A stretch of DNA of 64,000 bases from Ferrimonas sp. YFM (GTDB lineage Bacteria; Pseudomonadota; Gammaproteobacteria; Enterobacterales; Shewanellaceae): positions 4,388,839 to 4,452,838 of the forward strand of contig NZ_AP027368.1 in NCBI RefSeq assembly GCF_030296015.1, given 5' to 3'. Under the pieces are notes generated by a model. The model searched no databases, was not told the DNA's origin, and saw nothing but the letters and a program-made list of their open reading frames with translations. A program made the translations under genes and the position numbers. Of the stretch, positions 1 to 64,000 are shown piece by piece (positions within the stretch are counted from its first letter, which is position 1; the number at the start of each line of letters is the position of its first letter).

Positions 1-952
1 AGTTGCGCTCCAGCAGGTGCACCAGAGACTCACCCGCATCCTCGCTGCACAGGGGCAACAACTCCAGAAGGGCCGGCTGGGGCTCCTTCTTGTTCAACTG
101 CGCCAACAGCGCCTTGCGCGCCTCAGCGGGCTGCTGGAAGCGGATCAACCCCTGGACATAGCTCTCCACCAGGGGGTCCTGGCGGCGTCGCCGCTTGGGA
201 AGCTGCTGCCAGCGCTCATTGAGCGCCTCCAGGGTATGGCAGGCCTCGAGGGCACCGCTCTCGATCTGGACCGGCAGTTGCTCCAGAGTCTCGGCATCCA
301 ACACCTTGTGTTTGGTCAGCGCCGGGGCGATGCGCGCCACCGCATCCCAATCCCGCTGACGCAGGAACAGCTCATGGGCCAGCTTCAGTACCGTCGGCCG
401 GTTTCTCAGGCTGGCGGAGAGTGACTCCAGACACTGGCGGGCACTGGCCAGCTCCCCGTCCTGAATCAGGTAGCGGATGCGGGCGATGTTCACCGCCGCC
501 TCACTGCCGGGAAAGCTCTGGGCCTGGGTAAGGAAGGCCTCCACCTGCTCACTGTGTCCCTGGTGATGGGCGGCCCGGGCGGCGGCCAGGTAGTTTACCA
601 GAGGCAACTCACCCGCATCGGCCCCCTTGGCCATGGTCTGCTCCGCCTTGGACCAGTTCTCTTCGGCCAGGGCCAACGCCCCTTCCAGGGTAAATTTGCG
701 CGACTTGCGCTGGCGCCAGCGCCTGGGCAGGGAGCGGGTCAGCCCGACGGTACGCAGCAGCTTGACCAGCAGCCATTCGGCCAGCTGCAGCAGGGCGAAC
801 CCCACCAGCAGCATCAATACCGCCGCCACCACAGAGGTCTCTATGGTGTATTCGCCGATGGCAACCAGCAGATACCCTTTGTTCTCAACCAGCTTGGGAC
901 CGGCGATGGCGCCGGCCAGAACGATCAGGGTGTAGATCAGCAGCCTAATCAT
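1..952 (-). CDS. hemY: HemY, heme-biosynthesis-associated TPR protein (3' end beyond window)
   Basis: This is the last visible gene of the leftward hemCDXY operon and it runs off the left edge, so the C-terminus is missing (about 317 codons visible). Its ATG overlaps the hemX stop as ATGA. The protein starts MIRLLIYTLIVLAGAIAG and has two hydrophobic segments at roughly residues 3-20 and 39-62, followed by a soluble helical region rich in Ala/Leu repeats, the usual HemY_N plus TPR layout. HemY is an inner-membrane protein linked to the protoporphyrin branch; its biochemical role is poorly defined, and it should not be confused with the protoporphyrinogen oxidase of the same name in Gram-positives. 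The assignment rests on membrane topology and operon position. Confidence 0.9.
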   Translation of the reverse strand, partial: MIRLLIYTLIVLAGAIAGPKLVENKGYLLVAIGEYTIETSVVAAVLMLLVGFALLQLAEWLLVKLLRTVGLTRSLPRRWRQRKSRKFTLEGALALAEENWSKAEQTMAKGADAGELPLVNYLAAARAAHHQGHSEQVEAFLTQAQSFPGSEAAVNIARIRYLIQDGELASARQCLESLSASLRNRPTVLKLAHELFLRQRDWDAVARIAPALTKHKVLDAETLEQLPVQIESGALEACHTLEALNERWQQLPKRRRRQDPLVESYVQGLIRFQQPAEARKALLAQLNKKEPQPALLELLPLCSEDAGESLVHLLERN

Positions 953-2256
953 CCCTGACTCTCCCGGCCCAGCCTGTCCTGAACCAGGGCCTCCAGCAGC
1001 GGCTGGCTCGCCAGTGAGTCGGGCAGGCGGCTGCCCAGCTCTGTCCGCTGCAACTCAGCCAGGCTGGTGAGTGCCCCTTCGATGGTGGCCTCATCCCGCT
1101 TGAAGTAGGTCTCCACCCAATCCGCCGCGGTGGACAACGCCTTGCGGTAGGCATCGGTGTGGCCGTGATAGAGCGCCAGCTGGGCCTGCATCAGCTTGCC
1201 TTTGAGGTGCTCCCTCAGGTACCACTCCTGCTCAGGCGCCAACAGGGGCTGCAACTCCCCCTGACGACGGCGTATGGTGATGAAATCATCCACCAGGGCG
1301 TTCCAGCTCTTGGCCAGGTTGCTCTTCCAGTCGCTGACAGACTCGCTGGGGGAATCGCTCACCTCGGCCTGAGCCAGGTCCGGCAGCTCCACCCGATTCA
1401 GGGGCCAACGATCCACAGAGTTGATCAGAGATTCTATGGTCAGGGCCACTCCTGCCAGATCCTGGCGGGGCAAGCCTTGCAGCACGGTAATGTCATCCCG
1501 CAACGCCTGACGCACCGGGGTCAGGGCTTCGTCCTTCATCAGATTGAGGCGGCGGTCGGCGTCCTTGAGCAGGGCGATGGCGGTGGCCACATCCTGCTCG
1601 AGCCACAGCTTGCGTGCGGCCATCTGCACCAGGTAATCGGACTCGGCCAGCAGCCAGTCTCTGGGCTGGCGCTCCCTGGCCTTGACCAGCTCGCCCTGAA
1701 GGCCGGTGACCTGTTTGATCAGTGCCTGCTGCTGCCTGTCCTGCTCCACCAGGCGTTGCTCCAGCTGGTTTCGCTCCGCCCCCATGCGATTGCGCAGCTC
1801 GTCCAACTTGCCGGAGAGAGACTGGGATTGCATCAGTTGCGCCTGACGCTGCTGGCCCTGCCACACGGTGTAGCCCACGGCGGCGGCGGCGATCAGCAGT
1901 GCCACAACGGCCACCATCAGCGCCGGCCCCTGGCCGCTTCCCTCTCGGGGACGCTCTGGTGCAGGCGCCGGTTGCTCCGCCTTGGGCTCGGGCTTAGGTT
2001 GCGGTTCCGGCTGGGGTTTCACCTCGGGCTGAGGTTCAGATGTTACCGATTCGGTCTCTGCCTTGACGGCAGAGGGGGAGCGCTTGGTGGCTGATTTTGC
2101 AGCACGACCGCGCCCTTTGGTTCCGGGACGGGCGGCAGGCTTATCTGCCGCCTCCTTGGTGTTCTCAACGGAGGTGGACTCGTCGTTAAGAGTAGATTGA
2201 TCCTGTTCGGCAGGTTTTGCGCTGGGAGAGCGAGGATTTTCAGGCTTCTTATCCAT
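949..2256 (-). CDS. hemX: HemX-like protein of the hemCDXY operon
   Basis: A 435-residue protein with a long low-complexity N-terminus (residues 1-110, rich in Lys, Pro, Glu, Ala), one transmembrane helix at about 111-132, then a Gln-rich coiled-coil stretch and a helical periplasmic domain. This is the HemX layout. The family is often labelled uroporphyrinogen-III C-methyltransferase, but it lacks the SUMT catalytic domain, so that activity is doubtful. The gene starts with ATG overlapping the hemD stop (TAATG) and ends overlapping hemY (ATGA), which indicates translational coupling. Confidence 0.9.
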   Translation of the reverse strand: MDKKPENPRSPSAKPAEQDQSTLNDESTSVENTKEAADKPAARPGTKGRGRAAKSATKRSPSAVKAETESVTSEPQPEVKPQPEPQPKPEPKAEQPAPAPERPREGSGQGPALMVAVVALLIAAAAVGYTVWQGQQRQAQLMQSQSLSGKLDELRNRMGAERNQLEQRLVEQDRQQQALIKQVTGLQGELVKARERQPRDWLLAESDYLVQMAARKLWLEQDVATAIALLKDADRRLNLMKDEALTPVRQALRDDITVLQGLPRQDLAGVALTIESLINSVDRWPLNRVELPDLAQAEVSDSPSESVSDWKSNLAKSWNALVDDFITIRRRQGELQPLLAPEQEWYLREHLKGKLMQAQLALYHGHTDAYRKALSTAADWVETYFKRDEATIEGALTSLAELQRTELGSRLPDSLASQPLLEALVQDRLGRESQG

Positions 2257-2981
2257 TACTGACGGTTCTTCCAGTTGGCTATCGACTCAAGGATGGCGTC
2301 ATCTCCTGCACCGCCGGTGACCAGGGTATGATGACACCCCAGCTTGCGGGCCGCATCGGCCACCCTTTCTACGGGCACCAGCCACAACTGCCGGGTCAAC
2401 CAGTCATGCTGGTGTTCCGGCAGCAGGGTAAAGAGGTTCTGCAGAATCTCGACACTGGTAGCCAGTATGGCGTTTACGCCGTCCCGTTGCCAGCTTTGAG
2501 CAAGATCTAATCCATTTAATTTAGGCAGTTGCCGACGGTAAACCTGCCAGTAACACACCTGCGCCCCCTCTCGATTCAACCGGTTAGCCATCGCCTCCCG
2601 CCCCCCGTTACCGCGCACTATGACAAAGCGCTTGCCGGCAACCTGCGCCATCTCAGGCAGGGTCCAGATCCCTTCGGTGGTTTCGTTGTCGGCGGGAGCG
2701 GTGAGCGGGTCCAGCCCCTGGGCACGCAGGGCAGCCGCTGTGGCGCCGCCGACGGCCAGATAGGTGATATTGGGCCAGACATCCACCAGGGGAGCGGCAT
2801 GATTCACCGCATTGGCGGACACGAAGAAAGCGGCATCGGCGTTAGCCAGGGGAGAGGGTTGTGGCGAGGGTTCGGCGACGATCTCGACCATGGGGCAGCA
2901 GCTGGCCTGCCACCCCACTGCCGCCAGCTTCCCGGCCAGCGGCTCGTTGCGACCCGCTGGGCGGGTCAGCAATATGTGCAT
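2256..2981 (-). CDS. hemD: Uroporphyrinogen-III synthase
   Basis: A 241-residue HemD that closes hydroxymethylbilane into uroporphyrinogen III with inversion of ring D. It starts [13 protein letters not shown], the typical N-terminal strand of the family, and carries the low-identity but recognisable two-domain pattern, including the Thr-Ser stretch around ILATSVEIL near residues 173-181. HemD proteins are poorly conserved, so the call leans on length and on its position directly after hemC. It overlaps hemC and hemX by one base at each end. Confidence 0.93.
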   Translation of the reverse strand: MHILLTRPAGRNEPLAGKLAAVGWQASCCPMVEIVAEPSPQPSPLANADAAFFVSANAVNHAAPLVDVWPNITYLAVGGATAAALRAQGLDPLTAPADNETTEGIWTLPEMAQVAGKRFVIVRGNGGREAMANRLNREGAQVCYWQVYRRQLPKLNGLDLAQSWQRDGVNAILATSVEILQNLFTLLPEHQHDWLTRQLWLVPVERVADAARKLGCHHTLVTGGAGDDAILESIANWKNRQ

Positions 2982-3913
2982 CAGGCCTCCCCGTACACCT
3001 CTTTCAGGATGACACCGGCGCCGGCTTCCAGCAGCTTGTCTGCCAGTTCGATGCCCAGGGCCTCGGCATTCTCCTTGTTGCCGCGAACCTCGTCACGCAG
3101 CAGCAGGCTGCCGTCAGGCTTACCCACCAGACCACGGAGCCACAGCTCATCACCCTCGAGCTCGGCATAGGCACCGATCGGCACCTGGCAGCCGCCTTCC
3201 AGACGGGTGTTCATGGCACGCTCGGCGATAACCCGGGCACGGGTTTCCGGATGCTCCAGTACGGAGAGCAGCTCCAGCAGTTCCTCATCTCCCAGGCGAG
3301 CCTCGATGCCGACGGCGCCCTGACCGTTCGCAGGCAGAGATTGCTCGCTCTCGATGAAGCCGGTGATGCGGTGTTCGAACTCCAGGCGCTTCAGACCCGC
3401 CGCCGCCAGGATGATGGCGTCATAGTCGCCGGCATCCAGCTTAGACAGTCGGGTGTTGACGTTGCCACGCAGGTCGCGAATCTCCAGATCCGGGCGCAGT
3501 TCACGCAGCTGGCACTGACGACGCAGGCTGGAGGTACCGACGACGGCCCCCTGAGGCAGCTCTTCCAGACTCTTGTAGTTGTTTGACACGAAGGCATCGC
3601 GGGGGTCTTCGCGCTCACAGATGGTGGTCAGGCCCAGGCCCTCAGGGAAGTCTACGGGCACATCCTTCATGGAGTGAACGGCGATGTCGGCACGGCCTTC
3701 CAGCATGGCCACTTCCAGCTCCTTGACGAACAGGCCCTTGCCACCAACCTTGGCCAGGGGGGTGTCGAGAATCTTGTCGCCCTTGGTGGACATAGGCAGC
3801 AGGATCACCTCCAGCCCGGGGTGTGCCTTCTCCAGCTCAGCCTTAACAAACTCAGCCTGCCACATGGCCAGGGGACTCTTGCGGGTGGCGATACGAATCT
3901 CTTTGCGTGCCAT
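2981..3913 (-). CDS. hemC: Hydroxymethylbilane synthase (porphobilinogen deaminase)
   Basis: Polymerises four porphobilinogens into hydroxymethylbilane in the cytosol. The ATG at 3911-3913 ([19 protein letters not shown]) is chosen over an upstream GTG at 3938-3940 because it places the dipyrromethane-binding cysteine ([15 protein letters not shown]) at residue 242, the position known for E. coli HemC. Other family marks are VHSMKDVP and GTSSLRRQ. It is the first gene of the leftward hem operon and is divergent from cyaA, sharing a region of about 200 bp. Confidence 0.97.
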
Positions 3914-4094
3914 AACTCTCGGTATCCTCAAACTAATCACCGGCTCAGCAGCGGGCCGGAACCGTCAAAAATTGCGCTCATGTTGCCAGCATTTCGCCGG
4001 GCATTAAAGCTACTGCGCCTGTCAGACCTCGATTTCTCCACCTGAGTTCCGGAAAATTGATCCTTTTCACGGTTTCTCCTCCGAGCCCACAAAG

Positions 4095-4110
4095 TGTTAT
4101 CATGATCACA
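4095..4110. promoter_or_regulatory. CRP-like site in the hemC-cyaA intergenic region
   Basis: TGTTA-TCATGA-TCACA has the exact 5-6-5 spacing of a CRP site and one mismatch to TGTGA-N6-TCACA. It ends 5 bp before the assigned cyaA GTG. In E. coli CRP-cAMP represses cyaA, so a site this close to the gene start would fit negative feedback. The role is inferred from motif and position only. Confidence 0.6.
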
Positions 4111-4115
4111 GTTTT

Positions 4116-6482
4116 GTGACTTTCTGTGAGCACCGCTTGAACTCCTACGACTCCGATCTTGCCCTGAGCAATGCCCTTAACCAGTCCAGACTGAGCCAGT
4201 TTCTCGGATGGCTGCCCCTGCCTCAGCGACAGGTGCTGGACAAGCTGGTTCAGGCACTGCAAGACAGCGGTCCCGAGGGGTGTCCTGAAGCGGCAGAGGG
4301 CTTCGTCACCCCGCCCATGGATACCCTTCCCTCCGACCAGCCCGGGCCTCTGCTCGGGCTCTATGCCATGGGCAGTTGCGGCAGTCTGGGGCAAACCCGA
4401 AGCTCCGACGTGGACCTGTGGCTGATTCATGAGAGCACCATGCCCAAGGAGGAGGTGGCCGCCCTGCAGCGCAAGGCGGACTGGCTGAGCCACTGGGCCA
4501 CGGAGCAGGGGCTGGAGACCCACCTGTTTGTCATCAACCCCTGCCAGTTTGGTATCCCCTGTCAGCGTTGTCTGGACAAGGAGCACAGCGGCAGTGCCCA
4601 GCACTGGCTGTTGCTGGAGGAGTTCTACCGCACCCAGGTCCGCCTGGCGGGGCTACCCATCGCCTGGTGGCCCGGAGCGCCGCAGGACGATCCGGGCCTG
4701 CTCACCCTGGGTGAGATCCAGCATCTGCCGGCGGCCGAGTTCTTCGGTGCCGCCCTGTGGCAGCTGTTCAAGGGGATCTCCCGCCCCCATAAATCCGCCC
4801 TTAAGGTACTGTTGCTGGAAGCCTATGTGGCCGACTACCCGGATCAGCGCATTCTCAGGGATCAGCTCTGGTATCGACTGAAAGCGGGACAATCCCCGCA
4901 GCAGGCGGATCCCTACCTGATGCTGTACGAGCGAATCGAAGGGTTCCTCAAGCGCCAGCAGGAAACCAGCCGGTTGTCCCTGGCTCAGCGCTGCTTCTAC
5001 CTCAAGTGTCACGACCCCAGATTCAGCAGCCAGTGGCGCGGCGAATTGATGGACGAGCTCACCCGGGACTGGCAGTGGACCCCGCTGCTGATCGAATCAC
5101 TGAATCAGGCCGAGCATTGGCATGCGGGTCAGGTGCGCTGGTTCAACCATCAGTTGCAACAGCTGATGCTCACCAGTTATCAGCGACTGACCGCGTTTGC
5201 CAGTCGCCAGCGCCTGCCACGACAGCTGCAGATTCAGGACATGGGCATTCTCACCCGCAAGCTCTACACCCAGTTCGAGTCAGAACCGGACAAATTGATT
5301 CGCCTTAACCCGCTGTGGAGCCACTCCCTGGCGGAGCAGGACCTGACCCTGCTGCAGGTGGATTCTGACGATGCTCAGGGGGGCACCTGGTACCTGTACC
5401 GCCAGCCTGCGGACAAGCGCCAGCTGTTTGGTGAAAGCCCTCTGTTTCATCATAGAAGCCGGCTGGCCTGCATCGCCTGGGCCGCCGCCAATGGGCTGGT
5501 TGAGGAGTACACCAGGGTGCACCGCTTCCACCTCGGGGAGGGCAGTGTCGACAAGACCCTGACCCGGCTGGCACGTCGGCTCACCCCGGCCCTGCATCGC
5601 CCGGAACGGGCGGATCTGGATGCCCTGCAACAACCCTGGCATCTGGATGAGGTCACCCTGGTGGTCAACCTGGAACAGGACCCCAGCAGTCGCTGGCACG
5701 GCTCTGAACTGATGCTGGACCTGCGGGGCAACCGGGTGCTCTCCACCGGCCGACCCCGACGCTCCCTGGCCGGATCGTTGGAGCTGATCACCCGCAACAG
5801 TTGGGGCGAACTGCACTATCACCAGTTTGAGGGGGAGCGGGGGCTGCTGCAGATGCTGGAGCAACTGCTGACCGGCATCACCAATGAGCATCTGCCCGAG
5901 ATCCAGGTGATCTCAGTGGGCCAGCGCGCCAACGCCCAGTTGGAGGACAGGCTCAGCTTCCTGGTTCACCAGTGCTGCCGTTTGCGTCAGCAGAGCCGGG
6001 CCGAAGCCCTGCAGGTGTTGCCCCTGACCCTGGGGGAGGAGCGATTTGGACTGCTGTTCTCCAGCCATGGCATGCACTGGCGTCCCGCCGACGAGCTGCC
6101 CAAATTGCCGGGGCCTCTGGTGGATGGCGAACTTCAGACCCTGCCCCAGCCGGATCTGGGGGAGGACCCCTATGCCAGTGCACCGGAGATTCTCCGCCAG
6201 CATGCCCGCAAGGGAATGCGCCAGTACTTCGTCCGCGAGCGGGAGCAGGGACTGGATGTCTACCTGCTGGATGAGAACAATGTGCTGCAGCGCTTCTTCC
6301 ACTCCGTGGGCCAGCTCAGCGCCCTCATCGACAGCATCAGTGAGCTCTACGTGTTCAAGCGGGAGGGCCGTTTCGGCGGGGGCAGCTTCAACCTGCCGCA
6401 GTTCTATCGGCTGAAACGCTGTCAGGGAGAGCTGACGGTACTGCCCCTGGCGGAGTCTGAGTTGGTCCACAACCAGGAGTGA
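4116..6482 (+). CDS. cyaA: Class I adenylate cyclase
   Basis: Makes cAMP from ATP for CRP signalling. The N-terminal catalytic signature is present at residues 86-100 (GSCGS then SDVD), matching the nucleotidyltransferase-type metal-binding motif of enterobacterial CyaA; the C-terminal two thirds corresponds to the regulatory part. At 788 residues it is somewhat shorter than the roughly 850 of E. coli. The GTG at 4116 has no clear ribosome-binding site; an in-frame TTG at 4137 is a real alternative, and E. coli cyaA also uses TTG. Divergent from hemC, as in enterobacteria. Confidence 0.93.
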   Translation: MTFCEHRLNSYDSDLALSNALNQSRLSQFLGWLPLPQRQVLDKLVQALQDSGPEGCPEAAEGFVTPPMDTLPSDQPGPLLGLYAMGSCGSLGQTRSSDVDLWLIHESTMPKEEVAALQRKADWLSHWATEQGLETHLFVINPCQFGIPCQRCLDKEHSGSAQHWLLLEEFYRTQVRLAGLPIAWWPGAPQDDPGLLTLGEIQHLPAAEFFGAALWQLFKGISRPHKSALKVLLLEAYVADYPDQRILRDQLWYRLKAGQSPQQADPYLMLYERIEGFLKRQQETSRLSLAQRCFYLKCHDPRFSSQWRGELMDELTRDWQWTPLLIESLNQAEHWHAGQVRWFNHQLQQLMLTSYQRLTAFASRQRLPRQLQIQDMGILTRKLYTQFESEPDKLIRLNPLWSHSLAEQDLTLLQVDSDDAQGGTWYLYRQPADKRQLFGESPLFHHRSRLACIAWAAANGLVEEYTRVHRFHLGEGSVDKTLTRLARRLTPALHRPERADLDALQQPWHLDEVTLVVNLEQDPSSRWHGSELMLDLRGNRVLSTGRPRRSLAGSLELITRNSWGELHYHQFEGERGLLQMLEQLLTGITNEHLPEIQVISVGQRANAQLEDRLSFLVHQCCRLRQQSRAEALQVLPLTLGEERFGLLFSSHGMHWRPADELPKLPGPLVDGELQTLPQPDLGEDPYASAPEILRQHARKGMRQYFVREREQGLDVYLLDENNVLQRFFHSVGQLSALIDSISELYVFKREGRFGGGSFNLPQFYRLKRCQGELTVLPLAESELVHNQE

Positions 6483-6537
6483 TCCCTGGGGCGACCGGCG
6501 CCGTACTGAGGGGTATTCCCTGCAGCGGAGGACCGCC

Positions 6538-7179
6538 ATGCTTTCACGAATTGACGAAACCGCCATGGAGAGGATGGCCCAGCGCTATCGGGCCCACTTC
6601 GTCAACAGCCTGTCCGGCTATAAGAGCGCCAACCTCATCGGCAGCATCAATTCTCAAGGGCTGACCAACCTGGCCATCGTCAGCTCGGTGTTTCATCTGG
6701 GCGCGGATCCACCGCTGATGGGGCTGATCATGCGCCCCCACTCAGCCCCCCGGCACAGCCTGGAGAACATTGAGGCCACTGGCTGCTTCACCATCAATCA
6801 GGTTCACCAGAGCATTCACCGTCAGGCCCACCAGAGCTCCGCCCGCTACCCCAGGGAGGAATCGGAGTTTGACGCCGTGGGGCTGACCCCAAGATTTGGA
6901 GAACGGCTGATTGCGCCCTATGTGGCGGAGAGCCGACTGAGCATGGGGATGGAACTGGTTCGGGTAAGGCACCTCGAAGAGAACGACACCCTGATGGTCT
7001 CAGCGCGAATCGTCGAGGTCTGGCTGGACCAGGCGGCCCTGGCAGAGGATGGCCACCTGCATCTGGAGCACCTGGATACGGTGGCGGTCAGCGGGCTGGA
7101 CCACTACCACAGGGGGGAGAGCCTCGGGCGGCTGGCCTACGCGAAACCGGGCCAGCCCCCGCTCTCGCTGGACAATTAG
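6538..7179 (+). CDS. Flavin reductase-like domain protein
   Basis: A 213-residue protein of the flavin reductase/FMN-binding split-barrel type. The central part reads like the family core: NLIGSINSQGLTNLAIVSSV, then loss-of-homology to substrate-specific loops and GCFTINQVH, where flavin-binding residues usually lie. It likely binds FMN and may act as an NAD(P)H:flavin reductase, but the substrate is unknown. A good ribosome-binding site (GGAGGA, 6 bases before ATG) lies 47 bp after cyaA, so it may be cotranscribed with it. It converges on cyaY with a 4-base overlap. Confidence 0.75.
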   Translation: MLSRIDETAMERMAQRYRAHFVNSLSGYKSANLIGSINSQGLTNLAIVSSVFHLGADPPLMGLIMRPHSAPRHSLENIEATGCFTINQVHQSIHRQAHQSSARYPREESEFDAVGLTPRFGERLIAPYVAESRLSMGMELVRVRHLEENDTLMVSARIVEVWLDQAALAEDGHLHLEHLDTVAVSGLDHYHRGESLGRLAYAKPGQPPLSLDN

Positions 7180-7493
7180 AAGCGGATCTGTTCGCCGCCC
7201 TGCTTGGCCACAGAGTCGCTGAGGAAGGTCAGCAGCTCCTGGCCACCACGCTCCTCTATCCAGTCTCCTTCACGAAAATCGAAGCGGTAGCCGCCGAACT
7301 TGGTGGCCAGCCACAGCTGGGACATCGCTTCCTGTTTGTTCAGGACGATGTGGCTGCCGTCGATGCACTCGAGATCAAGCACATTGCCGGACTGCTCATA
7401 ATCCAGCTCCAACTCTGAGTCGTCGATGCTCTCGACAATCTGTTCCAGTATCTCGTCAGCCAGCTGGTGGAAGCGACTTTGGTCCATAGCCAT
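7176..7493 (-). CDS. cyaY: Frataxin-like iron-binding protein CyaY
   Basis: A 105-residue bacterial frataxin. The N-terminal helix is rich in acids (QIVESIDDSELELDYEQSG), the expected iron-binding ridge, and the beta-sheet core includes QLWLATKFGGYRFDF. CyaY regulates iron-sulfur cluster assembly through IscS. It faces away from lptM-lysA, as in many gammaproteobacteria, where cyaY lies between cyaA and dapF. Confidence 0.95.
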   Translation of the reverse strand: MAMDQSRFHQLADEILEQIVESIDDSELELDYEQSGNVLDLECIDGSHIVLNKQEAMSQLWLATKFGGYRFDFREGDWIEERGGQELLTFLSDSVAKQGGEQIRF

Positions 7494-7573
7494 AATCTGG
7501 TTCTCTATTCAGTTGCATTTGGCACATGGGATGCGATTATAGAGGGCTAACTCAACAAGGTCATTTGTTTTCC

Positions 7574-7723
7574 ATGTCTCGACTCTCCACCGCCCTGATA
7601 CTGGGAATGCTGCTCTGTGCCTGCGGCCAGAAAGGCCCCCTTGAACTGCCCCAGCAGGAGCAGGTCAACCCGCCTCAGGCCGATGCTCAACAGCAGCCAC
7701 CACAGACAACTCAGGAACAGTAA
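7574..7723 (+). CDS. lptM: LptM-type small outer-membrane lipoprotein (YifL/LppL)
   Basis: A 49-residue lipoprotein. The ATG at 7574 is chosen because it gives a short signal peptide (MSRLSTALILGMLLCACGQ) with a lipobox LLCAC; the longer frame from 7526 would bury the signal. The mature part after Cys is GQKGPLELPQQ, the family hallmark. LptM is known to help maturation of the LptD LPS translocon. It lies 9 bp before lysA, the conserved position. The tail is Gln/Pro-rich and probably disordered. Confidence 0.9.
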   Translation: MSRLSTALILGMLLCACGQKGPLELPQQEQVNPPQADAQQQPPQTTQEQ

Positions 7724-7732
7724 GGGCCGCCC

Positions 7733-8977
7733 ATGGACCACTTCAGTTATCAACAGGGAACCCTGATGGCTGAAGCCGTCTCGGTCGCCGAACTGGCCGA
7801 ACGCATCGGCACTCCCTTCTATCTTTACTCTCGGGCCACCCTGGAGCGGCACTGGCATGCCTTCGATGGTGCCGTGGGAGACCACCCTCACCTGATCTGC
7901 TATGCGGTCAAGGCCAACTCCAACCTGGCGGTACTCAACCTGCTGGCCCGCCTCGGCAGCGGCTTCGACATCGTCTCCGGCGGTGAACTGGCCCGGGTAC
8001 TGGAAGCCGGTGGCGATCCCGCCAAGGTGGTGTTTTCCGGGGTGGGCAAATCCGCCGACGAGATGCGCCAGGCGCTGTCGGTGGGGATCCACTGTTTCAA
8101 CGTCGAATCGGAAGCGGAGCTGGAGCGCCTTAACATGGTGGCCCGGGAGCTGGGTGTTATCGCCCCCATCTCCCTGAGGATCAACCCGGATGTGGACGCC
8201 AACACCCACCCCTATATCTCTACCGGCCTGAAAGAGAATAAGTTCGGTATCCCCATGGCTCGGGCCCTGGAGAGCTATCGCCGTGCCGCCAGCCTCTCCC
8301 ATGTGGAGATCAAGGGGCTGGATTGCCACATCGGCTCACAGCTCACCAGCCTGCCCCCCTTCCTGGCCGCACTGGAGCGCTTGCTGGGGTTGATTGAACA
8401 GCTGGAGCAGGAGGGGATTCAGCTGGAACACCTGGATGTGGGCGGTGGTCTGGGCGTCACCTATGATGACGAAACGCCCCCTCACCCTGACCAGTATGCC
8501 CAGGCGCTGCTGCAGTGCCTGAAGGGGCGCCAGTTGACCCTGATCTTCGAGCCCGGCCGGGCCATCATGGCCAACGCCGGCATCCTGGTGACCCGAATCG
8601 AGTATCTGAAACAGGGTGAGGAGCGGGACTTTGCCGTGGTGGATGCGGCCATGAACGACCTGCTGCGCCCCAGCCTCTACAGTGCCTGGCAGAAGATCAT
8701 CCCGGTCACCCCCAGAGACGGCGAGCCGCGCCACTACGACGTAGTGGGCCCGGTGTGTGAAACCGGCGACTTCCTGGGTAAGGAGCGCCAGCTGACGGTG
8801 GAACAAGGGGATCTGCTGGCGGTGCGCAGCGCCGGGGCCTACGGATTTACCATGGCCTCCAACTACAACAGCAGGCCCCGCATCGCCGAGGTGATGGCCG
8901 ATGCTGACCAGACTCACCTGATTCGGGAACGAGAAACCCTGAATCAGTTGTGGCAAGGTGAGCATCTGCTGCCGTAA
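7733..8977 (+). CDS. lysA: Diaminopimelate decarboxylase
   Basis: Final step of lysine biosynthesis: PLP-dependent decarboxylation of meso-diaminopimelate. The 414-residue protein has the PLP lysine in CYAVKANSN (Lys60), the glycine-rich phosphate loop GGGLGV, EPGRA, and the active-site GPVCETGDFL from the partner subunit. It is followed at once by dapF, whose product is its substrate, so the two steps are coupled in one operon. Confidence 0.97.
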   Translation: MDHFSYQQGTLMAEAVSVAELAERIGTPFYLYSRATLERHWHAFDGAVGDHPHLICYAVKANSNLAVLNLLARLGSGFDIVSGGELARVLEAGGDPAKVVFSGVGKSADEMRQALSVGIHCFNVESEAELERLNMVARELGVIAPISLRINPDVDANTHPYISTGLKENKFGIPMARALESYRRAASLSHVEIKGLDCHIGSQLTSLPPFLAALERLLGLIEQLEQEGIQLEHLDVGGGLGVTYDDETPPHPDQYAQALLQCLKGRQLTLIFEPGRAIMANAGILVTRIEYLKQGEERDFAVVDAAMNDLLRPSLYSAWQKIIPVTPRDGEPRHYDVVGPVCETGDFLGKERQLTVEQGDLLAVRSAGAYGFTMASNYNSRPRIAEVMADADQTHLIRERETLNQLWQGEHLLP

Positions 8978-9012
8978 ACTAGTCAAAATTCAGATTCAAC
9001 AGGGGTAGCCTC

Positions 9013-9840
9013 TTGATTCACTTCTCCAAAATGCAGGGGTTGGGCAACGACTTCATGGTGATCGATGCGGTCACCCAGAACCTCTATCTCTCGCCGGAAC
9101 AGATCCGCCGTCTGGGAGACAGGCATTTTGGCGTGGGTTTCGATCAGCTGCTGCTGGTGGAGCCGCCCTATGATCCCGAGCAGGACTTCCACTATCGCAT
9201 CTTCAATGCCGACGGCAGTGAAGTGGAAAACTGCGGCAACGGCGCCCGCTGTTTCGCCCGCTTTGTGCGGATGAAGGGACTGACCAACAAGGATCAGATC
9301 GGGGTCAGCACCAAGGCGGGCTCCCTGGCCCTGCGCCTGGGTCAGGAGAATCAGGTCACGGTCAACATGGGCACCCCCAACTTCGAGCCCGGCTCACTGC
9401 CCTTCAGGGCCAACAAGGTGGAGAAGACCTATCTGCTGCAGACCGACGATGGCGTCCACCTCTGTGGCGCGGTCTCCATGGGCAATCCCCACTGTGTCCT
9501 CAAGGTGGATGATCTGGACAGCGCCGACGTCGAAGGGATTGGCCGCAGCCTCAGCACCCACGAGCGCTTCGCCAAGGGGGTCAATGTGGGCTTTATGCAA
9601 GTCCTGTCCGAACGCCACATCCGCCTGAGGGTGTATGAACGTGGCGTCGGCGAAACCCTGGCCTGTGGCACCGGCGCCTGTGCCGCCGCCGTCATCGGCC
9701 AGCATCAGGGAGTGTTGGCAGAGAGGGTGCGCGTAGACCTTCCAGGTGGTACCTTACACATTGAATGGCCAGGCCAGGGTAAGGCAGTGGAGATGACCGG
9801 GCCAGCCGTACACGTCTACGATGGTCAAATTGGATTATGA
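9013..9840 (+). CDS. dapF: Diaminopimelate epimerase
   Basis: Converts LL- to meso-diaminopimelate for lysine and peptidoglycan. Both catalytic cysteines are present: Cys74 in ENCGNGARC and Cys218 in ACGTGACAA. The start is TTG at 9013 with AGGGG upstream; it gives [16 protein letters not shown], which fits the family N-terminus. The stop overlaps the next gene as ATGA. Confidence 0.97.
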
Positions 9841-10499
9841 AGCACGATTACAGTGACAGCCTGAAAGCCTTGAGCGCCGACATGGTCAAAGAGTACCTGT
9901 TGGAGAACTCGGACTTCTTCATCCGCCATCCCGAACTGCTGCTCAGCCTGCGCATCCCCCATACCGAGCGAGGCACCGTCTCCCTGATTGAGCATCAGCA
10001 ACAGAATCTGAGATCCCGGGTCTGCCAGCTGGAGGAGGAGATCACCTCCCTGCTGTCGGTGGCCTCCCGCAACGAAGACATCTACCGCTTCTACAATCAG
10101 CTGTTTTTCGATTTGCTGGAGACCGAGAGCCTGGAGGAGATCAATCGGGTTCTGGTGGACAGTTTCAAGAGCCGCTTCCGCTTTGCCAAGGTGCGCCTGG
10201 CGGTCACCGACAGCACGGGTCAGTTCGATCAGCCCGAGCTGAACCTGATCCTGCGCCGACGCCTCAATGAGCACGGCTACTATCTGGGTCGGCTGCCCGC
10301 TCAGGAACAAAACCCTCTGGTGGCCCAGGACAACGGTTCTGTGGCCCTGGTGTGCATCGGTGACCGTGGCACCCCGGTGGCCCTGCTGGCCATCGCCTCC
10401 AACGATCCCAGTCACTTCTCCCCGGATATGGACACCATGATGCTGGACCAGATCCGTCAGTTGCTGGCCTATAAGATCCCCCAGCTGCGCCATGGCTGA
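9837..10499 (+). CDS. DUF484 family (GAF-like) protein
   Basis: A 220-residue protein of the DUF484 family, which lies between dapF and xerC in most gammaproteobacteria. It begins with a helical N-terminus ([20 protein letters not shown]) and continues as a GAF-like fold. Its function is not established; it is likely a cytosolic sensor or accessory protein. It is translationally coupled on both sides (ATGA with dapF, an 8-base overlap with xerC). Confidence 0.88.
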
Positions 10500-11379
10500 C
10501 ACCGTCGCCCGCTTCGAGCGCTACCTGCGCAGCGAGCGCCAGTACTCTCCCCACACCTGCCGCAACTACCTGCGAGAACTCAATCGCTGCCAGCCCCTGC
10601 TTCAGGAGTTGGGCATGGCACAATGGCATCAGGTCAGCCTGGATCAATTGCAGGCTCTGCTGGCCAAGCTGCATCGTCAGGGACTGTCGCCGCGCTCCCT
10701 GGCCCTGACCCTGTCGGCCCTGCGACAGCTGGGAGAGTTTATGGTGCTGTGCGGCGAAATGGACCACAATCCCGCCAAGCACCTCTCCGCCCCCAAGCAG
10801 GGCAAGCCCCTGCCCAAGAACCTGGACGTGGACCAGATGGACCAGCTGCTGAGTCTGGACGGTCAGGATCCCCTGGTTGTCCGTGACCGGGCGATGATGG
10901 AGCTGCTCTACTCCAGCGGCCTGCGGCTGGCCGAGCTGGTCTCCCTGGACCTGGGGGATCTGGATCTGAAGGAGAAGCAGGTGCGGGTGACGGGTAAGGG
11001 AGTCAAAACCCGCCTGTTGCCAGTGACCAGCACCGCCGTCGCCAGCCTGCAGCTGTGGCTGAGCGTTCGGCCCCAACCCACAGACCCTGAGGATCAGGCG
11101 CTGTTCCTTTCCAGCCGGGGCAGACGCATCAGTCACCGCTCGGTCCAGGCAAGGCTGTCTAAATGGGGGATGGAGCAAACCGTCGGTGCCAGGGTTCACC
11201 CTCACAAGCTGCGACACGCCTTCGCCACCCATATGCTGGAGTCATCCGGCGACTTGAGAGCAGTGCAGGAGCTGCTCGGCCACGCCAACCTCAGCACGAC
11301 CCAGGTCTATACCCACTTGGACTTTCAGCACCTGGCCGAGGTCTATGATCAGGCTCACCCCAGGGCCAAGAAGCGCTGA
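10492..11379 (+). CDS. xerC: Tyrosine recombinase XerC
   Basis: Resolves chromosome dimers at dif together with XerD. The 295-residue protein has the full catalytic set: Arg145 (SSGLRLAE), Lys169 (VTGKG), His238 and Arg241 ([12 protein letters not shown]), His264 (LGHANLS) and nucleophile Tyr273 (QVYTHLDF). Offsets of two to three residues from E. coli XerC are consistent. The HAD-type gene that follows xerC in E. coli (yigB) is absent here. Confidence 0.96.
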
Positions 11380-11399
11380 CCGGCCACCAGCCTGGGCAT

Positions 11400-11702
11400 C
11401 TAGCCCTTATTGATGGTGATCTTGTTGTCGGGCCTGGGCGGCTCGGGGTAGATGGGATCTCCCTGCTCATCCAGTGACAACCACACCAGGGGGCCGTCCG
11501 GCATAAAGGGATCCTTGGGACCACAGAGCACCATCTTACCCACCATCTCGATGCGGGCGCCCTGGGAATACTCGCGCCCCTCAAACCAGCACACCGACTG
11601 CAGTTGCTGAGGCTGGGCAATGACGACCGGGTCCACCTTGGCAGAAGCAGGGGTGGCAATAAGGATCAAAGGGAGAAAAACTGCGGGGGATTTCAAAGAC
11701 AT
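11400..11702 (-). CDS. DUF1496 (YnjH-like) periplasmic protein
   Basis: A 100-residue exported protein with a signal peptide (MSLKSPAVFLPLILIATPASA) and the DUF1496 core CWFEGREYSQGA ... VLCG, with a cysteine pair that could form a disulfide. Function is unknown. The ATG follows CCAGGATA, a fair ribosome-binding site. A short membrane-peptide gene lies 68 bp upstream on the same strand, so the two may share a transcript. Confidence 0.7.
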   Translation of the reverse strand: MSLKSPAVFLPLILIATPASAKVDPVVIAQPQQLQSVCWFEGREYSQGARIEMVGKMVLCGPKDPFMPDGPLVWLSLDEQGDPIYPEPPRPDNKITINKG

Positions 11703-11770
11703 TATCCTGGCTCCAGGGAGGCTTCCTTGCTCCTCAGACTATCGAACCGGGACCGGGAATCAAGAGGGAA

Positions 11771-11881
11771 TCAGACCAGATTGCCGGAGATCATCATAAA
11801 GGCATTGATCACGAAAGGGGTCAGCGCCAACAGCACGCCGAAGATCAGCACATAAAGATGAGGTAAGCGAGCCTGTCGCAT
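11771..11881 (-). CDS. Small membrane protein, 36 residues, unrecognised
   Basis: A short leftward reading frame below usual size limits. It has a well-placed GGAG 6 bases before ATG and encodes MRQARLPHLYVLIFGVLLAL followed by TPFVINAFMMISGNLV: a basic start and one clear transmembrane helix (residues 10-31). An in-frame ATG at 11912-11914 would give 47 residues but lacks a ribosome-binding site. A perfect FNR box upstream is spaced as for class II activation of a promoter reading into this gene (-10 TACTCT, complement of 11942-11947). I do not recognise the family; comparison with other single-helix respiratory peptides is speculative. Confidence 0.55.
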   Translation of the reverse strand: MRQARLPHLYVLIFGVLLALTPFVINAFMMISGNLV

Positions 11882-11968
11882 GTCGCACTCCACTGGGTTC
11901 ACAAAAAGAATCATGTTCGGGAACAAAAATTCAGCGTGAGCAGAGTAGCGAATCTGGGAGAAACCCCA

Positions 11969-11982
11969 TTGATCGAGATCAA
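11969..11982. promoter_or_regulatory. Perfect FNR box
   Basis: TTGAT-CGAG-ATCAA is an exact match to the FNR/EtrA consensus TTGAT-N4-ATCAA. Its centre (11975.5) lies about 41 bp from a leftward transcription start predicted near 11935, the classic activating distance, so the small membrane-protein gene is the best target. It is more than 500 bp from fdhX, so a direct role there would need a long leader. Confidence 0.75.
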
Positions 11983-12514
11983 CGAAAGACCCATTAGTTG
12001 AAAACCGTCACACTTTTTGAAGCATTCCGGCCCCTGTCACTGTTTTTGCTTATAGCACCTAAATTTTCGCGACTCAAAGCTCAAAAGTGATGCAAAAGCG
12101 GTAAAAACCAAATTTAACAACCCTGTTACGACCGAGAATCTGCCAGGCTGACGTAGAAAAACAGGCTGATCACTAAACATTCGATCCAAGGGACATTCTG
12201 TCCCAACACGCAGTTATTAAGGGGTTTTTCAGTGACAAAGCTCAACAAAGCATTAGGGAAAACACCATTTTGTATCATTTTTCAGTCACAAATCCGTGAA
12301 TCCAGTGTTAAAGCAGGCTTAACAAGACGATTCAGGTCAAATAACCGTTCGATTTCTCTCTCCCCCTCCGAGGAAACCCGTTTCAGTTCACGTTTTTCCC
12401 CCGGTTCTCCATGGACAATCCGGCCAGCCATTTAGATGGCCTTAACTCGCCCTACAAACAACTGTTTAAAAAAGGCACTACGCCCTTTTGTCACACCAGA
12501 TTCGAGAGAAGACG
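11983..12514. other. Long leader region before the formate dehydrogenase operon
   Basis: About 530 bp, AT-richer than its surroundings, with no convincing gene. It holds an inverted repeat GGGACA-TTC-TGTCCC at 12190-12204, a possible operator or hairpin, and scattered weak promoter-like hexamers. An open frame at 12232-12435 is Ser/Arg-rich and looks accidental. A long 5' leader or an unseen small RNA is possible. Confidence 0.5.
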
Positions 12515-12706
12515 ATGACACAAGATCACGCCAAGTCGACCCGACGCGGTCTGCTGAAGGCCCTGGCCATGGCTCCGGCCGCCGCCGGCCTCGCCACCGT
12601 TGCTGCCCCCTCCAAGGCAGAGACCGGTCGCCCCCAGGAAGCTGTTCAAGGCTACCAGGAAACCGATCATATCCGCCGCTACTACGCCAGCCTGCGCGGC
12701 CAGTAA
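12515..12706 (+). CDS. fdhX: FdhX-type Tat-targeted formate dehydrogenase region protein
   Basis: A 63-residue protein almost wholly made of a twin-arginine signal (STRRGLLKALAMAPAAAG) and a short tail ending YYASLRGQ. This is the small formate dehydrogenase region TAT-target family found directly before fdhA in Shewanella and relatives. The ATG at 12515 is preferred to TTG at 12488 because GAGAAG stands just before it and it puts the Arg pair in normal position. Its role is undefined; it may chaperone or anchor the exported complex. It lies 18 bp before fdhA. Confidence 0.85.
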   Translation: MTQDHAKSTRRGLLKALAMAPAAAGLATVAAPSKAETGRPQEAVQGYQETDHIRRYYASLRGQ

Positions 12707-12724
12707 TCCAGGAGAGTTTCTCTG

Positions 12725-15589
12725 ATGCAACTTACCCGCACCTCTGCCAAGGTTAAGGCAGACGCCAACAAAGGGCTGGGCCTCGACCGCCGTCAGTTCC
12801 TGAAGAACGCCGGTGTCACCACCGGTGGTATCGCCGCCGCCTCCATGCTGGGCACCGGCATGATCCGCAAGGCCAACGCCTCCGACCATCACGTTGATCC
12901 CAGCGCCCCCATCGAAGTGAAGCGCACCATCTGCTCCGCCTGTGCTGTGGGCTGTGGTGTCTACGCCGAAGTTCAGAACGGTGTCTGGACCGGCCAGGAG
13001 CCCGCCTTCGATCATCCCTTCAACCGCGGCGGTCACTGCGCCAAGGGTGCCGCACTGCGCGAGCACGGTCACTCCAAGCTGCGGGTGAAATACCCCATGA
13101 AGCTGGAAGGCGGCAAGTGGAAGAAGCTCTCCTGGGAGCAGGCCATCGAAGAGGTGGGCAGCCAGATGCTGAAGATCCGCGCCGAATCCGGTCCGGACTC
13201 CATCTACTTTATGGGCAGCGCCAAGTTCTCCAACGAAGGCTGTTACATGTACCGCAAATTTGCGGCCATGTGGGGCACCAACAACGTTGACCACTCCGCC
13301 CGTATCTGTCACTCCACCACAGTAGCCGGTGTTGCCAACACCTGGGGCTACGGTGCGATGACCAACTCCTTCAATGACATCCGTCACGCGAACGCCATCT
13401 TCTTTATCGGTGCCAACCCTGCGGAAGCCCACCCGGTTTCCATGCAGCACATCCTCACCGCCAAAGAACGCAACAACGCCAAAATCATCGTTGTTGACCC
13501 ACGTTTCTCCCGTACGGCTGCACATTCTGATCTGCACGTTGGCATCCGCCCCGGTACCGACATCCCCTTCATCTACGGCATGCTGAACGTCATCTTCGAC
13601 AACGGCTGGCAGGATCAGACCTTCATCGACCAGCGCGTCTGGGGCATGGAAGACATCCGTAAGGAAGCCGCCAAGTGGCCCCTGGAAGAGGTGGCTCGCG
13701 TCTGTGGCATCGACGGTGATCTGGTGTACCAGGCCGCCAAGCTGATGGCGGAAAACCGTCCCGGTTCCGTGGTCTGGTGTATGGGTGGTACCCAGCACAC
13801 CGTGGGTAACGCCAACACCCGTGCCTACTGCCTGCTGCAGCTGGCCCTGGGCAACATGGGTCAGTCCGGCGGCGGTACCAACATCTTCCGCGGCCACGAC
13901 AACGTACAGGGCGCCACCGACCTGGGTCTGCTGTTCGACACCCTGCCCGGCTACTATGGCCTGTCCACCGGTGCCTGGAAGCACTGGAGCCACGTGTGGG
14001 ATCTGGAGTTTGACTGGGTGAAAGGCCGCTTCGACCAGGGCGAATACCTGGGCAAGGTGCCCATGACCACCCCTGGCATGCCCTGCTCCCGCTGGCACGA
14101 CGGCGTTCTGGAAGACAAGAACAAGCTGGGCCAGAAAGACAACATCCGTATGGCCTTCTTCTGGGGCCAGTCCGTCAACACCGAAACCCGTGGCCGCGAA
14201 GTGCGTGATGCCCTGGACAAGATGGACACCGTGGTTGTGGTCGACCCCTACCCAACCATGGCCGGTGTGATGCACCGCCGCAAGGATGGCGTCTACCTGC
14301 TGCCCGCCTGCTCTCAGTTTGAGACCGAAGGCTCCCTGTCCAACTCCGGCCGCTCCGTTCAGTGGCGTCAGCAGGTGGTTGAGCCCCTGTTTGAGTCCAA
14401 GCCTGACCTGGAGATCATGTACCGTCTGGCCAAGAAGCTGGGCTTCGCCGAGCAGTTCACCAAGCGCATGCAGGTGAAGAACGACATGCCGGTGATCGAG
14501 GACGTGACCCGCGAGATCAACCGCGGCATGCTGACCATCGGTATGTCCGGCCAGTCTCCCGAGCGCATCAAGGAGCACACCAACAACTGGGGCACCTTCT
14601 CCCACGAGAACCTGCAAGCCCTGGGTGGCCCAGCCAAGGGTGAAACCTATGGCCTGCCATGGCCTTGCTGGGGTACCCCTGAGCAGAAGCACCCTGGTAC
14701 TCACATCCTGTACGACACCTCCAAGCACGTGTTGCAGGGCGGCGGTAACTTCCGTGCCCGTTTCGGTGTCTCCTACGAGGGTGAAAACCTGCTGGCCGAA
14801 GGCTCCGCCTCCCTGGGCTGTGACCTGGGCGACGGTTACCCCGAGTTCACCGACAAGATGCTCAAGCAACTGGGTTGGTGGGATGAGCTGACCGCCGAAG
14901 AGAAAGCAGAAGCAGAAGGTCGTAACTGGAAGACCGATCTGTCCGGCGGTATCCACCGGGTGGCGATGAAGCACGGCTGCATCCCCTTCGGTAACGCCAA
15001 GGCCCGCTGTAAGGTGTGGACCTTCCCTGATCCTATGCCGGTACACCGTGAGCCTCTGTATACCCCTCGCCGGGACCTGATCGCTCAGTACCCCACCTAC
15101 AACGACATGCAAGTGCATCGTCTGCCCACCCTGTACAAGTCCATTCAGGACAAGGTGATCAGCGATAACCTGGATAAGCGTTACCCGCTGGTGATGACCT
15201 CCGGCCGACTGGTGGAGTATGAAGGTGGCGGTGAAGAGTCCCGTTCCAACCCGTGGCTGGCCGAGCTGCAGCAGGAGATGTTCATCGAGATCAACCCTGC
15301 CGACGCTGCCGACCGTGGTCTGCAGAACTGGGACGATGTCTGGGTGGAAGGTGCCGAAGGCGCCCGCATCAAGGTGAAAGCACTGGTGACCCCACGGGTG
15401 AAGCAGGGCGTGACCTGGATGCCTTACCACTTCGCCGGTGTTATGCACAACGAAGAGCTGGTCTACCCAGAGGGCACCAAGCCCTACATCGTTGGCGAGT
15501 CCGCCAACACCGCTCTGACCTATGGCTATGACCCGATCACCCAGATGCAGGAGACCAAGTCCTCCCTGTGTCAGATCGAGAAAGCGTAA
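12725..15589 (+). CDS. fdhA: Formate dehydrogenase catalytic subunit, Tat-exported, cysteine type
   Basis: A 954-residue periplasmic molybdopterin oxidoreductase that oxidises formate to CO2. Order: twin-arginine signal (LDRRQFLKNAG, residues about 20-30), a [4Fe-4S] site CSACAVGC ... CAKG, the molybdopterin domains, and a C-terminal MGD-binding domain. The metal ligand position reads ARICHSTT with Cys195 where E. coli FdnG has selenocysteine, followed by the conserved His196. No in-frame TGA occurs, so no selenocysteine is needed. It depends on the molybdenum cofactor genes found at 23-32 kb. It forms one operon with fdhX, fdhB and fdhC. Confidence 0.95.
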   Translation: MQLTRTSAKVKADANKGLGLDRRQFLKNAGVTTGGIAAASMLGTGMIRKANASDHHVDPSAPIEVKRTICSACAVGCGVYAEVQNGVWTGQEPAFDHPFNRGGHCAKGAALREHGHSKLRVKYPMKLEGGKWKKLSWEQAIEEVGSQMLKIRAESGPDSIYFMGSAKFSNEGCYMYRKFAAMWGTNNVDHSARICHSTTVAGVANTWGYGAMTNSFNDIRHANAIFFIGANPAEAHPVSMQHILTAKERNNAKIIVVDPRFSRTAAHSDLHVGIRPGTDIPFIYGMLNVIFDNGWQDQTFIDQRVWGMEDIRKEAAKWPLEEVARVCGIDGDLVYQAAKLMAENRPGSVVWCMGGTQHTVGNANTRAYCLLQLALGNMGQSGGGTNIFRGHDNVQGATDLGLLFDTLPGYYGLSTGAWKHWSHVWDLEFDWVKGRFDQGEYLGKVPMTTPGMPCSRWHDGVLEDKNKLGQKDNIRMAFFWGQSVNTETRGREVRDALDKMDTVVVVDPYPTMAGVMHRRKDGVYLLPACSQFETEGSLSNSGRSVQWRQQVVEPLFESKPDLEIMYRLAKKLGFAEQFTKRMQVKNDMPVIEDVTREINRGMLTIGMSGQSPERIKEHTNNWGTFSHENLQALGGPAKGETYGLPWPCWGTPEQKHPGTHILYDTSKHVLQGGGNFRARFGVSYEGENLLAEGSASLGCDLGDGYPEFTDKMLKQLGWWDELTAEEKAEAEGRNWKTDLSGGIHRVAMKHGCIPFGNAKARCKVWTFPDPMPVHREPLYTPRRDLIAQYPTYNDMQVHRLPTLYKSIQDKVISDNLDKRYPLVMTSGRLVEYEGGGEESRSNPWLAELQQEMFIEINPADAADRGLQNWDDVWVEGAEGARIKVKALVTPRVKQGVTWMPYHFAGVMHNEELVYPEGTKPYIVGESANTALTYGYDPITQMQETKSSLCQIEKA

Positions 15590-15614
15590 GGTTCAAGGTA
15601 GGAGATAAGCCAAC

Positions 15615-16190
15615 ATGGCAACTATGAAATTTATGTGTGACACCCAGCGCTGCATCGAGTGCAACGGCTGTGTCACCGCCTGTAAGAACGAGAACGACAG
15701 TGCCCTGGAGTGGGGTGTCACCCGCCGCCGCGTGGTGACCATCAACGACGGTGAGCGCAACGAAGCCTCCCTGTCCGTGGCCTGCATGCACTGTGCCGAC
15801 GCCCCCTGCATGGCGGTCTGTCCGGTGAACGTATTCACCAAGACCGACGATGGCATCGTGCTGCACGACAAAGAGCGTTGCATCGGCTGTGGTTACTGCC
15901 TGTACGCCTGCCCCTTCGGCGCCCCCCAGTTCCCCAAGAAGGCGGTATTCGGCTCCAAGGGCAAGATGGACAAGTGCACCTTCTGTGCCGGCGGTCCCGA
16001 GACCGAAGCGGGCAGTGCCAAGGAGCGTGAGCTCTACGGCGCCAACCGTCTGGCGGAAGGCAAACTGCCCATGTGTGCCGAGCTGTGCTCCACCAAGGCA
16101 CTGCTGGCCGGCGATGCCCAGATGGTGTCTGACATCTACCGCGAGCGCGTTGCCCAGCGTGGCATGAAACGCGGCGTCTGGAACAAGTAA
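15615..16190 (+). CDS. fdhB: Formate dehydrogenase iron-sulfur (beta) subunit
   Basis: A 191-residue electron-transfer subunit with four Cys clusters: CIECNGCVTAC, CMHCADAPCMAVC, CIGCGYCLYAC, and CTFC paired with CAELC. These should hold four [4Fe-4S] clusters that pass electrons from FdhA to the membrane cytochrome. It lacks its own signal and probably travels with FdhA through Tat. The gene follows fdhA by 25 bp. Confidence 0.94.
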   Translation: MATMKFMCDTQRCIECNGCVTACKNENDSALEWGVTRRRVVTINDGERNEASLSVACMHCADAPCMAVCPVNVFTKTDDGIVLHDKERCIGCGYCLYACPFGAPQFPKKAVFGSKGKMDKCTFCAGGPETEAGSAKERELYGANRLAEGKLPMCAELCSTKALLAGDAQMVSDIYRERVAQRGMKRGVWNK

Positions 16191-16234
16191 CCTCGAAGCG
16201 GGGAGGTCACTCCCCGCTCCTTTGGAGCATTCAT

Positions 16235-17215
16235 ATGAAGCATATGTTCAAGACGCTGCTGGTGATGGTTGCCCTGCTGCTGCCCGGCCTGGCCCTGGCA
16301 GAGGCGGCGGAATCCACCGCTCAGGCTGCCAGCCAGTCGGAAGTGGTGTGGCAGGCCATGAAGGAAGGTGCCACCGGCTACACCACCTCCCAGAGTGAGT
16401 TCCACGGCCAGCCGATCAACAGCTATGACCCGCGCATCCTGCCCCTGCGCAGTGACATCCTGGCCCCGGGCCTGATGCTGGCACTGTTTGGCATGATCGG
16501 CGTGTTCATCCTGTTCATCATGGTCAACGGCATCTCCAAGCTGCACCACGGTTATTCCGGCAAGATGGTGTTTCGCTGGTCCAAGCGTGATGTGGCGATC
16601 CACTGGCTGGGTGCGATTCCCTGCCTGCTGCTGATCCTCACCGGGCTGATGCTGCTGGCAGGCCGCTTCTTCGTGGAGCCGGTACTGGGCCAGGGCGCCT
16701 TCGCCTCCATGATGGCGCTGGTCAAGCCGGTGCATGACGTGATGGCCTTCCCCTTTATGGCGGGCTGGCTGCTGATGACCCTGCTGTGGGCCAAGAACCA
16801 GATCCCCGCCAAGTACGACCTGGACTGGTTCCTGGTGGTGGGCGGCTACATCAACTTCGGTCCCTTCAAGGGCAAGCACCCGGATGCTGGCTTCGCCAAC
16901 GCCGGTGAGAAGCTGTGGTTCTGGACCTTCGCCGCCTTCGGTCTGGTGATCTCCCTGTCCGGCATCGTGCTGCTGTTCCCCCAATATGTGGAGCCCAGCC
17001 GCACCCTGAGCCTGCTGGCGATCATCGCCCACGGCGCCTCCGCCATCATCCTCTGCGCCTTCTCCATCGTCCACATCTTCATGGCGACGGTGATGTCCGA
17101 GGGGGGTATGGAGTGCATGGTGTCCGGTTACTGTGATGAGAACTGGGCCAAGCAGCACCACAATGTTTGGTACGACGAGATCAAGGCTGACGGCACCCTG
17201 CAATACAAGTCCTGA
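16235..17215 (+). CDS. fdhC: Formate dehydrogenase cytochrome b (gamma) subunit
   Basis: A 326-residue membrane subunit that takes electrons from FdhB to the quinone pool. It has a cleavable N-terminal signal ending LALAEA, an extra helix at about residues 72-92, then four transmembrane helices with candidate heme-ligand histidines (VAIHWLGAIP, VKPVHDVMAF, FSIVHIFMATVM). The layout matches the FdnI/FdhC family with the extended N-terminus common in epsilon- and gammaproteobacteria. A strong terminator follows. Confidence 0.93.
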   Translation: MKHMFKTLLVMVALLLPGLALAEAAESTAQAASQSEVVWQAMKEGATGYTTSQSEFHGQPINSYDPRILPLRSDILAPGLMLALFGMIGVFILFIMVNGISKLHHGYSGKMVFRWSKRDVAIHWLGAIPCLLLILTGLMLLAGRFFVEPVLGQGAFASMMALVKPVHDVMAFPFMAGWLLMTLLWAKNQIPAKYDLDWFLVVGGYINFGPFKGKHPDAGFANAGEKLWFWTFAAFGLVISLSGIVLLFPQYVEPSRTLSLLAIIAHGASAIILCAFSIVHIFMATVMSEGGMECMVSGYCDENWAKQHHNVWYDEIKADGTLQYKS

Positions 17216-17236
17216 GGCCGCAATAACCTCTACCCC

Positions 17237-17266
17237 AAAAAACCCGGCACTGCGCCGGGTTTTTTT
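17237..17266. terminator. Bidirectional terminator after fdhC
   Basis: Stem CCCGGC / GCCGGG with loop ACTGC, flanked by an A-run and a T-run, so it can end both the fdh operon and the converging regulator gene. Confidence 0.9.
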
Positions 17267-17283
17267 AGGTTCTGAGCGGGCCA

Positions 17284-17838
17284 CTAATAACGCAAGGGTG
17301 GCTGAGTGACTCTGGCCGTCGGCTGACACACCGCCGGAGGCCAGGTGGCACCGCCGGTCTCGGCGAATCTCGGCCACTCCCTGGGCTCACTGGCCGGTGC
17401 CAGCACAGATTCCTCCATCTCTCCCTGCCAGGCCCAGAGCAGCAGCGCCGCAAAGGTGAGGCCGGCGATGCCGGGCAGCAAGACGCTCTCCCTGGGGGCC
17501 TGGCCACCCTCGATTTGGGCCGACAGGGGCGCCTTCAGCCAGCGGTACCCCTGACTCTGCCGGGTTTCCAGATACCTGGGTGCCCGGAAGTCGTCACCAA
17601 ACCCCTTGCGGATCTCAGTCACCGCCCGGCGAACGGCACACTCGGTAACCACCCGCCCGCCCCAGGCCAGCTTCATCAGGGCGGAGTAACTGAGCAGTTC
17701 CCCCGGATGGGCCAGAAACACCTCCAATACCTGAGCCGCCTTGGGACTGAGCTGCTGCCAGCGACCACTGGGGCCACGGAGCCTTCTGCCAGAGCTAAGA
17801 TACAGAAATTCCCCAATAATCCATTGCATCTGTGCCAT
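17284..17838 (-). CDS. ToxR/CadC-like membrane transcriptional regulator, short form
   Basis: A 184-residue protein with an OmpR/CadC-type winged helix at residues about 5-102 (LSPKAAQVLEVFLAHPGELL, then RAVTEIRKGFGDD, ending GYRWL), a single transmembrane helix at about 118-137 and a short periplasmic tail of about 47 residues with only one cysteine. This is the ToxR/CadC layout with a much reduced sensor domain. It is divergent from the radical SAM gene and shares a 306-bp region with it, so that gene is a plausible target. The signal sensed is unknown. Confidence 0.8.
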   Translation of the reverse strand: MAQMQWIIGEFLYLSSGRRLRGPSGRWQQLSPKAAQVLEVFLAHPGELLSYSALMKLAWGGRVVTECAVRRAVTEIRKGFGDDFRAPRYLETRQSQGYRWLKAPLSAQIEGGQAPRESVLLPGIAGLTFAALLLWAWQGEMEESVLAPASEPREWPRFAETGGATWPPAVCQPTARVTQPPLRY

Positions 17839-18144
17839 CCATGGCCTCCGCGAAACGTCAGTGATCCTCCCATAAGCCTAGCTAATGGTGACCTTGAACC
17901 GGATGAAAACTCTGTAGGACCTGGCTTACATCAGCGTAATACTCTGCCCCTAGTGGAAAGCGTACAAATTTCGATCCCCGAGTGTGGCCACCATCACAGC
18001 TTGGGGAGCAAAGTGAAGTGGAATAGATCACAGTTCTGCACTTTTAGCCTATTAGGTGTACAAAGTTTCAGTCTTTGCTCACAGACGGGGATTTGGCCCT
18101 CTTCTACACTGTGGCCTCATCCAAACGCAGTCCGGGAAGCACAC
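17839..18144. other. Shared regulatory region between the ToxR-like and HemN-like genes
   Basis: No gene seen. It contains a CRP-like site at 17983-17998 and a further TCACA half-site near 18027-18031. Promoter hexamers are weak. The base composition is AT-richer than the flanking genes. Confidence 0.5.
17983..17998. promoter_or_regulatory. CRP-like site upstream of the radical SAM gene
   Basis: TGTGG-CCACCA-TCACA, one mismatch to the CRP consensus with exact spacing, about 150 bp before the ATG at 18145. Confidence 0.5.
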
Positions 18145-19479
18145 ATGTCTCTTGCAGAACGCGCCCTAAACAACGCCGCCATCCGTGAGACGGCCAAGAT
18201 CACCACACCCAGCTGGATGCTCAACAGCCTGGAGCGGGTGATGGAGTACTACACTGAGCGCCACCTCTGCCTGGACACCCAGGCGTGTGACACCATGCCT
18301 GGGCCACAGCCCGGCAAAAAGTACATGCTCTATGCCCATGTACCCTTCTGTCACACTCTGTGCAGTTTCTGCACCTTCCACCGTTTCCTGTTCAAAGAGG
18401 ACAAAGCCCGCGCCTACTTCAAGTCTCTGCGCAAAGAGATGGAGATGGCCAAGGCCCTAGGGTACGACTTCGAGGAACTCTACATTGGTGGCGGCACCAC
18501 TACGGTGCTGGTGGATGAGCTGGCGAAAACCATTGAGCACGCCCGCACCCTGTTCCCCTCCATCAAACAGGTCTCCTGCGAATCCGACCCTCTGCACCTG
18601 ACCTCCATGGAGTTCACCCAGCTGCATGGCCTGGTGGACAGGCTCTCCGTCGGCGTCCAGAGTTTTGACCGGGATATCCTGGCCCGCACCGACCGTCTGG
18701 AGAAGTTTGGCGAACCCGAGGTGATCTACGAGAAGCTGGCCCGGGCGAAGGAGAACTTCCCCATTCTCAGCGTCGACATGATCTTTGGCTTTGCCGGCCA
18801 GACTCAGGAGGTCCTGCAAAAGGATATGGACACCCTGGTGCGCCTGGGGCCCACCCAGATCACCACCTACCCGCTGATGGTGACCCACCAGACCCGCAAG
18901 AGCGCCAAGGGCAATCTGGCCAACCCGACTCAGGATATTGCCCGGGATTACGAACTGATCCTCAACTCCCTGAACGGTCACTACGATCAGATGACCGCCT
19001 GGTCCTTCGGCAAGCGCGCCGACCAGAGCTTCGATGAATACGTGGTCAACTACGACGATTATCTGGGTGTGGGCTCCGGCAGCTTCAGCTTCCTCCACGA
19101 CACCCTGTACGTAAACAGCTTCTCCCTGCGCAAGTACCAGGAGAAGATCGAAGCAGGCCGCATGGGTGTGGAGTCCTCCAAGTACTACAACCCCAAGGCG
19201 GTGATGCAGTACCGCTTCCTGCTCAACCTGTTTGGCGGACGCCTGTCCAAGTCCTACTTCAAGGACAATTTTGGCAAGAGCCTGTGGGGCGGCCTGACCA
19301 AGGAGATGGCCTTTATGAAGATGACCGGCGGCCTGATTGAGGATCCCCAGGATCCCGATAAGCTGCAGGCCACCCCCAACGGTCTGATGATGGGCGTACT
19401 GATGATGAAGAATTTCTACGCCGGCATGGACAATGTCCGGGCCGAGCTGCGCCGCCCCCTGAGCGCCAGGGATATGTAA
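18145..19479 (+). CDS. HemN/HemW-like radical SAM protein, function unknown
   Basis: A 444-residue radical SAM protein similar to coproporphyrinogen III oxidase-family members. The start at 18145 (MSLAERALNNAAI, GGGAAG upstream) is chosen; the frame stays open to 17515 but that extension lacks family features. The [4Fe-4S] motif is CHTLCSFC (Cys69, 73, 76), followed by the SAM-binding GGGTTT. A true HemN has a fourth cysteine two residues later (CxxxCxxCxC), and the hemN at 42.8 kb has it, but this protein has Thr-Phe instead. It is therefore unlikely to be the anaerobic oxidase; heme handling or another radical reaction is possible. Confidence 0.8.
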   Translation: MSLAERALNNAAIRETAKITTPSWMLNSLERVMEYYTERHLCLDTQACDTMPGPQPGKKYMLYAHVPFCHTLCSFCTFHRFLFKEDKARAYFKSLRKEMEMAKALGYDFEELYIGGGTTTVLVDELAKTIEHARTLFPSIKQVSCESDPLHLTSMEFTQLHGLVDRLSVGVQSFDRDILARTDRLEKFGEPEVIYEKLARAKENFPILSVDMIFGFAGQTQEVLQKDMDTLVRLGPTQITTYPLMVTHQTRKSAKGNLANPTQDIARDYELILNSLNGHYDQMTAWSFGKRADQSFDEYVVNYDDYLGVGSGSFSFLHDTLYVNSFSLRKYQEKIEAGRMGVESSKYYNPKAVMQYRFLLNLFGGRLSKSYFKDNFGKSLWGGLTKEMAFMKMTGGLIEDPQDPDKLQATPNGLMMGVLMMKNFYAGMDNVRAELRRPLSARDM

Positions 19480-19494
19480 CGGCACAGCAATAGA

Positions 19495-19523
19495 AAGGGG
19501 CGGATTTCCGCCCCTTTTTTTAT
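19495..19523 (+). terminator. Terminator after the HemN-like gene
   Basis: Stem GGGGCGG / CCGCCCC with loop ATTT followed by seven T. Confidence 0.9.
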
Positions 19524-19616
19524 ATCTTTACCACGATTGTCGGCACCAATTCGGTGCAGTGGTCAACGGGCATTGGTATAGTAATCTCACTGACACAAAC
19601 CCGAAGCCACACCGTC

Positions 19617-20462
19617 ATGGCCCAAATATCCATCATTGCCAACCTCAACTGCGACCAGATCCTTCGCCTGAGTCGCCCCCTAAGTACCGGCGCCCGCATC
19701 CATTATGAAGACCTGGGCCGACGCATCGGCGGCGGTGCCGCCAACACCGGCACCGCCCTGGCCTGGGCCGGACACAGGGTCACTCTGCTCAGCCAGGTGG
19801 GGGAAGATGCGCTGGGTGAGTGGCTACTGGATCAGGCCAAAGGACTGGGGCTGGTGTGTGACCAGGTCCACCGCCACCCGGGCCCCACCCAACCCCTGCA
19901 ACTGCTGATGGAGCCCAACGGAGAGCGCACCATACTGCGTCCCAACCGGCCCAGACTGTTGCTGCCTCCACAGCTGAGCGGCCCGATGGACGCCCTCTAT
20001 GTCAATCTCACCGCGGAAGGCCTGCCGCAACTGATGCAACAGGCCCTGGCTCAGGGTCTGGTGTTCGCCCAGTTGCCCAAGGATCTCAGCCGTCGTCCCA
20101 GCCATTATCTGATCACCTCGGTGGACGACCTCGCCCCCCATCAGGTCAGCGATCCCTGGATCTTTGGCCGGGAGATCGCCGGCCCCTCTCTGGAGGCTTT
20201 TATTGTCACCCAGGGCGAACACGGCGCCATCGCCTATACTCAGGATGGTTGTTTCTCAGTGGCGGCCTATCCCACCCAGGTGGTGGACACCACAGGAGCT
20301 GGTGACAGCTATGCAGCAGGCTTGATGGACGGCCTGCTGCGCGGCCAGGAGCTGACCAAGGCGATGGAGCAGGGTGCCCGATGGGCCAGCTTTGCCCTGC
20401 AGAGCGCCAGCTCAATTCCCTCTGAGAAATTAAGGAGTTACCTAAAACGCTCTCAAGGATGA
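19617..20462 (+). CDS. PfkB-family carbohydrate kinase
   Basis: A 281-residue ribokinase-fold kinase. The ATG at 19617 (MAQISIIANLNCDQILRL) matches the usual N-terminal strand; upstream codons to 19554 look non-coding. The N-terminal GGGAANTG loop and C-terminal signature DTTGAGDSYAAG (anion hole and catalytic Asp) are intact, so it should be an active sugar or nucleoside kinase. The substrate cannot be read from sequence. It is followed 4 bp later by a GGDEF gene and probably shares its transcript. Confidence 0.85.
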   Translation: MAQISIIANLNCDQILRLSRPLSTGARIHYEDLGRRIGGGAANTGTALAWAGHRVTLLSQVGEDALGEWLLDQAKGLGLVCDQVHRHPGPTQPLQLLMEPNGERTILRPNRPRLLLPPQLSGPMDALYVNLTAEGLPQLMQQALAQGLVFAQLPKDLSRRPSHYLITSVDDLAPHQVSDPWIFGREIAGPSLEAFIVTQGEHGAIAYTQDGCFSVAAYPTQVVDTTGAGDSYAAGLMDGLLRGQELTKAMEQGARWASFALQSASSIPSEKLRSYLKRSQG

Positions 20463-20466
20463 GCCT

Positions 20467-21519
20467 ATGGCACACCAACCCAGACAAGTGTTGTTCCAGG
20501 GCCACCGCAGGTTGCTGCTGGCGCTGCTCTTCATCGGCTTGGCACAAGGAGCGGTGCAGCTTCTGACCTCCGCCGGTCACGACCCGATCTGGATTGCCCC
20601 CTTGGGCATAGGGCTGCTCTGGGCCCTGCAGCCGCATCTGCCCCAGCGTCCGCTGGCAAAACTGTTCCCCCTCTATACCCTGGCAGCAGGCGCTCTGGTC
20701 ACCCTGCACCTGTGGCTGACCCTCTCCAGCGGCAGCCTGTCCCCCCCGCTGCTGATGGCCACCGTGCTGCTGCTGCTGTTGGCGGCCAGCGTGACTCTGT
20801 ACCCGAGCCGGCTCGCCTTCTGGACACTGCATCTGCCCCTGCCGCTTGCCCTGGTGCCGGCCCTGGGACAACTGAACACCACCAACCTGGCCCAGGGAAT
20901 GATCCTTCTGGGCGCCGGGCTGCTGCTCAGCTTCGCCATACTGACGGTCCTGAACCGCGGCTTCGAAGAGAATCGCAAACAGCAGCACCGCTGCGCTCAG
21001 CTTCAGCACCAGTTGGATCGCAACAGCAGGGTGGATCAGTTGACCGGCATCGCCAATCGAAGCCTGCTGGAGCAGAGGCTCAAAGAGCTGGTGGCGGAAA
21101 ATCGACGCACCCACAACCCCCTTACCCTGGTGATGCTGGACATCGACTTCTTCACCGCCTTCAACCGTCATTACGGCGACGAGGCCGGTGACGAGACCCT
21201 GGTCTCCCTGGCCAAGCTGATGCTCCATTGCAGCCGGCGCCAGACCGACGTCATTGCCCGCTACCGCGGCGGCGAGTTTGCCATCCTGCTGCCCGCCACC
21301 GACAAAACCGGCGGCAAGCGTCTGCTGCAGCAGGTCCGCAAAGAGCTGATCGAGGCCGACCTGCCCCATGACCACTCCCCCATCAGTTCCAGGCTGACCC
21401 TGAGTGCCGGCGTGGCCCAGTGGAAACCGGGCCAGGACGACCGCTCCCTGCTGCAGGAAGCCAGGGCCGCCCTGAAGCAGGCCAAGACCCAGGGGCGCAA
21501 CCGTTACGTACTGGCCTGA
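20467..21519 (+). CDS. Membrane GGDEF-domain protein with RGGEF signature
   Basis: A 350-residue protein with five to six N-terminal hydrophobic helices (residues about 14-165), a short linker with coiled-coil character, and a C-terminal GGDEF domain (about 185-350). The metal-binding Asp is in LVMLDIDFF and the substrate motif NRHYGDEAGDE is conserved. The signature loop reads RYRGGEF (267-271) in place of GGDEF or GGEEF. No obvious RxxD product-inhibition site precedes it. It may still make cyclic di-GMP, but the change needs a test. Coupled to the PfkB-type kinase gene. Confidence 0.88.
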   Translation: MAHQPRQVLFQGHRRLLLALLFIGLAQGAVQLLTSAGHDPIWIAPLGIGLLWALQPHLPQRPLAKLFPLYTLAAGALVTLHLWLTLSSGSLSPPLLMATVLLLLLAASVTLYPSRLAFWTLHLPLPLALVPALGQLNTTNLAQGMILLGAGLLLSFAILTVLNRGFEENRKQQHRCAQLQHQLDRNSRVDQLTGIANRSLLEQRLKELVAENRRTHNPLTLVMLDIDFFTAFNRHYGDEAGDETLVSLAKLMLHCSRRQTDVIARYRGGEFAILLPATDKTGGKRLLQQVRKELIEADLPHDHSPISSRLTLSAGVAQWKPGQDDRSLLQEARAALKQAKTQGRNRYVLA

Positions 21520-21520
21520 C

Positions 21521-21544
21521 AAAAAAGGCCCGCTTTAGCGGGCC
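21521..21544 (-). terminator. Terminator after etfD
   Basis: Stem GGCCCGCT / AGCGGGCC (21527-21544); on the minus strand it is followed by six T (complement of 21521-21526). Confidence 0.85.
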
Positions 21545-21570
21545 TCGGTCTCTCCAGGGAGCAGACGGGA

Positions 21571-23202
21571 CTACATGTTGGGGTAGTTGGGTCCTGAGCC
21601 CCCTTCCGGCACCACCCAGGTGATGTTCTGGCTGGGGTCCTTGATGTCACAGGTCTTACAGTGGATGCAGTTCTGGCCGTTGATGACGAAGCGCTTCTGC
21701 CCCTCCTCCTCCACCACTTCATACACACCGGCGGGGCAGTAACGCTGGGCCGGCTCATCGAACTGGCTGAGATTCACCTGAATCGGGATCTCTGCGTCGG
21801 TCAGCTTGAGGTGACAGGGCTGATCCTCCTCGTGGAAGGTGTTGGACAGATACACCGAACTCAGGCGGTCGAAACTGAGCTTGCCATCCGGCTTGGGGTA
21901 GTCGATCGCCTTGGCCTGATCCGCCCGCTCCATCCCCTGGTGATCCACCTTGGTGTCATGCAGAGTCAGCGGCAGTTTACCGCCGAACCAGTTCTGATCC
22001 AGATAGTTGAACGCACCGCCCATCAGGGAGCCGTACTTGTGCAGGGCCGGACCGAAGTTACGGGACGCATGCAGCTCCTCATAGAGCCAGGAGGCCTGGA
22101 ACTTGTCAGCATAGGCGGCGAGATCGGCACCGCCAGCGTCCCCTGCTGCCAGAGCCTCGGCCACGGTTTCCGCCGCCAACATGCCGGATTTCATGGCAGT
22201 GTGGGTCCCCTTGATCTTGGAAAAGTTCAGGGTGCCGGCATCGCAGCCCAGCAGCAGGCCACCGGGGAAGTGTTGTTTGGGCAGGGCATTGAGCCCCCCC
22301 TTGGTGATGGCCCGGGCGCCGTAACTGGTGCGCTCTCCCCCCTGCAGATACTGGGCGATCACCGGGTGGGTCTTGTAGCGCTGGAACTCTTCGAAGGGCG
22401 ACAGGTTGGGGTTGGTGTAGTTGAGATCGATGATCAATCCAACCCAAACTTCGTTGTTGTCCGCATGATAGAGGTAACCGCCGCCGCTGCCCTCCCCATC
22501 CAGAGGCCAGCCGGCTGTGTGCACCACCTTACCCGGCTGGTGCTGCTCGGCAGGAACCCGCCAGATCTCCTTGAAGCCGATGCCATAGTGCTGGGGATCC
22601 ACCCCGGCATCCAGTTGGTAGCGGTCGATGACCTGCTTGCCCAGGTGACCTCGGCAGCCTTCACTGAGCAGGGTGTATTTGGCGCGCAGCTCCATGCCCG
22701 GCATGTAGCTGTCCTTGGGCTCACCGTCGGCACCGACGCCCATGTCTCCGGTGAGTATCCCCTTGACGACACCCCCTTCCTCCAGCAGTTCGGCGGCGGC
22801 AAACCCCGGGTAGATCTCCACCCCAAGGGCTTCCGCCTGCTCCGCCAGCCAGCGGCACAGGTTGCCCACACTGATGATGTAGTTGCCATGGTTGTGCATG
22901 GTCTTGGGGACCAGAGAGTCCGGCAACTGCCGGGCAGAGTCCGCTTTGAGCAGGTAGATGTCGTCCCCGGTGACTTCTGTGGTTACTGGCGCCCCCTGAT
23001 CGCGCCAGCCGGGCAGCAGCTCCTCAAGGGCCCTGGGTTCAAACACCGCACCGGAGAGGATGTGGGCACCCACTTCGGCCCCCTTCTCCACCACGCATAC
23101 GGCCAGGTCGGCATTGAGCTGCTTAAGGCGGATCGCGCTGGCCAGCCCGGAGGGTCCGGCGCCAACAACGACCACGTCAAATTCCATTGATTCGCGTTCC
23201 AT
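21571..23202 (-). CDS. Electron transfer flavoprotein-ubiquinone oxidoreductase
   Basis: A 543-residue ETF-QO that passes electrons from acyl-CoA and other dehydrogenases via ETF to ubiquinone. The N-terminal FAD-binding motif is VVVVGAGPSGLASA, and the C-terminal [4Fe-4S] domain has CPAGVYE and CIHCKTCDIKDP. ETF alpha/beta subunits are not in the window. The first ATG (23200-23202) is used; a second at 23185-23187 would drop five residues. Its 3' end is closed by a terminator that converges with the GGDEF gene. Confidence 0.96.
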   Translation of the reverse strand: MERESMEFDVVVVGAGPSGLASAIRLKQLNADLAVCVVEKGAEVGAHILSGAVFEPRALEELLPGWRDQGAPVTTEVTGDDIYLLKADSARQLPDSLVPKTMHNHGNYIISVGNLCRWLAEQAEALGVEIYPGFAAAELLEEGGVVKGILTGDMGVGADGEPKDSYMPGMELRAKYTLLSEGCRGHLGKQVIDRYQLDAGVDPQHYGIGFKEIWRVPAEQHQPGKVVHTAGWPLDGEGSGGGYLYHADNNEVWVGLIIDLNYTNPNLSPFEEFQRYKTHPVIAQYLQGGERTSYGARAITKGGLNALPKQHFPGGLLLGCDAGTLNFSKIKGTHTAMKSGMLAAETVAEALAAGDAGGADLAAYADKFQASWLYEELHASRNFGPALHKYGSLMGGAFNYLDQNWFGGKLPLTLHDTKVDHQGMERADQAKAIDYPKPDGKLSFDRLSSVYLSNTFHEEDQPCHLKLTDAEIPIQVNLSQFDEPAQRYCPAGVYEVVEEEGQKRFVINGQNCIHCKTCDIKDPSQNITWVVPEGGSGPNYPNM

Positions 23203-23417
23203 CCTGTTAGTCCTTTGTCGTTATCTATCTCCCTAACCCGCCTAGCTTACTGCAAAAGACGGCAAATTAAACGATTGTTTGACTGAAAAACCGCCAACAG
23301 CAAATCCTACCAGTTGACGAAAAAGGGAACGAAAAGGGGAAAATCAATTCGAATTGAACACCGAAATGTGATCCGGCCACATTGTTGAATAAGGGAAGCT
23401 TGGATTACACTTACAAA

Positions 23418-23521
23418 AAATTGTGACCGAGCCTGGACGACCTAAGTGACCATATGGTTCCCAGGCCGTGGCAAATCTGCCACCAGGGTAGCTGCGAGAA
23501 ATCGAGCTACCTCCCGTGTTT
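23418..23521 (+). ncRNA. Moco riboswitch upstream of moaA
   Basis: A structured leader directly before moaA. Seen: GCCTGG (23431-23436) pairs with CCAGGC (23461-23466); inside it CCTAAG (23441-23446) and TATGG (23453-23457) form the canonical 11-nt tetraloop receptor; a hairpin GTGGCA/TGCCAC (23468-23483); and a stem GGTAGCT/AGCTACC (23487-23511) capped by CGA-GAAA-TCG, a GNRA tetraloop able to dock in the receptor. This is the known Moco RNA architecture of enterobacterial moaA leaders. A promoter TTGTTG-N18-TACACT (23382-23411) predicts a start near 23418. It should lower moa expression when molybdenum cofactor is plentiful. Confidence 0.88.
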
Positions 23522-23534
23522 GGAAAGGTGACAC

Positions 23535-24515
23535 ATGACACAGCTACACGACCGCTTTGGGCGGGAATTTCACTATCTACGTCTGTCCATTACCGACGCT
23601 TGTAACTTCAAGTGTCAGTACTGCCTGCCTGACGGCTACCGTCCCGACGGAAAACCCCGCTTCCTGACCCTGGATGAGATCCGCCGGGTCGTCACCGCCT
23701 TTGCCCAGGTGGGTACCCGCAAGATCCGCATCACAGGCGGCGAACCCACTATGCGTAAGGACTTCAGCGAGGTCATCGAGGTGGCGGCCAACACCCCAGG
23801 GGTCGATACCGTGGCCACCACCACCAACGGCTACCGACTGGCCGCCAATGCCCAGCGCTGGTTCGATCTCGGCCTCAGCCAGATCAACGTATCACTGGAC
23901 AGCATGGACGAAGGCCTGTTCCGCCAGATCACCGGCGACGGCCGCCAGCAGCTGGTGCTCGATGGCATCGAAGCCGCCCTCGAAGCGGGCTATCGCCGGG
24001 TGAAGATCAACGTGGTGCTGCTCAAGGACCTCAACGCCCAGCAATTGCCCCAGTTCCTCGAATATATCCGTCACCGCCGGGTGGACATCCGCTTCATCGA
24101 GCTGATGGAAACCGGACTGGGTCAGGAGTATTTCCAGAAACACCACATCTCCGGCCAGGTGATCAAGCAGCAACTGCTGTCCCAGGGCTGGAGCGAAGAT
24201 CCCCGGGGCCCGGACGATGGCCCTGCCCTCAACTTCAGCCACCCGGATTACGCCGGTCGCATCGGCCTGATCATGCCCTACGCCAAGGATTTCTGTGCCA
24301 CCTGCAACCGACTGCGGGTCTCCTCCATCGGTAAACTGCACCTGTGTCTGTTCACCGAGTGCGGCATCGAACTGAGGGATCTCCTGGGCCACGACGATCA
24401 CCAGCCCGAACTCATTGCCCGTCTCCATGAGCAACTCAGGCTCAAGGGGGCAACCCATCAACTGCATCAAGGCCTGACCGGGGTAACCCAGCACCTGGCC
24501 TCCATTGGCGGTTGA
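23535..24515 (+). CDS. moaA: GTP 3',8-cyclase MoaA
   Basis: First step of molybdenum cofactor synthesis, a radical SAM cyclisation of GTP. The N-terminal cluster motif is CNFKCQYC (Cys23, 27, 30) and the C-terminal GTP-binding cluster is CATCNRLR ... LHLC. The usual C-terminal Gly-Gly is present (SIGG). Length 326 is typical. The upstream riboswitch ends 13 bp before the ATG, and GGAAAGG serves as ribosome-binding site. Confidence 0.97.
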   Translation: MTQLHDRFGREFHYLRLSITDACNFKCQYCLPDGYRPDGKPRFLTLDEIRRVVTAFAQVGTRKIRITGGEPTMRKDFSEVIEVAANTPGVDTVATTTNGYRLAANAQRWFDLGLSQINVSLDSMDEGLFRQITGDGRQQLVLDGIEAALEAGYRRVKINVVLLKDLNAQQLPQFLEYIRHRRVDIRFIELMETGLGQEYFQKHHISGQVIKQQLLSQGWSEDPRGPDDGPALNFSHPDYAGRIGLIMPYAKDFCATCNRLRVSSIGKLHLCLFTECGIELRDLLGHDDHQPELIARLHEQLRLKGATHQLHQGLTGVTQHLASIGG

Positions 24516-24580
24516 CCCGAACACACCAAGGATTGATGCTCAAGGGCCAAGACCCTGATAATTAAGCGAGAGACACCATT

Positions 24581-25108
24581 ATGGGACACCTTTCACAAGC
24601 CAATTTCGTACCCCTGAATATCGCGGTTCTGACCCTGTCCGACACCCGCAGCTTCGACACTGACAAGTCCGGGCAATTCCTGGAGGACTCCCTGCTGGCC
24701 GCAGGCCACAAGCTGGCAGACCGCCGCATCATCAAGGATGACAAGTACCACATTCGTGCCGTCCTCTCCGAGTGGATCGCTTCCGACAACGTCCAGGTGA
24801 TCATCACCACCGGTGGCACCGGCTTCACCGAGCGTGACTCCACCCCGGAAGCGGTCTCTCCCCTGTTTGACAAGCAGATCGAAGGCTTCGGCGAACTGTT
24901 CCGCCACATCACCTTCACCGAACTGGGCACCAGCACAGTGCAATCCCGCGCCATCGGTGGCATGGCCAACCGAACCGCCATCTTCTGCCTGCCCGGCTCC
25001 ACCGGCGCCTGCCGCACCGGCTGGAACAAGATCCTGGTTGAGCAGCTGGACAGCACCCACAAGCCCTGCAACTTCGTCACCCACCTGAAACCCGTTGAGG
25101 CTGAGTGA
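24581..25108 (+). CDS. moaB: Molybdenum cofactor biosynthesis protein MoaB
   Basis: A 175-residue MoaB/MogA-fold protein. The family motifs [20 protein letters not shown] and LPGSTGAC are present. In E. coli MoaB is dispensable and its exact activity is uncertain, while the related MogA adenylates molybdopterin; no mogA is seen in this window. The stop overlaps the moaC start (TGATG). Confidence 0.93.
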
Positions 25109-25590
25109 TGAGCGAGTTTACCCACATCAATCCCAAGGGCGAAGCCCACATGGTGGACGTGACCGAGAAGAGCGTCACCGAACGCGAAGCCCGGGCGGAA
25201 GCCGTGGTGCGCATGGCGCCGGAGACCCTGGCGATGATCGTCGAGGGCCGTCACCACAAGGGTGACGTGTTCGCCACAGCCCGGGTGGCCGGCATCATGG
25301 CCGCCAAGCAGACCTCCAACCTGATTCCCCTGTGTCACCCTCTGATGCTGACCAAGGTGGAGCTGGACATCCTGCCGGAGCCGGAAAACGATCTGGTGCG
25401 CATCCGCAGTCTGTGCAAACTGGCCGGCCAGACCGGCGTCGAGATGGAAGCCCTGACCGCGGCCTCCGTGGCGGCCCTGACCATCTACGACATGTGCAAA
25501 GCGGTACAGAAAGATATGATCATCGACGGGGTCAAGCTGCTTGAGAAGCGCGGCGGCAAGTCCGGTCACTTTAAGATTGATGAGGAATAA
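25108..25590 (+). CDS. moaC: Cyclic pyranopterin monophosphate synthase MoaC
   Basis: A 160-residue MoaC that converts the MoaA product to cyclic pyranopterin monophosphate. The ATG at 25108 yields [18 protein letters not shown], matching the E. coli N-terminus; a GTG one codon earlier is less likely. Family motifs [18 protein letters not shown] and KAVQKDM are intact. Confidence 0.96.
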
Positions 25591-25591
25591 G

Positions 25592-25840
25592 ATGATTAAG
25601 GTTCTGTTTTTCGCGCAGGTTCGCGAAGTGATTGGCGTCGACGAGATTGAGCTGGAGTATCAGCACGCCATGACCACCAACAGTCTGCGTACCTTCCTGG
25701 CGGCCCAGGGCGACAAGTGGCAGCAGGCTCTGGGATCCGACAACCTGCTGGTGGCGGTCAATCAGACCCTGAGCCAGTGGCAGGTAGAGCTCGAAGATGG
25801 CGATGAAGTGGCCTTCTTCCCACCGGTAACCGGAGGCTAG
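25592..25840 (+). CDS. moaD: Molybdopterin synthase sulfur-carrier subunit MoaD
   Basis: An 82-residue ubiquitin-fold carrier that ends PPVTGG; the terminal Gly is thiocarboxylated after adenylation by MoeB. The ATG at 25592 follows GAGGAATAAG and is one base after the moaC stop, so the longer frame from 25541 is rejected. Partner of MoaE. Confidence 0.95.
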   Translation: MIKVLFFAQVREVIGVDEIELEYQHAMTTNSLRTFLAAQGDKWQQALGSDNLLVAVNQTLSQWQVELEDGDEVAFFPPVTGG

Positions 25841-25842
25841 TG

Positions 25843-26295
25843 ATGAATCGGGTACAGACCGAAGATTTCAACGTAGGCGAAGAGTACGCCAAACTGGCGG
25901 ACAACCCGGCCTGCGGCGCCGTGGTCACCTTCGTCGGTAAGGTGCGCGACTTTGGTGACAACCAGGGCGTCACCCGCATGGTGCTGGAACACTACCCGGG
26001 TATGACGGAAGCGGTGCTGACCCAGATTGAACAGGAGGCCCGCGAGCGCTGGCCCCTGGATCAGGTGACCATCATCCACAGAGTCGGCCCCCTGGAACTC
26101 ACCGACCAGATCGTCTTTATCGGCGTCTCCAGTGCCCACCGCAAGGCGGCGTTTGCCGCCAGCGAGTACCTGATCGACTTCCTGAAAACCCGGGCCCCCT
26201 TCTGGAAGAAGGAGGTCACCGAAGCCAAAGCCCATTGGGTGGACGCCAAGGACTCCGATCAGCAGGCCGCTGAGATGTGGCGCGAGGAGCAGTAA
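25843..26295 (+). CDS. moaE: Molybdopterin synthase catalytic subunit MoaE
   Basis: A 150-residue large subunit of molybdopterin synthase. It has the family patterns GAVVTFVGKVRD, LEHYPGM, HRVGPL and the C-terminal PFWKKE with the active-site lysine. The ATG at 25843 lies directly after the moaD stop; the GTG at 25840 is not favoured. Confidence 0.95.
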   Translation: MNRVQTEDFNVGEEYAKLADNPACGAVVTFVGKVRDFGDNQGVTRMVLEHYPGMTEAVLTQIEQEARERWPLDQVTIIHRVGPLELTDQIVFIGVSSAHRKAAFAASEYLIDFLKTRAPFWKKEVTEAKAHWVDAKDSDQQAAEMWREEQ

Positions 26296-26297
26296 CG

Positions 26298-27041
26298 ATG
26301 ACGCGAATCTTGGCGGTTGCCCTGATGATGGTTGCGACCTTTCAGGTTGCAGCCGATGAGCTCAAGGTGGCGGTGGCCGCCAACTTCGCCCATACACTGG
26401 CCCAGGTAACGGAACGCTTCGAGGCGGAAACCGGCCACAGGATCCGCATCTCCTCCGGCGCCACCGGCGCCCTCTATACCCAGATCCAACACGGCGCCCC
26501 CTTCGACCTGTTTCTGGCCGCCGACAGCCACCGCCCTCTGCTGCTGGAGAAGGAGCAGAAGATCCTGCCCGGCAGCCGGGTCACCTACGCCATCGGTCAG
26601 CTGGCCTACTGGCAACGTCAGGGCGAGCCCAGCGAGCAGAGTCTGACTCAGTGGCACAGGAAACTGGCCATCGCCAACCCCAGGCTGGCGCCCTATGGCG
26701 CCGCGGCGCAACAAGTGCTCAGCCGCCTGGACCTGGTGAAGCAGTTCAAGGGCAAACTGGTGACTGGCAGCAACATATTGCAGGCCTATCAGTACGTGGA
26801 CAGCGGCAATGTCCAGGCTGGCTTGGTGGCCCTGTCGCAACTGCGCAGTGCCGGTGTGGATGCCAGCCGTTACTGGGTGGTGCCCGAGCACTACTATGCG
26901 CCCCTGGAGCAGCAGGCCGTGGTGCTCAAGCGCACCAAAAATCCGCAGCTGGCTCAACAGTTGCTGGATTACCTCAATCAACAGCAACAACTGCTGACCG
27001 AGGCCGGCTATCAGGTGAGCGCCCATGTTGCCAAGCGCTGA
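26298..27041 (+). CDS. modA: Molybdate ABC transporter substrate-binding protein
   Basis: A 247-residue periplasmic molybdate-binding protein. The ATG at 26298, just after the moaE stop, gives a signal peptide (MTRILAVALMMVATFQVAA) and a mature start DELKVAVAANFA. The motifs ISSGATGALYTQI and GAPFDLFLAAD form the oxyanion site. Cotranscription with moaABCDE ties molybdate import to cofactor synthesis and perhaps to the same riboswitch. Confidence 0.93.
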   Translation: MTRILAVALMMVATFQVAADELKVAVAANFAHTLAQVTERFEAETGHRIRISSGATGALYTQIQHGAPFDLFLAADSHRPLLLEKEQKILPGSRVTYAIGQLAYWQRQGEPSEQSLTQWHRKLAIANPRLAPYGAAAQQVLSRLDLVKQFKGKLVTGSNILQAYQYVDSGNVQAGLVALSQLRSAGVDASRYWVVPEHYYAPLEQQAVVLKRTKNPQLAQQLLDYLNQQQQLLTEAGYQVSAHVAKR

Positions 27042-27711
27042 TCTCGAGGCCCTGTGGGTCACCTTTAAACTGGCGGCGATCACCACCCTCTGCCTGATCC
27101 TGGTGTGCCCGCCCCTGGCCTGGTGGCTGGCCCACAGCCGTTCCCGGCTGCGCCCCATGGTGGAGGCGGTGGTGGCCCTGCCTTTGGTGCTGCCCCCGAC
27201 TGTGCTGGGCTTCTACCTGTTGCTGGCCTTCTCCCCCCAATACGCCATGGGCTCCATGTTCGAGGGGTTGTTTGGCCACTCCCTGGCGTTCTCCTTCGCC
27301 GGTTTGGTGATCGGCTCGATGATCTACTCCCTGCCCTTCGTGGTTCAGCCACTTCAATCGGGATTCGTCACCATGGGAACCGGCGAGCTGGAAGCCGCCG
27401 CCACCCTGGGAATGGGACGCTGGAAACGGTTTCATTACGTGGTCTTTCCCATGACCAAGCGCAGCTTCCTGCTGGCCGCCATGCTGGGTTTTGCCCACAC
27501 CCTGGGCGAATTCGGGGTGGTGCTGATGATTGGCGGCAACATTCCTGGGGAGACCCAGGTGATCTCCATCGCCCTGTTTGAACACGTAGAGGCGCTGGCC
27601 TACGACCAGGCCCATATGCTGGCAGGCGGCCTGCTGGCCCTGTCCATGGCCCTGCTGGTGTTTATCTATGGCTTCCTGCAACAGAATGAACGCCGTTGGG
27701 GGTACTGGTAA
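27025..27711 (+). CDS. modB: Molybdate ABC transporter permease
   Basis: A 228-residue inner-membrane permease with about five helices and the cytoplasmic EAA-type loop (ELEAAATLGMGRWKRF) that contacts ModC. It begins inside the end of modA (17-base overlap). Downstream modC starts two bases after its stop. Confidence 0.94.
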   Translation: MLPSADLEALWVTFKLAAITTLCLILVCPPLAWWLAHSRSRLRPMVEAVVALPLVLPPTVLGFYLLLAFSPQYAMGSMFEGLFGHSLAFSFAGLVIGSMIYSLPFVVQPLQSGFVTMGTGELEAAATLGMGRWKRFHYVVFPMTKRSFLLAAMLGFAHTLGEFGVVLMIGGNIPGETQVISIALFEHVEALAYDQAHMLAGGLLALSMALLVFIYGFLQQNERRWGYW

Positions 27712-27713
27712 CC

Positions 27714-28529
27714 ATGCTTCTGAGTTTTGACCTGCACGGCCAACTCGGTCAATTCCAGTTCAACGCCAAGTGCGATCTGCAGATGGAGGGGATCACCGGC
27801 CTGTTCGGCCCTTCCGGCGTCGGCAAAACCACCCTGCTCAGGGCCATTGCCGGCCTCAACCGGGAACTCAACGGCCGCATCGAACTGGATGGCCGGGTGC
27901 TGCAGGACAGCGACAAGGGGATCTTCCTGCCCCCGGAACAGCGCCGTATCGGCATGGTGTTCCAGGACAGCCGTCTGTTCCCCCACCTGACGGTGCGGGG
28001 CAACCTGGAGCTGGCCAAGAGCCAGGCCAAGGACAAGGTGATTCCCCTGCAGAAGGTGATCGACGGCTGTGGCATCCGCGATCTGATGGACAAACACGCC
28101 CCCTCGCTCTCCGCGGGTCAGCGGCAGCGGGTGGCCATCGCCCGTGCCCTGATGGCGGCTCCGAAGATCCTGCTGCTGGATGAACCCCTGGCCGCCCTGG
28201 ATTTCGCCAGCCGCCAGCATCTGATGGGCTTTCTCAACGACAGCGCCACCCCCTTCCCCATGGTCTACATCAGCCACTCGGTCTCAGAAACCCTGAGCCT
28301 GTGCGATCCGCTGATCCTGATGGGGCATGGCTGCATCGATGCCGTCGGCCCCACAGACGAAGTGGGACAACGCCTGCCCAAGCGTCGTGGTCACGCCGAG
28401 GTGGCCCACTATGACCCCGAAACCCGCCAGGTCACCCTGACCCTGGCCGAGCACGCTCCGGAGCTGGAAGCGGGCCAGGTGGTGGGCCTGGTGTCTGAAC
28501 CCCGCTGGCTGCGCAGCGGCGGAAACTGA
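27714..28529 (+). CDS. modC: Molybdate ABC transporter ATPase, short form
   Basis: A 271-residue ABC ATPase with Walker A GPSGVGKTT, signature LSAGQRQRVAIARAL and Walker B ILLLDEPLAALD. The ATG at 27714 is used rather than TTG at 27696. E. coli ModC has about 352 residues because of a C-terminal molybdate-binding Mop/TOBE domain; here only about 50 residues follow the ATPase core, so that regulatory domain is largely absent. The nucleotide-binding domain looks complete and functional. Confidence 0.92.
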   Translation: MLLSFDLHGQLGQFQFNAKCDLQMEGITGLFGPSGVGKTTLLRAIAGLNRELNGRIELDGRVLQDSDKGIFLPPEQRRIGMVFQDSRLFPHLTVRGNLELAKSQAKDKVIPLQKVIDGCGIRDLMDKHAPSLSAGQRQRVAIARALMAAPKILLLDEPLAALDFASRQHLMGFLNDSATPFPMVYISHSVSETLSLCDPLILMGHGCIDAVGPTDEVGQRLPKRRGHAEVAHYDPETRQVTLTLAEHAPELEAGQVVGLVSEPRWLRSGGN

Positions 28530-28922
28530 TCAATCCAGGTGGGTCAGCTCGCCGCAAAGGCTGACCCAGGGGTGCATCCTCGCCTCATAGACGCTGACCC
28601 CGGGGGCGGGAAACTCGCTGTCGGCGAAGGCACCCACCGGCACCACCACCATGTCGTCCAGCCCTTCCAGCCTCAGGGTCACCGTGGAGCCACAGCGGGG
28701 ACAGAAACCGCATCGCACCCCATTACCGCTGTCCCCCTGCCGTTCATAGATGGCCGCCTGGCCATGCTGCACCACCTGACTCTCGAGGAACCTGGCCTGT
28801 GCCCCAAACACACTGCCGGTGCGACGCTGACAGGCCCGGCAATGACACACCGACACCCGTTGCGGCTCACCGCCCACCTTTAACGTCAACTGGCCGCAAC
28901 TGCAGCTGGCTTCCCTAGTCAT
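28530..28922 (-). CDS. GFA (glutathione-dependent formaldehyde-activating-like) family protein
   Basis: A 130-residue zinc-binding protein of the GFA fold, with CSCGQLTL, CHCRACQRRTG and a later CPRCGST motif, together the cysteine ligands for two zinc ions. The family name comes from a Paracoccus enzyme; most members have unknown substrates. It overlaps the end of the upstream cupin gene by 8 bases and ends directly against modC. Confidence 0.85.
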   Translation of the reverse strand: MTREASCSCGQLTLKVGGEPQRVSVCHCRACQRRTGSVFGAQARFLESQVVQHGQAAIYERQGDSGNGVRCGFCPRCGSTVTLRLEGLDDMVVVPVGAFADSEFPAPGVSVYEARMHPWVSLCGELTHLD

Positions 28923-29268
28923 GACTCTCCTCCACTCTGTCTCCCTGGGCCGACGGACTGGAGATCACCAGAAACCGTACCGGCTCACAGGAGCGGTTTT
29001 CAAATCGATGGTGTACGCCCGGCGCCACCTCGTACCCCTGCCCGGCCAGCAGCGTCACCGGCTCCCCCGCCACCACCAGGGTCGCCTCCCCCGCCAGCAG
29101 ATAGAAGAACTGGCGGGCGGTCTGATGATAATGCCCCACCTCTGCGCCTCCCGCAGGCACCTCCTCCTCGATGACGCTCAGCTGCGAGCTGCGCGCCAGG
29201 TGCCAGCCCTGGCAGCCTTTGCCCCAGAGGTAGTGCTCCGCATTGTCGCGACACATCACCTTGCTCAT
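28915..29268 (-). CDS. Cupin-domain protein
   Basis: A 117-codon reading frame encoding a small single-domain cupin. The ATG at 29266-29268 is chosen because GGAGG lies nine bases upstream; longer frames reach back into the divergent pseudouridine synthase gene. The first cupin motif is seen as GHYHQTARQFFYLLAGE (His-His metal ligands plus Gln/Phe) and the second as PGVHHRFEN. It could bind a metal and a small ligand. Coupled with the GFA-family gene; a joint role in small-molecule detoxification is only a guess. Confidence 0.8.
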   Translation of the reverse strand: MSKVMCRDNAEHYLWGKGCQGWHLARSSQLSVIEEEVPAGGAEVGHYHQTARQFFYLLAGEATLVVAGEPVTLLAGQGYEVAPGVHHRFENRSCEPVRFLVISSPSAQGDRVEESHD

Positions 29269-29317
29269 CCCACACATCCTCCGTACACTGCCGCCATCTG
29301 TCGTAAATGCCTCGCCG

Positions 29318-29980
29318 ATGATGATTCCAGTTCTCTGCCAACACCCACACTTTGTGGTGATCAATAAGCCCGAAGGGGTGCACTTCCACAGCCAGGATGG
29401 CCAACCCGGACTGGTGGTACAGCTGGAAGCGCAGCTTGGGCAGAAGCTCTACCCGGTCCACAGGCTGGACACCCCCACCTCCGGCGTCTTGCTGCTGGCC
29501 CGCTCATCCGAGGCCGCCGCCGAGCTCAGCCAAGCCTTTGCCGAACATAGCATGGAAAAGCGATACCTGGCCCTGTCGGACAGCAAGCCCAAGAAGAAGC
29601 AGGGGTGGGTCAAGGGGCACATCGTCAAGGCCAGACGCGGTGCCTGGAAGTTGGCCCGGCAGGGGGAAGGAGGTCAGGCCAGTACCCAGTTTGTCAGTAC
29701 CGGCCTCGGCGAAGGCATGCGTCTCTATCTGCTGCGGCCCCTGAGCGGCAAGACCCATCAGATTCGCGTCACCCTCAAGAGCCTGGGTGCGCCAATTCTG
29801 GGCGACCGACTCTACGGAGGCAGCAGTTCGGATCGCACCTACCTCCACGCCCTGAGCCTGACGTTCACGTTTCGCACAGAGCAGCACCACTTCGTCGGAC
29901 TGCCCGAGCGGGGAGAGCACTATCTGTCATCCCAGGTACAGGATGCAGTTCGCCTGTGGCTGGCACACCCTCCGCTGTAA
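29318..29980 (+). CDS. RluA-family pseudouridine synthase
   Basis: A 220-residue RNA pseudouridine synthase. The catalytic motif is VHRLDTPTSGVLLLAR with the active Asp, followed by the conserved KRYLALSD and GKTHQIRVTLKSLGAPILGD. It lacks an S4 RNA-binding domain, so it is the short RluA/TruC-like kind; the target uridine is unknown. The ATG at 29318 (or the next at 29321) fits; the upstream part of the frame overlaps the divergent cupin start. Confidence 0.88.
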   Translation: MMIPVLCQHPHFVVINKPEGVHFHSQDGQPGLVVQLEAQLGQKLYPVHRLDTPTSGVLLLARSSEAAAELSQAFAEHSMEKRYLALSDSKPKKKQGWVKGHIVKARRGAWKLARQGEGGQASTQFVSTGLGEGMRLYLLRPLSGKTHQIRVTLKSLGAPILGDRLYGGSSSDRTYLHALSLTFTFRTEQHHFVGLPERGEHYLSSQVQDAVRLWLAHPPL

Positions 29981-30022
29981 ATGGCGTTATACTGAAAACA
30001 TGAATAACGCTAAGGAAAACTG

Positions 30023-30190
30023 ATGGATAAAGACAAACTCCTCCTCAGCCTCATCGCCATCCTGCTGCCGCCGGTGGCGGTATTCCTGCACAAAGGGATG
30101 GGCGGTCCCCTGCTGATCAATATCCTGCTGTGCCTGTTGTTCTACCTCCCCGGCATCCTCCACGCCCTGTGGGTGGTCAACCGCGGCTAA
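30023..30190 (+). CDS. YqaE/Pmp3 family small membrane protein
   Basis: A 55-residue protein with two transmembrane helices (about 5-22 and 30-50): MDKDKLLLSLIAILLPPVAV and NILLCLLFYLPGILHALWVV. The PPVAV and LPGILHALW motifs identify the UPF0057/Pmp3 family, whose members are induced by stress and affect membrane potential in other organisms. Ribosome-binding site AAGGA lies 8 bases upstream. A promoter -10 TATACT (29988-29993) sits inside an inverted repeat GCGTTAT/ATAACGC (29984-30010). Confidence 0.9.
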   Translation: MDKDKLLLSLIAILLPPVAVFLHKGMGGPLLINILLCLLFYLPGILHALWVVNRG

Positions 30191-30206
30191 TCACCGCAGG
30201 GGAGAA

Positions 30207-30237
30207 TCAAAAAAGAGGGCCAGTTGGCCCTCTTTTT
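30207..30237. terminator. Bidirectional terminator between yqaE-like gene and moeB
   Basis: Stem GAGGGCCA / TGGCCCTC (30215-30232) with A-run before and T-run after. Confidence 0.92.
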
Positions 30238-30252
30238 GACTGACGTGTCTGC

Positions 30253-30999
30253 TTAACCGCAGACGCTGCAGCCGGGCATCTTGGGTACCTTCATCTCCCG
30301 GAACTGCATGGTCATGGCGTCCACCATCAGCATCCGGCCGTGCAACGGCTTGCCCATGCCGGAGATCTGCTTGATCGCCTCGGTGGCCTGAATGCTGGAG
30401 ATCAGCCCCACCACAGGAGAGAGGATGCCACTCTCCACGCAGCTGAGCTGCTGGTCACCGAACATGGCAGAGAAGCAGTGGTAACAGGGCTGGTCCTCGG
30501 CGTAGTTGAGCACGGTCACCAGGCCTTCCATGCGGATGGCGGCCCCGGAGACCAGGGGCACCTTGGCCCCGAAGCAGACCCGGTTCAGCTGGTTGCGGGT
30601 ATCCAGGTTGTCGGTACAGTCCAGCACCAGGGTATGGTCCGCCACCTGAGCGGTCAGGGCCTCATCCTCCAGTCGCCTGGTGATCACTGTCACCTCGACA
30701 TTGGGGTTGAGTTCGGCAATGGCGGCTTTGGCGGACTCCGCCTTGTTCATGCCGACGCGGGCGTCGGTGTGCAGGATCTGACGCTGCAGGTTGTGGCTCT
30801 CCACCTCATCGAAGTCCACCAGGGTCAGTTGGCCAATGCCGGCGGCGGCCAGATACTGAGCGGCGCCGCAGCCCAGACCACCGACACCGATCACCAGGAC
30901 CCGCGCCTGCTTCAGCGCTTCCTGGCCGTCGATGTCAAACGCCGGAATGACGATCTGACGGTTGTAACGCATCAGCTCCTTATCGGACAGAATCTCCAT
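30253..30999 (-). CDS. moeB: Molybdopterin-synthase adenylyltransferase MoeB
   Basis: A 248-residue E1-like enzyme that adenylates the C-terminus of MoaD. The nucleotide-binding loop is GVGGLGCGAAQYLA, and zinc-binding cysteines occur as CYHC and C-terminal CSVCG. It follows moeA on the same strand with a one-base overlap, the E. coli order. Confidence 0.96.
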   Translation of the reverse strand: MEILSDKELMRYNRQIVIPAFDIDGQEALKQARVLVIGVGGLGCGAAQYLAAAGIGQLTLVDFDEVESHNLQRQILHTDARVGMNKAESAKAAIAELNPNVEVTVITRRLEDEALTAQVADHTLVLDCTDNLDTRNQLNRVCFGAKVPLVSGAAIRMEGLVTVLNYAEDQPCYHCFSAMFGDQQLSCVESGILSPVVGLISSIQATEAIKQISGMGKPLHGRMLMVDAMTMQFREMKVPKMPGCSVCG

Positions 31000-32249
31000 T
31001 ACAGACCTCCCAGAACCTGGTTGAAGGGTTCCACGGTCACCTGAACACCGGGCTCCTGACCGCCGGCATCTTTGGGCAGGACGATAAAACAGTTGGCGCG
31101 GCTCATGGAGGTGGTCATGTCTGACCCCTGAGCTCCGGTGGTGGCCACCTCCAGCTGTCCCAGTTCATTGCGACTGAGCACCCCACGCTGATACTCCTGA
31201 CGACCCGGCTTCTTGCGAATGGCGTTGGTCAGGGTGGCACTCAGGGTCAGAGGCTGATGGCGCTGCTCACCGCCCAGGTGTTTGAAGAAGGGCTGCACCA
31301 GCTGATAACAGGTCACCATGGAGGAGACCGGGTTACCGGGCAGTCCGCAGAACCAGGAGTTGGGCAGCTTGCCAAAGGCGAAGGGTTTGCCCGGCTTGAT
31401 CGCCAGCTTCCAGAAGTTGATGCTGCCCATCTCGTCCAGCACCACCTTGATGTAATCCGCCTCACCGACGGAGACGCCGCCGGAGGTGACCACCACATCC
31501 GCCAGTTCATCGCCGCGTCTAAAGGCGTCACGCACCAGCTCAAGATCATCCGGGATCACCCCCAGGTCGATCACCTCGGCGCCCATCTCGGTCAGCATGG
31601 TACGCAGGGCGTGACGGTTGGAGTCGTAGATTTGACCCGCTTCAAGGGGCTGGCCCGGAGGCACCAGCTCATCACCGGTGGAGAACAGCGCCACCTGGAT
31701 GGGTTTGTGCACCCTGATCTTGCCATGGCCGGCTGTGGCCAGCACGCCGATCTCGGCGGCGCCCACCCGGGTGCCGGCACTCAGGACCTTCTGTCCCTGG
31801 GTCAGTTCACTGCCCCGGTGACGAACGAAGAAGCCCGGAGACACCTCCACATTGAAGCTGACGCTGTCACCGTCGGCGTTGGCCTCCTCCTGCATGATGA
31901 TGGCGTCCATCTGCGGCGGCAGCGGCGCCCCTGTCATGATGCGCACGCAGGCGCCGGCGGGAATCTCGCCGTCGAAGGGGATGCCGGCAAAGGCTTTGCC
32001 GGCAATGGCCAGGGGCTGACCCTTCACCACCTCAGCGGCGCGAACGGCGTAGCCGTCCATGGAGGAGTTATCGAACGCGGGCAGATCGATCAGGGAGCAG
32101 ATATCCTCCGCCAACACCCGGCCTACCGCCTCTTCCAGAGCCACCTCTTCCACCCGGTTCAGGGGAGCGCAGGCGGCGTACATCTTTTCCAGTGCCTCGG
32201 CCGGAAGCATCAGCCCCGGCTGGCTGCAACAGTCCTGCTGTGCCATCAT
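30999..32249 (-). CDS. moeA: Molybdopterin molybdenumtransferase MoeA
   Basis: A 416-residue enzyme that inserts molybdate into adenylated molybdopterin. Motifs include DNSSMDGYAVRA, GAPLPPQMDAIIMQE, STGDEL, and TSGGVSVGEADY. All four domains appear to be present given the usual length. First gene of moeAB, divergent from yhhQ. Confidence 0.96.
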   Translation of the reverse strand: MMAQQDCCSQPGLMLPAEALEKMYAACAPLNRVEEVALEEAVGRVLAEDICSLIDLPAFDNSSMDGYAVRAAEVVKGQPLAIAGKAFAGIPFDGEIPAGACVRIMTGAPLPPQMDAIIMQEEANADGDSVSFNVEVSPGFFVRHRGSELTQGQKVLSAGTRVGAAEIGVLATAGHGKIRVHKPIQVALFSTGDELVPPGQPLEAGQIYDSNRHALRTMLTEMGAEVIDLGVIPDDLELVRDAFRRGDELADVVVTSGGVSVGEADYIKVVLDEMGSINFWKLAIKPGKPFAFGKLPNSWFCGLPGNPVSSMVTCYQLVQPFFKHLGGEQRHQPLTLSATLTNAIRKKPGRQEYQRGVLSRNELGQLEVATTGAQGSDMTTSMSRANCFIVLPKDAGGQEPGVQVTVEPFNQVLGGL

Positions 32250-32382
32250 CTTGCCTCTTGAGCCATAGTGGCGACCATTATGCCATCGGGCCCCAGATAA
32301 ACCTATTGATCCAGTCGGGTATAATCACCTGCGCTGATGCAAAAATGTGCGACCATCGGCGTGAAAACCCTCAGCCATGGCC

Positions 32383-32410
32383 TTGTATTTTGCCGCCGCC
32401 CAGATATAAT
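32383..32410 (+). promoter_or_regulatory. Predicted sigma-70 promoter of yhhQ
   Basis: TTGTAT, 16-bp spacer, TATAAT, predicting a start near 32417 and a leader of about 70 nt with a short CCCGG/CCGGG hairpin. Confidence 0.6.
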
Positions 32411-32488
32411 CTGCGCCCCCCGGTCAAAGGCCGGGCATTTCACAATTTCCCGGGTTCCCTCACCCCGCTTACCAAAAAGGTACACTCG

Positions 32489-33154
32489 ATGTTGCAACTG
32501 ACCCCTGCGCAGGTTAAACGCGCCCTGATCATTTTGATCGGCTTCCATATTGTGGTGATCACTGCCAGTAACTACCTGGTTCAGCTCCCCTTTCAGATCT
32601 TTGAACGACACACCACCTGGGGCGCGTTCAGCTTTCCCTTCGTCTATCTGGCCACGGATCTGACCGTCCGCATCTTCGGCGCGGCCCCGGCGCGGCGTAT
32701 CATCTTTGGGGCGATGATCCCGGCCCTGCTGGCCTCCTACCTGGTATCGGTGCTGTTCTTCGAGGGCCAGTTCCAGGGCGCCAAGGGGTTACAGGAGTTC
32801 AACACCTTCGTCGGCCGCATCGCCTTTGCCAGCTTTGCCGCCTACCTCTTTGGCCAGTTGATGGACATCAAGGTGTTTGCCCGGCTGCGCCAGATGAAGG
32901 CTTGGTGGGTGGCCCCGGCGGCTTCCACCATTTTTGGGAACCTGATCGATACCCTGGTGTTCTTTTCAGTGGCATTCTATGCCAGCTCAAACCCCTTTAT
33001 GGCAGAACACTGGCCGGAGATCGCCAGCGTGGATTATGGCTTCAAGCTGCTGATCAGCCTTGGACTCTTCCTGCCCGCCTATGGCCTTCTGCTGAGATTC
33101 CTGTCGGACCGCATCCTGATGTCGTCCGCCACTACTGAGAGACACTTTGCCTGA
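32489..33154 (+). CDS. yhhQ: Queuosine precursor transporter YhhQ
   Basis: A 221-residue integral membrane protein with about six helices, the same length as E. coli YhhQ, a transporter of 7-cyano-7-deazaguanine-type queuosine precursors (VUT/DUF165 family). Characteristic stretches are FPFVYLATDLTVRIFG and GNLIDTLVFFSVAF. The ATG at 32489 after AAAAAGG is chosen; the frame upstream to 32192 crosses the promoter. Its stop overlaps the next gene as TGATG. Confidence 0.92.
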   Translation: MLQLTPAQVKRALIILIGFHIVVITASNYLVQLPFQIFERHTTWGAFSFPFVYLATDLTVRIFGAAPARRIIFGAMIPALLASYLVSVLFFEGQFQGAKGLQEFNTFVGRIAFASFAAYLFGQLMDIKVFARLRQMKAWWVAPAASTIFGNLIDTLVFFSVAFYASSNPFMAEHWPEIASVDYGFKLLISLGLFLPAYGLLLRFLSDRILMSSATTERHFA

Positions 33155-33798
33155 TGACACCGCGGCATTTCACTGAATCACTGAAACAGCTGGGCCTGGA
33201 CTGGCTCACCACCCATCAGAGCGATGCCGCTCATGATCTGGACCATATCCTCCGGGTCTACACCACCGCCGGACGCCTGGGCCAGCAGGAGGGCGCCAAC
33301 CCGGACATCCTGCTGCCCGCCGCCCTGCTGCACGACTGTGTCAGCATCGACAAGCGGGATCCCCGTCGCAGCCAGGCCTCGACCCTGAGCGCCGATGCGG
33401 CGGTGGCCTGGCTGGCACAGCATGACTACCCCGCCGAACTGCTGGGTGCCATCCACCATGCCATCGCCAGCCACAGCTGGAGCGCCGGGCTGGAGACCAA
33501 CACCCTGGAAGCCCGGGTGCTGCAGGACGCCGACAGGCTGGATGCCCTGGGCGCCATCGGCACCGCCCGTTGCCTGATGCTGGGTGGCCAGTGGCAAAGT
33601 ACCCTCTATCACGGCGACGACCCCTTTGCCGATTCCAGAGAGTATGACGACAAGACCTACTGCCTGGACCACTTCTACGTTAAGCTTCAGCACCTGGCCG
33701 GTCAGCTGAAAACCGATGCCGGACGCCAGGAAGGCGAGCGTCGCTGGCGCTGGATGGAAGGCTTTATCCAACAACTGCAATCTGAATTACCTGAGTGA
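33154..33798 (+). CDS. HD-domain metal-dependent phosphohydrolase (YedJ-like)
   Basis: A 214-residue HD-superfamily hydrolase: first His in HDLDHILRVY, the HD doublet in LLHDCVSID, and the later Asp in LQDADRLDALGAIG. This pattern is that of the YedJ-type family, soluble cytosolic phosphohydrolases of unknown substrate. It overlaps yhhQ at the start. Confidence 0.88.
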   Translation: MTPRHFTESLKQLGLDWLTTHQSDAAHDLDHILRVYTTAGRLGQQEGANPDILLPAALLHDCVSIDKRDPRRSQASTLSADAAVAWLAQHDYPAELLGAIHHAIASHSWSAGLETNTLEARVLQDADRLDALGAIGTARCLMLGGQWQSTLYHGDDPFADSREYDDKTYCLDHFYVKLQHLAGQLKTDAGRQEGERRWRWMEGFIQQLQSELPE

Positions 33799-33806
33799 GA
33801 GATCCT

Positions 33807-34238
33807 ATGAACTGGCGTGAAGGCACAATTGATGAAGTGATGGCTCTGGTGGAGCAGGTCCCCGAGTTGGATACTCCCTACCCCAGAGAGGAGTATGAGC
33901 AGCGTCTGGGTACTGTCACCCACCTGATTCAGATCGCCGAGGTGGAAGGCAAGGCCGCTGGCTTTAAGGTGGGCTATGCCCTGGATGAGCAACAGTTCTA
34001 CTCCTGGCTGGGCGCGGTACTGCCCCAGTTCCGTGGTCAGGGTGTTGCCAAGACCCTGCTGAGGGCGCAGGAAAGCTGGGCCAAAGAACAGGGCTTTAAG
34101 CAGATCAACGTGAAGAGCCGAAATCGCTATCCGGAGATGCTGCGCATGCTGCTGGGCAAGGGCTACCACCTGGTGGATATGCAGAAGGCCAGCGACACTC
34201 CTCTGGACTACCGCATCCTTCTGGAAAAAAGTTTATAA
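33807..34238 (+). CDS. GNAT-family N-acetyltransferase
   Basis: A 143-residue acetyltransferase. The acetyl-CoA binding motif is VLPQFRGQGVAKTLL (Q/RxxGxG/A type), followed by the typical NVKSRNRYPEMLRMLLGKGY. The ATG at 33807 follows GAGAG and is preferred to GTG at 33795. Substrate unknown. Last gene before the RyhB-like RNA. Confidence 0.88.
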   Translation: MNWREGTIDEVMALVEQVPELDTPYPREEYEQRLGTVTHLIQIAEVEGKAAGFKVGYALDEQQFYSWLGAVLPQFRGQGVAKTLLRAQESWAKEQGFKQINVKSRNRYPEMLRMLLGKGYHLVDMQKASDTPLDYRILLEKSL

Positions 34239-34262
34239 AAAAGTGTTCAATACACTTGCAAT

Positions 34263-34281
34263 GCAAATGAGAATGGTTATT
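34263..34281. promoter_or_regulatory. Fur box at the RyhB-like promoter
   Basis: GCAAATGAGAATGGTTATT matches 13 of 19 positions of the Fur consensus GATAATGATAATCATTATC and overlaps the -35/-10 region TTGCAA (34256-34261), N16, TATTAT (34278-34283). Iron-bound Fur would block this promoter. Confidence 0.8.
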
Positions 34282-34289
34282 ATTTAACT

Positions 34290-34391
34290 GCGTTCCAACT
34301 TTAGCCCCCTGATAGTTAGGGTGGTTGTTTTAGCTCACAGCATTGCTCACACGGTATTAGGCCGGCAACTCAGTTGCCGGCCAATTTTTTT
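34290..34391 (+). ncRNA. ryhB: RyhB-like iron-responsive small RNA
   Basis: About 102 nt between the GNAT gene and elbB. The core CATTGCTCACA (34341-34351) is identical to the conserved E. coli/Vibrio RyhB pairing core, and GTATTA follows before a strong terminator with stem GGCCGGCAACT / AGTTGCCGGCC (34360-34382) and seven T. The promoter is overlapped by a Fur box. RyhB is induced when iron is low and, with Hfq, represses mRNAs of iron-using proteins; here cytochromes, formate dehydrogenase or iron-sulfur proteins are natural candidates, though no target pairing was computed. The start is predicted from the -10, so the 5' end may be off by a few bases. Confidence 0.88.
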
Positions 34392-34410
34392 GCCCCAGGT
34401 CTTAAGGGGC

Positions 34411-35067
34411 TTAGTCACAGAGCTCAATCACCCGAGACACCAGGGCACGAATCCCCGTGGCGGCCTCGGGCAGGCTCTTGGCGAGCATGTAAGCCGGTGT
34501 GGTCACCACCTTGTGGTGCTCGTCCACATGGATCTCCTCCACCGCACACTCCCTATGATCGCCTCCCATGGCATTGAACGCGGCCGCGGTGTCATGATCG
34601 CTGCCTATGGTGCCCTGTACCCCGTCGCCATAGATGCGCGGCAGCATCATCGGCGCAATGCAAAGATAACCACAGGGCTTACCCGCCTGAGCAAACGCCA
34701 GGGCCACCGCCATCACATCATCGCTGACCTGGCACTCACTGCCGGACAGGGCAAAGTCACACAGATTTTTGGCGGCCCCGAAGCCTCCGGGCACCACCAG
34801 GGCATCGTAATCCGCCGCATGGAGATCGCTCAGGGGCAGCACCTCTCCCCGGGCAATGCGCGCGGCCTCAACCAGGCAGTTGCGACTCTCCTGTTCCGCC
34901 ACCTCGCCGGTGAGATGGTTCACCACATGCAGTTGAGGCCTGTCAGGAGCAAAGCACTGATAAGACGCTCCCTTCTCCTGAATTGCCAGCAAGGCCAGGA
35001 CAGATTCGTGTATCTCCGAGCCATCAAACACACCACAGCCACTTAGCAGTACCGCAATCCTCTTCAT
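34411..35067 (-). CDS. elbB: Isoprenoid biosynthesis glyoxalase ElbB
   Basis: A 218-residue DJ-1/PfpI-superfamily protein beginning MKRIAVLLSGCGVFDGSEIH with the family motif VVPGGFGAAKNLCDFA and the nucleophile-elbow cysteine in YLCIAPMML. E. coli ElbB has glyoxalase activity and was linked to isoprenoid production. It ends just downstream of the RyhB terminator, converging with it. Confidence 0.93.
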   Translation of the reverse strand: MKRIAVLLSGCGVFDGSEIHESVLALLAIQEKGASYQCFAPDRPQLHVVNHLTGEVAEQESRNCLVEAARIARGEVLPLSDLHAADYDALVVPGGFGAAKNLCDFALSGSECQVSDDVMAVALAFAQAGKPCGYLCIAPMMLPRIYGDGVQGTIGSDHDTAAAFNAMGGDHRECAVEEIHVDEHHKVVTTPAYMLAKSLPEAATGIRALVSRVIELCD

Positions 35068-35256
35068 GGTTTCTTTCCTTATTACTCATGAGACTAAAAA
35101 TTTAATTTTATATAGCCAAATATTGCAAAGTTGTTAACGACGATCTCTATACACGGCGATTTTTTGTGCTAACTTAATCACCCAGATGTCGGATGGCATT
35201 GCCGCTGTTACTTACGCCCTCCAGTGTATCCTCCGCTAAACCTGTTTCGAATAGCA

Positions 35257-35455
35257 ATATCCACAATACGAGTTTTGTGGGATCTTTGGCCAGGATCGCC
35301 AAAGATCATTCATGTAACCAATTGATTTTATTGATCTAGCACCAAGTCCTTGATCTTGATCGAATTTTAATGCGATCCCGCGCATTCTGCAGAAACACAC
35401 AGAGTTATCCACATCTCTGTGCGTCCTTATATCCTGTGGACAACTCTGTGGAAAA
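35257..35455. promoter_or_regulatory. DnaA-box and GATC cluster upstream of polA
   Basis: The 460-bp region 35068-35527 has no gene. It contains a consensus DnaA box TTATCCACA (35405-35413), two inverted ones, TTGTCCACA (complement of 35435-35443) and TTTTCCACA (complement of 35447-35455), and a near match ATATCCACA (35257-35265). Seven GATC sites fall within 35281-35377. A 10-bp inverted repeat GATCTTTGGC/GCCAAAGATC spans 35281-35307. DnaA is known to stimulate polA in E. coli, so DnaA/Dam-SeqA control of polA is the simplest reading. Confidence 0.7.
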
Positions 35456-35527
35456 TCACCTTCACCCTAGCGAATTCCGGGCACTCGTGGCATGCTTAGC
35501 CATCACTTTCAACAGTAAAACATCCAC

Positions 35528-38263
35528 ATGGCCCAGCTTCCCGAAAATCCCCTGATCCTCGTCGACGGCTCCTCCTACCTTTACCGTGCCTACCATGCGC
35601 CACCACACCTGACCAACTCCAAGGGGGAACCCACAGGAGCGGTCTACGGCGTAGTGAACATGCTGCGCAGCCTGATCCGTCAATTCAACCCCAGCCACAT
35701 GGTGGTGGTGTTCGATGCCAAGGGTAAAACCTTCCGGGATGACCTCTACCCCGACTATAAGGCACACCGCCCCCCCATGCCCGATGACCTGCGCAGTCAG
35801 ATTCAGCCTGTGCATGAGATCATCCGCGCCATGGGACTGCCTCTGCTGGTGGTGGAGGGGGTGGAAGCCGACGACGTGATCGGCACCCTGGCTATGCAGG
35901 CGGAAAAGGCGGGTCACAAAGTGGTGATCAGCACCGGCGACAAGGATATGGCCCAGCTGGTGACCGACAACATCACCCTGATCAACACCATGACCGACAC
36001 CGTGATGGACCCGGAAGGGGTGGTGAATAAGTTCGGTGTGGGGCCTGAGCTGATCATCGACCTGCTGGCGATGATGGGAGACAAGGTGGACAACATCCCG
36101 GGGCTGCCCGGTGTGGGTGAGAAGACCGCCCTGGCGATGCTGCAGGGGATCGGCGGCCTGGATGCCATCTATGGCGATCCCGATGCGGTGGCGACACTGG
36201 GCTTCCGCGGCGCCAAAACCATGCCCAAGAAGCTGCGCGACAACGAGAAGGAAGCCTTCCTCAGCTACCAGCTGGCGACCATTAAGCTGGACGTTCCCCT
36301 GAACCAGGAGATGGCCGATCTCAAGGTGATCGCCCCGGACCGCGACGCCCTGGTGAAACTCTATGGTGAGATGGAGTTCCGTCGCTGGCTCGCGGAAGTG
36401 CTGGACGGCGATAAGTCAGACACTGCCGAGGAGGCGGACACCACCAAAGCCAGCGAATTCGAGCATGAAACCATCCTGACCCAGGGACAATTGGACCAGT
36501 GGCTGGACAAGCTTCAGACGGCAGAGCTGTTCGCCCTGGATACCGAGACCACCTCCCTCAACTATATGGAGGCGGAGCTGGTGGGCCTGAGCTTTGCGGT
36601 GGACACCAAGCTGGGGGCCTACCTGCCTCTGGCCCACGACTACGAAGGCGCCCCGCAGCAACTGGACAGAGACGAGGTGCTGGCCAGGTTCAAGCCTCTG
36701 CTGGAAGACGCTTCCCGCAAGAAGGTGGGTCAGAACCTCAAGTACGACATGTCTGTGCTGGCCCGTTACGGCATCAGGCTGGAGGGGGTGGAGTTTGACA
36801 CCATGCTGGAGTCCTACTGCTTCAACTCCACCGCCGGCAAGCACAACATGGACGACCTGGCCCTCAAATATCTGAGCCACAAGACGGTTCACTTCGAGGA
36901 CATCGCAGGCAAAGGGGCCAAGCAGAAGACCTTCAACCAGATCCCCCTGGAGGAGGCCGCCCCCTACGCCGCCGAGGATGCGGTGATTACCCTGCAACTG
37001 CACCAGCATCTGCTGCCGAGGCTTCAGGAGCTTGAGGGCTGCCACAAGGTGTTCCGCGACATCGAGATGCCCCTGGTGCCCATCCTCTCCAGCATCGAAC
37101 GCCAGGGCGTGCTGCTGGATACGGATCTGCTGCATCAGCAATCCACCGAAATCGCCAATGTGCTCGACGCCCTGGAACAGCAGGCCCACGACCTGGCCGG
37201 GGAGAGCTTCAACCTCTCCTCCACCAAACAGCTTCAGCAAATTCTGTTTGAGAAACTGGGCTACCCGGTGCTGAAGAAGACCCCCAAGGGCGCCCCCTCC
37301 ACCGCCGAAGAGGTGCTGCAGGACCTGGCCCTGGATTACGAGCTGCCCAAACTGATTCTGGAGCATCGCAGCCTGGCCAAGCTGAAGAGCACCTACACCG
37401 ACAAACTGCCTTTGCTGGTCCAACCCAGTGGCCGGGTGCACACCTCCTATCATCAGGCGGTGACCGCCACCGGACGCCTCTCCAGCTCCGATCCCAACCT
37501 GCAGAACATCCCCATCCGCAGCGAACAGGGGCGACGCATTCGCCAGGCCTTTATCGCACCGGAGGGCTACAAGCTGCTGGCCATCGACTACTCCCAGATT
37601 GAACTGAGGATCATGGCCCACCTCTCCCAGGACAGGGGACTGCTGGACGCCTTTGCCCAGGGCAAAGACGTGCACCGGGCCACCGCCGCCGAGGTGTTTG
37701 GGGTTGGCTTCGATGAGGTCACCACCGAGCAGCGCCGTCGGGCCAAGGCGGTGAACTTCGGCCTGATCTACGGCATGTCCGCCTTCGGGCTGGCCAAGCA
37801 ACTGCACATCCCCAGAGGGGAAGCCCAGCAGTACATCGACATCTACTTCGAGCGTTACCCCGGGGTGAAGCGCTACATGGAAGACACCCGCAAACAGGCC
37901 CACGACGATCAGTATGTGGAGACCCTGTTTGGCCGCCGCCTGCACCTGCCGGACATCAACGCCCGCAACAAGATGCGCCAGCAGGCCGCAGAGCGCACCG
38001 CCATCAACGCCCCCATGCAGGGCAGTGCCGCCGACATCATCAAGCGGGCGATGATCAGCGTGTCCGACTACCTGACCAGACAGGACAAGGATGAGATCCG
38101 CATGTTGATGCAGGTACACGATGAACTGGTGTTTGAAGTGAAGCAGGAGCACGCCGACGACCACAGCCAGGCGCTGTGTGAGCTGATGGCCGGCGCCGCT
38201 CAGCTGGATGTGCCGCTGATTGCCGAAGCCGGCATCGGCGACAACTGGGATCAGGCCCACTAA
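35528..38263 (+). CDS. polA: DNA polymerase I
   Basis: A 911-residue repair and Okazaki-fragment polymerase with three domains in order: 5'-3' exonuclease (residues about 1-290, with [11 protein letters not shown] and GDKDMAQLV), 3'-5' exonuclease (about 315-510, intact [10 protein letters not shown], so proofreading is likely active), and polymerase (about 515-911) with motif [13 protein letters not shown], motif [14 protein letters not shown] and motif [11 protein letters not shown]. The ATG at 35528 follows the DnaA-box region. Confidence 0.97.
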
Positions 38264-38293
38264 GAGAAGCGACGATTTCCAGGTCACTCAGAT

Positions 38294-38319
38294 GGGAGCC
38301 TTGTGCTCCCCTTGTTTTT
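38294..38319 (+). terminator. Probable terminator after polA
   Basis: Stem GGGAGC / GCTCCC, loop CTTGT, then CTTGTTTTT. The T-run is interrupted, so strength is uncertain. Confidence 0.65.
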
Positions 38320-38613
38320 GCCCTTGGGGTGTAAGTGAACTTTCATCACAGGGGCCCGACTCAACCACAAAGAACCCCGCCATTAGATCTGACGGATCCA
38401 CTCCCAGGATCGCCAACTGGATCGCAGATCACATTTTGACGACTTATTGCGGTAAGGCACCGACCAGGTAAACGAATGGATAATGAGACTTTATGTAGTT
38501 ATTGGATCAAAAAGCGTGGAATGTGGAGATTTTTGTCGATCAAGATCACAAAATTTCTCTTCCGGGACTGAATTCGCTTTTATAAAGCAACCTGGTTGGC
38601 TATGCTTTCGTCT
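38320..38613. other. Region between polA and Spot 42
   Basis: About 290 bp without a gene. A TCACA half-site at 38545-38549 lies where CRP control of Spot 42 would be expected, but the partner half-site is poor. -10 TATGCT is at 38601-38606. Confidence 0.5.
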
Positions 38614-38721
38614 GTAGGGTACAGAGGTAAGATGTTCTATCTTAACAAACCTTATTCGATCGCTCCCAGCGATCAGCCAAAATTTATGGCGCCCCGGTGA
38701 CACTTGTCACCGGGGTTTTTT
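38614..38721 (+). ncRNA. spf: Spot 42 small RNA
   Basis: The first 30 bases, beginning GTAGGGTACAGAGGTAAGAT, are those of E. coli Spot 42, and the gene is in the conserved place between polA and engB. The 3' end is a perfect hairpin CCCCGGTGACA / TGTCACCGGGG followed by six T. The -10 TATGCT sits 7 bases before the start. Spot 42 is an Hfq-binding RNA repressed by CRP-cAMP that tunes carbon metabolism genes; target identity in this organism is not shown. Confidence 0.96.
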
Positions 38722-38834
38722 CTTTTCTATGTCTGAAAACTTTCACCAAATTCCGACACTCACTGTACACTTTTTGCACACCCAAATTAGAGCAAATGCT
38801 TTAGTTTTTGTTGTTTAAAGGTTATGATGAGCTC

Positions 38835-38958
38835 ATAGGGTCGTCCCCCGGAATCCGAGTCCGGGCGACTCTCGTCTTGTTATCGTTGAAAAAGCTTCTC
38901 CCCAATTGAGCTTTTTACACGCCGGTGATGGTTATTCGTCGCCGGCTTTTTCTTTTTT
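38835..38958 (+). ncRNA. Candidate small RNA next to Spot 42
   Basis: A second RNA-like unit starts about 110 bp after Spot 42. It has a -10 TATGAT (38823-38828) with a weak -35, then three stem-loops: GTCG..CCCGGA / TCCGGG..CGAC (about 38840-38869), AAAAAGCT / AGCTTTTT (38889-38916) and a terminator GCCGGTGA / TCGCCGGC (38921-38946) with TTTTTCTTTTTT. There is no open reading frame of note. I do not recognise the family. It could also be a processed leader, but no gene follows on this strand. Confidence 0.6.
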
Positions 38959-38967
38959 GGGGCCCAT

Positions 38968-38990
38968 AAAAAAGACGCCCCGTGGGCGCC
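38968..38990 (-). terminator. Terminator after engB
   Basis: Stem between 38974-38980 and 38984-38990 with one mismatch; six T follow on the minus strand. Confidence 0.7.
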
Positions 38991-39011
38991 TTCATTGCAA
39001 GTGATCGACCC

Positions 39012-39638
39012 TTACTCGGCCACCACCTCATCCTGGGGGTCCAGCCAACGACCGATATGGGCAATGGCTTCTCCGCGGCCGGTTCCTTTCAGTGACGAGA
39101 ACAGTTGCACCTTTATCTCACCACCAAACTCCTCCAGGGCAGACTTTACGTCTCTCAGGGTTTTCTGCTTGACCGCCTGCTTCAGCTTATCCGCCTTGGT
39201 CAGCAGCACCAGCACCGGCAACTCTGCGGCCACGGACCAGCGGATCATGTTAGCGTCCAGGTCCTTCAGTGGGTGACGGCAATCCATCATCACCACCACC
39301 CCGCGCAGACAGCGACGCTTCTCAAGATACTCAGCCAGGGCCTTCTGCCACTTCTTCTTCATCTCCAGGGGGACCTGGGCAAAACCGTAGCCGGGCAGAT
39401 CCACCAGACGGCGGTCATCCCCGACCTCAAACAGGTTGATCATCTGGGTACGACCCGGGGTCTTGGAGGTCTTAGCCAAACCTTTCTGATCGGTCATGGT
39501 ATTGAGGGCAGAGGATTTTCCCGCATTAGAGCGGCCTGCAAACGCAACCTCGATCCCGGTATCTGGCGGCAGAAAGCTGATGTCAGGGGCGCTGAGCATG
39601 TACTTGGCGCTGCGAAAATCGATGGCGGTATCGCTCAC
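39012..39638 (-). CDS. engB: Ribosome biogenesis GTPase YsxC/EngB
   Basis: A 208-residue GTPase needed for large-subunit ribosome assembly. Motifs: G1 GRSNAGKS (residues 35-42), G3 DLPGYGFA, G4 LTKADKL. Conserved neighbour of Spot 42 and polA (yihA in E. coli). Confidence 0.96.
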
Positions 39639-39809
39639 TTAGGATCTCCATTGGTGTTTTACAGGGTTGCTCTGGGTCACATTACGCCAAATTTTTAGAT
39701 CTAACGACAAATTAGTGTAAAATGCGTCCTGCGAGCCTCCCCAATAGTCTATCACGGGGCGAGGCTGGACAGGGAAAGAACGAGCCACGCAAATATAAGT
39801 TGGAACACC

Positions 39810-40439
39810 ATGAAAAAATTAGCACTAACACTTTCTGTGCTCGCCGCTTTCAGCGGTACTGTTCAGGCCCAGGGAGATGAAGCCAAAGGGCAGCAAGTTG
39901 CCACCACCACCTGTCTCGCCTGCCACGGCATGGACGGGAACAGCATGGTCCCCATGTACCCCAAACTGGCTGGCCAGCATCAGGGTTATCTGCTCAAGCA
40001 GCTGAAAGAGTTCAAACAGGGCGCCATGAGCGGCGGTAAAGAGGGTCGAAACGATCCCATTATGGCCGGTATGGTCATGACCCTGAATGAGGAGCAGATG
40101 GCGGATGTCTCCGCTTTCTACGCTTCCCAGACCATCTCCGCAGGCGCCCAGGTGGATGCAGAGACCCAGGCCAAGGGCGAAAAACTCTACATGGGTGGTG
40201 ATGCCCAGCGTCAGATCACCGCCTGTGCTGCCTGCCACGGTCCTAAAGGGGAAGGGATGAACCTGGCCGGCTACCCCAGCCTGGCGGGTCAGCACCCGGA
40301 CTACATCAAGGCCCAATTGGAAAAATTCCGCAGTGGCGCCCGCGCCAACGACCTCAACGGCATGATGACCGGCGTGGCCAAGAACCTGCGTGACGAAGAC
40401 ATCAGCCTGCTGAGCCAGTACATCTCCAGCCTGAAATAG
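39810..40439 (+). CDS. Diheme cytochrome c4
   Basis: A 209-residue periplasmic protein with a signal peptide (MKKLALTLSVLAAFSGTVQA) and two heme-c sites, CLACH (Cys35-His39) and CAACH (Cys139-His143), one in each of two similar halves, the cytochrome c4 pattern. Such proteins pass electrons to terminal oxidases. The upstream region has a -10-like TAAAAT at about 39717-39722. Placing a cytochrome c gene beside engB/polA is typical of Shewanella-like genomes. Confidence 0.93.
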   Translation: MKKLALTLSVLAAFSGTVQAQGDEAKGQQVATTTCLACHGMDGNSMVPMYPKLAGQHQGYLLKQLKEFKQGAMSGGKEGRNDPIMAGMVMTLNEEQMADVSAFYASQTISAGAQVDAETQAKGEKLYMGGDAQRQITACAACHGPKGEGMNLAGYPSLAGQHPDYIKAQLEKFRSGARANDLNGMMTGVAKNLRDEDISLLSQYISSLK

Positions 40440-40465
40440 GCCGGAATGGAATACTCGGAGTAAAG

Positions 40466-40489
40466 GGCGAGCCAGTGGCTCGCCTTTTT
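40466..40489 (+). terminator. Terminator after cytochrome c4
   Basis: Stem GGCGAGCC / GGCTCGCC with loop AGT and five T. Confidence 0.9.
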
Positions 40490-40549
40490 AACATCTGCGA
40501 TTCATGGACCTGGATCACAGAAGGCGCATCCCATCTGAATGATTCTTCT

Positions 40550-40559
40550 TGTAAGAGAT
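40550..40559. promoter_or_regulatory. Possible UvrY/GacA half-site upstream of the CsrB-like RNA
   Basis: TGTAAGAGAT matches the left half of the TGTAAG-N6-CTTACA site used by UvrY/GacA; the right half is degenerate. It lies about 165 bp before the predicted RNA start, a distance known for csrB promoters. Confidence 0.45.
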
Positions 40560-40715
40560 TTGCCATTGCGACATTGAGAGATTTAAGTCTTTTTCACTGC
40601 TGAATCTCCCTCAAAACCAATACCATCAAGCAATTGCGCTGTTAACAATCGCGAGCGACGGTAACAAAACCGCAAAAAAAGTTGCGATCCAGCTCAAATT
40701 AAGTAGAGTATGGGG

Positions 40716-41117
40716 CATCCAAAGGAGAGGAACTCGGTGGCCGGAGTGTTACCGAAAAAAAAGGGACAACACCCAAGGAGATGGGTGGTGGAACGGAAAC
40801 TCTTCAGGAGGAAACGAGCCGGAGAGCTCGAGCAGAAGGACCAGCATCTAAGTTCAACATGGATGGTTATATTACGTCAGGAAGATGCTTGTCATCTGGA
40901 CGATGACATTAGCCTTGTTAAGGAAAACCTTCAGGAAGAAGAATAAAGCGCCAGGATAGGCCGAAAACGAAAAAAGCCGCACGGAAGCAGTAAAAAGAAG
41001 ACGGATCTAGACCGGGAAAGTCACATCGCAGGTAAGGATTGCCTGAATACCCGAATGAGTGAGTGTCTTAAGACACCCCATTACCTGGCAGCAGAGGAGA
41101 CTCTGCTGCCATTTTTA
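40716..41117 (+). ncRNA. csrB: CsrB-like CsrA-sequestering RNA
   Basis: About 400 nt of GGA-rich, AG-biased sequence with 22 GGA triplets. Many are in hairpin loops, for example ACCC-AAGGAGAT-GGGT, GAGC-CGGAGA-GCTC, CATC-TGGAC-GATG, TTC-AGGAA-GAA, GCC-AGGATA-GGC and GAC-CGGGAAA-GTC. The 3' end is a strong terminator with stem GGCAGCAGAG / CTCTGCTGCC (41087-41110) and a GAGA loop. Promoter: TTGCGA (40682-40687), N16, TAGAGT (40704-40709). The layout is that of the CsrB/CsrC family, which binds many CsrA dimers and relieves CsrA repression. The 5' end is predicted. Confidence 0.9.
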
Positions 41118-41134
41118 TTTCCCGCCCCCCCAGG

Positions 41135-41163
41135 TTCCCAGCAACAAGTGTTCCACTTATAAT
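41135..41163 (+). promoter_or_regulatory. Predicted promoter of the methyltransferase gene
   Basis: TTCCCA, 17-bp spacer, TATAAT (41158-41163). Confidence 0.55.
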
Positions 41164-41254
41164 GGGCCGGTGATCCTACGCGAACCCTGCGTCGCCGGCT
41201 CCGCCATAGAATATCAACCCGCCCCAGTGGCTCCTTCGAGGTTTCGGGACCCCT

Positions 41255-41890
41255 ATGCACTGCCCCCTCTGTCAGCACCATCAGACTCAGCACTATCATC
41301 AGGACAAGAAACGTCACTACTTCCAGTGCGCCAGGTGTGAACTGGTGTTTGCCGATCCCAATGCTCTGCTGCCCCCCTCGGCAGAGAAGCATCAGTACGA
41401 TCAGCATCAGAATGACCCTGCAGACCAGGGGTACCGCCGCTTCCTCTCCCGGGTGGCACAGCCGCTGATGCAGAGGCTGGCGCCTGGTAGCCAGGGGCTG
41501 GACTTCGGTTGTGGTCCGGGCCCCACCCTGTCGCTGATGCTGGAGGAAGCGGGACACTCCGTGGCCCTCTATGACCCCTATTTCCACCCGGACAGGGCGC
41601 CATTGAGAAGCCACTACGACTTTGTCACCTGCACCGAGGCCATTGAACATTTCTACCGGCCCGGGCGGGAATGGCAATTGCTGCTGGAGCTGGTACGTCC
41701 TGGCGGCACCCTGGCGCTGATGACCAAACTGGTCAAGGACAGACAGGCGTTTGCCAACTGGCACTACAAGAACGACCCCACCCATGTCAGCTTTTTCAGC
41801 CGCACCACCTTCGAGTTCCTGGCCCAAAGGGACGACCTGACGGTGGAATTTATTGGTAATGACGTCGTACTGCTGCAAAAAGCGGCATAA
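41255..41890 (+). CDS. Class I SAM-dependent methyltransferase with N-terminal zinc ribbon
   Basis: A 211-residue protein. The first 30 residues form a zinc-ribbon-like CPLC ... CARC motif, followed by a Rossmann methyltransferase with motif I GLDFGCGPGPTLS and the acidic strand ending ALYDPYF. The substrate is unknown; proteins of this layout are annotated broadly as methyltransferases. Transcribed just before yihI. Confidence 0.85.
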   Translation: MHCPLCQHHQTQHYHQDKKRHYFQCARCELVFADPNALLPPSAEKHQYDQHQNDPADQGYRRFLSRVAQPLMQRLAPGSQGLDFGCGPGPTLSLMLEEAGHSVALYDPYFHPDRAPLRSHYDFVTCTEAIEHFYRPGREWQLLLELVRPGGTLALMTKLVKDRQAFANWHYKNDPTHVSFFSRTTFEFLAQRDDLTVEFIGNDVVLLQKAA

Positions 41891-41926
41891 TCTGGTATAA
41901 CCTGCCGCCCACTCTGGAGGCAAACG

Positions 41927-42445
41927 ATGACGAGACAGAAGAAATCCCGCAAGATTAATGTTCACGGACCCCGGCAGCAGACCCGCACCGAAAAGGGAAG
42001 CGGTCACGAAGGCAAACGCCGGAACGCCAAGGGCAAGGCCGCTGGCTCTCGCCAGAACGAAGGCTCTGCCAAGTCCAGACTGCGGGCGGATCGGCCTCAG
42101 GACACCCTGGATCCGCGGCTGGGCAGCAAGAAGCCCATCTCTCTGGTCGCCCCCCAGAACGAGGCACCGGTGGCCAAGCCCCTCTCTCCGGAGCAGGAGC
42201 TGGAGAAACTGGAGAACCTGCCACGGCTCAACGACCTGCTGGACCGGCTGGATCAGGATGAGGTGCTCAGCGCCGAGGATCAGCAGTGGCTGGACGCCAA
42301 GCTGGACAGAATCGAACAGTTGATGACCCAGCTGGGCATCGAACTGGAGGAGGCCCAGGAGCAGCAGGCTGCCCCCCAGCCGGAGCAGGATCTGATGAGC
42401 CGCTTCGAGTCCGGCAGTGAGCTGCTGGACGACTACAAAGAGTAA
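41927..42445 (+). CDS. yihI: Der GTPase-activating protein YihI
   Basis: A 172-residue protein with a highly basic N-terminus (MTRQKKSRKINVHGPRQQ) and an acidic, helical C-terminal half containing LPRLNDLLDRLDQDEVLS. This is the YihI family, which activates GTP hydrolysis by the ribosome-assembly GTPase Der and acts as a brake on that process. It keeps its known place before hemN. Confidence 0.93.
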   Translation: MTRQKKSRKINVHGPRQQTRTEKGSGHEGKRRNAKGKAAGSRQNEGSAKSRLRADRPQDTLDPRLGSKKPISLVAPQNEAPVAKPLSPEQELEKLENLPRLNDLLDRLDQDEVLSAEDQQWLDAKLDRIEQLMTQLGIELEEAQEQQAAPQPEQDLMSRFESGSELLDDYKE

Positions 42446-42452
42446 TCCCCAG

Positions 42453-42478
42453 GGGCCCGGCAAACACCGGGCCCTTTT
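42453..42478 (+). terminator. Terminator after yihI
   Basis: Stem GGGCCCGG / CCGGGCCC, loop CAAACA, then TTTT. Confidence 0.85.
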
Positions 42479-42782
42479 GCCTTTGCCGGCCCTGTCGCCG
42501 CGGCCCAGCCTGACCTAACCTAACTCTGTGGTCCAGCTCACGTTCCTGAGCTCAGGCAGGGAACCTATGGCCCGCACCGTTGTTTATAAAGCATCACGCC
42601 CAACACAGCCTTATCGGCCAGACCAGCCCCCCGGGGTGAATTTGGGTCACGGATCAAAGGCAAGGCGCTTAAAAGTGTGCATAATGCACATTAAATAATG
42701 CTCCCGTTGAGTCATCGGAACGCAACCAGACCTCGGGAAGCCGCAATATCATCGGCTCACCCATGCCGCAGGAGAGAATGCA
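42479..42782. other. hemN upstream region
   Basis: About 300 bp with no gene. It contains a right-hand FNR half-site ATCAA (42653-42657) without a good left half, and the palindrome at 42676-42690. Confidence 0.5.
42676..42690. promoter_or_regulatory. 15-bp palindrome upstream of hemN
   Basis: TGTGCAT-A-ATGCACA is a perfect inverted repeat about 93 bp before the hemN start, overlapping a possible -10 (CATAAT). It does not fit CRP, FNR or Fur spacing. Binding protein unknown. Confidence 0.6.
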
Positions 42783-44153
42783 GTGCAGGATAAGATTAGC
42801 TGGAACCAGGCCCTGATCGAGAAGTATAACTACAGCGGCCCCCGTTACACCTCATACCCCACCGCAGTGGAGTTCCATAAGGACTACACCGACCAGCACC
42901 TGCGGGAAGCGATTCAGGATTCGGACAAGCGCAACCTGTCCCTCTACATCCATGTGCCCTTCTGCCATAAGCTCTGCTACTACTGCGGCTGCAACAAGAT
43001 CATCACCCGTCACGCCCACAAGGCGGATCAGTACCTGGACTACCTGGAACGTGAGATCAACGCCCGCGCCCCCCTGTTCAAAGAGTACAACGTAACCCAG
43101 ATGCACTGGGGCGGTGGCACCCCCACCTTCCTCAACCACGAGCAGATCCGTCGTCTGGTCAAGCTGCTGAAGGAGAAGTTCAACTTCGCCGATGAGGGTG
43201 AGTTCGCCATCGAGGTGGATCCCCGCGAAATTGAACTGGACACCCTGGAAGTACTGAAGGAGGTGGGCTTCAACCGCATCTCCGTGGGTGTGCAGGACTT
43301 CAACAAAGAGGTGCAGGTGGCGGTCAACCGCGAGCAGGATGAGCAGTTCATCTTCGACCTGATCGAGCACGCCCGTAAGCTGGGCTTTACCTCCACCAAC
43401 ATCGACCTGATCTACGGCCTGCCCCATCAGACCCCAGAGAGCTTTGCCAAGACTCTGGAGCGGGTAAAAGATCTGGACCCGGATCGCCTGAGCGTCTTCA
43501 ACTACGCCCACCTGCCTCATCGCTTCGCCGCCCAGCGCAAGCTGAAAGAGGAGGATATGCCGACTCCCCATCAGAAACTGAAGCTCCTGGAAAACACCAT
43601 CAACACCCTGATGGGCTACGGCTACCAGTTCATCGGCATGGATCACTTCGCCAAGCCCGAAGATGAGCTGGCCCGCCTGCAGAACGCCGGCCAGCTGCAC
43701 CGCAACTTCCAGGGCTACACCACCCAGCCCGACGCCGACCTGCTGGGTCTGGGCGCCTCCGCCATCTCCAACATCGGCAAGGCCTACGCCCAGAACGCCG
43801 TGGACCTGAAAGACTACTACGAGGCGATGGACGCCAACGAGCACGCCATGATCAAAGGCTGCGGCCTTGAGACCGATGACTTTATCCGCCGCGAAGTGAT
43901 CAAGCAGCTGATCTGCCACTTCCAGCTGGATAAGGGCGCCATCGAGAAGCAGTGGAACATCGACTTCAACCAGTACTTCGAAGAGGACCAGAAGCTGCTC
44001 AAGCCCTTCATCGAAGACGATCTGGTGCGCATGAGCGACGACCGCATCGAAGTGACCGGTCAGGGCCGCCTGCTGATCCGCAACATCTGCATGTGCTTTG
44101 ACCGCTACCTGCGCGACAAGGCCCGCCAGCAGCAGTTCTCCCGGGTGATCTGA
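42783..44153 (+). CDS. hemN: Oxygen-independent coproporphyrinogen III oxidase
   Basis: A 456-residue radical SAM enzyme for anaerobic heme synthesis. All four family cysteines are present, CHKLCYYCGC (Cys61, 65, 68, 70), with SAM-binding GGGTPTF. The N-terminus YNYSGPRYTSYPTAVEF matches E. coli HemN. The start is GTG at 42783 with AGGAGA eight bases upstream; the nearby ATG at 42778 is out of frame. This is the genuine HemN, in contrast to the paralogue at 18.1 kb. Confidence 0.96.
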   Translation: MQDKISWNQALIEKYNYSGPRYTSYPTAVEFHKDYTDQHLREAIQDSDKRNLSLYIHVPFCHKLCYYCGCNKIITRHAHKADQYLDYLEREINARAPLFKEYNVTQMHWGGGTPTFLNHEQIRRLVKLLKEKFNFADEGEFAIEVDPREIELDTLEVLKEVGFNRISVGVQDFNKEVQVAVNREQDEQFIFDLIEHARKLGFTSTNIDLIYGLPHQTPESFAKTLERVKDLDPDRLSVFNYAHLPHRFAAQRKLKEEDMPTPHQKLKLLENTINTLMGYGYQFIGMDHFAKPEDELARLQNAGQLHRNFQGYTTQPDADLLGLGASAISNIGKAYAQNAVDLKDYYEAMDANEHAMIKGCGLETDDFIRREVIKQLICHFQLDKGAIEKQWNIDFNQYFEEDQKLLKPFIEDDLVRMSDDRIEVTGQGRLLIRNICMCFDRYLRDKARQQQFSRVI

Positions 44154-44166
44154 TCATCCGCAGATG

Positions 44167-44195
44167 AAAAAGGGTCGCCTCGGCGACCCTTTTTT
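44167..44195. terminator. Bidirectional terminator between hemN and add
   Basis: Stem GGGTCGCC / GGCGACCC with loop TC, flanked by A-run and T-run. Confidence 0.92.
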
Positions 44196-44206
44196 GTGGC
44201 TGTCTG

Positions 44207-45208
44207 TCAGCGACTCAGCTTCTTCTGCAGCAGCGCTCGGCGATCGCTGTCGGAGATAAAGGCCAGCTCGGCGCCATTTTGCTGAACGGTGCGCAGCTGG
44301 GCCTCACTCAGACCGATGCGCTCTCTGGCCATCTGGTACTCGAAGGGGATGGAGTTGGCGGACACGCCGGGGTCGTCGGTATTCAGACACACCTTCAGCC
44401 CCTGCTCCACAAAGGTGCGGATGGGGTGCGCCTGGTAATCGGCCACCGAGTTGGCGTGGACATTGGAGGTGGGGCAGGACTCGATGCCAATCCCCTTCTC
44501 CTTGAGAAACGCCAGCAGGCGAGGATCTTGTGGCGCCGTGGTGGCATGCCCCAGACGGGTGGCCCCCAGCTCGGTCACCGCCTGCCAGATGGAGGACGGC
44601 GGACCGGGCTCACCGGCGTGGATGGTGACATTGAGGTAGGCATCCCGTACCCGTTTGAAGTGATCCACGAACAGGTCCCCGGGGAACCCCTCCTCATCAC
44701 CCGCCAGATCGCAGGCAACGAACTGCTCTTTCCGGCTGAGGATGGCATCCAGCTCCCGGTGACAGGCTTGTGGGCCGTCGCCGCGGCAGAGGATGCCGAT
44801 GAGGTTGATCATGATGCCGCTGTCCCGGGCACCGCGGGCCACCCCATCGATCACCGCTTCCACTACCCCCTCCAGAGGCAAGCCGTGGGGACCGGCCATG
44901 TAGGCGGGAGAGAACCTCAACTCGCCGTAATCCACCCCATTGGCGGCCAGATCCAGGGCATTCTCATAGGCCACCCGGTTCACCGCATCCAGATCCCCCA
45001 GCACCGCCACCTGATAATCCAGCTTGGCCAGCAACGCCTCCACCGAGGGACAGCGGTCAATCACCTGCAGGTAGGGGCGCAGCGCGTCCATCTCATAGGC
45101 GGGCAGGGTCACATTGAACTGACGGGCCAGATCCAGCACGGTTTCGGGACGCACCGATCCATCGAGGTGACGATGCAGGTCGGTCAGGAGTATGCCTTGA
45201 TCAATCAT
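44207..45208 (-). CDS. add: Adenosine deaminase
   Basis: A 333-residue zinc hydrolase that converts (deoxy)adenosine to (deoxy)inosine. Metal and catalytic motifs: LHRHLDGS (His12, His14), HAGEPG, LGHATT and LNTDDPG. The SLDGS-like start and length fit bacterial Add rather than adenine deaminase, though the two are close relatives. Confidence 0.93.
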   Translation of the reverse strand: MIDQGILLTDLHRHLDGSVRPETVLDLARQFNVTLPAYEMDALRPYLQVIDRCPSVEALLAKLDYQVAVLGDLDAVNRVAYENALDLAANGVDYGELRFSPAYMAGPHGLPLEGVVEAVIDGVARGARDSGIMINLIGILCRGDGPQACHRELDAILSRKEQFVACDLAGDEEGFPGDLFVDHFKRVRDAYLNVTIHAGEPGPPSSIWQAVTELGATRLGHATTAPQDPRLLAFLKEKGIGIESCPTSNVHANSVADYQAHPIRTFVEQGLKVCLNTDDPGVSANSIPFEYQMARERIGLSEAQLRTVQQNGAELAFISDSDRRALLQKKLSR

Positions 45209-45337
45209 GGGTCTCTCTTTTTGGTAAAGGGATGTTATTTGCCAACAACAAACCCGGAGAATCTGTATAAAATTGGGGCGCCGTTTATGACGGTTTAAGA
45301 ATAATTAAAAACTGATTGCCAACATAGGGACAGGATC

Positions 45338-47080
45338 ATGAAAAACTGGCTTATCGGTGCCCTGCTGGTGCTGACCGGCTGCGCCGCCACCCAGCCCCCC
45401 AGTGCCGACGACAGAGTCATCGACCTGATGGATCAGGCCTGGCAGCAACAGCTGGCACGCTCTCCGCAGATGGCCGCGCACTTTGGCGATGCCGATGCCC
45501 TGGCCAGGCTGGACGATCACAGCCCCCAGGCGCTGAAGAGCGCCTATGACGCCAACCAGGCCCTGCTGACTCAGGCCCGGAGCATCGACACCGACGCCCT
45601 TGGCGATGAGGGCCGAATCAACCTGTCTATCCTGATGGGGATCCTGGAAAACCGCAGCGACAGCTATCGCTTCCACGAATACCTGATGCCCCTGACCGCC
45701 GAGGGGGGCTTTCACAATGAGGTGGCCGGCATCGCCGCCGGCCTGAGCCTAAGCACCCCCCAACAGGCCCAGGCCTATCTGTCCCGGCTGGCGGCCCTGC
45801 CTGAGCTGTTCCAGCAGCAGATCCACTGGATGCGCGAAGGGGTGCGGCTCGGCTACACCCAGCCCCAGGTGGTGCTTGCGGGGTTTGAAAGCTCCATCCA
45901 AGCCTACCTGCCCGATGACGCCAAACAGAGCCTCTACTATCAGCCCTTCACCACCCTGCCCGAGGACCTGGCAGACGCTGAGGCCCTCAAGCGCGCCGGC
46001 CTCAAAGCGGTCCAGGAGCAGGTGCTGCCCGCCTACCGTGATTACCTGACCTTCTTTGTTGAAGAGTACCGGCCCGGGGCCCGCACCAGCATCGCCGCCG
46101 GCGAGCTGCCGGAGGGCGACGCCTACTACGCCAACCGGGTGAATCACTTCATCACCCTGCCGATGACCCCGGACGAGGTGCATCAGTTGGGGTTGGAAGA
46201 GGTGGCCCGCATTCGCGCCGAAATGGAGGCGATCATTGAGGCGCTGGCGTTCGAGGGGGACTTTGCCGACTTCCTGGCCTTCCTGCGCACAGACCCGCGC
46301 TTCTATGCGGAAACCCCGGAGCAGCTGCTGCGGGAAGCGGCCTGGCTGGCCAAGAGGGCCGATGCCATGCTGCCGCAGTTCTTCGGCAAGCTGCCGCGCA
46401 CCCCCTACGGGGTGATGGCGGTACCGGCGGAGATCGCCCCCAAGTACACCACGGGCCGCTACTCCGGCCCCAGCGGCGATCATCAGCCAGGCTACTACTG
46501 GGTCAATACCTACGCCCTGGACAAGCGCCCCCTCTATGCCCTGCCCGCCCTCACCCTGCATGAAGCGGTGCCTGGCCACCACTTGCAGATCTCCCTGACC
46601 CGGGAGCTGGGGGAGGTGCATCCCCTGCGCCGCTACCACTACATCAGCGCCTTCGGCGAGGGCTGGGGCCTGTACTCGGAGAAGCTGGGGGTGGAAGCGG
46701 GCTACTATGAGGACGCCTACGCCGACTTTGGCCGTCTCAGCTACGAGATGTGGCGCGCCTGTCGCCTGGTGGTGGACACCGGCATCCACGCCAAGGGCTG
46801 GAGCCGCCAGCAGGCCATCGATTTTATGGCCAACAATACCGCCCTCTCCCTGCACAACGTCACCACCGAGGTGGACAGATACATCTCCTGGCCGGGACAG
46901 GCCCTCTCCTACAAGATGGGCGAGTTGACCCTGTGGCGCTTGCGTCATGAGGCACAGCAGACACTGGGGGACAGGTTCGACATCCGCAGTTTCCACGACG
47001 CCGTCCTGGCCAACGGCTCGGTGCCCCTGGCAGAACTAGAGCGCATAGTGCGTCAGTGGATCAGCAGCCAGCAAGGCTAA
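45338..47080 (+). CDS. DUF885 family lipoprotein, probable metallopeptidase
   Basis: A 580-residue lipoprotein: signal MKNWLIGALLVLTGCAA with lipobox LTGC, then a DUF885 domain. A zinc-binding-like motif HEAVPGHHLQ (HExxxHH) occurs near residues 408-417, with the downstream EGWGLYSEKLG that in this family supplies a Glu ligand. Gln at mature position 4 and Ala/Thr at +2/+3 suggest outer-membrane sorting. DUF885 proteins are believed to be peptidases or carboxypeptidase-like enzymes; the substrate is unknown. The start has AGGGACAGG upstream. Confidence 0.88.
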   Translation: MKNWLIGALLVLTGCAATQPPSADDRVIDLMDQAWQQQLARSPQMAAHFGDADALARLDDHSPQALKSAYDANQALLTQARSIDTDALGDEGRINLSILMGILENRSDSYRFHEYLMPLTAEGGFHNEVAGIAAGLSLSTPQQAQAYLSRLAALPELFQQQIHWMREGVRLGYTQPQVVLAGFESSIQAYLPDDAKQSLYYQPFTTLPEDLADAEALKRAGLKAVQEQVLPAYRDYLTFFVEEYRPGARTSIAAGELPEGDAYYANRVNHFITLPMTPDEVHQLGLEEVARIRAEMEAIIEALAFEGDFADFLAFLRTDPRFYAETPEQLLREAAWLAKRADAMLPQFFGKLPRTPYGVMAVPAEIAPKYTTGRYSGPSGDHQPGYYWVNTYALDKRPLYALPALTLHEAVPGHHLQISLTRELGEVHPLRRYHYISAFGEGWGLYSEKLGVEAGYYEDAYADFGRLSYEMWRACRLVVDTGIHAKGWSRQQAIDFMANNTALSLHNVTTEVDRYISWPGQALSYKMGELTLWRLRHEAQQTLGDRFDIRSFHDAVLANGSVPLAELERIVRQWISSQQG

Positions 47081-47085
47081 AACAA

Positions 47086-47111
47086 CAAGAGGTGCCCCAG
47101 GGCACCTCTTG
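47086..47111. terminator. Hairpin between converging genes
   Basis: Perfect stem CAAGAGGTGCC / GGCACCTCTTG with loop CCAG. No good T-run on either side, so termination is probable rather than certain. Confidence 0.6.
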
Positions 47112-47122
47112 AGTTTCACGGC

Positions 47123-47953
47123 CTACCTCAGCGTATCCAGCCACTGATGTATGGCGGTCGCCACCGCCTGCGGTCGCTCCATGGGCAGCAGATGGCCACA
47201 CTCCGGCAGCTCGACGCGGCTGGCCTCGGGGCAGAGGCGGCCGATGCGCGCCCAACTCCCCGGGGTCACCGTGTCACTGTTGGCGCCGCGAATGATCAAA
47301 GTCGGCACCTTGAGCCTGCCCAGCCTGGGCCAGATCCAGGGGGCGGTCTGATAGATGTGCGCTTCCCACTCGCGACTGTACCTCAGTGCCACCCCCTGCT
47401 CATTGGGTTCGAAGGCCGCATGGATGTAATCGGTGAGCGCCTCATCGTCCATGCCGGCGAACACCCGCTTGCCCCGGTGAAACTGGAAGGCGCCCTGGTG
47501 GTCATCGAACTGATGGGGGCGACGCAGGGTCTTGGCCACCAGAGGCTGCTTCACCTTGAAGCGTTTGGGCATCAGCCGCATGGGGGCCACCCAGCGGGTG
47601 GGCAGAAACACCGGATCCAGCATGATCAGCCCCGCCACCTTGTGCGGACAACGCATCGCCGCCAGGCAACTGACCACCGCCCCCATGGAGTGGCCCGCCA
47701 GCAATCTGGGTTCGGACTGGCTCTCCAGCCAATGGGCCAGCTCCTCGGCCATGTGCCACCAGATGTCACTGGCCGCCTCATCCACCGGGGTGGTCAGGGG
47801 CTTGAGCAGGGGCGCCTCCACCGCCGCCCCCCAGGCCTGAAACAGCTGACGGTAGGTGGCCGGGGGAAAGCCATTGGCATGGCTGAAAACCAGGGTGGGG
47901 CTCCCCTGGCCAAAGTGTTCAAACTTCAAGAGATCTCTCCGTGAGATACCCAT
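47123..47953 (-). CDS. Alpha/beta hydrolase
   Basis: A 276-residue hydrolase with oxyanion region FSHANGFPPATY, nucleophile elbow AGHSMGA (Ser89), acid candidate in RGANSDTVTP and catalytic His in ECGHLLPME. No signal peptide, so cytosolic. Substrate unknown; the family includes many esterases. Confidence 0.88.
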   Translation of the reverse strand: MGISRRDLLKFEHFGQGSPTLVFSHANGFPPATYRQLFQAWGAAVEAPLLKPLTTPVDEAASDIWWHMAEELAHWLESQSEPRLLAGHSMGAVVSCLAAMRCPHKVAGLIMLDPVFLPTRWVAPMRLMPKRFKVKQPLVAKTLRRPHQFDDHQGAFQFHRGKRVFAGMDDEALTDYIHAAFEPNEQGVALRYSREWEAHIYQTAPWIWPRLGRLKVPTLIIRGANSDTVTPGSWARIGRLCPEASRVELPECGHLLPMERPQAVATAIHQWLDTLR

Positions 47954-48056
47954 CTGATGGGCGGTCCTACCAGAGTATCAACATGCCCTGTTGGATACTA
48001 TAGTGACTCAGATGGGGGTACACTGACGTTTCCCCCACAAGGAGATGCAAGAGATT

Positions 48057-48362
48057 ATGGATAAACACACCCAGACCGAAATTGAAGCCGCCACCTTCCG
48101 CCGCCTGCTCAGCCACCTGGACAACCACAAGGAGGTGCAGAACATCGAGCTGATGATCCTGGCGGATTTCTGCCGCAACTGCCTGGCCAAATGGTACATG
48201 GCGGAAGCCAAGGAGCGCGGAGAAGAGGTGGATTACGATCAGGCCAGAGAGGTGGTCTACGGCGAGTCCTACGACAGCTGGAAGACCAAGTATCAGAAGC
48301 CCGCCACTGCCGAGCAGTTGGCCGCCTTTGAAGCCCGGCAACAGGCCAAGGCTTCCCAATAA
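48057..48362 (+). CDS. DUF1244 family protein
   Basis: A 101-residue helical protein of the DUF1244 family, with FRRLLSHLDNH, the characteristic ADFCRNCLAKWY and YGESYDSWK. The ATG at 48057 is preferred: AAGGAG at 48039-48044 abuts the other ATG (48045) with no spacing. Function unknown. It is followed 14 bp later by a lysophospholipase-like gene. Confidence 0.85.
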   Translation: MDKHTQTEIEAATFRRLLSHLDNHKEVQNIELMILADFCRNCLAKWYMAEAKERGEEVDYDQAREVVYGESYDSWKTKYQKPATAEQLAAFEARQQAKASQ

Positions 48363-48376
48363 CCGTTGATGCCACT

Positions 48377-49342
48377 ATGCTACGCAGCTTTCTGTTTCTT
48401 TTGGGACTTGTTATGACTCAACCGGCTCTGGCGCACCCCTCCCTGTGGCAACAAGCCAAGCAGGGAGCCTTCACCGGCGTCGACGGCCTGACACTGCGCT
48501 ATGCCCACCTGACTCCAGAAAGCCCGAAGGGCACCGTGGTGATCGCCAGCGGTCGCACCGAGGGATACCTCAAGTATGAGACCCTGGTCAGGGATCTGCT
48601 GCAGGCTGGCCTGGAGATCTACATCTGGGACCACAGGGGCCAGGGTTTCTCCGACCGGCTTACCGACAACCCGTTTCTGGGTCATGTTCAGCGTTTCGAC
48701 GACTATGTGGAGGACATGCACACCTTCCTCACTCAGGTGGTGCAACCCTCCGGGCCCAAGAAGCTCTATCTGGTGGCCCACTCCATGGGCGGTGCCGTCG
48801 GTACCCTCTACATGCTGCGCCACCCGGAGACCTTCGACGCCGCGGTGTTCTTCGCCCCCATGTACGGCATCAACCTCCCTGGCCCCCGCTGGGCCCTGGA
48901 GCCTGTGGTCTCCGCCCTGGCCTGGTGGAACCGCAGCCAGGGGACCCCTGGCTACATCCCAGGCGGCACCGACTACCAGCCAGTGCCCTTCGAAGAGAAT
49001 GAGATGACCCAGGATGCTGACCGCTACCAGGCGCTGCTGGAATTGCATCAGCAGGTGCCCCAGCTACAGCTGGGCTCTCCCAGTAATCACTGGCTGATGG
49101 AATCCTTCCAGGCCATGGACCGGATCCTGGATCAGGTGGACAAGCTGCGCACCCCCACCATGGTGATGCAGGCCGGTGCCGACACCGTGGTGGACAACCA
49201 GGTGATGGCCCAGGCGGTGGCCAACAGCCCGGCCCTGAAGATGCTCACCCTGCCCAATGCCCGTCACGAGTTGGTGGCCGAGATCCCGGCGATCCGCGAT
49301 CAGGTGATGGACGCCCTGACCCAATGGCTGGATCAGCACTAA
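48377..49342 (+). CDS. Exported alpha/beta hydrolase, lysophospholipase PldB-like
   Basis: A 321-residue serine hydrolase with a signal peptide (MLRSFLFLLGLVMTQPALA), oxyanion region IASGRTEGYLKYETL, WDHRGQGFSDR, nucleophile elbow AHSMGGA (Ser126), acid in AGADTVVDN and His in ARHELVAE. Similar to PldB-type monoacylglycerol lipases. Export is unusual for PldB proper and suggests a periplasmic lipid substrate. Confidence 0.88.
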   Translation: MLRSFLFLLGLVMTQPALAHPSLWQQAKQGAFTGVDGLTLRYAHLTPESPKGTVVIASGRTEGYLKYETLVRDLLQAGLEIYIWDHRGQGFSDRLTDNPFLGHVQRFDDYVEDMHTFLTQVVQPSGPKKLYLVAHSMGGAVGTLYMLRHPETFDAAVFFAPMYGINLPGPRWALEPVVSALAWWNRSQGTPGYIPGGTDYQPVPFEENEMTQDADRYQALLELHQQVPQLQLGSPSNHWLMESFQAMDRILDQVDKLRTPTMVMQAGADTVVDNQVMAQAVANSPALKMLTLPNARHELVAEIPAIRDQVMDALTQWLDQH

Positions 49343-49361
49343 CCTGTGCCGAACCACCACG

Positions 49362-49389
49362 AAAAAGGCGCCCACTGGGGCGCCTTTTT
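49362..49389 (+). terminator. Terminator after the PldB-like gene
   Basis: Stem GGCGCCC / GGGCGCC with A-run and five T; can serve the converging aminotransferase gene too. Confidence 0.88.
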
Positions 49390-49405
49390 GTTCCTGGCCT
49401 CGCAG

Positions 49406-50524
49406 CTAGCTCAGCACCTCTTCCAGGGCGCCCAGGCACAGGGTGACGTTCTCTTCTCGAGCGGCGTACCCCATCAGGCCGATGCGCCACGCCTTGCCAG
49501 CGAGATCCCCCAGACCGGCACCGATCTCCAGGTTGAACCGGTTCAGCAACTGGCTGCGCACCTCGGCATCGTTCACCCCCTGGGGGATGTAGACGGCGTT
49601 CAGCTGAGGCAGGCGATGGGCCTCCTCCACCACGAAGCTCAGGCCCAGCTTCTCCAGTCCTGCCTTAAGTTTCTGATGCATGCTGGCATGGCGGGCCCAG
49701 GCGTTCTCCAGCCCCTCTTCGTGCAGCAGGCGCAGGGATTCATGCAGGGCATAGAGGCTGTTCACCGGGGCGGTGTGGTGGTAGCTGCGCTTACCGGTGC
49801 CGCTCCAATAGCCCATCACCAGAGTCTGGTCCAGGAACCAGCTGGGCACCGGAGTTTGGCGGGCTTCCAACTTGGCCACCGCCCTGGGAGAGAAGGAGAC
49901 CGGAGAGATGCCGGGGACACAGGAGAGGCACTTCTGGCTGCCTGAGTAGATGGCGTCAATGCCCCACTCGTCCACCCGCAGTTCAACCCCACCCAGGGAG
50001 GTCACCGCATCGACGATGGAGAGGCAGTCGTGCGCCCGGGCCAGGGCACACAGCGCCTTGGCGTCGGACAGGGCGCCGGTGGAGGTCTCGGCGTGAACGA
50101 AGGCGAGGAACTTGGCGTCGGGGTGAGCCTTGAGGGCCGCTTCCACCTTGTCGATGCTCACCGGGGTGCCCCAGGCATCGTCCACCACCACGGCTTCACC
50201 GCCCAGGCGCTCAACGTTCTGACGCATCCGCTCACCAAACACCCCGTTGCGGCAGACGATCACCTTCTCACCGGGCTCCATCAGGTTGACGAAGCAGGTC
50301 TCCATGCCGGCACTGCCCGGCGCCGACACGGCAATGGTGAAGGGGTTTTCGGTCTGGAAGGCGTACTGCAACAGCGCCTTTACCTCATCCATCATGGCGA
50401 TGAAGCTGGGATCCAGGTGGCCCACTGTGGGCTTACCCAGGGCCTGCAGCACCTGAGGATGAACATCGGAGGGACCGGGGCCCATCAGGGTCCGGGACGG
50501 CGGGTTGAACGGCTTGAACGACAT
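49406..50524 (-). CDS. Class V aminotransferase (alanine-glyoxylate/serine-pyruvate type)
   Basis: A 372-residue PLP enzyme. The ATG at 50522-50524 with GCAGGAAGG upstream is used; the frame to 50611 lacks family sequence. It begins SFKPFNPPSRTLMGPGPSDVH, has the PLP-binding DAVTSLGG and the Schiff-base lysine in SGSQKCLS, and the C-terminal Arg in WRIGLMGYAA. It matches the AGXT/serine-glyoxylate group; donor and acceptor cannot be fixed by eye. Confidence 0.9.
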   Translation of the reverse strand: MSFKPFNPPSRTLMGPGPSDVHPQVLQALGKPTVGHLDPSFIAMMDEVKALLQYAFQTENPFTIAVSAPGSAGMETCFVNLMEPGEKVIVCRNGVFGERMRQNVERLGGEAVVVDDAWGTPVSIDKVEAALKAHPDAKFLAFVHAETSTGALSDAKALCALARAHDCLSIVDAVTSLGGVELRVDEWGIDAIYSGSQKCLSCVPGISPVSFSPRAVAKLEARQTPVPSWFLDQTLVMGYWSGTGKRSYHHTAPVNSLYALHESLRLLHEEGLENAWARHASMHQKLKAGLEKLGLSFVVEEAHRLPQLNAVYIPQGVNDAEVRSQLLNRFNLEIGAGLGDLAGKAWRIGLMGYAAREENVTLCLGALEEVLS

Positions 50525-50636
50525 GGCGACCTTCCTGCAAATTGGCCTGAGTGAAAAAGAATATCCCAAGTTAGCACGGTTTAACTGGGGCTGGGTATAG
50601 GACCAAAGCAATTGGGCGTTTTAAACGCTCATCCAT

Positions 50637-50660
50637 AAAAAAGGCTGCCCGGAGGCAGCC
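50637..50660 (-). terminator. Terminator after the TonB receptor gene
   Basis: Stem GGCTGCC / GGCAGCC with TCCG loop on the minus strand, followed by six T. Confidence 0.9.
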
Positions 50661-50684
50661 AGTGACGTCAGGAAACGGGGTCTC

Positions 50685-52874
50685 TTAGAAGCTGTAGGTG
50701 GCGTTGATCCCCACATGAGTGCCGGGCTGGGTAAACCTGTCCATGTTGGTTCGGCCAGCCTCGATGCTGGACACGTCGTCCCAGCGGGTGTACTTCTTGT
50801 CCAGCAGGTTGAATACCCCGCCACGAATCACAAAAGCCTCGGAGACGTTGTAGTAGGCGGTCAGGTCCAGCACCCCATAGCCGGCGGTGGTATAAGGGGT
50901 GACCGGGCTACCGGTGCGGTCCGATGGTGGGTCGATGTCGGACTCATCCTTACCCTGAACCAGGGTCCAGTCCAGGGTGCCGCCCCAGATGCCGTCCGCA
51001 TCGTCATAGGCCAGGCCGATGACGCCGCTCAAGGGACTGATGCTGTTCAGCGGAACGCCCTTGGTGTCGTTTTCACCCTCGGCGTAGGCCACCGACAAGG
51101 TCAGGCTCATCCCCTCAGGGGCCCCCATCAATGCATCCAGCCACAACTGGCTCTTGAACTCGGCGCCCTTGATGGTGGCTTCCGAAACGTTGTTGTACTG
51201 CAGCAGTCCATAGGGGTAGGCGGGGTTGGAGTAATCCGTGGTTTGTTCGATGAAGTTGTCGTACTGGTTGTAGAACAGCACCAGTTCGGCGGCCCCGAAG
51301 CTGCCGGCACCACGCAGCCCCAATTCAAAGGCATCGCTCTCCTCCGGCTCCAGATCCGGGTTGGCCAGCAGGGCATAACCCCGACCGCTGTCCTCGGCGT
51401 AGTACATCTCCTTCAGGTCCGGAGAGCGGAACCCCTGGGCGTAGTTGAAGAAGCCGGTGAGGCTGTCGGTGAACTGATACAGGGTGCCCAGGCGCCAGGT
51501 GAGCTTGTCGCTCTTGTGGTCTTTGAAATCGTCGCCACCGTGGTAATACTCGTCGATCTGCGGCTTCATCTCGGTGTTGTCGTACCTCAGGCCGGGGATC
51601 ACCGTCAGTGCCCCGATGCTGATCTCATCCTGCAGGTAGAGGCCGTAAGTGGTGGCCTCGGCCTTGGGCGCATACCGGGCGATGTCGGTGGGACGGTCAC
51701 TCTCATAGGTGGTGATATTCAGGTTCTCCAGGTCTTCCCGGTTGAAGTCGGCGCCATAGCTGATCTCATGCTTCACCGAGCCGCTCTCCAGGGACTTGGC
51801 CAGGTCCAGGGAGAACTGCCAGCTGGTCTCCTGATACTGACGGGACATGGCCCGGTTGGTCTGATAGAAGGAGTACCAGTTGCGGGTCACCTGATCGGAC
51901 TCACTGTCCTGGTAGTCCAGTTTCCAGCTCAGGGTATCGAAGGCGGCCAGGTTGGCCTGCCAGTCGTGAAACAGGCCAAAACGGCTACGGGTGCTGGTGT
52001 CATCCGCCTGCATATTGGCGTAGGTCACCCCGGGGGCGCCGGGCTCGCCATCGTTTTCGGAGAGCAGATCCCCTTCTGTGGTGGAATCAAAATACTCGGC
52101 CACCACACCGGCCCGATGATTGCCCTGGCCGGCGTAGATCAGTTTGGCCAACACGTTATTGTTGGTAACGTCCATGGGGTTGGCCTTGGTGCGGTCGTCG
52201 CCAATGCCGCCCACACTGCCCTGGGTCTCGGTCTCATGGCCGTCGCGGCGGGTGTAGAGCAACAGGGACTCCCAGTCGCCGCTGCGATTGGCCAGGGTCA
52301 GGGTTTCGGAGAAGGTCTGACTGTCGCCCCGGTAGCCTGCCTTGATGGACAGGGCGGTATCGTCCCCGGCCTCAAGATAGTCCGCCGGGTCCTTGGTGGT
52401 GAAAGCCACCACCCCGCCGATGGCGTCGCTGCCATAGAGGCTGGAAGCGGGACTCTTGGTCACCTCCACCTGCTTGAGGCTGTCGATGTCGACGAAGTTG
52501 CGGCTGGAGCGCATAAACTGGGTGCCGGAGTCGTAGCCGTTGATCTGGTCCACCCCATCGATCATGATCTTCACCCGGTTGCCGCCGATGCCGCGGATGG
52601 TGACATCCTGCAGGCCGAAACGGCCATTGCCGCTCACCTCGACCCCAGGCTCATACTTCACCAAGTCGGCGATGTTGTTCATCTGACGATCGTCGATCTG
52701 CTGGGCATCCACCACCATCATGGCCGCCGGCACCTCTTCGGCCTTCTGGGCAGAGGTGCGACTGGCGGAGACCACCACGTCATCGAACAGGGTGGCCTTG
52801 GCCTCTTCGGCCAGGGTATGGGGAGCAGCGAGGGTGGCCAGGATGGCCAGTGCTGTGGGTGAAGGCTTGAACAT
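50685..52874 (-). CDS. TonB-dependent heme/hemoglobin-type receptor
   Basis: A 729-residue outer-membrane receptor: signal peptide (about 22 residues, ending HTLA), TonB box DDVVVSASRT, plug domain (VTIRGIGGNRVKIMIDGV), 22-strand barrel and C-terminal Phe (NATYSF). The FRAP/NPNL region of heme receptors appears as GFRSPDLKEM and NPDLEPEES, but the histidine normally between the two boxes is missing. It is probably a heme or hemoprotein receptor; another iron ligand cannot be excluded. A Fur box overlaps its promoter. No hutBCD-type or TonB genes are next to it. Confidence 0.9.
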   Translation of the reverse strand: MFKPSPTALAILATLAAPHTLAEEAKATLFDDVVVSASRTSAQKAEEVPAAMMVVDAQQIDDRQMNNIADLVKYEPGVEVSGNGRFGLQDVTIRGIGGNRVKIMIDGVDQINGYDSGTQFMRSSRNFVDIDSLKQVEVTKSPASSLYGSDAIGGVVAFTTKDPADYLEAGDDTALSIKAGYRGDSQTFSETLTLANRSGDWESLLLYTRRDGHETETQGSVGGIGDDRTKANPMDVTNNNVLAKLIYAGQGNHRAGVVAEYFDSTTEGDLLSENDGEPGAPGVTYANMQADDTSTRSRFGLFHDWQANLAAFDTLSWKLDYQDSESDQVTRNWYSFYQTNRAMSRQYQETSWQFSLDLAKSLESGSVKHEISYGADFNREDLENLNITTYESDRPTDIARYAPKAEATTYGLYLQDEISIGALTVIPGLRYDNTEMKPQIDEYYHGGDDFKDHKSDKLTWRLGTLYQFTDSLTGFFNYAQGFRSPDLKEMYYAEDSGRGYALLANPDLEPEESDAFELGLRGAGSFGAAELVLFYNQYDNFIEQTTDYSNPAYPYGLLQYNNVSEATIKGAEFKSQLWLDALMGAPEGMSLTLSVAYAEGENDTKGVPLNSISPLSGVIGLAYDDADGIWGGTLDWTLVQGKDESDIDPPSDRTGSPVTPYTTAGYGVLDLTAYYNVSEAFVIRGGVFNLLDKKYTRWDDVSSIEAGRTNMDRFTQPGTHVGINATYSF

Positions 52875-52919
52875 GGTATCCGGTCCCTATAATTGAGTTG
52901 ACTCATTTATTTGAATGCG

Positions 52920-52938
52920 GATGATAATAATTACTATT
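52920..52938. promoter_or_regulatory. Fur box of the TonB receptor promoter
   Basis: GATGATAATAATTACTATT matches 14 of 19 Fur consensus positions. On the minus strand it overlaps TTGATC (complement of 52946-52951), N16, TATTAT (complement of 52924-52929). Confidence 0.82.
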
Positions 52939-52982
52939 TAGATTTGATCAAGTCTTCTACACTGTTTTTTGGCGCGCTTTAC

Positions 52983-53008
52983 AAAAAAGGCCACCCCGAA
53001 GGGTGGCC
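52983..53008 (-). terminator. Terminator after the RND permease gene
   Basis: On the minus strand GGCCACCC-TTCG-GGGTGGCC, a UUCG tetraloop hairpin, followed by six T. Confidence 0.93.
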
Positions 53009-53052
53009 CGGACTCGTCAAAGTCAGGTTCGTTTCGTTCTGCAGACCAGGGC

Positions 53053-56000
53053 CTAGGCGCGAGTCTCCTGGAGCATCGCCTGCTCCTCCTCTACGCTGAT
53101 GCTCTTGGCCAGCAGGGTGTACATCACCGGCACCACAAACAGGGTGAACAGGGTGCCCACGGACAGGCCCACGGTGATCACCAGGCCGATGTTGTAGCGG
53201 GAAACCGCACCGGCACCGGAGGCCAGCACCAGAGGCATCACCCCGAGCACCATGGCCGCGGTGGTCATCAGGATCGGGCGAAGACGCAGGGCCGCCGCCT
53301 CAATCACCGCTTCCGCCTTGTCCTTACCGGTGCGCTGCAGCTGATTGGCAAACTCCACGATGAGGATGCCGTGCTTGGAGATCAGGCCCACCAGGGTGAT
53401 CAGACCCACCTGGGTGTAGATGTTCAGGGTGGCCGCCCCTAGGAACAGGGGAATCATCGCACCGAAGATCGACAAAGGCACGGTCACCAACACCACCACG
53501 GGATCCCGCCAGCTTTCAAACTGAGCCGCCAGCACCAGGAAGATCACCACCAGGGCCAGGGCAAAGGTGACGTACAGGGCGCCACCTTCGGTCTCAAACT
53601 GCCGGCTCTGGCCGCCGAAATCGTAGGCGTAGCCCTTGGGCGCAATCTCCTGCAGCTTGGCCTTGAGGAAGGTGTGAGCGTCGGCAATGGTGGCGGCACC
53701 GGGCATGGGCATCGCCTCCAGGGTGGCCGAGTTCAGCTGCTGGAACTGGGTCAGGGCATTGGGGATCACCTCCTCCTTCACCGTTACCACGGTGGAGAGG
53801 GGAATGGAGGCACCGGTGTCACTGCTGACATAGAGGTCGGCGATGCGGTCCGCAGTGGAGCGGAACGGTGCATCCGCCTGAGGGATCACCTCATAGCTGC
53901 GTCCCTGAATGTCGAAGTAGTTGGTGCGGAAATCCCCGAGTTGGGTGGAGAGCACGCTGCCGATGGTCTGCATGGAGATCCCCAGCTGACCCGCCTTCTC
54001 CCGGTCGATCTCGATGTGGACCTGGGGCTTGTTCATCTTCAGGGTGCTGTTGACCACCATAAACAGGCCGCTCTGCAGCGCTTCGCGCTTGAGCTTGGTC
54101 ATCACCTCGTTGAGGGTGGCGTGATCCGCGGTGGTGGTCACCACGAAGTTCACCGGCAGGCCGGAGGCCACCCCGGGCAGGGCCGGTGGGTTCACACTGA
54201 AGATCTCCAGGCCGGCAATCCCTTTGGCATCGCGCTGCACCTGGGGCTGGATCTCCATCTGGCTGCGCTCCCGCTGACTCCAGGGCTTAAGGCCCAGCAC
54301 CGAGAAGAAACCGCTCTCGCTGGGGTAACCGGCAAACACCAGGGCCATGTTGTACTCGGGGTACTGGGAGGCCATGTTGATGAACTCATGGCCATAGGCC
54401 ACGGCGTAGTTCACGTTGGCGTTGTCCGGGCCGCTGGCGATGTTGAACAGGTAACCCTGATCTTCGTCCGGAGCCAGCTCAGACTGGGTCATCATGAACA
54501 TGGCGCCGATGGCGGCAAACAGCAGCACGGCTGCGGTCACCATGGCCGCCTTGTAGTAGCCGACCACCTGCTCCAGGATTCGCTGATAGCCATCCTTCAC
54601 CCGGTCAAACAGACGATCCAGGAACTGAGGGAAGGGCTTGTGCAAGTCTTCCTTGTTCAGCAGCTTACTGGCCATCATCGGCGACAGGGTCAGGGCGATA
54701 AAGCCGGAGATCAATACCGCGCCGGCCAGGGTAAAGGCAAACTCGGTAAACAGGGACCCGGTCAGGCCACCCATGAAGCCGATGGGCGCGTACACCGCCG
54801 CCAGGGTGATGGTCATGGCGATCACCGGCATGGCGATCTCACGGGCGCCGACCACGGCGGCCCGCACCGGGGAGAGCCCCTCCTCAATGTGACGGTGAAC
54901 GTTCTCCACGACTACGATGGCGTCATCCACCACCAGGGAGATGGCCATAACCAGCGCTAGCAAAGTCAGCAGATTAATGGAGAAGTCCAGACCCAGCATC
55001 ACCAGACCCACCCCCACCAGGGAGAGGGGGACGGTGACGATGGGGATCATCACACTGCGGAGGGAGCCCAGGAACAGGAACACCACGATCACCACGATCA
55101 CCACGGCTTCACCCAGGGTGGAGAGCACCTCGTCGATGGACTCCTGAATGAACTCGGTGGAGTCGTGGTTCATCACCTGATTGAGGCCGTCGGGCAGGTT
55201 ACGCTCGATCTCCGGCAGCACCTTGTACACGCCCTTGGCCACATCCAGGGGGTTGGCTTCCGGGGTGGTGGTGATGCCCACGAAGATCGCTGGGGTGCCC
55301 TTGAACAGGCCCTGCACCTTCTCGGACTTGGCCGCCAGCTCGATACGGGCCACGTCGCGCAGACGCACCACGGTGTTGCCGTCGCTCTTCACGGTGATGT
55401 TGCCGAACGACGCCTCATCCTGCAGGGAGGTGGAAGCCCGCACCGAGGTCACGGTGTAGCTGTCACGCACCTCACCGGCGGCGGACTGGAAGTTGTTCTG
55501 GGTCAGGACCTGATTGATCTGATCGGCGGTCACCCCATTGGCCTGCATCCGCACCGGATCCAGCCAGATGCGCATGGAGAACTCTTTCTCACCGTAGAGC
55601 TGGGCTTCCGCCACCCCCTCCACCTCGGTGAACTTGGGCTGCACCACCCGCTTCAGGTAGTCGGTGATCTCCACGCCATTCATGGTGTCGCTGAAGTAGG
55701 CCAGGTACATGATGGCCCCGCCACCGGCCACACTCTTGGCGATCACCGGATCGTCGATGCTCTGGGGCAGACGGCCCTGGACCTCGTTGAGCTTGGTCAG
55801 CATCTCCGCCATGGCGGTATTGGCGTCGTAGCCCAGGTTGAGGAACACGGAGATGGTGGACACACCGGCCTTGGAGCTGGCGGTCACATAGTCGATCCCC
55901 TCGGCGGAGGAGATCGCCTCCTGGATGGGCTGGGTCACAAAGCCCTGCACCAGCTCGGCGTTGGCACCGGGGTAAACGGTGGTGACGTCGATCTGGCCAA

Positions 56001-56124
56001 TCTCCATGTCCGGATACTGGCGCACCTGCATGTCCATCAGGGCCCGGGCACCGAACACCAGCAACAGCAGGTTGAGAACGATGGCCAGGACCGGACGGCG
56101 AATAAAGATATCGGTAAACTTCAT
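53053..56124 (-). CDS. RND efflux transporter permease
   Basis: A 1023-residue HAE1-type RND pump with twelve transmembrane helices in two repeats. N-terminus MKFTDIFIRRPVLAIVLNLL; TM4 proton-relay residues in SLVVDDAIVVVENV; porter and docking loops of normal size. It forms an operon with the adaptor gene 9 bp upstream. Drug range cannot be inferred. No outer-membrane channel gene is present nearby, so a TolC encoded elsewhere is assumed. Confidence 0.95.
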   Translation of the reverse strand: MKFTDIFIRRPVLAIVLNLLLLVFGARALMDMQVRQYPDMEIGQIDVTTVYPGANAELVQGFVTQPIQEAISSAEGIDYVTASSKAGVSTISVFLNLGYDANTAMAEMLTKLNEVQGRLPQSIDDPVIAKSVAGGGAIMYLAYFSDTMNGVEITDYLKRVVQPKFTEVEGVAEAQLYGEKEFSMRIWLDPVRMQANGVTADQINQVLTQNNFQSAAGEVRDSYTVTSVRASTSLQDEASFGNITVKSDGNTVVRLRDVARIELAAKSEKVQGLFKGTPAIFVGITTTPEANPLDVAKGVYKVLPEIERNLPDGLNQVMNHDSTEFIQESIDEVLSTLGEAVVIVVIVVFLFLGSLRSVMIPIVTVPLSLVGVGLVMLGLDFSINLLTLLALVMAISLVVDDAIVVVENVHRHIEEGLSPVRAAVVGAREIAMPVIAMTITLAAVYAPIGFMGGLTGSLFTEFAFTLAGAVLISGFIALTLSPMMASKLLNKEDLHKPFPQFLDRLFDRVKDGYQRILEQVVGYYKAAMVTAAVLLFAAIGAMFMMTQSELAPDEDQGYLFNIASGPDNANVNYAVAYGHEFINMASQYPEYNMALVFAGYPSESGFFSVLGLKPWSQRERSQMEIQPQVQRDAKGIAGLEIFSVNPPALPGVASGLPVNFVVTTTADHATLNEVMTKLKREALQSGLFMVVNSTLKMNKPQVHIEIDREKAGQLGISMQTIGSVLSTQLGDFRTNYFDIQGRSYEVIPQADAPFRSTADRIADLYVSSDTGASIPLSTVVTVKEEVIPNALTQFQQLNSATLEAMPMPGAATIADAHTFLKAKLQEIAPKGYAYDFGGQSRQFETEGGALYVTFALALVVIFLVLAAQFESWRDPVVVLVTVPLSIFGAMIPLFLGAATLNIYTQVGLITLVGLISKHGILIVEFANQLQRTGKDKAEAVIEAAALRLRPILMTTAAMVLGVMPLVLASGAGAVSRYNIGLVITVGLSVGTLFTLFVVPVMYTLLAKSISVEEEQAMLQETRA

Positions 56125-56133
56125 GGGTACCCC

Positions 56134-57216
56134 TTAGAGTTCCACGGCGTTGGAGATGGTCACCGGCGTGCCGTTCTCCAGCTTTGAGGTACCCGCATTG
56201 ACCACCTGCATCCCGGGCTCCAGGCCACTGAGGATGGAGACCAGATCGCCTCGCTGCTCACCCACCTGGACGTAGATGCGACGCGCCACCTGTTGGCCCT
56301 TGTCGTCCTTCTCTACCACGAACACCGCATCACCGAAGGGGCTGTAGGCCACGGCGGTGCTGGGCACCACGATGGGGGTCAGGGTGTCACGCATCAGCAG
56401 GCGGATGTCGGCGTACATGCCCGGGTGCAGCTCACCGGTCTGGTTGGGCACCTTGGCACGGATGGCGATATTACGGGTTTTCTCGTCCACCTTGGCTTCC
56501 ACGGCGATCACCTGACCACGGAACTCCTTCTCAGGGGCGGCACTGACGTGGAACACCACCTCCTGGCCCGTATACAGGCTGGGCAGGTACTGTTCTGGCA
56601 CGGAGAAATCGGCATAGAGGGAGCGGGTATCCTGCAGGGTCACCAGGGCATCGCCATTCTGGATGTACTGACCCATGGAGAACTTACGGATGCCCAGTAC
56701 ACCGGTGAAGGGCGCACGGATGTTCTTCTTGGCAATGGTGGCCCGGGTCTGCTCGACGTTGGCGTTGGCCACCTTGAGGTCGGCGCTGGACTGGTCGAAG
56801 TCGGTTTCGGAGATGTTGTTCTTACGGAACAGGCCTTCATTACGCTTGAACTTGATGGCCGCCAACTCCGCCTGAGCCTGGTAGCTCAACAGGTTCGCCT
56901 GCTCCACATCGTCGTTCAGGGTGATCAGCAGCTGACCCGCTTCCACCTGCTGGCCGCTCTTGAACAGGATGCCGTCGACGGTGCCTGACACCTCCGCCGC
57001 CAGCTCGATCCCCTCGATGGCGTTCAGGGTACCCACACTGGCCACCTGGGGGCGCCAGCTCTCGGTCCTGGCCTCCACCACGGAGATGGTCTCAGGAGGC
57101 GGCGTGTACGCAGCGAACTGAGCCATGCCCTCTTGAATCTGTTTGAACTTGATGCCGCCGATGATCGCCAGAATCACCAGCAAACCACCCACAACCAAGG
57201 CAAAGCGCTTGAACAT
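56134..57216 (-). CDS. RND efflux periplasmic adaptor subunit
   Basis: A 360-residue membrane fusion protein: an uncleaved N-terminal helix (residues about 5-24), lipoyl half motifs around ELAAEVSGTVDGILFKSGQQ and IRAPFTGVLG, an alpha-helical hairpin between them, then beta-barrel and membrane-proximal domains. It bridges the RND pump and a TolC-type channel. Ribosome-binding site AAGGAG. A GGCCGG/CCGGCC hairpin (57232-57252) lies just upstream in the leader. Confidence 0.95.
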   Translation of the reverse strand: MFKRFALVVGGLLVILAIIGGIKFKQIQEGMAQFAAYTPPPETISVVEARTESWRPQVASVGTLNAIEGIELAAEVSGTVDGILFKSGQQVEAGQLLITLNDDVEQANLLSYQAQAELAAIKFKRNEGLFRKNNISETDFDQSSADLKVANANVEQTRATIAKKNIRAPFTGVLGIRKFSMGQYIQNGDALVTLQDTRSLYADFSVPEQYLPSLYTGQEVVFHVSAAPEKEFRGQVIAVEAKVDEKTRNIAIRAKVPNQTGELHPGMYADIRLLMRDTLTPIVVPSTAVAYSPFGDAVFVVEKDDKGQQVARRIYVQVGEQRGDLVSILSGLEPGMQVVNAGTSKLENGTPVTISNAVEL

Positions 57217-57317
57217 TACCGAACTCCTTGTGGCCGGTAACTCAATCCGGCCGACGATACTGAGAGGGATTCAGGGATCGGGTCCCACTGCCCCAAATTT
57301 GATTGAGCGCAGTTTAC

Positions 57318-57339
57318 AGACATGCACGTATGTATGTCT
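57318..57339. promoter_or_regulatory. TetR-like operator upstream of the efflux operon
   Basis: AGACATGCA-CGTA-TGTATGTCT, an inverted repeat with one mismatch per 9-bp arm. The ATGTATGT-type arms resemble operators of AcrR-like TetR repressors. No TetR gene is in the window. Confidence 0.55.
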
Positions 57340-57368
57340 AAGAAACCTGTGTAACCAAGTGTGATAAA

Positions 57369-57384
57369 AGTGATCCAGATCACA
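57369..57384. promoter_or_regulatory. CRP-like site upstream of the efflux operon
   Basis: AGTGA-TCCAGA-TCACA, one mismatch to consensus; about 155 bp upstream of the adaptor start. It lies between the ilvA terminator and the TetR-like operator. Confidence 0.6.
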
Positions 57385-57387
57385 CAA

Positions 57388-57421
57388 GAAAACAAACAGG
57401 CCCCATGAGTATGGGGCCTGA
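57388..57421 (-). terminator. Terminator after ilvA
   Basis: Stem CAGGCCCCAT / ATGGGGCCTG (57398-57421) followed on the minus strand by a T-rich stretch. Confidence 0.85.
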
Positions 57422-57455
57422 AGGTGATCAAAGTATGGACAATCTGTTCGGAAGG

Positions 57456-58994
57456 TCAGCGCAGGAAGTAGCGGTAAGCCGCCGATTCGGTCACTTCCCG
57501 GCACTCCAAAGGCAGGGTCGCCAGGAAGGAGCTCAGCTCCTCGTCTCCGTCGGCACCACACTCCAGCCCCATCAGCACCCGGCCGTAGGCGGCGCCATGG
57601 TTGCGATAGTGGAACAGGGAGATGTTCCAGCGCTGACCCAGGCGCAGCAGGAACTGCAGCAGGGCGCCAGGGTGTTCCGGGAAGGTCACATGGAACAGAC
57701 GCTCGCGCACCGGCTGCGGTGGCTGGCCCCCCACCATGTAGCGAACGTGCAGCTTGGCGGTCTCATCCTGTGACAGATCCTCATGGGGGTAGCCCTCACG
57801 GGACAGCGTGTCACTGATCCTGGCCAGCTCCTGGGCATCGGCGATGCGCAAACCGACGAAGATGTTGGCACTGTCCCGGCCCGCCAGCCGGTAATTGAAC
57901 TCGGTGATGGAGCGCTGTCCCAGCAATTGGCAGAAGCGCAGGAAACTGCCCTTCTTCTCCGGGATGGTCACCGCCAGCACCGCCTCCTTGCCCTCACCCA
58001 GTTCACACCGCTCGGAGACGTATCTCAGGCTGTGGAAATTGACGTTGGCGCCGGACAGGATCGCCGCCAGTTTTTCATCCCCCTCCTTGCCTTCGCGATA
58101 ACGCTTCAGCCCCGCCAGAGCCAGGGCACCGGCGGGCTCGGCGATGGCCCGGGTGTCCTCGAAGATGTCTTTGACTGCCGCACAGATCTCATCGGTGCTG
58201 ACGGTGATCACCTGATCCACACACTGCTGCGCCACCCTGAAGGGCTCCTCACCGATGCGCTTCACCGCCACCCCGTCGGCAAACAGCCCCACCCTGTCCA
58301 GGGTCACCGGGTAGCCGGCAGCCAGGGCGGCCTTGAGACAGGCGGCGTCTTCCGGTTCCACTCCTATCACCTTGATGTGGGGCGCCAGCGCCTTGATGTA
58401 GGCGGCGACCCCGGCCACCAGGCCACCTCCGCCCACGGGCACAAACACCGCATCCAGCTGACGCTGCTGCTGCAACAGCTCCTGGCCTATGGTGCCCTGA
58501 CCGGCGATCACCGCCGGGTCGTCGAAGGGCGGGATCAGGGTCAACCCCTGACTCTCCGCCAACTCACGGGCGTGGCCATAGGCGGCATCGAAGTTGTCTC
58601 CGAACAGCACCACCCCACCGCCATGGCCGCGAACCGCGTCCACCTTGATGTCCGGGGTGGTGGCCGGCATCACAATCACCGCCCGGATCCCCAGGCGACT
58701 GGCGGAGAGAGCCACCCCCTGGGCGTGATTGCCGGCGGAGGCTGCCACCACACCACAGGCCCGTTTCGGTTCCGACAACTGATGGATGCAGTTGTAGGCG
58801 CCGCGAAGCTTGAAGGAGTGCACCGGCTGCTGATCTTCCCGCTTCAGCCACACCTGCGCCCCCAGTCGGGCGCTGAGTTTGGCCATGGGGTCCAGGCTGG
58901 TGAGTCTGGCCACGTCATACACCGGCGCCATCAGGATGCGGCGCAGATACTCCTGAGCCAGATCCTGAGTCTGTGGCTTAGGCAGGGCGGCCAT
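57456..58994 (-). CDS. ilvA: Threonine ammonia-lyase, biosynthetic
   Basis: Makes 2-oxobutanoate for isoleucine. The 512-residue protein has the PLP lysine in HSFKLRGAYN (Lys62, as in E. coli), the phosphate-binding GGGGLVAGV, and two ACT-like regulatory domains in the C-terminal third for isoleucine/valine feedback. The start overlaps the ilvD stop (TGATG). Last gene of the leftward ilv operon. Confidence 0.96.
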   Translation of the reverse strand: MAALPKPQTQDLAQEYLRRILMAPVYDVARLTSLDPMAKLSARLGAQVWLKREDQQPVHSFKLRGAYNCIHQLSEPKRACGVVAASAGNHAQGVALSASRLGIRAVIVMPATTPDIKVDAVRGHGGGVVLFGDNFDAAYGHARELAESQGLTLIPPFDDPAVIAGQGTIGQELLQQQRQLDAVFVPVGGGGLVAGVAAYIKALAPHIKVIGVEPEDAACLKAALAAGYPVTLDRVGLFADGVAVKRIGEEPFRVAQQCVDQVITVSTDEICAAVKDIFEDTRAIAEPAGALALAGLKRYREGKEGDEKLAAILSGANVNFHSLRYVSERCELGEGKEAVLAVTIPEKKGSFLRFCQLLGQRSITEFNYRLAGRDSANIFVGLRIADAQELARISDTLSREGYPHEDLSQDETAKLHVRYMVGGQPPQPVRERLFHVTFPEHPGALLQFLLRLGQRWNISLFHYRNHGAAYGRVLMGLECGADGDEELSSFLATLPLECREVTESAAYRYFLR

Positions 58995-60829
58995 CAGGAC
59001 TCCTCCAGCTTGGAAAGATCCCGCACCGCGCCCTTGTCGGCGCTGGTGGCCAGCATGGCATAGGCCTTCAGCGCCGGGCTCACCTGACGCTGACGGCTCT
59101 GCGGTTTGAAACTGCAGTTGGCGGCACGCTCTGCCAATGTCTGTTCATCCACCTCAAGGGCGATGGTGCGCTGAGGAATATGGATGCGGATGGTATCGCC
59201 GTTCTCCACCAGGGCGATCACCCCGCCACTGGCCGCCTCGGGAGAGACGTGACCGATGGACAGCCCGGAGGTACCGCCGGAGAAGCGGCCGTCGGTGATC
59301 AGGGCGCACTTCTGCCCCAGTCCCATGGATTTCAGATAACTGGTGGGGTAAAGCATCTCCTGCATGCCCGGGCCCCCTTTGGGCCCCTCGTAGCGAATCA
59401 CCACCACTTCACCGGCCTGGACCTCACCGTCGAGGATGCCGGCCACCGCCGACTCCTGGCTTTCATAGACCCGGGCAGGTCCGGTAAAGGTCAGGCAGTC
59501 GTCCGGCACCCCGGCGGTCTTCACTATGCTGCCATTGGGTGCCAGGTTACCGGAGAGCACCGCCAGTCCCCCTTCGGACGAGTAGGCGTGCTCGACGCTG
59601 CGGATGCAGCCGTTCTCACGATCGTCGTCCAGCTCCTGCCAACGGCAGGACTGGGAAAAGGCCTGGGTGGTGCGCACCCCGGCGGGGCCGGCACGATAAA
59701 ACTCCAGCACGCTCTCCTCGGTGGTGCCCTTGATGTCGTAGCGCTCCAGCACCTGTCCCAGGGTACCGCCGGCCACATGGGGCACACTGGTGTCCAGCAG
59801 GCCGCCACGGGCCAGCTCCGCCAGCAGGCCGATGACGCCACCGGCACGGTGCACATCTTCCATATGGTAATCCGGGGTGGAGGGGGCCACCTTGCACAGC
59901 TGCGGCACCTGGCGGGACAGGGCATCCATATCCTCCATGGTGAAGGCCACCTCCGCCTCCTGGGCGGCGGCCAGCAGGTGCAGCACCGTATTGGTGGAGC
60001 CGCCCATGGCGATGTCCAGTGCCATGGCGTTGCCGAAGGCGGCGCGAGTGGCGATGCCCCGAGGCAGGGCGGTCTCGTCCTCCTCCTGATACCAACGGCG
60101 GCACAGGTCGACGATGCGCTTGCCTGCTTCCAGGAACAGCTGCTGACGATCGCTGTGGGTGGCCAGCATGGAGCCGTTGCCCGGCAGGGACAGGCCCAGG
60201 GCTTCGGTCAGGCAGTTCATGGAGTTGGCGGTAAACATGCCGGAGCAGGAACCGCAGGTGGGGCAGGCACTGCGCTCCACCTGTTCCGCCTGCTCGTCGG
60301 AAACATTGGGATCGGCGGCCTGGACCATGGCATCCACCAGGTCCAGCTTGATCAACTGTTCTGACAGGCGGGTCTTACCCGCCTCCATGGGGCCACCGGA
60401 GACGAAGATCACCGGGATGTTGAGGCGCAAAGACGCCATCAACATGCCTGGGGTGATCTTGTCGCAGTTGGAGATGCACACCAGGGCATCGGCGCAATGG
60501 GCGTTGACCATATACTCTACCGAGTCAGCAATCAGTTCCCTGCTGGGCAGGGAGTAGAGCATACCGCCATGGCCCATGGCGATGCCGTCATCCACGGCGA
60601 TGGTGTTGAACTCCTTGGCGACCCCGCCGGCTTCCTCAATGGCACCGGCCACCAACTGGCCCATATCCTTGAGATGCACATGGCCGGGGACAAACTGGGT
60701 AAAGGAGTTGGCCACCGCAATAATGGGCTTGCCGAAGTCCTGATCCGTCATACCTGTGGCACGCCAGAGGGCCCGGGCCCCCGCCATATTCCGACCCGAT
60801 GTGGAGGTCGCTGATCTCAGTTTCGGCAT
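58994..60829 (-). CDS. ilvD: Dihydroxy-acid dehydratase
   Basis: A 611-residue [Fe-S] dehydratase of branched-chain synthesis. Signature stretches: [34 protein letters not shown] (cluster cysteines) and the C-terminal [13 protein letters not shown]. Being oxygen-sensitive in E. coli, it is a plausible iron-dependent target for RyhB-type control, though that is not shown. Confidence 0.97.
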
Positions 60830-60844
60830 TGTTCTACCCTTTTA

Positions 60845-61819
60845 TTACAACACTTTTGCCGTGGTACAGGCGGCAAACTCCTGCTTGTTTTCCTGCTCTT
60901 CGCTGACGTAGTCCAGCCAGCCCCACTTGTCTTCGGTGACGCCGCTGAACAGGCCAAAGAAGGCCGCCTGCATGTCGGCGGTGATGGGACCACGCTCGCC
61001 TTCGCCCACCTGGATGCCATCCACAGAGCGCACTGGCACGATCTCGGCGGCGGTGCCGGTCATGAAGATCTCGTCGGCCAGATAGAGCGCCTCACGGGCC
61101 AACGCCTCCTCCTTCACCTCATACCCCGCATCGCGGGCCAGGGTGATGATGGTGTCCCGGGTGATGCCGGGCAGAATGGCGGCGGTCACCGGCGGGGTGA
61201 TCAGTACGCCATTTTTCACCAGGAACAGGTTCTCACCTGCGCCTTCGGAGATCTGGCCATTGGTGTCCAGGGCGATCCCCTCGGTGTACCCGTGACGCTT
61301 GGCTTCACCGGAGATCAGCTGGGAGGAGAGATAGTTGCCCCCGGCCTTGGCGCCGGTGGGCATGGTATTGGCCGCCAGGCGGTTCCAGGAGGAGACGCAC
61401 ACATCCACCCCCTGCTTGGTGCTCTCTTCACCCAGGTAGGAGTGCCAGGGGAAGGAGGCCACAATCACCTCGGCCTGACTGCCCGGAGGCACGTTCAGCC
61501 CCAGGCCGACGTTACCGTAGAACGCCAGAGGACGGATGTAGGCGCTGTCCAGGCCGTTGTCGACAATGGTGTCACGGCAGGCCTGTTCCAGCTCCGCCGG
61601 GGTATAGGGGATGGGCATCCGGTAGATCTTGGCGGAGTCGTACAGGCGCTGAATGTGCTCCTGCAAGCGGAATACCGCCGGTCCCCTGGGAGTATGGTAA
61701 GCACGGATCCCCTCGAACACCGAGGAGCCGTAATGCAGGGCATGGCTAAGAACATGCACCTGGGCATCCTGCCAGGGCATCATCTTGCCGTTAAACCAGA
61801 TAAAATCCGCTTGGCTCAC
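60845..61819 (-). CDS. ilvE: Branched-chain amino acid aminotransferase
   Basis: A 324-residue class IV PLP aminotransferase for Leu, Ile and Val. The start is GTG at 61817-61819 preceded by AAGGAG at a six-base spacing, giving MSQADFIWFNGKMMPW; the longer frame would run into ilvM. Motifs: ALHYGSSVFEG, KAGGNYLSS (PLP lysine), EGAGENLFLV and FMTGTAAEIVPV. Confidence 0.96.
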   Translation of the reverse strand: MSQADFIWFNGKMMPWQDAQVHVLSHALHYGSSVFEGIRAYHTPRGPAVFRLQEHIQRLYDSAKIYRMPIPYTPAELEQACRDTIVDNGLDSAYIRPLAFYGNVGLGLNVPPGSQAEVIVASFPWHSYLGEESTKQGVDVCVSSWNRLAANTMPTGAKAGGNYLSSQLISGEAKRHGYTEGIALDTNGQISEGAGENLFLVKNGVLITPPVTAAILPGITRDTIITLARDAGYEVKEEALAREALYLADEIFMTGTAAEIVPVRSVDGIQVGEGERGPITADMQAAFFGLFSGVTEDKWGWLDYVSEEQENKQEFAACTTAKVL

Positions 61820-61833
61820 AATGTGCTCCTTAA

Positions 61834-62085
61834 TTAGCCGTTGGCGATGCGCGCCTGGGAGATCTCCAGGCGACAATTCTTTACGTCGTACAGCTTGTCC
61901 AGCTGACGGGTCAGATGCTCAATGGGGCGCTCGCTGGCAACGGTCACCGCAATGTTGGCCTTACGGTCCATGCTGCTCATATGCATATGGCACACGGTAA
62001 AGCCACGGTGGCGGGTCACCCGCAGTACACGCTCCAAAACCTCTGGCGCCGGGTTCATCTCGATATACAAAGTGTGCTGACTCAT
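61834..62085 (-). CDS. ilvM: Acetolactate synthase II small subunit
   Basis: An 83-residue ACT-domain regulatory subunit ([20 protein letters not shown], then [13 protein letters not shown]) of acetohydroxyacid synthase II. ATGA overlap with ilvG makes a coupled pair. Confidence 0.94.
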
Positions 62086-63734
62086 GACTGCTTCTCCATC
62101 ATATCGCTATTGGATGCCCCGGGTGGTACCAGAGGCCAGACGTTTTCTTTTTCGGAGATGGACACGTGTAAAAGGAAAGGTCCATCGCTGTTTATCAGTT
62201 GTTCCAGAGCTTCCTCCACCTGGTCTTCACGCCAGATGTGGGCCCCAGGGATATCGAAGGCCGCCGCCATGGCCACGAACTCCGGGTTGTCGGACAGGTT
62301 GGTTTCGCTGTAGCGCTCCTCGAAGAACAGCTCCTGCCACTGCTTCACCATGCCCAGGCGCTGGTTGTCCAGCAGCAGGATCTTCACCGGCAGCTTGGCC
62401 CGCTTGATGGTGGTCAGCTCCTGGCAGTTCATCATGAAAGAGCCATCACCTGAGACCACCAGCACCGGCTTGTCCGGGTGGGCAAACTGGGCGCCGATGC
62501 CCACCGGCAGGCCGAAACCCATGGTGCCCAGGCCGGCACTGGAGAGGTGAGTCTCAGGGCCGTCGAACTCCATGTGCTGAGCCACCCACATCTGATGCTG
62601 ACCCACGTCGCAGGCCACGGTGCTGCCCTTGGGCAGGCGATCGGAGATGGTCTTGAGCAGCCTGGGGGCAAAGATCCCCTCGAAGGGGGCGTCATACTTG
62701 AACGCCCAGTCTCGGGAGCGCTGGTCACAGAGGTCACGCCACTGACCACACTCCAGCGCCATCGCCATGGCCGGCAGCACCTGCTTGAGATCGGCGCTGT
62801 GGCTCAGGTGGGCTGCCTTACGCTTAGAGAACTCCGCCGGGTCGATGTCCAGGTGAATCACCTGGGCGTCTGGAGCGAAGGTGTCCAAGCGGCCGGTTAC
62901 CCGGTCGTCAAAGCGGGCACCGACGGCGATCAGCAGGTCACACTCCTGTACCGCCATGTTGGCCGCCTTGGTGCCGTGCATCCCCAGCATCCCCATGTAG
63001 CCCGGCGTCCCTGGAGCCACGGCGCCGATCCCTTTGAGGGTAGCCACCGAAGGCATGCCTGTGGTGTCGATAAACTGACGCAGCTCGGCAACGGCGTCCG
63101 CCATGCCAACACCACCACCCACATAGAGGACAGGGCGCTTGGCCGCTTTCAACATCTGGTGCGCACGCTCCAGAGGGAAGTCGCCGATGCCGGCGGTACC
63201 ATTAGTGTGGGCGGTCAGGGGCGGGTGATACTCCACCATCCCCTGCTGAATGTCCTTGGGAATGTCCACCAGTACCGGGCCAGGGCGCCCCTCTGCCGCC
63301 AGGGCAAACGCCTGCTGCAGGGTGTCACACAGCTCATCGGCAGTGCGCACCAGGAAACTGTGCTTGGTGCAGGCCAGAGACAGGCCCAGCACATCGATCT
63401 CCTGGAAGGCGTCAGTGCCTATGGCCGCATTGGGCACCTGACCGGTGATGGCGACCAGCGGAATGGAATCCATGTACGCGTCCGCCAGGGCCGTCAACAG
63501 GTTGGTGGCGCCCGGACCTGAAGTGGCAATGCACACCCCGGTCTTGCCTGAGGCACGGGCGTAACCAATAGCGGCGAAGGCCGCCCCCTGCTCATGGCGA
63601 GTCAGGGTGTGGTTGACGGACGAGTCGAGCATGGCATCGTAAACGGGCATGATGGCACCGCCGGGATAGCCAAACACGGTATCCACCCCGAATCCTTCCA
63701 ATGTACGAATAACTGCTTCCGCTCCGCTGATCAT
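62082..63734 (-). CDS. ilvG: Acetolactate synthase II large subunit
   Basis: A 550-residue ThDP enzyme that makes acetolactate and acetohydroxybutyrate. The catalytic Glu is in [16 protein letters not shown], with ThDP-Mg motif GDGSFMMN ... NNQ-type ([11 protein letters not shown]). The frame is intact, unlike E. coli K-12 where ilvG is broken. Confidence 0.96.
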
Positions 63735-63738
63735 CGGC

Positions 63739-64000
63739 TTACTCCCCTCGGTTCAACCAGCTCATGCGGCTGCGCAGTTCGGCACCAACCTTCTCGATTG
63801 GGTGCTCACACTCCGCCTTCTGGGCGGCTCGGTAGTTGGTGCTGCCAGCCTTGTACTCTTCCACCCACTGACGGGTGAATTCGCCGGACTGAATCTCAGC
63901 CAACACCTGCTTCATGGTCTCCTTGGCGCGGTCATCGACGATGCGGTCACCACGGGTCAGGGCGCCGTAAGCCGCCGTGTCGGAAACAAACTCGTGCATG
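63739..64000 (-). CDS. ilvC: Ketol-acid reductoisomerase, C-terminal part (5' end beyond window)
   Basis: The final 86 or so codons of a reductoisomerase that runs off the right edge. The visible end, [20 protein letters not shown] through [14 protein letters not shown] and ending SWLNRGE, resembles the C-terminus of the short class I enzyme rather than the long class II enzyme of E. coli. It lies four bases before ilvG on the same strand, so it is probably the operon's upstream gene. Confidence 0.9.

Follow-up and report, generated by a model that had tools for sequence, protein, structure and literature searches.

A predicted small RNA gene family, previously unnamed, directly downstream of Spot 42 in Ferrimonas and related gammaproteobacteria

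Organization of the polA–engB region

The analyzed window, a stretch of 64,000 nucleotides from Ferrimonas sp. YFM, harbors polA followed on the same strand by the Spot 42 gene (spf) and, directly 3' of it, by a predicted small RNA that ends ahead of the convergent engB gene (Table 1). A sequence-only reading of positions 38822–38958 had proposed a promoter-like −10, two internal hairpins and a separate terminator with a long T-run in the interval bounded by the terminators of Spot 42 and engB. All of these signals can be read directly in the sequence, and the reported absence of a reading frame was likewise borne out, as no forward-strand ORF of at least 40 aa in the ORF list of the window covers the small RNA. 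A terminator scan finds the terminators of both Spot 42 and the small RNA. The small-RNA promoter was not reported by a sigma-70 consensus scan, because its −35, separated from the −10 element by a 17-nt spacer, matches at only three of six positions.

Table 1 Features of the locus and other elements of the window
Feature	Position	Strand	Basis or remarks
Molybdenum cofactor riboswitch	23413–23546	+	RF01055, 82.2 bits
polA	35528–38263	+	Neighbor 5' of Spot 42
Spot 42 (spf) RNA	38614–38724	+	Upstream neighbor; own terminator, stem 38691–38716; RF00021
Dyad operator TTAGAGCAAATGCTTTAG (consensus TTAGAGYAANTRCTTYAA)	38787–38804	+	18 bp, centered about −40, overlaps −35
−35-like hexamer TTTAGT	38800–38805	+	Sequence; weak, overlaps operator
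−10 element TATGAT	38823–38828	+	Sequence; −10-like hexamers at same position in homologues
Small RNA (predicted)	38835–38958	+	About 118–124 nt; from A38835 (predicted start) through the T-run of the terminator
Hairpin 1	38837–38872	+	Fold; sequence-variable 5' hairpin
Unpaired conserved linker CGTCTTGTTATCGTTG	38873–38888	+	Between hairpins 1 and 2
Hairpin 2	38889–38916	+	Exposed C-rich loop TTCTCCCC at 38896–38903; proposed seed
Intrinsic terminator of small RNA	38921–38958	+	Stem 38921–38946, then TTTTTCTTTTTT to 38958
engB	39012–39638	−	ORF; convergent downstream neighbor; identified by sequence and synteny with PMC3295665

Spot 42 of this strain matches the Rfam model RF00021 with 57.2 bits (E 3e-10, model match 38604–38724), below the gathering score of 80, and would therefore be missed by automatic annotation. 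Ferrimonas and E. coli Spot 42 share their first ~30 bases. Three Ferrimonas genomes (L020, L022, L026; G001, G010, G011) carry an extra hairpin-forming insertion of ~45 nt after GTAGGGTACAGAGGTAAGATGTTCTAT. In f15/g19 genomes (L128–L130, L132) Spot 42 is strongly rearranged, with a different hairpin in place of the AAGATGTTCTATCTT hairpin, and the RNA downstream of it keeps its core.

For the small RNA, no Rfam 15 family reached its gathering score in the window or in 20 homologous and comparison loci. Spot 42 is the only Rfam match in these intergenic regions, and its model gives no match to 38835–38958, in line with the earlier failure to link the unit to a named family. Neither a description of the RNA nor its core sequence in a bacterial context was found in the literature searched; supplementary tables of Shewanella sRNA surveys (e.g. 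PMC5471319) lay outside that search, and a predicted, nameless entry may therefore exist there. Sequence comparison indicates a real and previously unnamed sRNA gene family.

Only about 110 nt separate the start of the small RNA from the Spot 42 terminator, as would suit a 3' extension or double terminator reached by read-through from Spot 42, with no separate gene. Spot 42 nevertheless has a terminator of its own, and the operator and −10 keep a fixed spacing from the small RNA whereas their distance from Spot 42 is variable, which makes such read-through very improbable. The proposal of a distinct RNA is instead supported by a conserved promoter and operator, a structure and a terminator belonging to the unit itself, present in single copy and always 3' of Spot 42. 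Two traits of trans-acting Hfq-type sRNAs, an own promoter (recognized by conservation only) and an intrinsic terminator with a T-run, are present. The unit is most likely a trans-acting regulatory RNA of ~120 nt, predicted to be transcribed from its own promoter.

Fold, covariation and distribution

The predicted minimum free energy of the small RNA is −45.6 kcal/mol, compared with a mean of −30.9 (sd 3.25) for dinucleotide shuffles (z −4.54; 0/200 shuffles as low). Covariation was scored at 28 pairs in 38 Shewanella-type sequences that had been aligned without regard to structure. In this set 95.1% of cells are paired, falling to 24–45% when the partner is slid, and double changes occur at 13 pairs, yielding 71 doubly changed cells vs 26.3 in shuffles (0/500). 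The signal is carried by the homologous hairpin 1 (8/13 pairs) and terminator (5/9 pairs), hairpin 2 being invariant within the Shewanella-type group. Between groups, hairpin 2 pairs flip from A-U in Ferrimonas to U-A in Shewanella-type sequences, and four of the positions stay paired in 117/117 sequences, the fifth in 110/117. The C-rich loop of hairpin 2, UUCUCCCC, is near-invariant across homologues, and in the linker TTGTTATCG is invariant in Ferrimonas and TTGTT in 22 sequences. Preserved hairpin pairing together with the near-invariant loop and linker leads us to conclude that evolution keeps a three-hairpin RNA exposing a C-rich loop.

The sequence-only reading had staked the unit on conservation of its hairpins and had suggested looking for compensatory base changes in relatives; such changes were found in hairpin 1 and the terminator, as were the A-U/U-A flips of hairpin 2, and a DNA search located the unit in 14/14 Ferrimonas genomes, always after Spot 42. 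Assignment of these genomes to Ferrimonas agrees with eight named records of the genus, whose sequences are identical to theirs. A covariance model of the core matches the window RNA with an E value of 7.9e-15, as a single copy in its own genome, where the loop-plus-stem pattern also occurs once. In the GTDB family, 143/152 genomes have exactly one match, and across the order 39/394 genomes are matched. Among named genomes, the pattern of upstream box (the operator) plus loop was recovered in Shewanella, Ferrimonas, Rheinheimera, Arsukibacterium, Alkalimonas, Alishewanella and an uncultured Aeromonadaceae, along with a few unrelated chance matches. Spot 42 lies within 700 nt upstream in 122 of the 140 distinct sequences matching the exact pattern. 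Aeromonas-like genomes hold a degenerate form that retains the box and has CUUUUUCCC or CUUCUUCCC as its loop. The comparisons leave little doubt that Ferrimonas, Shewanella-type and Rheinheimera-type bacteria share a separate RNA gene that is structured and present in single copy. A core sRNA occurring once in almost every genome of the family has thus apparently been missed by Rfam, in a group whose model genus, Shewanella, has relatively few characterized sRNAs.

An operator shared with a DUF1302 operon

The dyad operator is kept in all 14 Ferrimonas homologues of the small RNA and also across genera, and its position over a poor −35 is as expected for an activator or repressor site. Most of its other sites in the 14 Ferrimonas genomes precede a DUF1302 gene, and two genomes have one next to a FadL-type gene. 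A strict search of 58 family genomes returned 29 matches vs one for the reversed control; 12 of them stand at the small RNA, 17 upstream of DUF1302 genes and none elsewhere. The DUF1302 gene heads an operon with a DUF1329 gene, a YCF48-type protein gene and an RND/MMPL transporter gene, the latter three named by sequence and gene order. In Pseudomonas putida, PP_0765/PP_0766 (DUF1302/DUF1329) are needed for Tween-20 metabolism and have been proposed to form a transport system (PMC10866462), and the DUF1302-DUF1329-RND operon is putatively one for lipid or ester transport. In genome G000 (C1 L309 3617–10594, −) the operon has a leader of about 200–300 nt starting at the small RNA's operator, and the operator also precedes the operon in G021, a genome in which the small RNA was not found. 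At the FadL-type gene (L282 and L301, in G001 and G011), an almost perfect palindrome (AGAGTAAATACTCT in L282), perhaps the ideal site of the regulator, adjoins a variant of the operator.

Several regulators were considered for this site and rejected. The FadL and DUF1302 neighbors prompted a comparison with the fatty-acid repressor PsrA, whose known Pseudomonas motif GAAAC-N4-GTTTC does not fit the operator; no matching motif was found in the literature searched. The GacA site, TGTAAG-N6-CTTACA, agrees at only 3/6 bases of its first half-site. A LuxR-type gene with a loop-matching Shine-Dalgarno sequence shares its operon with the gene for a multihaem-cytochrome-like lipoprotein and shows no connection with the DUF1302 operon, which in the genomes examined has no LuxR-type neighbor.

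The chance that the small RNA and the DUF1302 operon are under lipid-linked regulation appears from these sites to be even or slightly below. Because the operator is common to only one other unit, it provides a direct way to test whether an sRNA adjacent to Spot 42 is linked to the uptake of lipid-like carbon, as well as a handle on the function and the regulator of the DUF1302/DUF1329 transport system.

Candidate targets, proposed mechanism and comparison with known systems

The hairpin 2 loop is complementary to GGGGAGA. Located 2–9 nt before an ATG, GGGGAGAAG is enriched over control in Ferrimonas; the gene start where it is found most often is that of an acyl-CoA dehydrogenase, called ivd/liuA by sequence, in 11/13 Ferrimonas genomes checked. 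This match comprises nine bases with flanks that differ among genomes, and one more Ferrimonas genome has an eight-base match. The predicted loop-ivd duplex reaches −18.5 kcal/mol, against a background of 53 ORF starts of the window with a mean of −8.0 (sd 3.8) and a best value of −17.8. Ferrimonas DUF1302 gene starts carry GGGAGAA or GGGAGAGAAG, and one has the full GGGGAGAAG. Eleven-base loop matches near an ATG were rejected as targets, as they lie inside genes. The LuxR-type gene contains GGGGAGAAG in four Ferrimonas genomes (G000, G005, G008, G009), its Shine-Dalgarno sequence being exactly complementary to the loop; in G000 (L508 8616–11324, −) it lies directly 3' of the gene for a lipoprotein with weak multihaem-cytochrome matches. 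The same pattern marks a related MFS transporter in two Shewanella-type genomes and methionine gamma-lyase in one, and the lyase start also fits in one Ferrimonas genome, cases too few to support a claim. The ivd site is absent from the Shewanella- and Rheinheimera-type genomes examined, so that targets are not conserved across the family: of the seed expected in a trans-acting Hfq-type sRNA, the loop is conserved and the ivd match is confined to Ferrimonas. Moreover, GGGGAG Shine-Dalgarno sequences are selected for ribosome binding anyway. An anti-Shine-Dalgarno mechanism is hence likely, whereas the individual targets stay tentative.

Strong structure and conserved unpaired motifs would also suit an RNA that mainly sequesters a protein, as a sponge or decoy like CsrB/C, with no mRNA pairing, and CsrC of E. 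coli is encoded at a distance of one intergenic region (PMC3295665). CsrB and CsrC, however, display many GGA motifs in their loops, compared with one GGA in the window RNA, whose invariant portion is a loop rich in C and of anti-Shine-Dalgarno type; no Csr family was matched in Rfam. We therefore give the decoy function hardly any credence and retain mRNA pairing.

According to the proposed pairing mechanism, a regulator would bind the −40 operator common to the small RNA and the putative lipid-transport operon, switching the small RNA on or off with that carbon supply. Loop UUCUCCCC of hairpin 2 would then pair with GGGGAGA-type Shine-Dalgarno sites of catabolic mRNAs, ivd/liuA in Ferrimonas and perhaps the DUF1302 operon itself, and block their translation, probably with Hfq, so that the small RNA would act beside Spot 42 in carbon-source choice. 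Taken as a whole, a trans-acting sRNA with its own promoter, regulation through the −40 operator and a loop silencing catabolic mRNAs is a likely account of the conserved features. The carbon-control role first suggested for a tandem partner of Spot 42 gains from the operator being shared only with a putative lipid-transport operon and from the catabolic nature of the candidate targets; the link itself is one that we infer. A more far-reaching version is doubtful and put forward tentatively: the new and widely conserved sRNA family and Spot 42 might form a two-RNA carbon-control module, in which one lipid- or ester-responsive regulator drives just the sRNA and the DUF1302-DUF1329-RND operon, and the sRNA, through its UCUCCCC loop, exerts feedback on the catabolism of lipids and branched-chain acyl-CoA.

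The sequence-only reading needs one correction, in that a precedent exists for an RNA in tandem with Spot 42. VSsrna24, reported as limited to Vibrionaceae, is a real RNA of about 60 nt encoded 262 nt 3' of spf within the corresponding intergenic region, and is glucose-repressed, with expression opposite to that of Spot 42 (Hansen et al. 2012, PMC3295665). The window RNA could be its diverged orthologue, since both lie directly 3' of spf and before engB and expose an unpaired UCUCCC ahead of the terminator. VSsrna24 nonetheless has CUCUCCCRUU ahead of a single terminator hairpin, without operator box or hairpins 1 and 2, compared with about 120 nt, three hairpins and the loop UUCUCCCC in the window RNA. 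Vibrio-type sequences accordingly show CTCTCCCRTT, a single terminator hairpin and no box, and the core model finds no match with E <1 at these loci except a doubtful 0.26 in L157, a null limited by the weakness of the model on Rheinheimera-type homologues as well. Furthermore, both elements coexist in one intergenic region of two f10/g14 genomes, where the box precedes a unit of its own and a VSsrna24-like core lies several hundred nt beyond it. Orthology is thus unlikely; the small RNA and VSsrna24 probably represent distinct genes that occupy one location, perhaps with a similar anti-Shine-Dalgarno action. In those two genomes (L149, L150) the operator unit comprises GCTCTTCTTRTTTATCTTA and a terminator, without a CCCC loop, and may represent a third RNA type at this location. 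The position after Spot 42 apparently holds different sRNAs in different gammaproteobacterial lineages.

Like Spot 42 (RF00021), the window RNA is a small terminator-ended RNA next to polA and a proposed repressor of secondary carbon-source genes; it differs in its separate promoter and seed, and the two share no similarity in sequence or structure. RsaE, sX13 and LhrC are sRNAs with C-rich anti-Shine-Dalgarno loops. The loop of the window RNA would, like theirs, mask G-rich ribosome-binding sites, although sequences and hosts are unrelated and the likeness is one of description, not of alignment.
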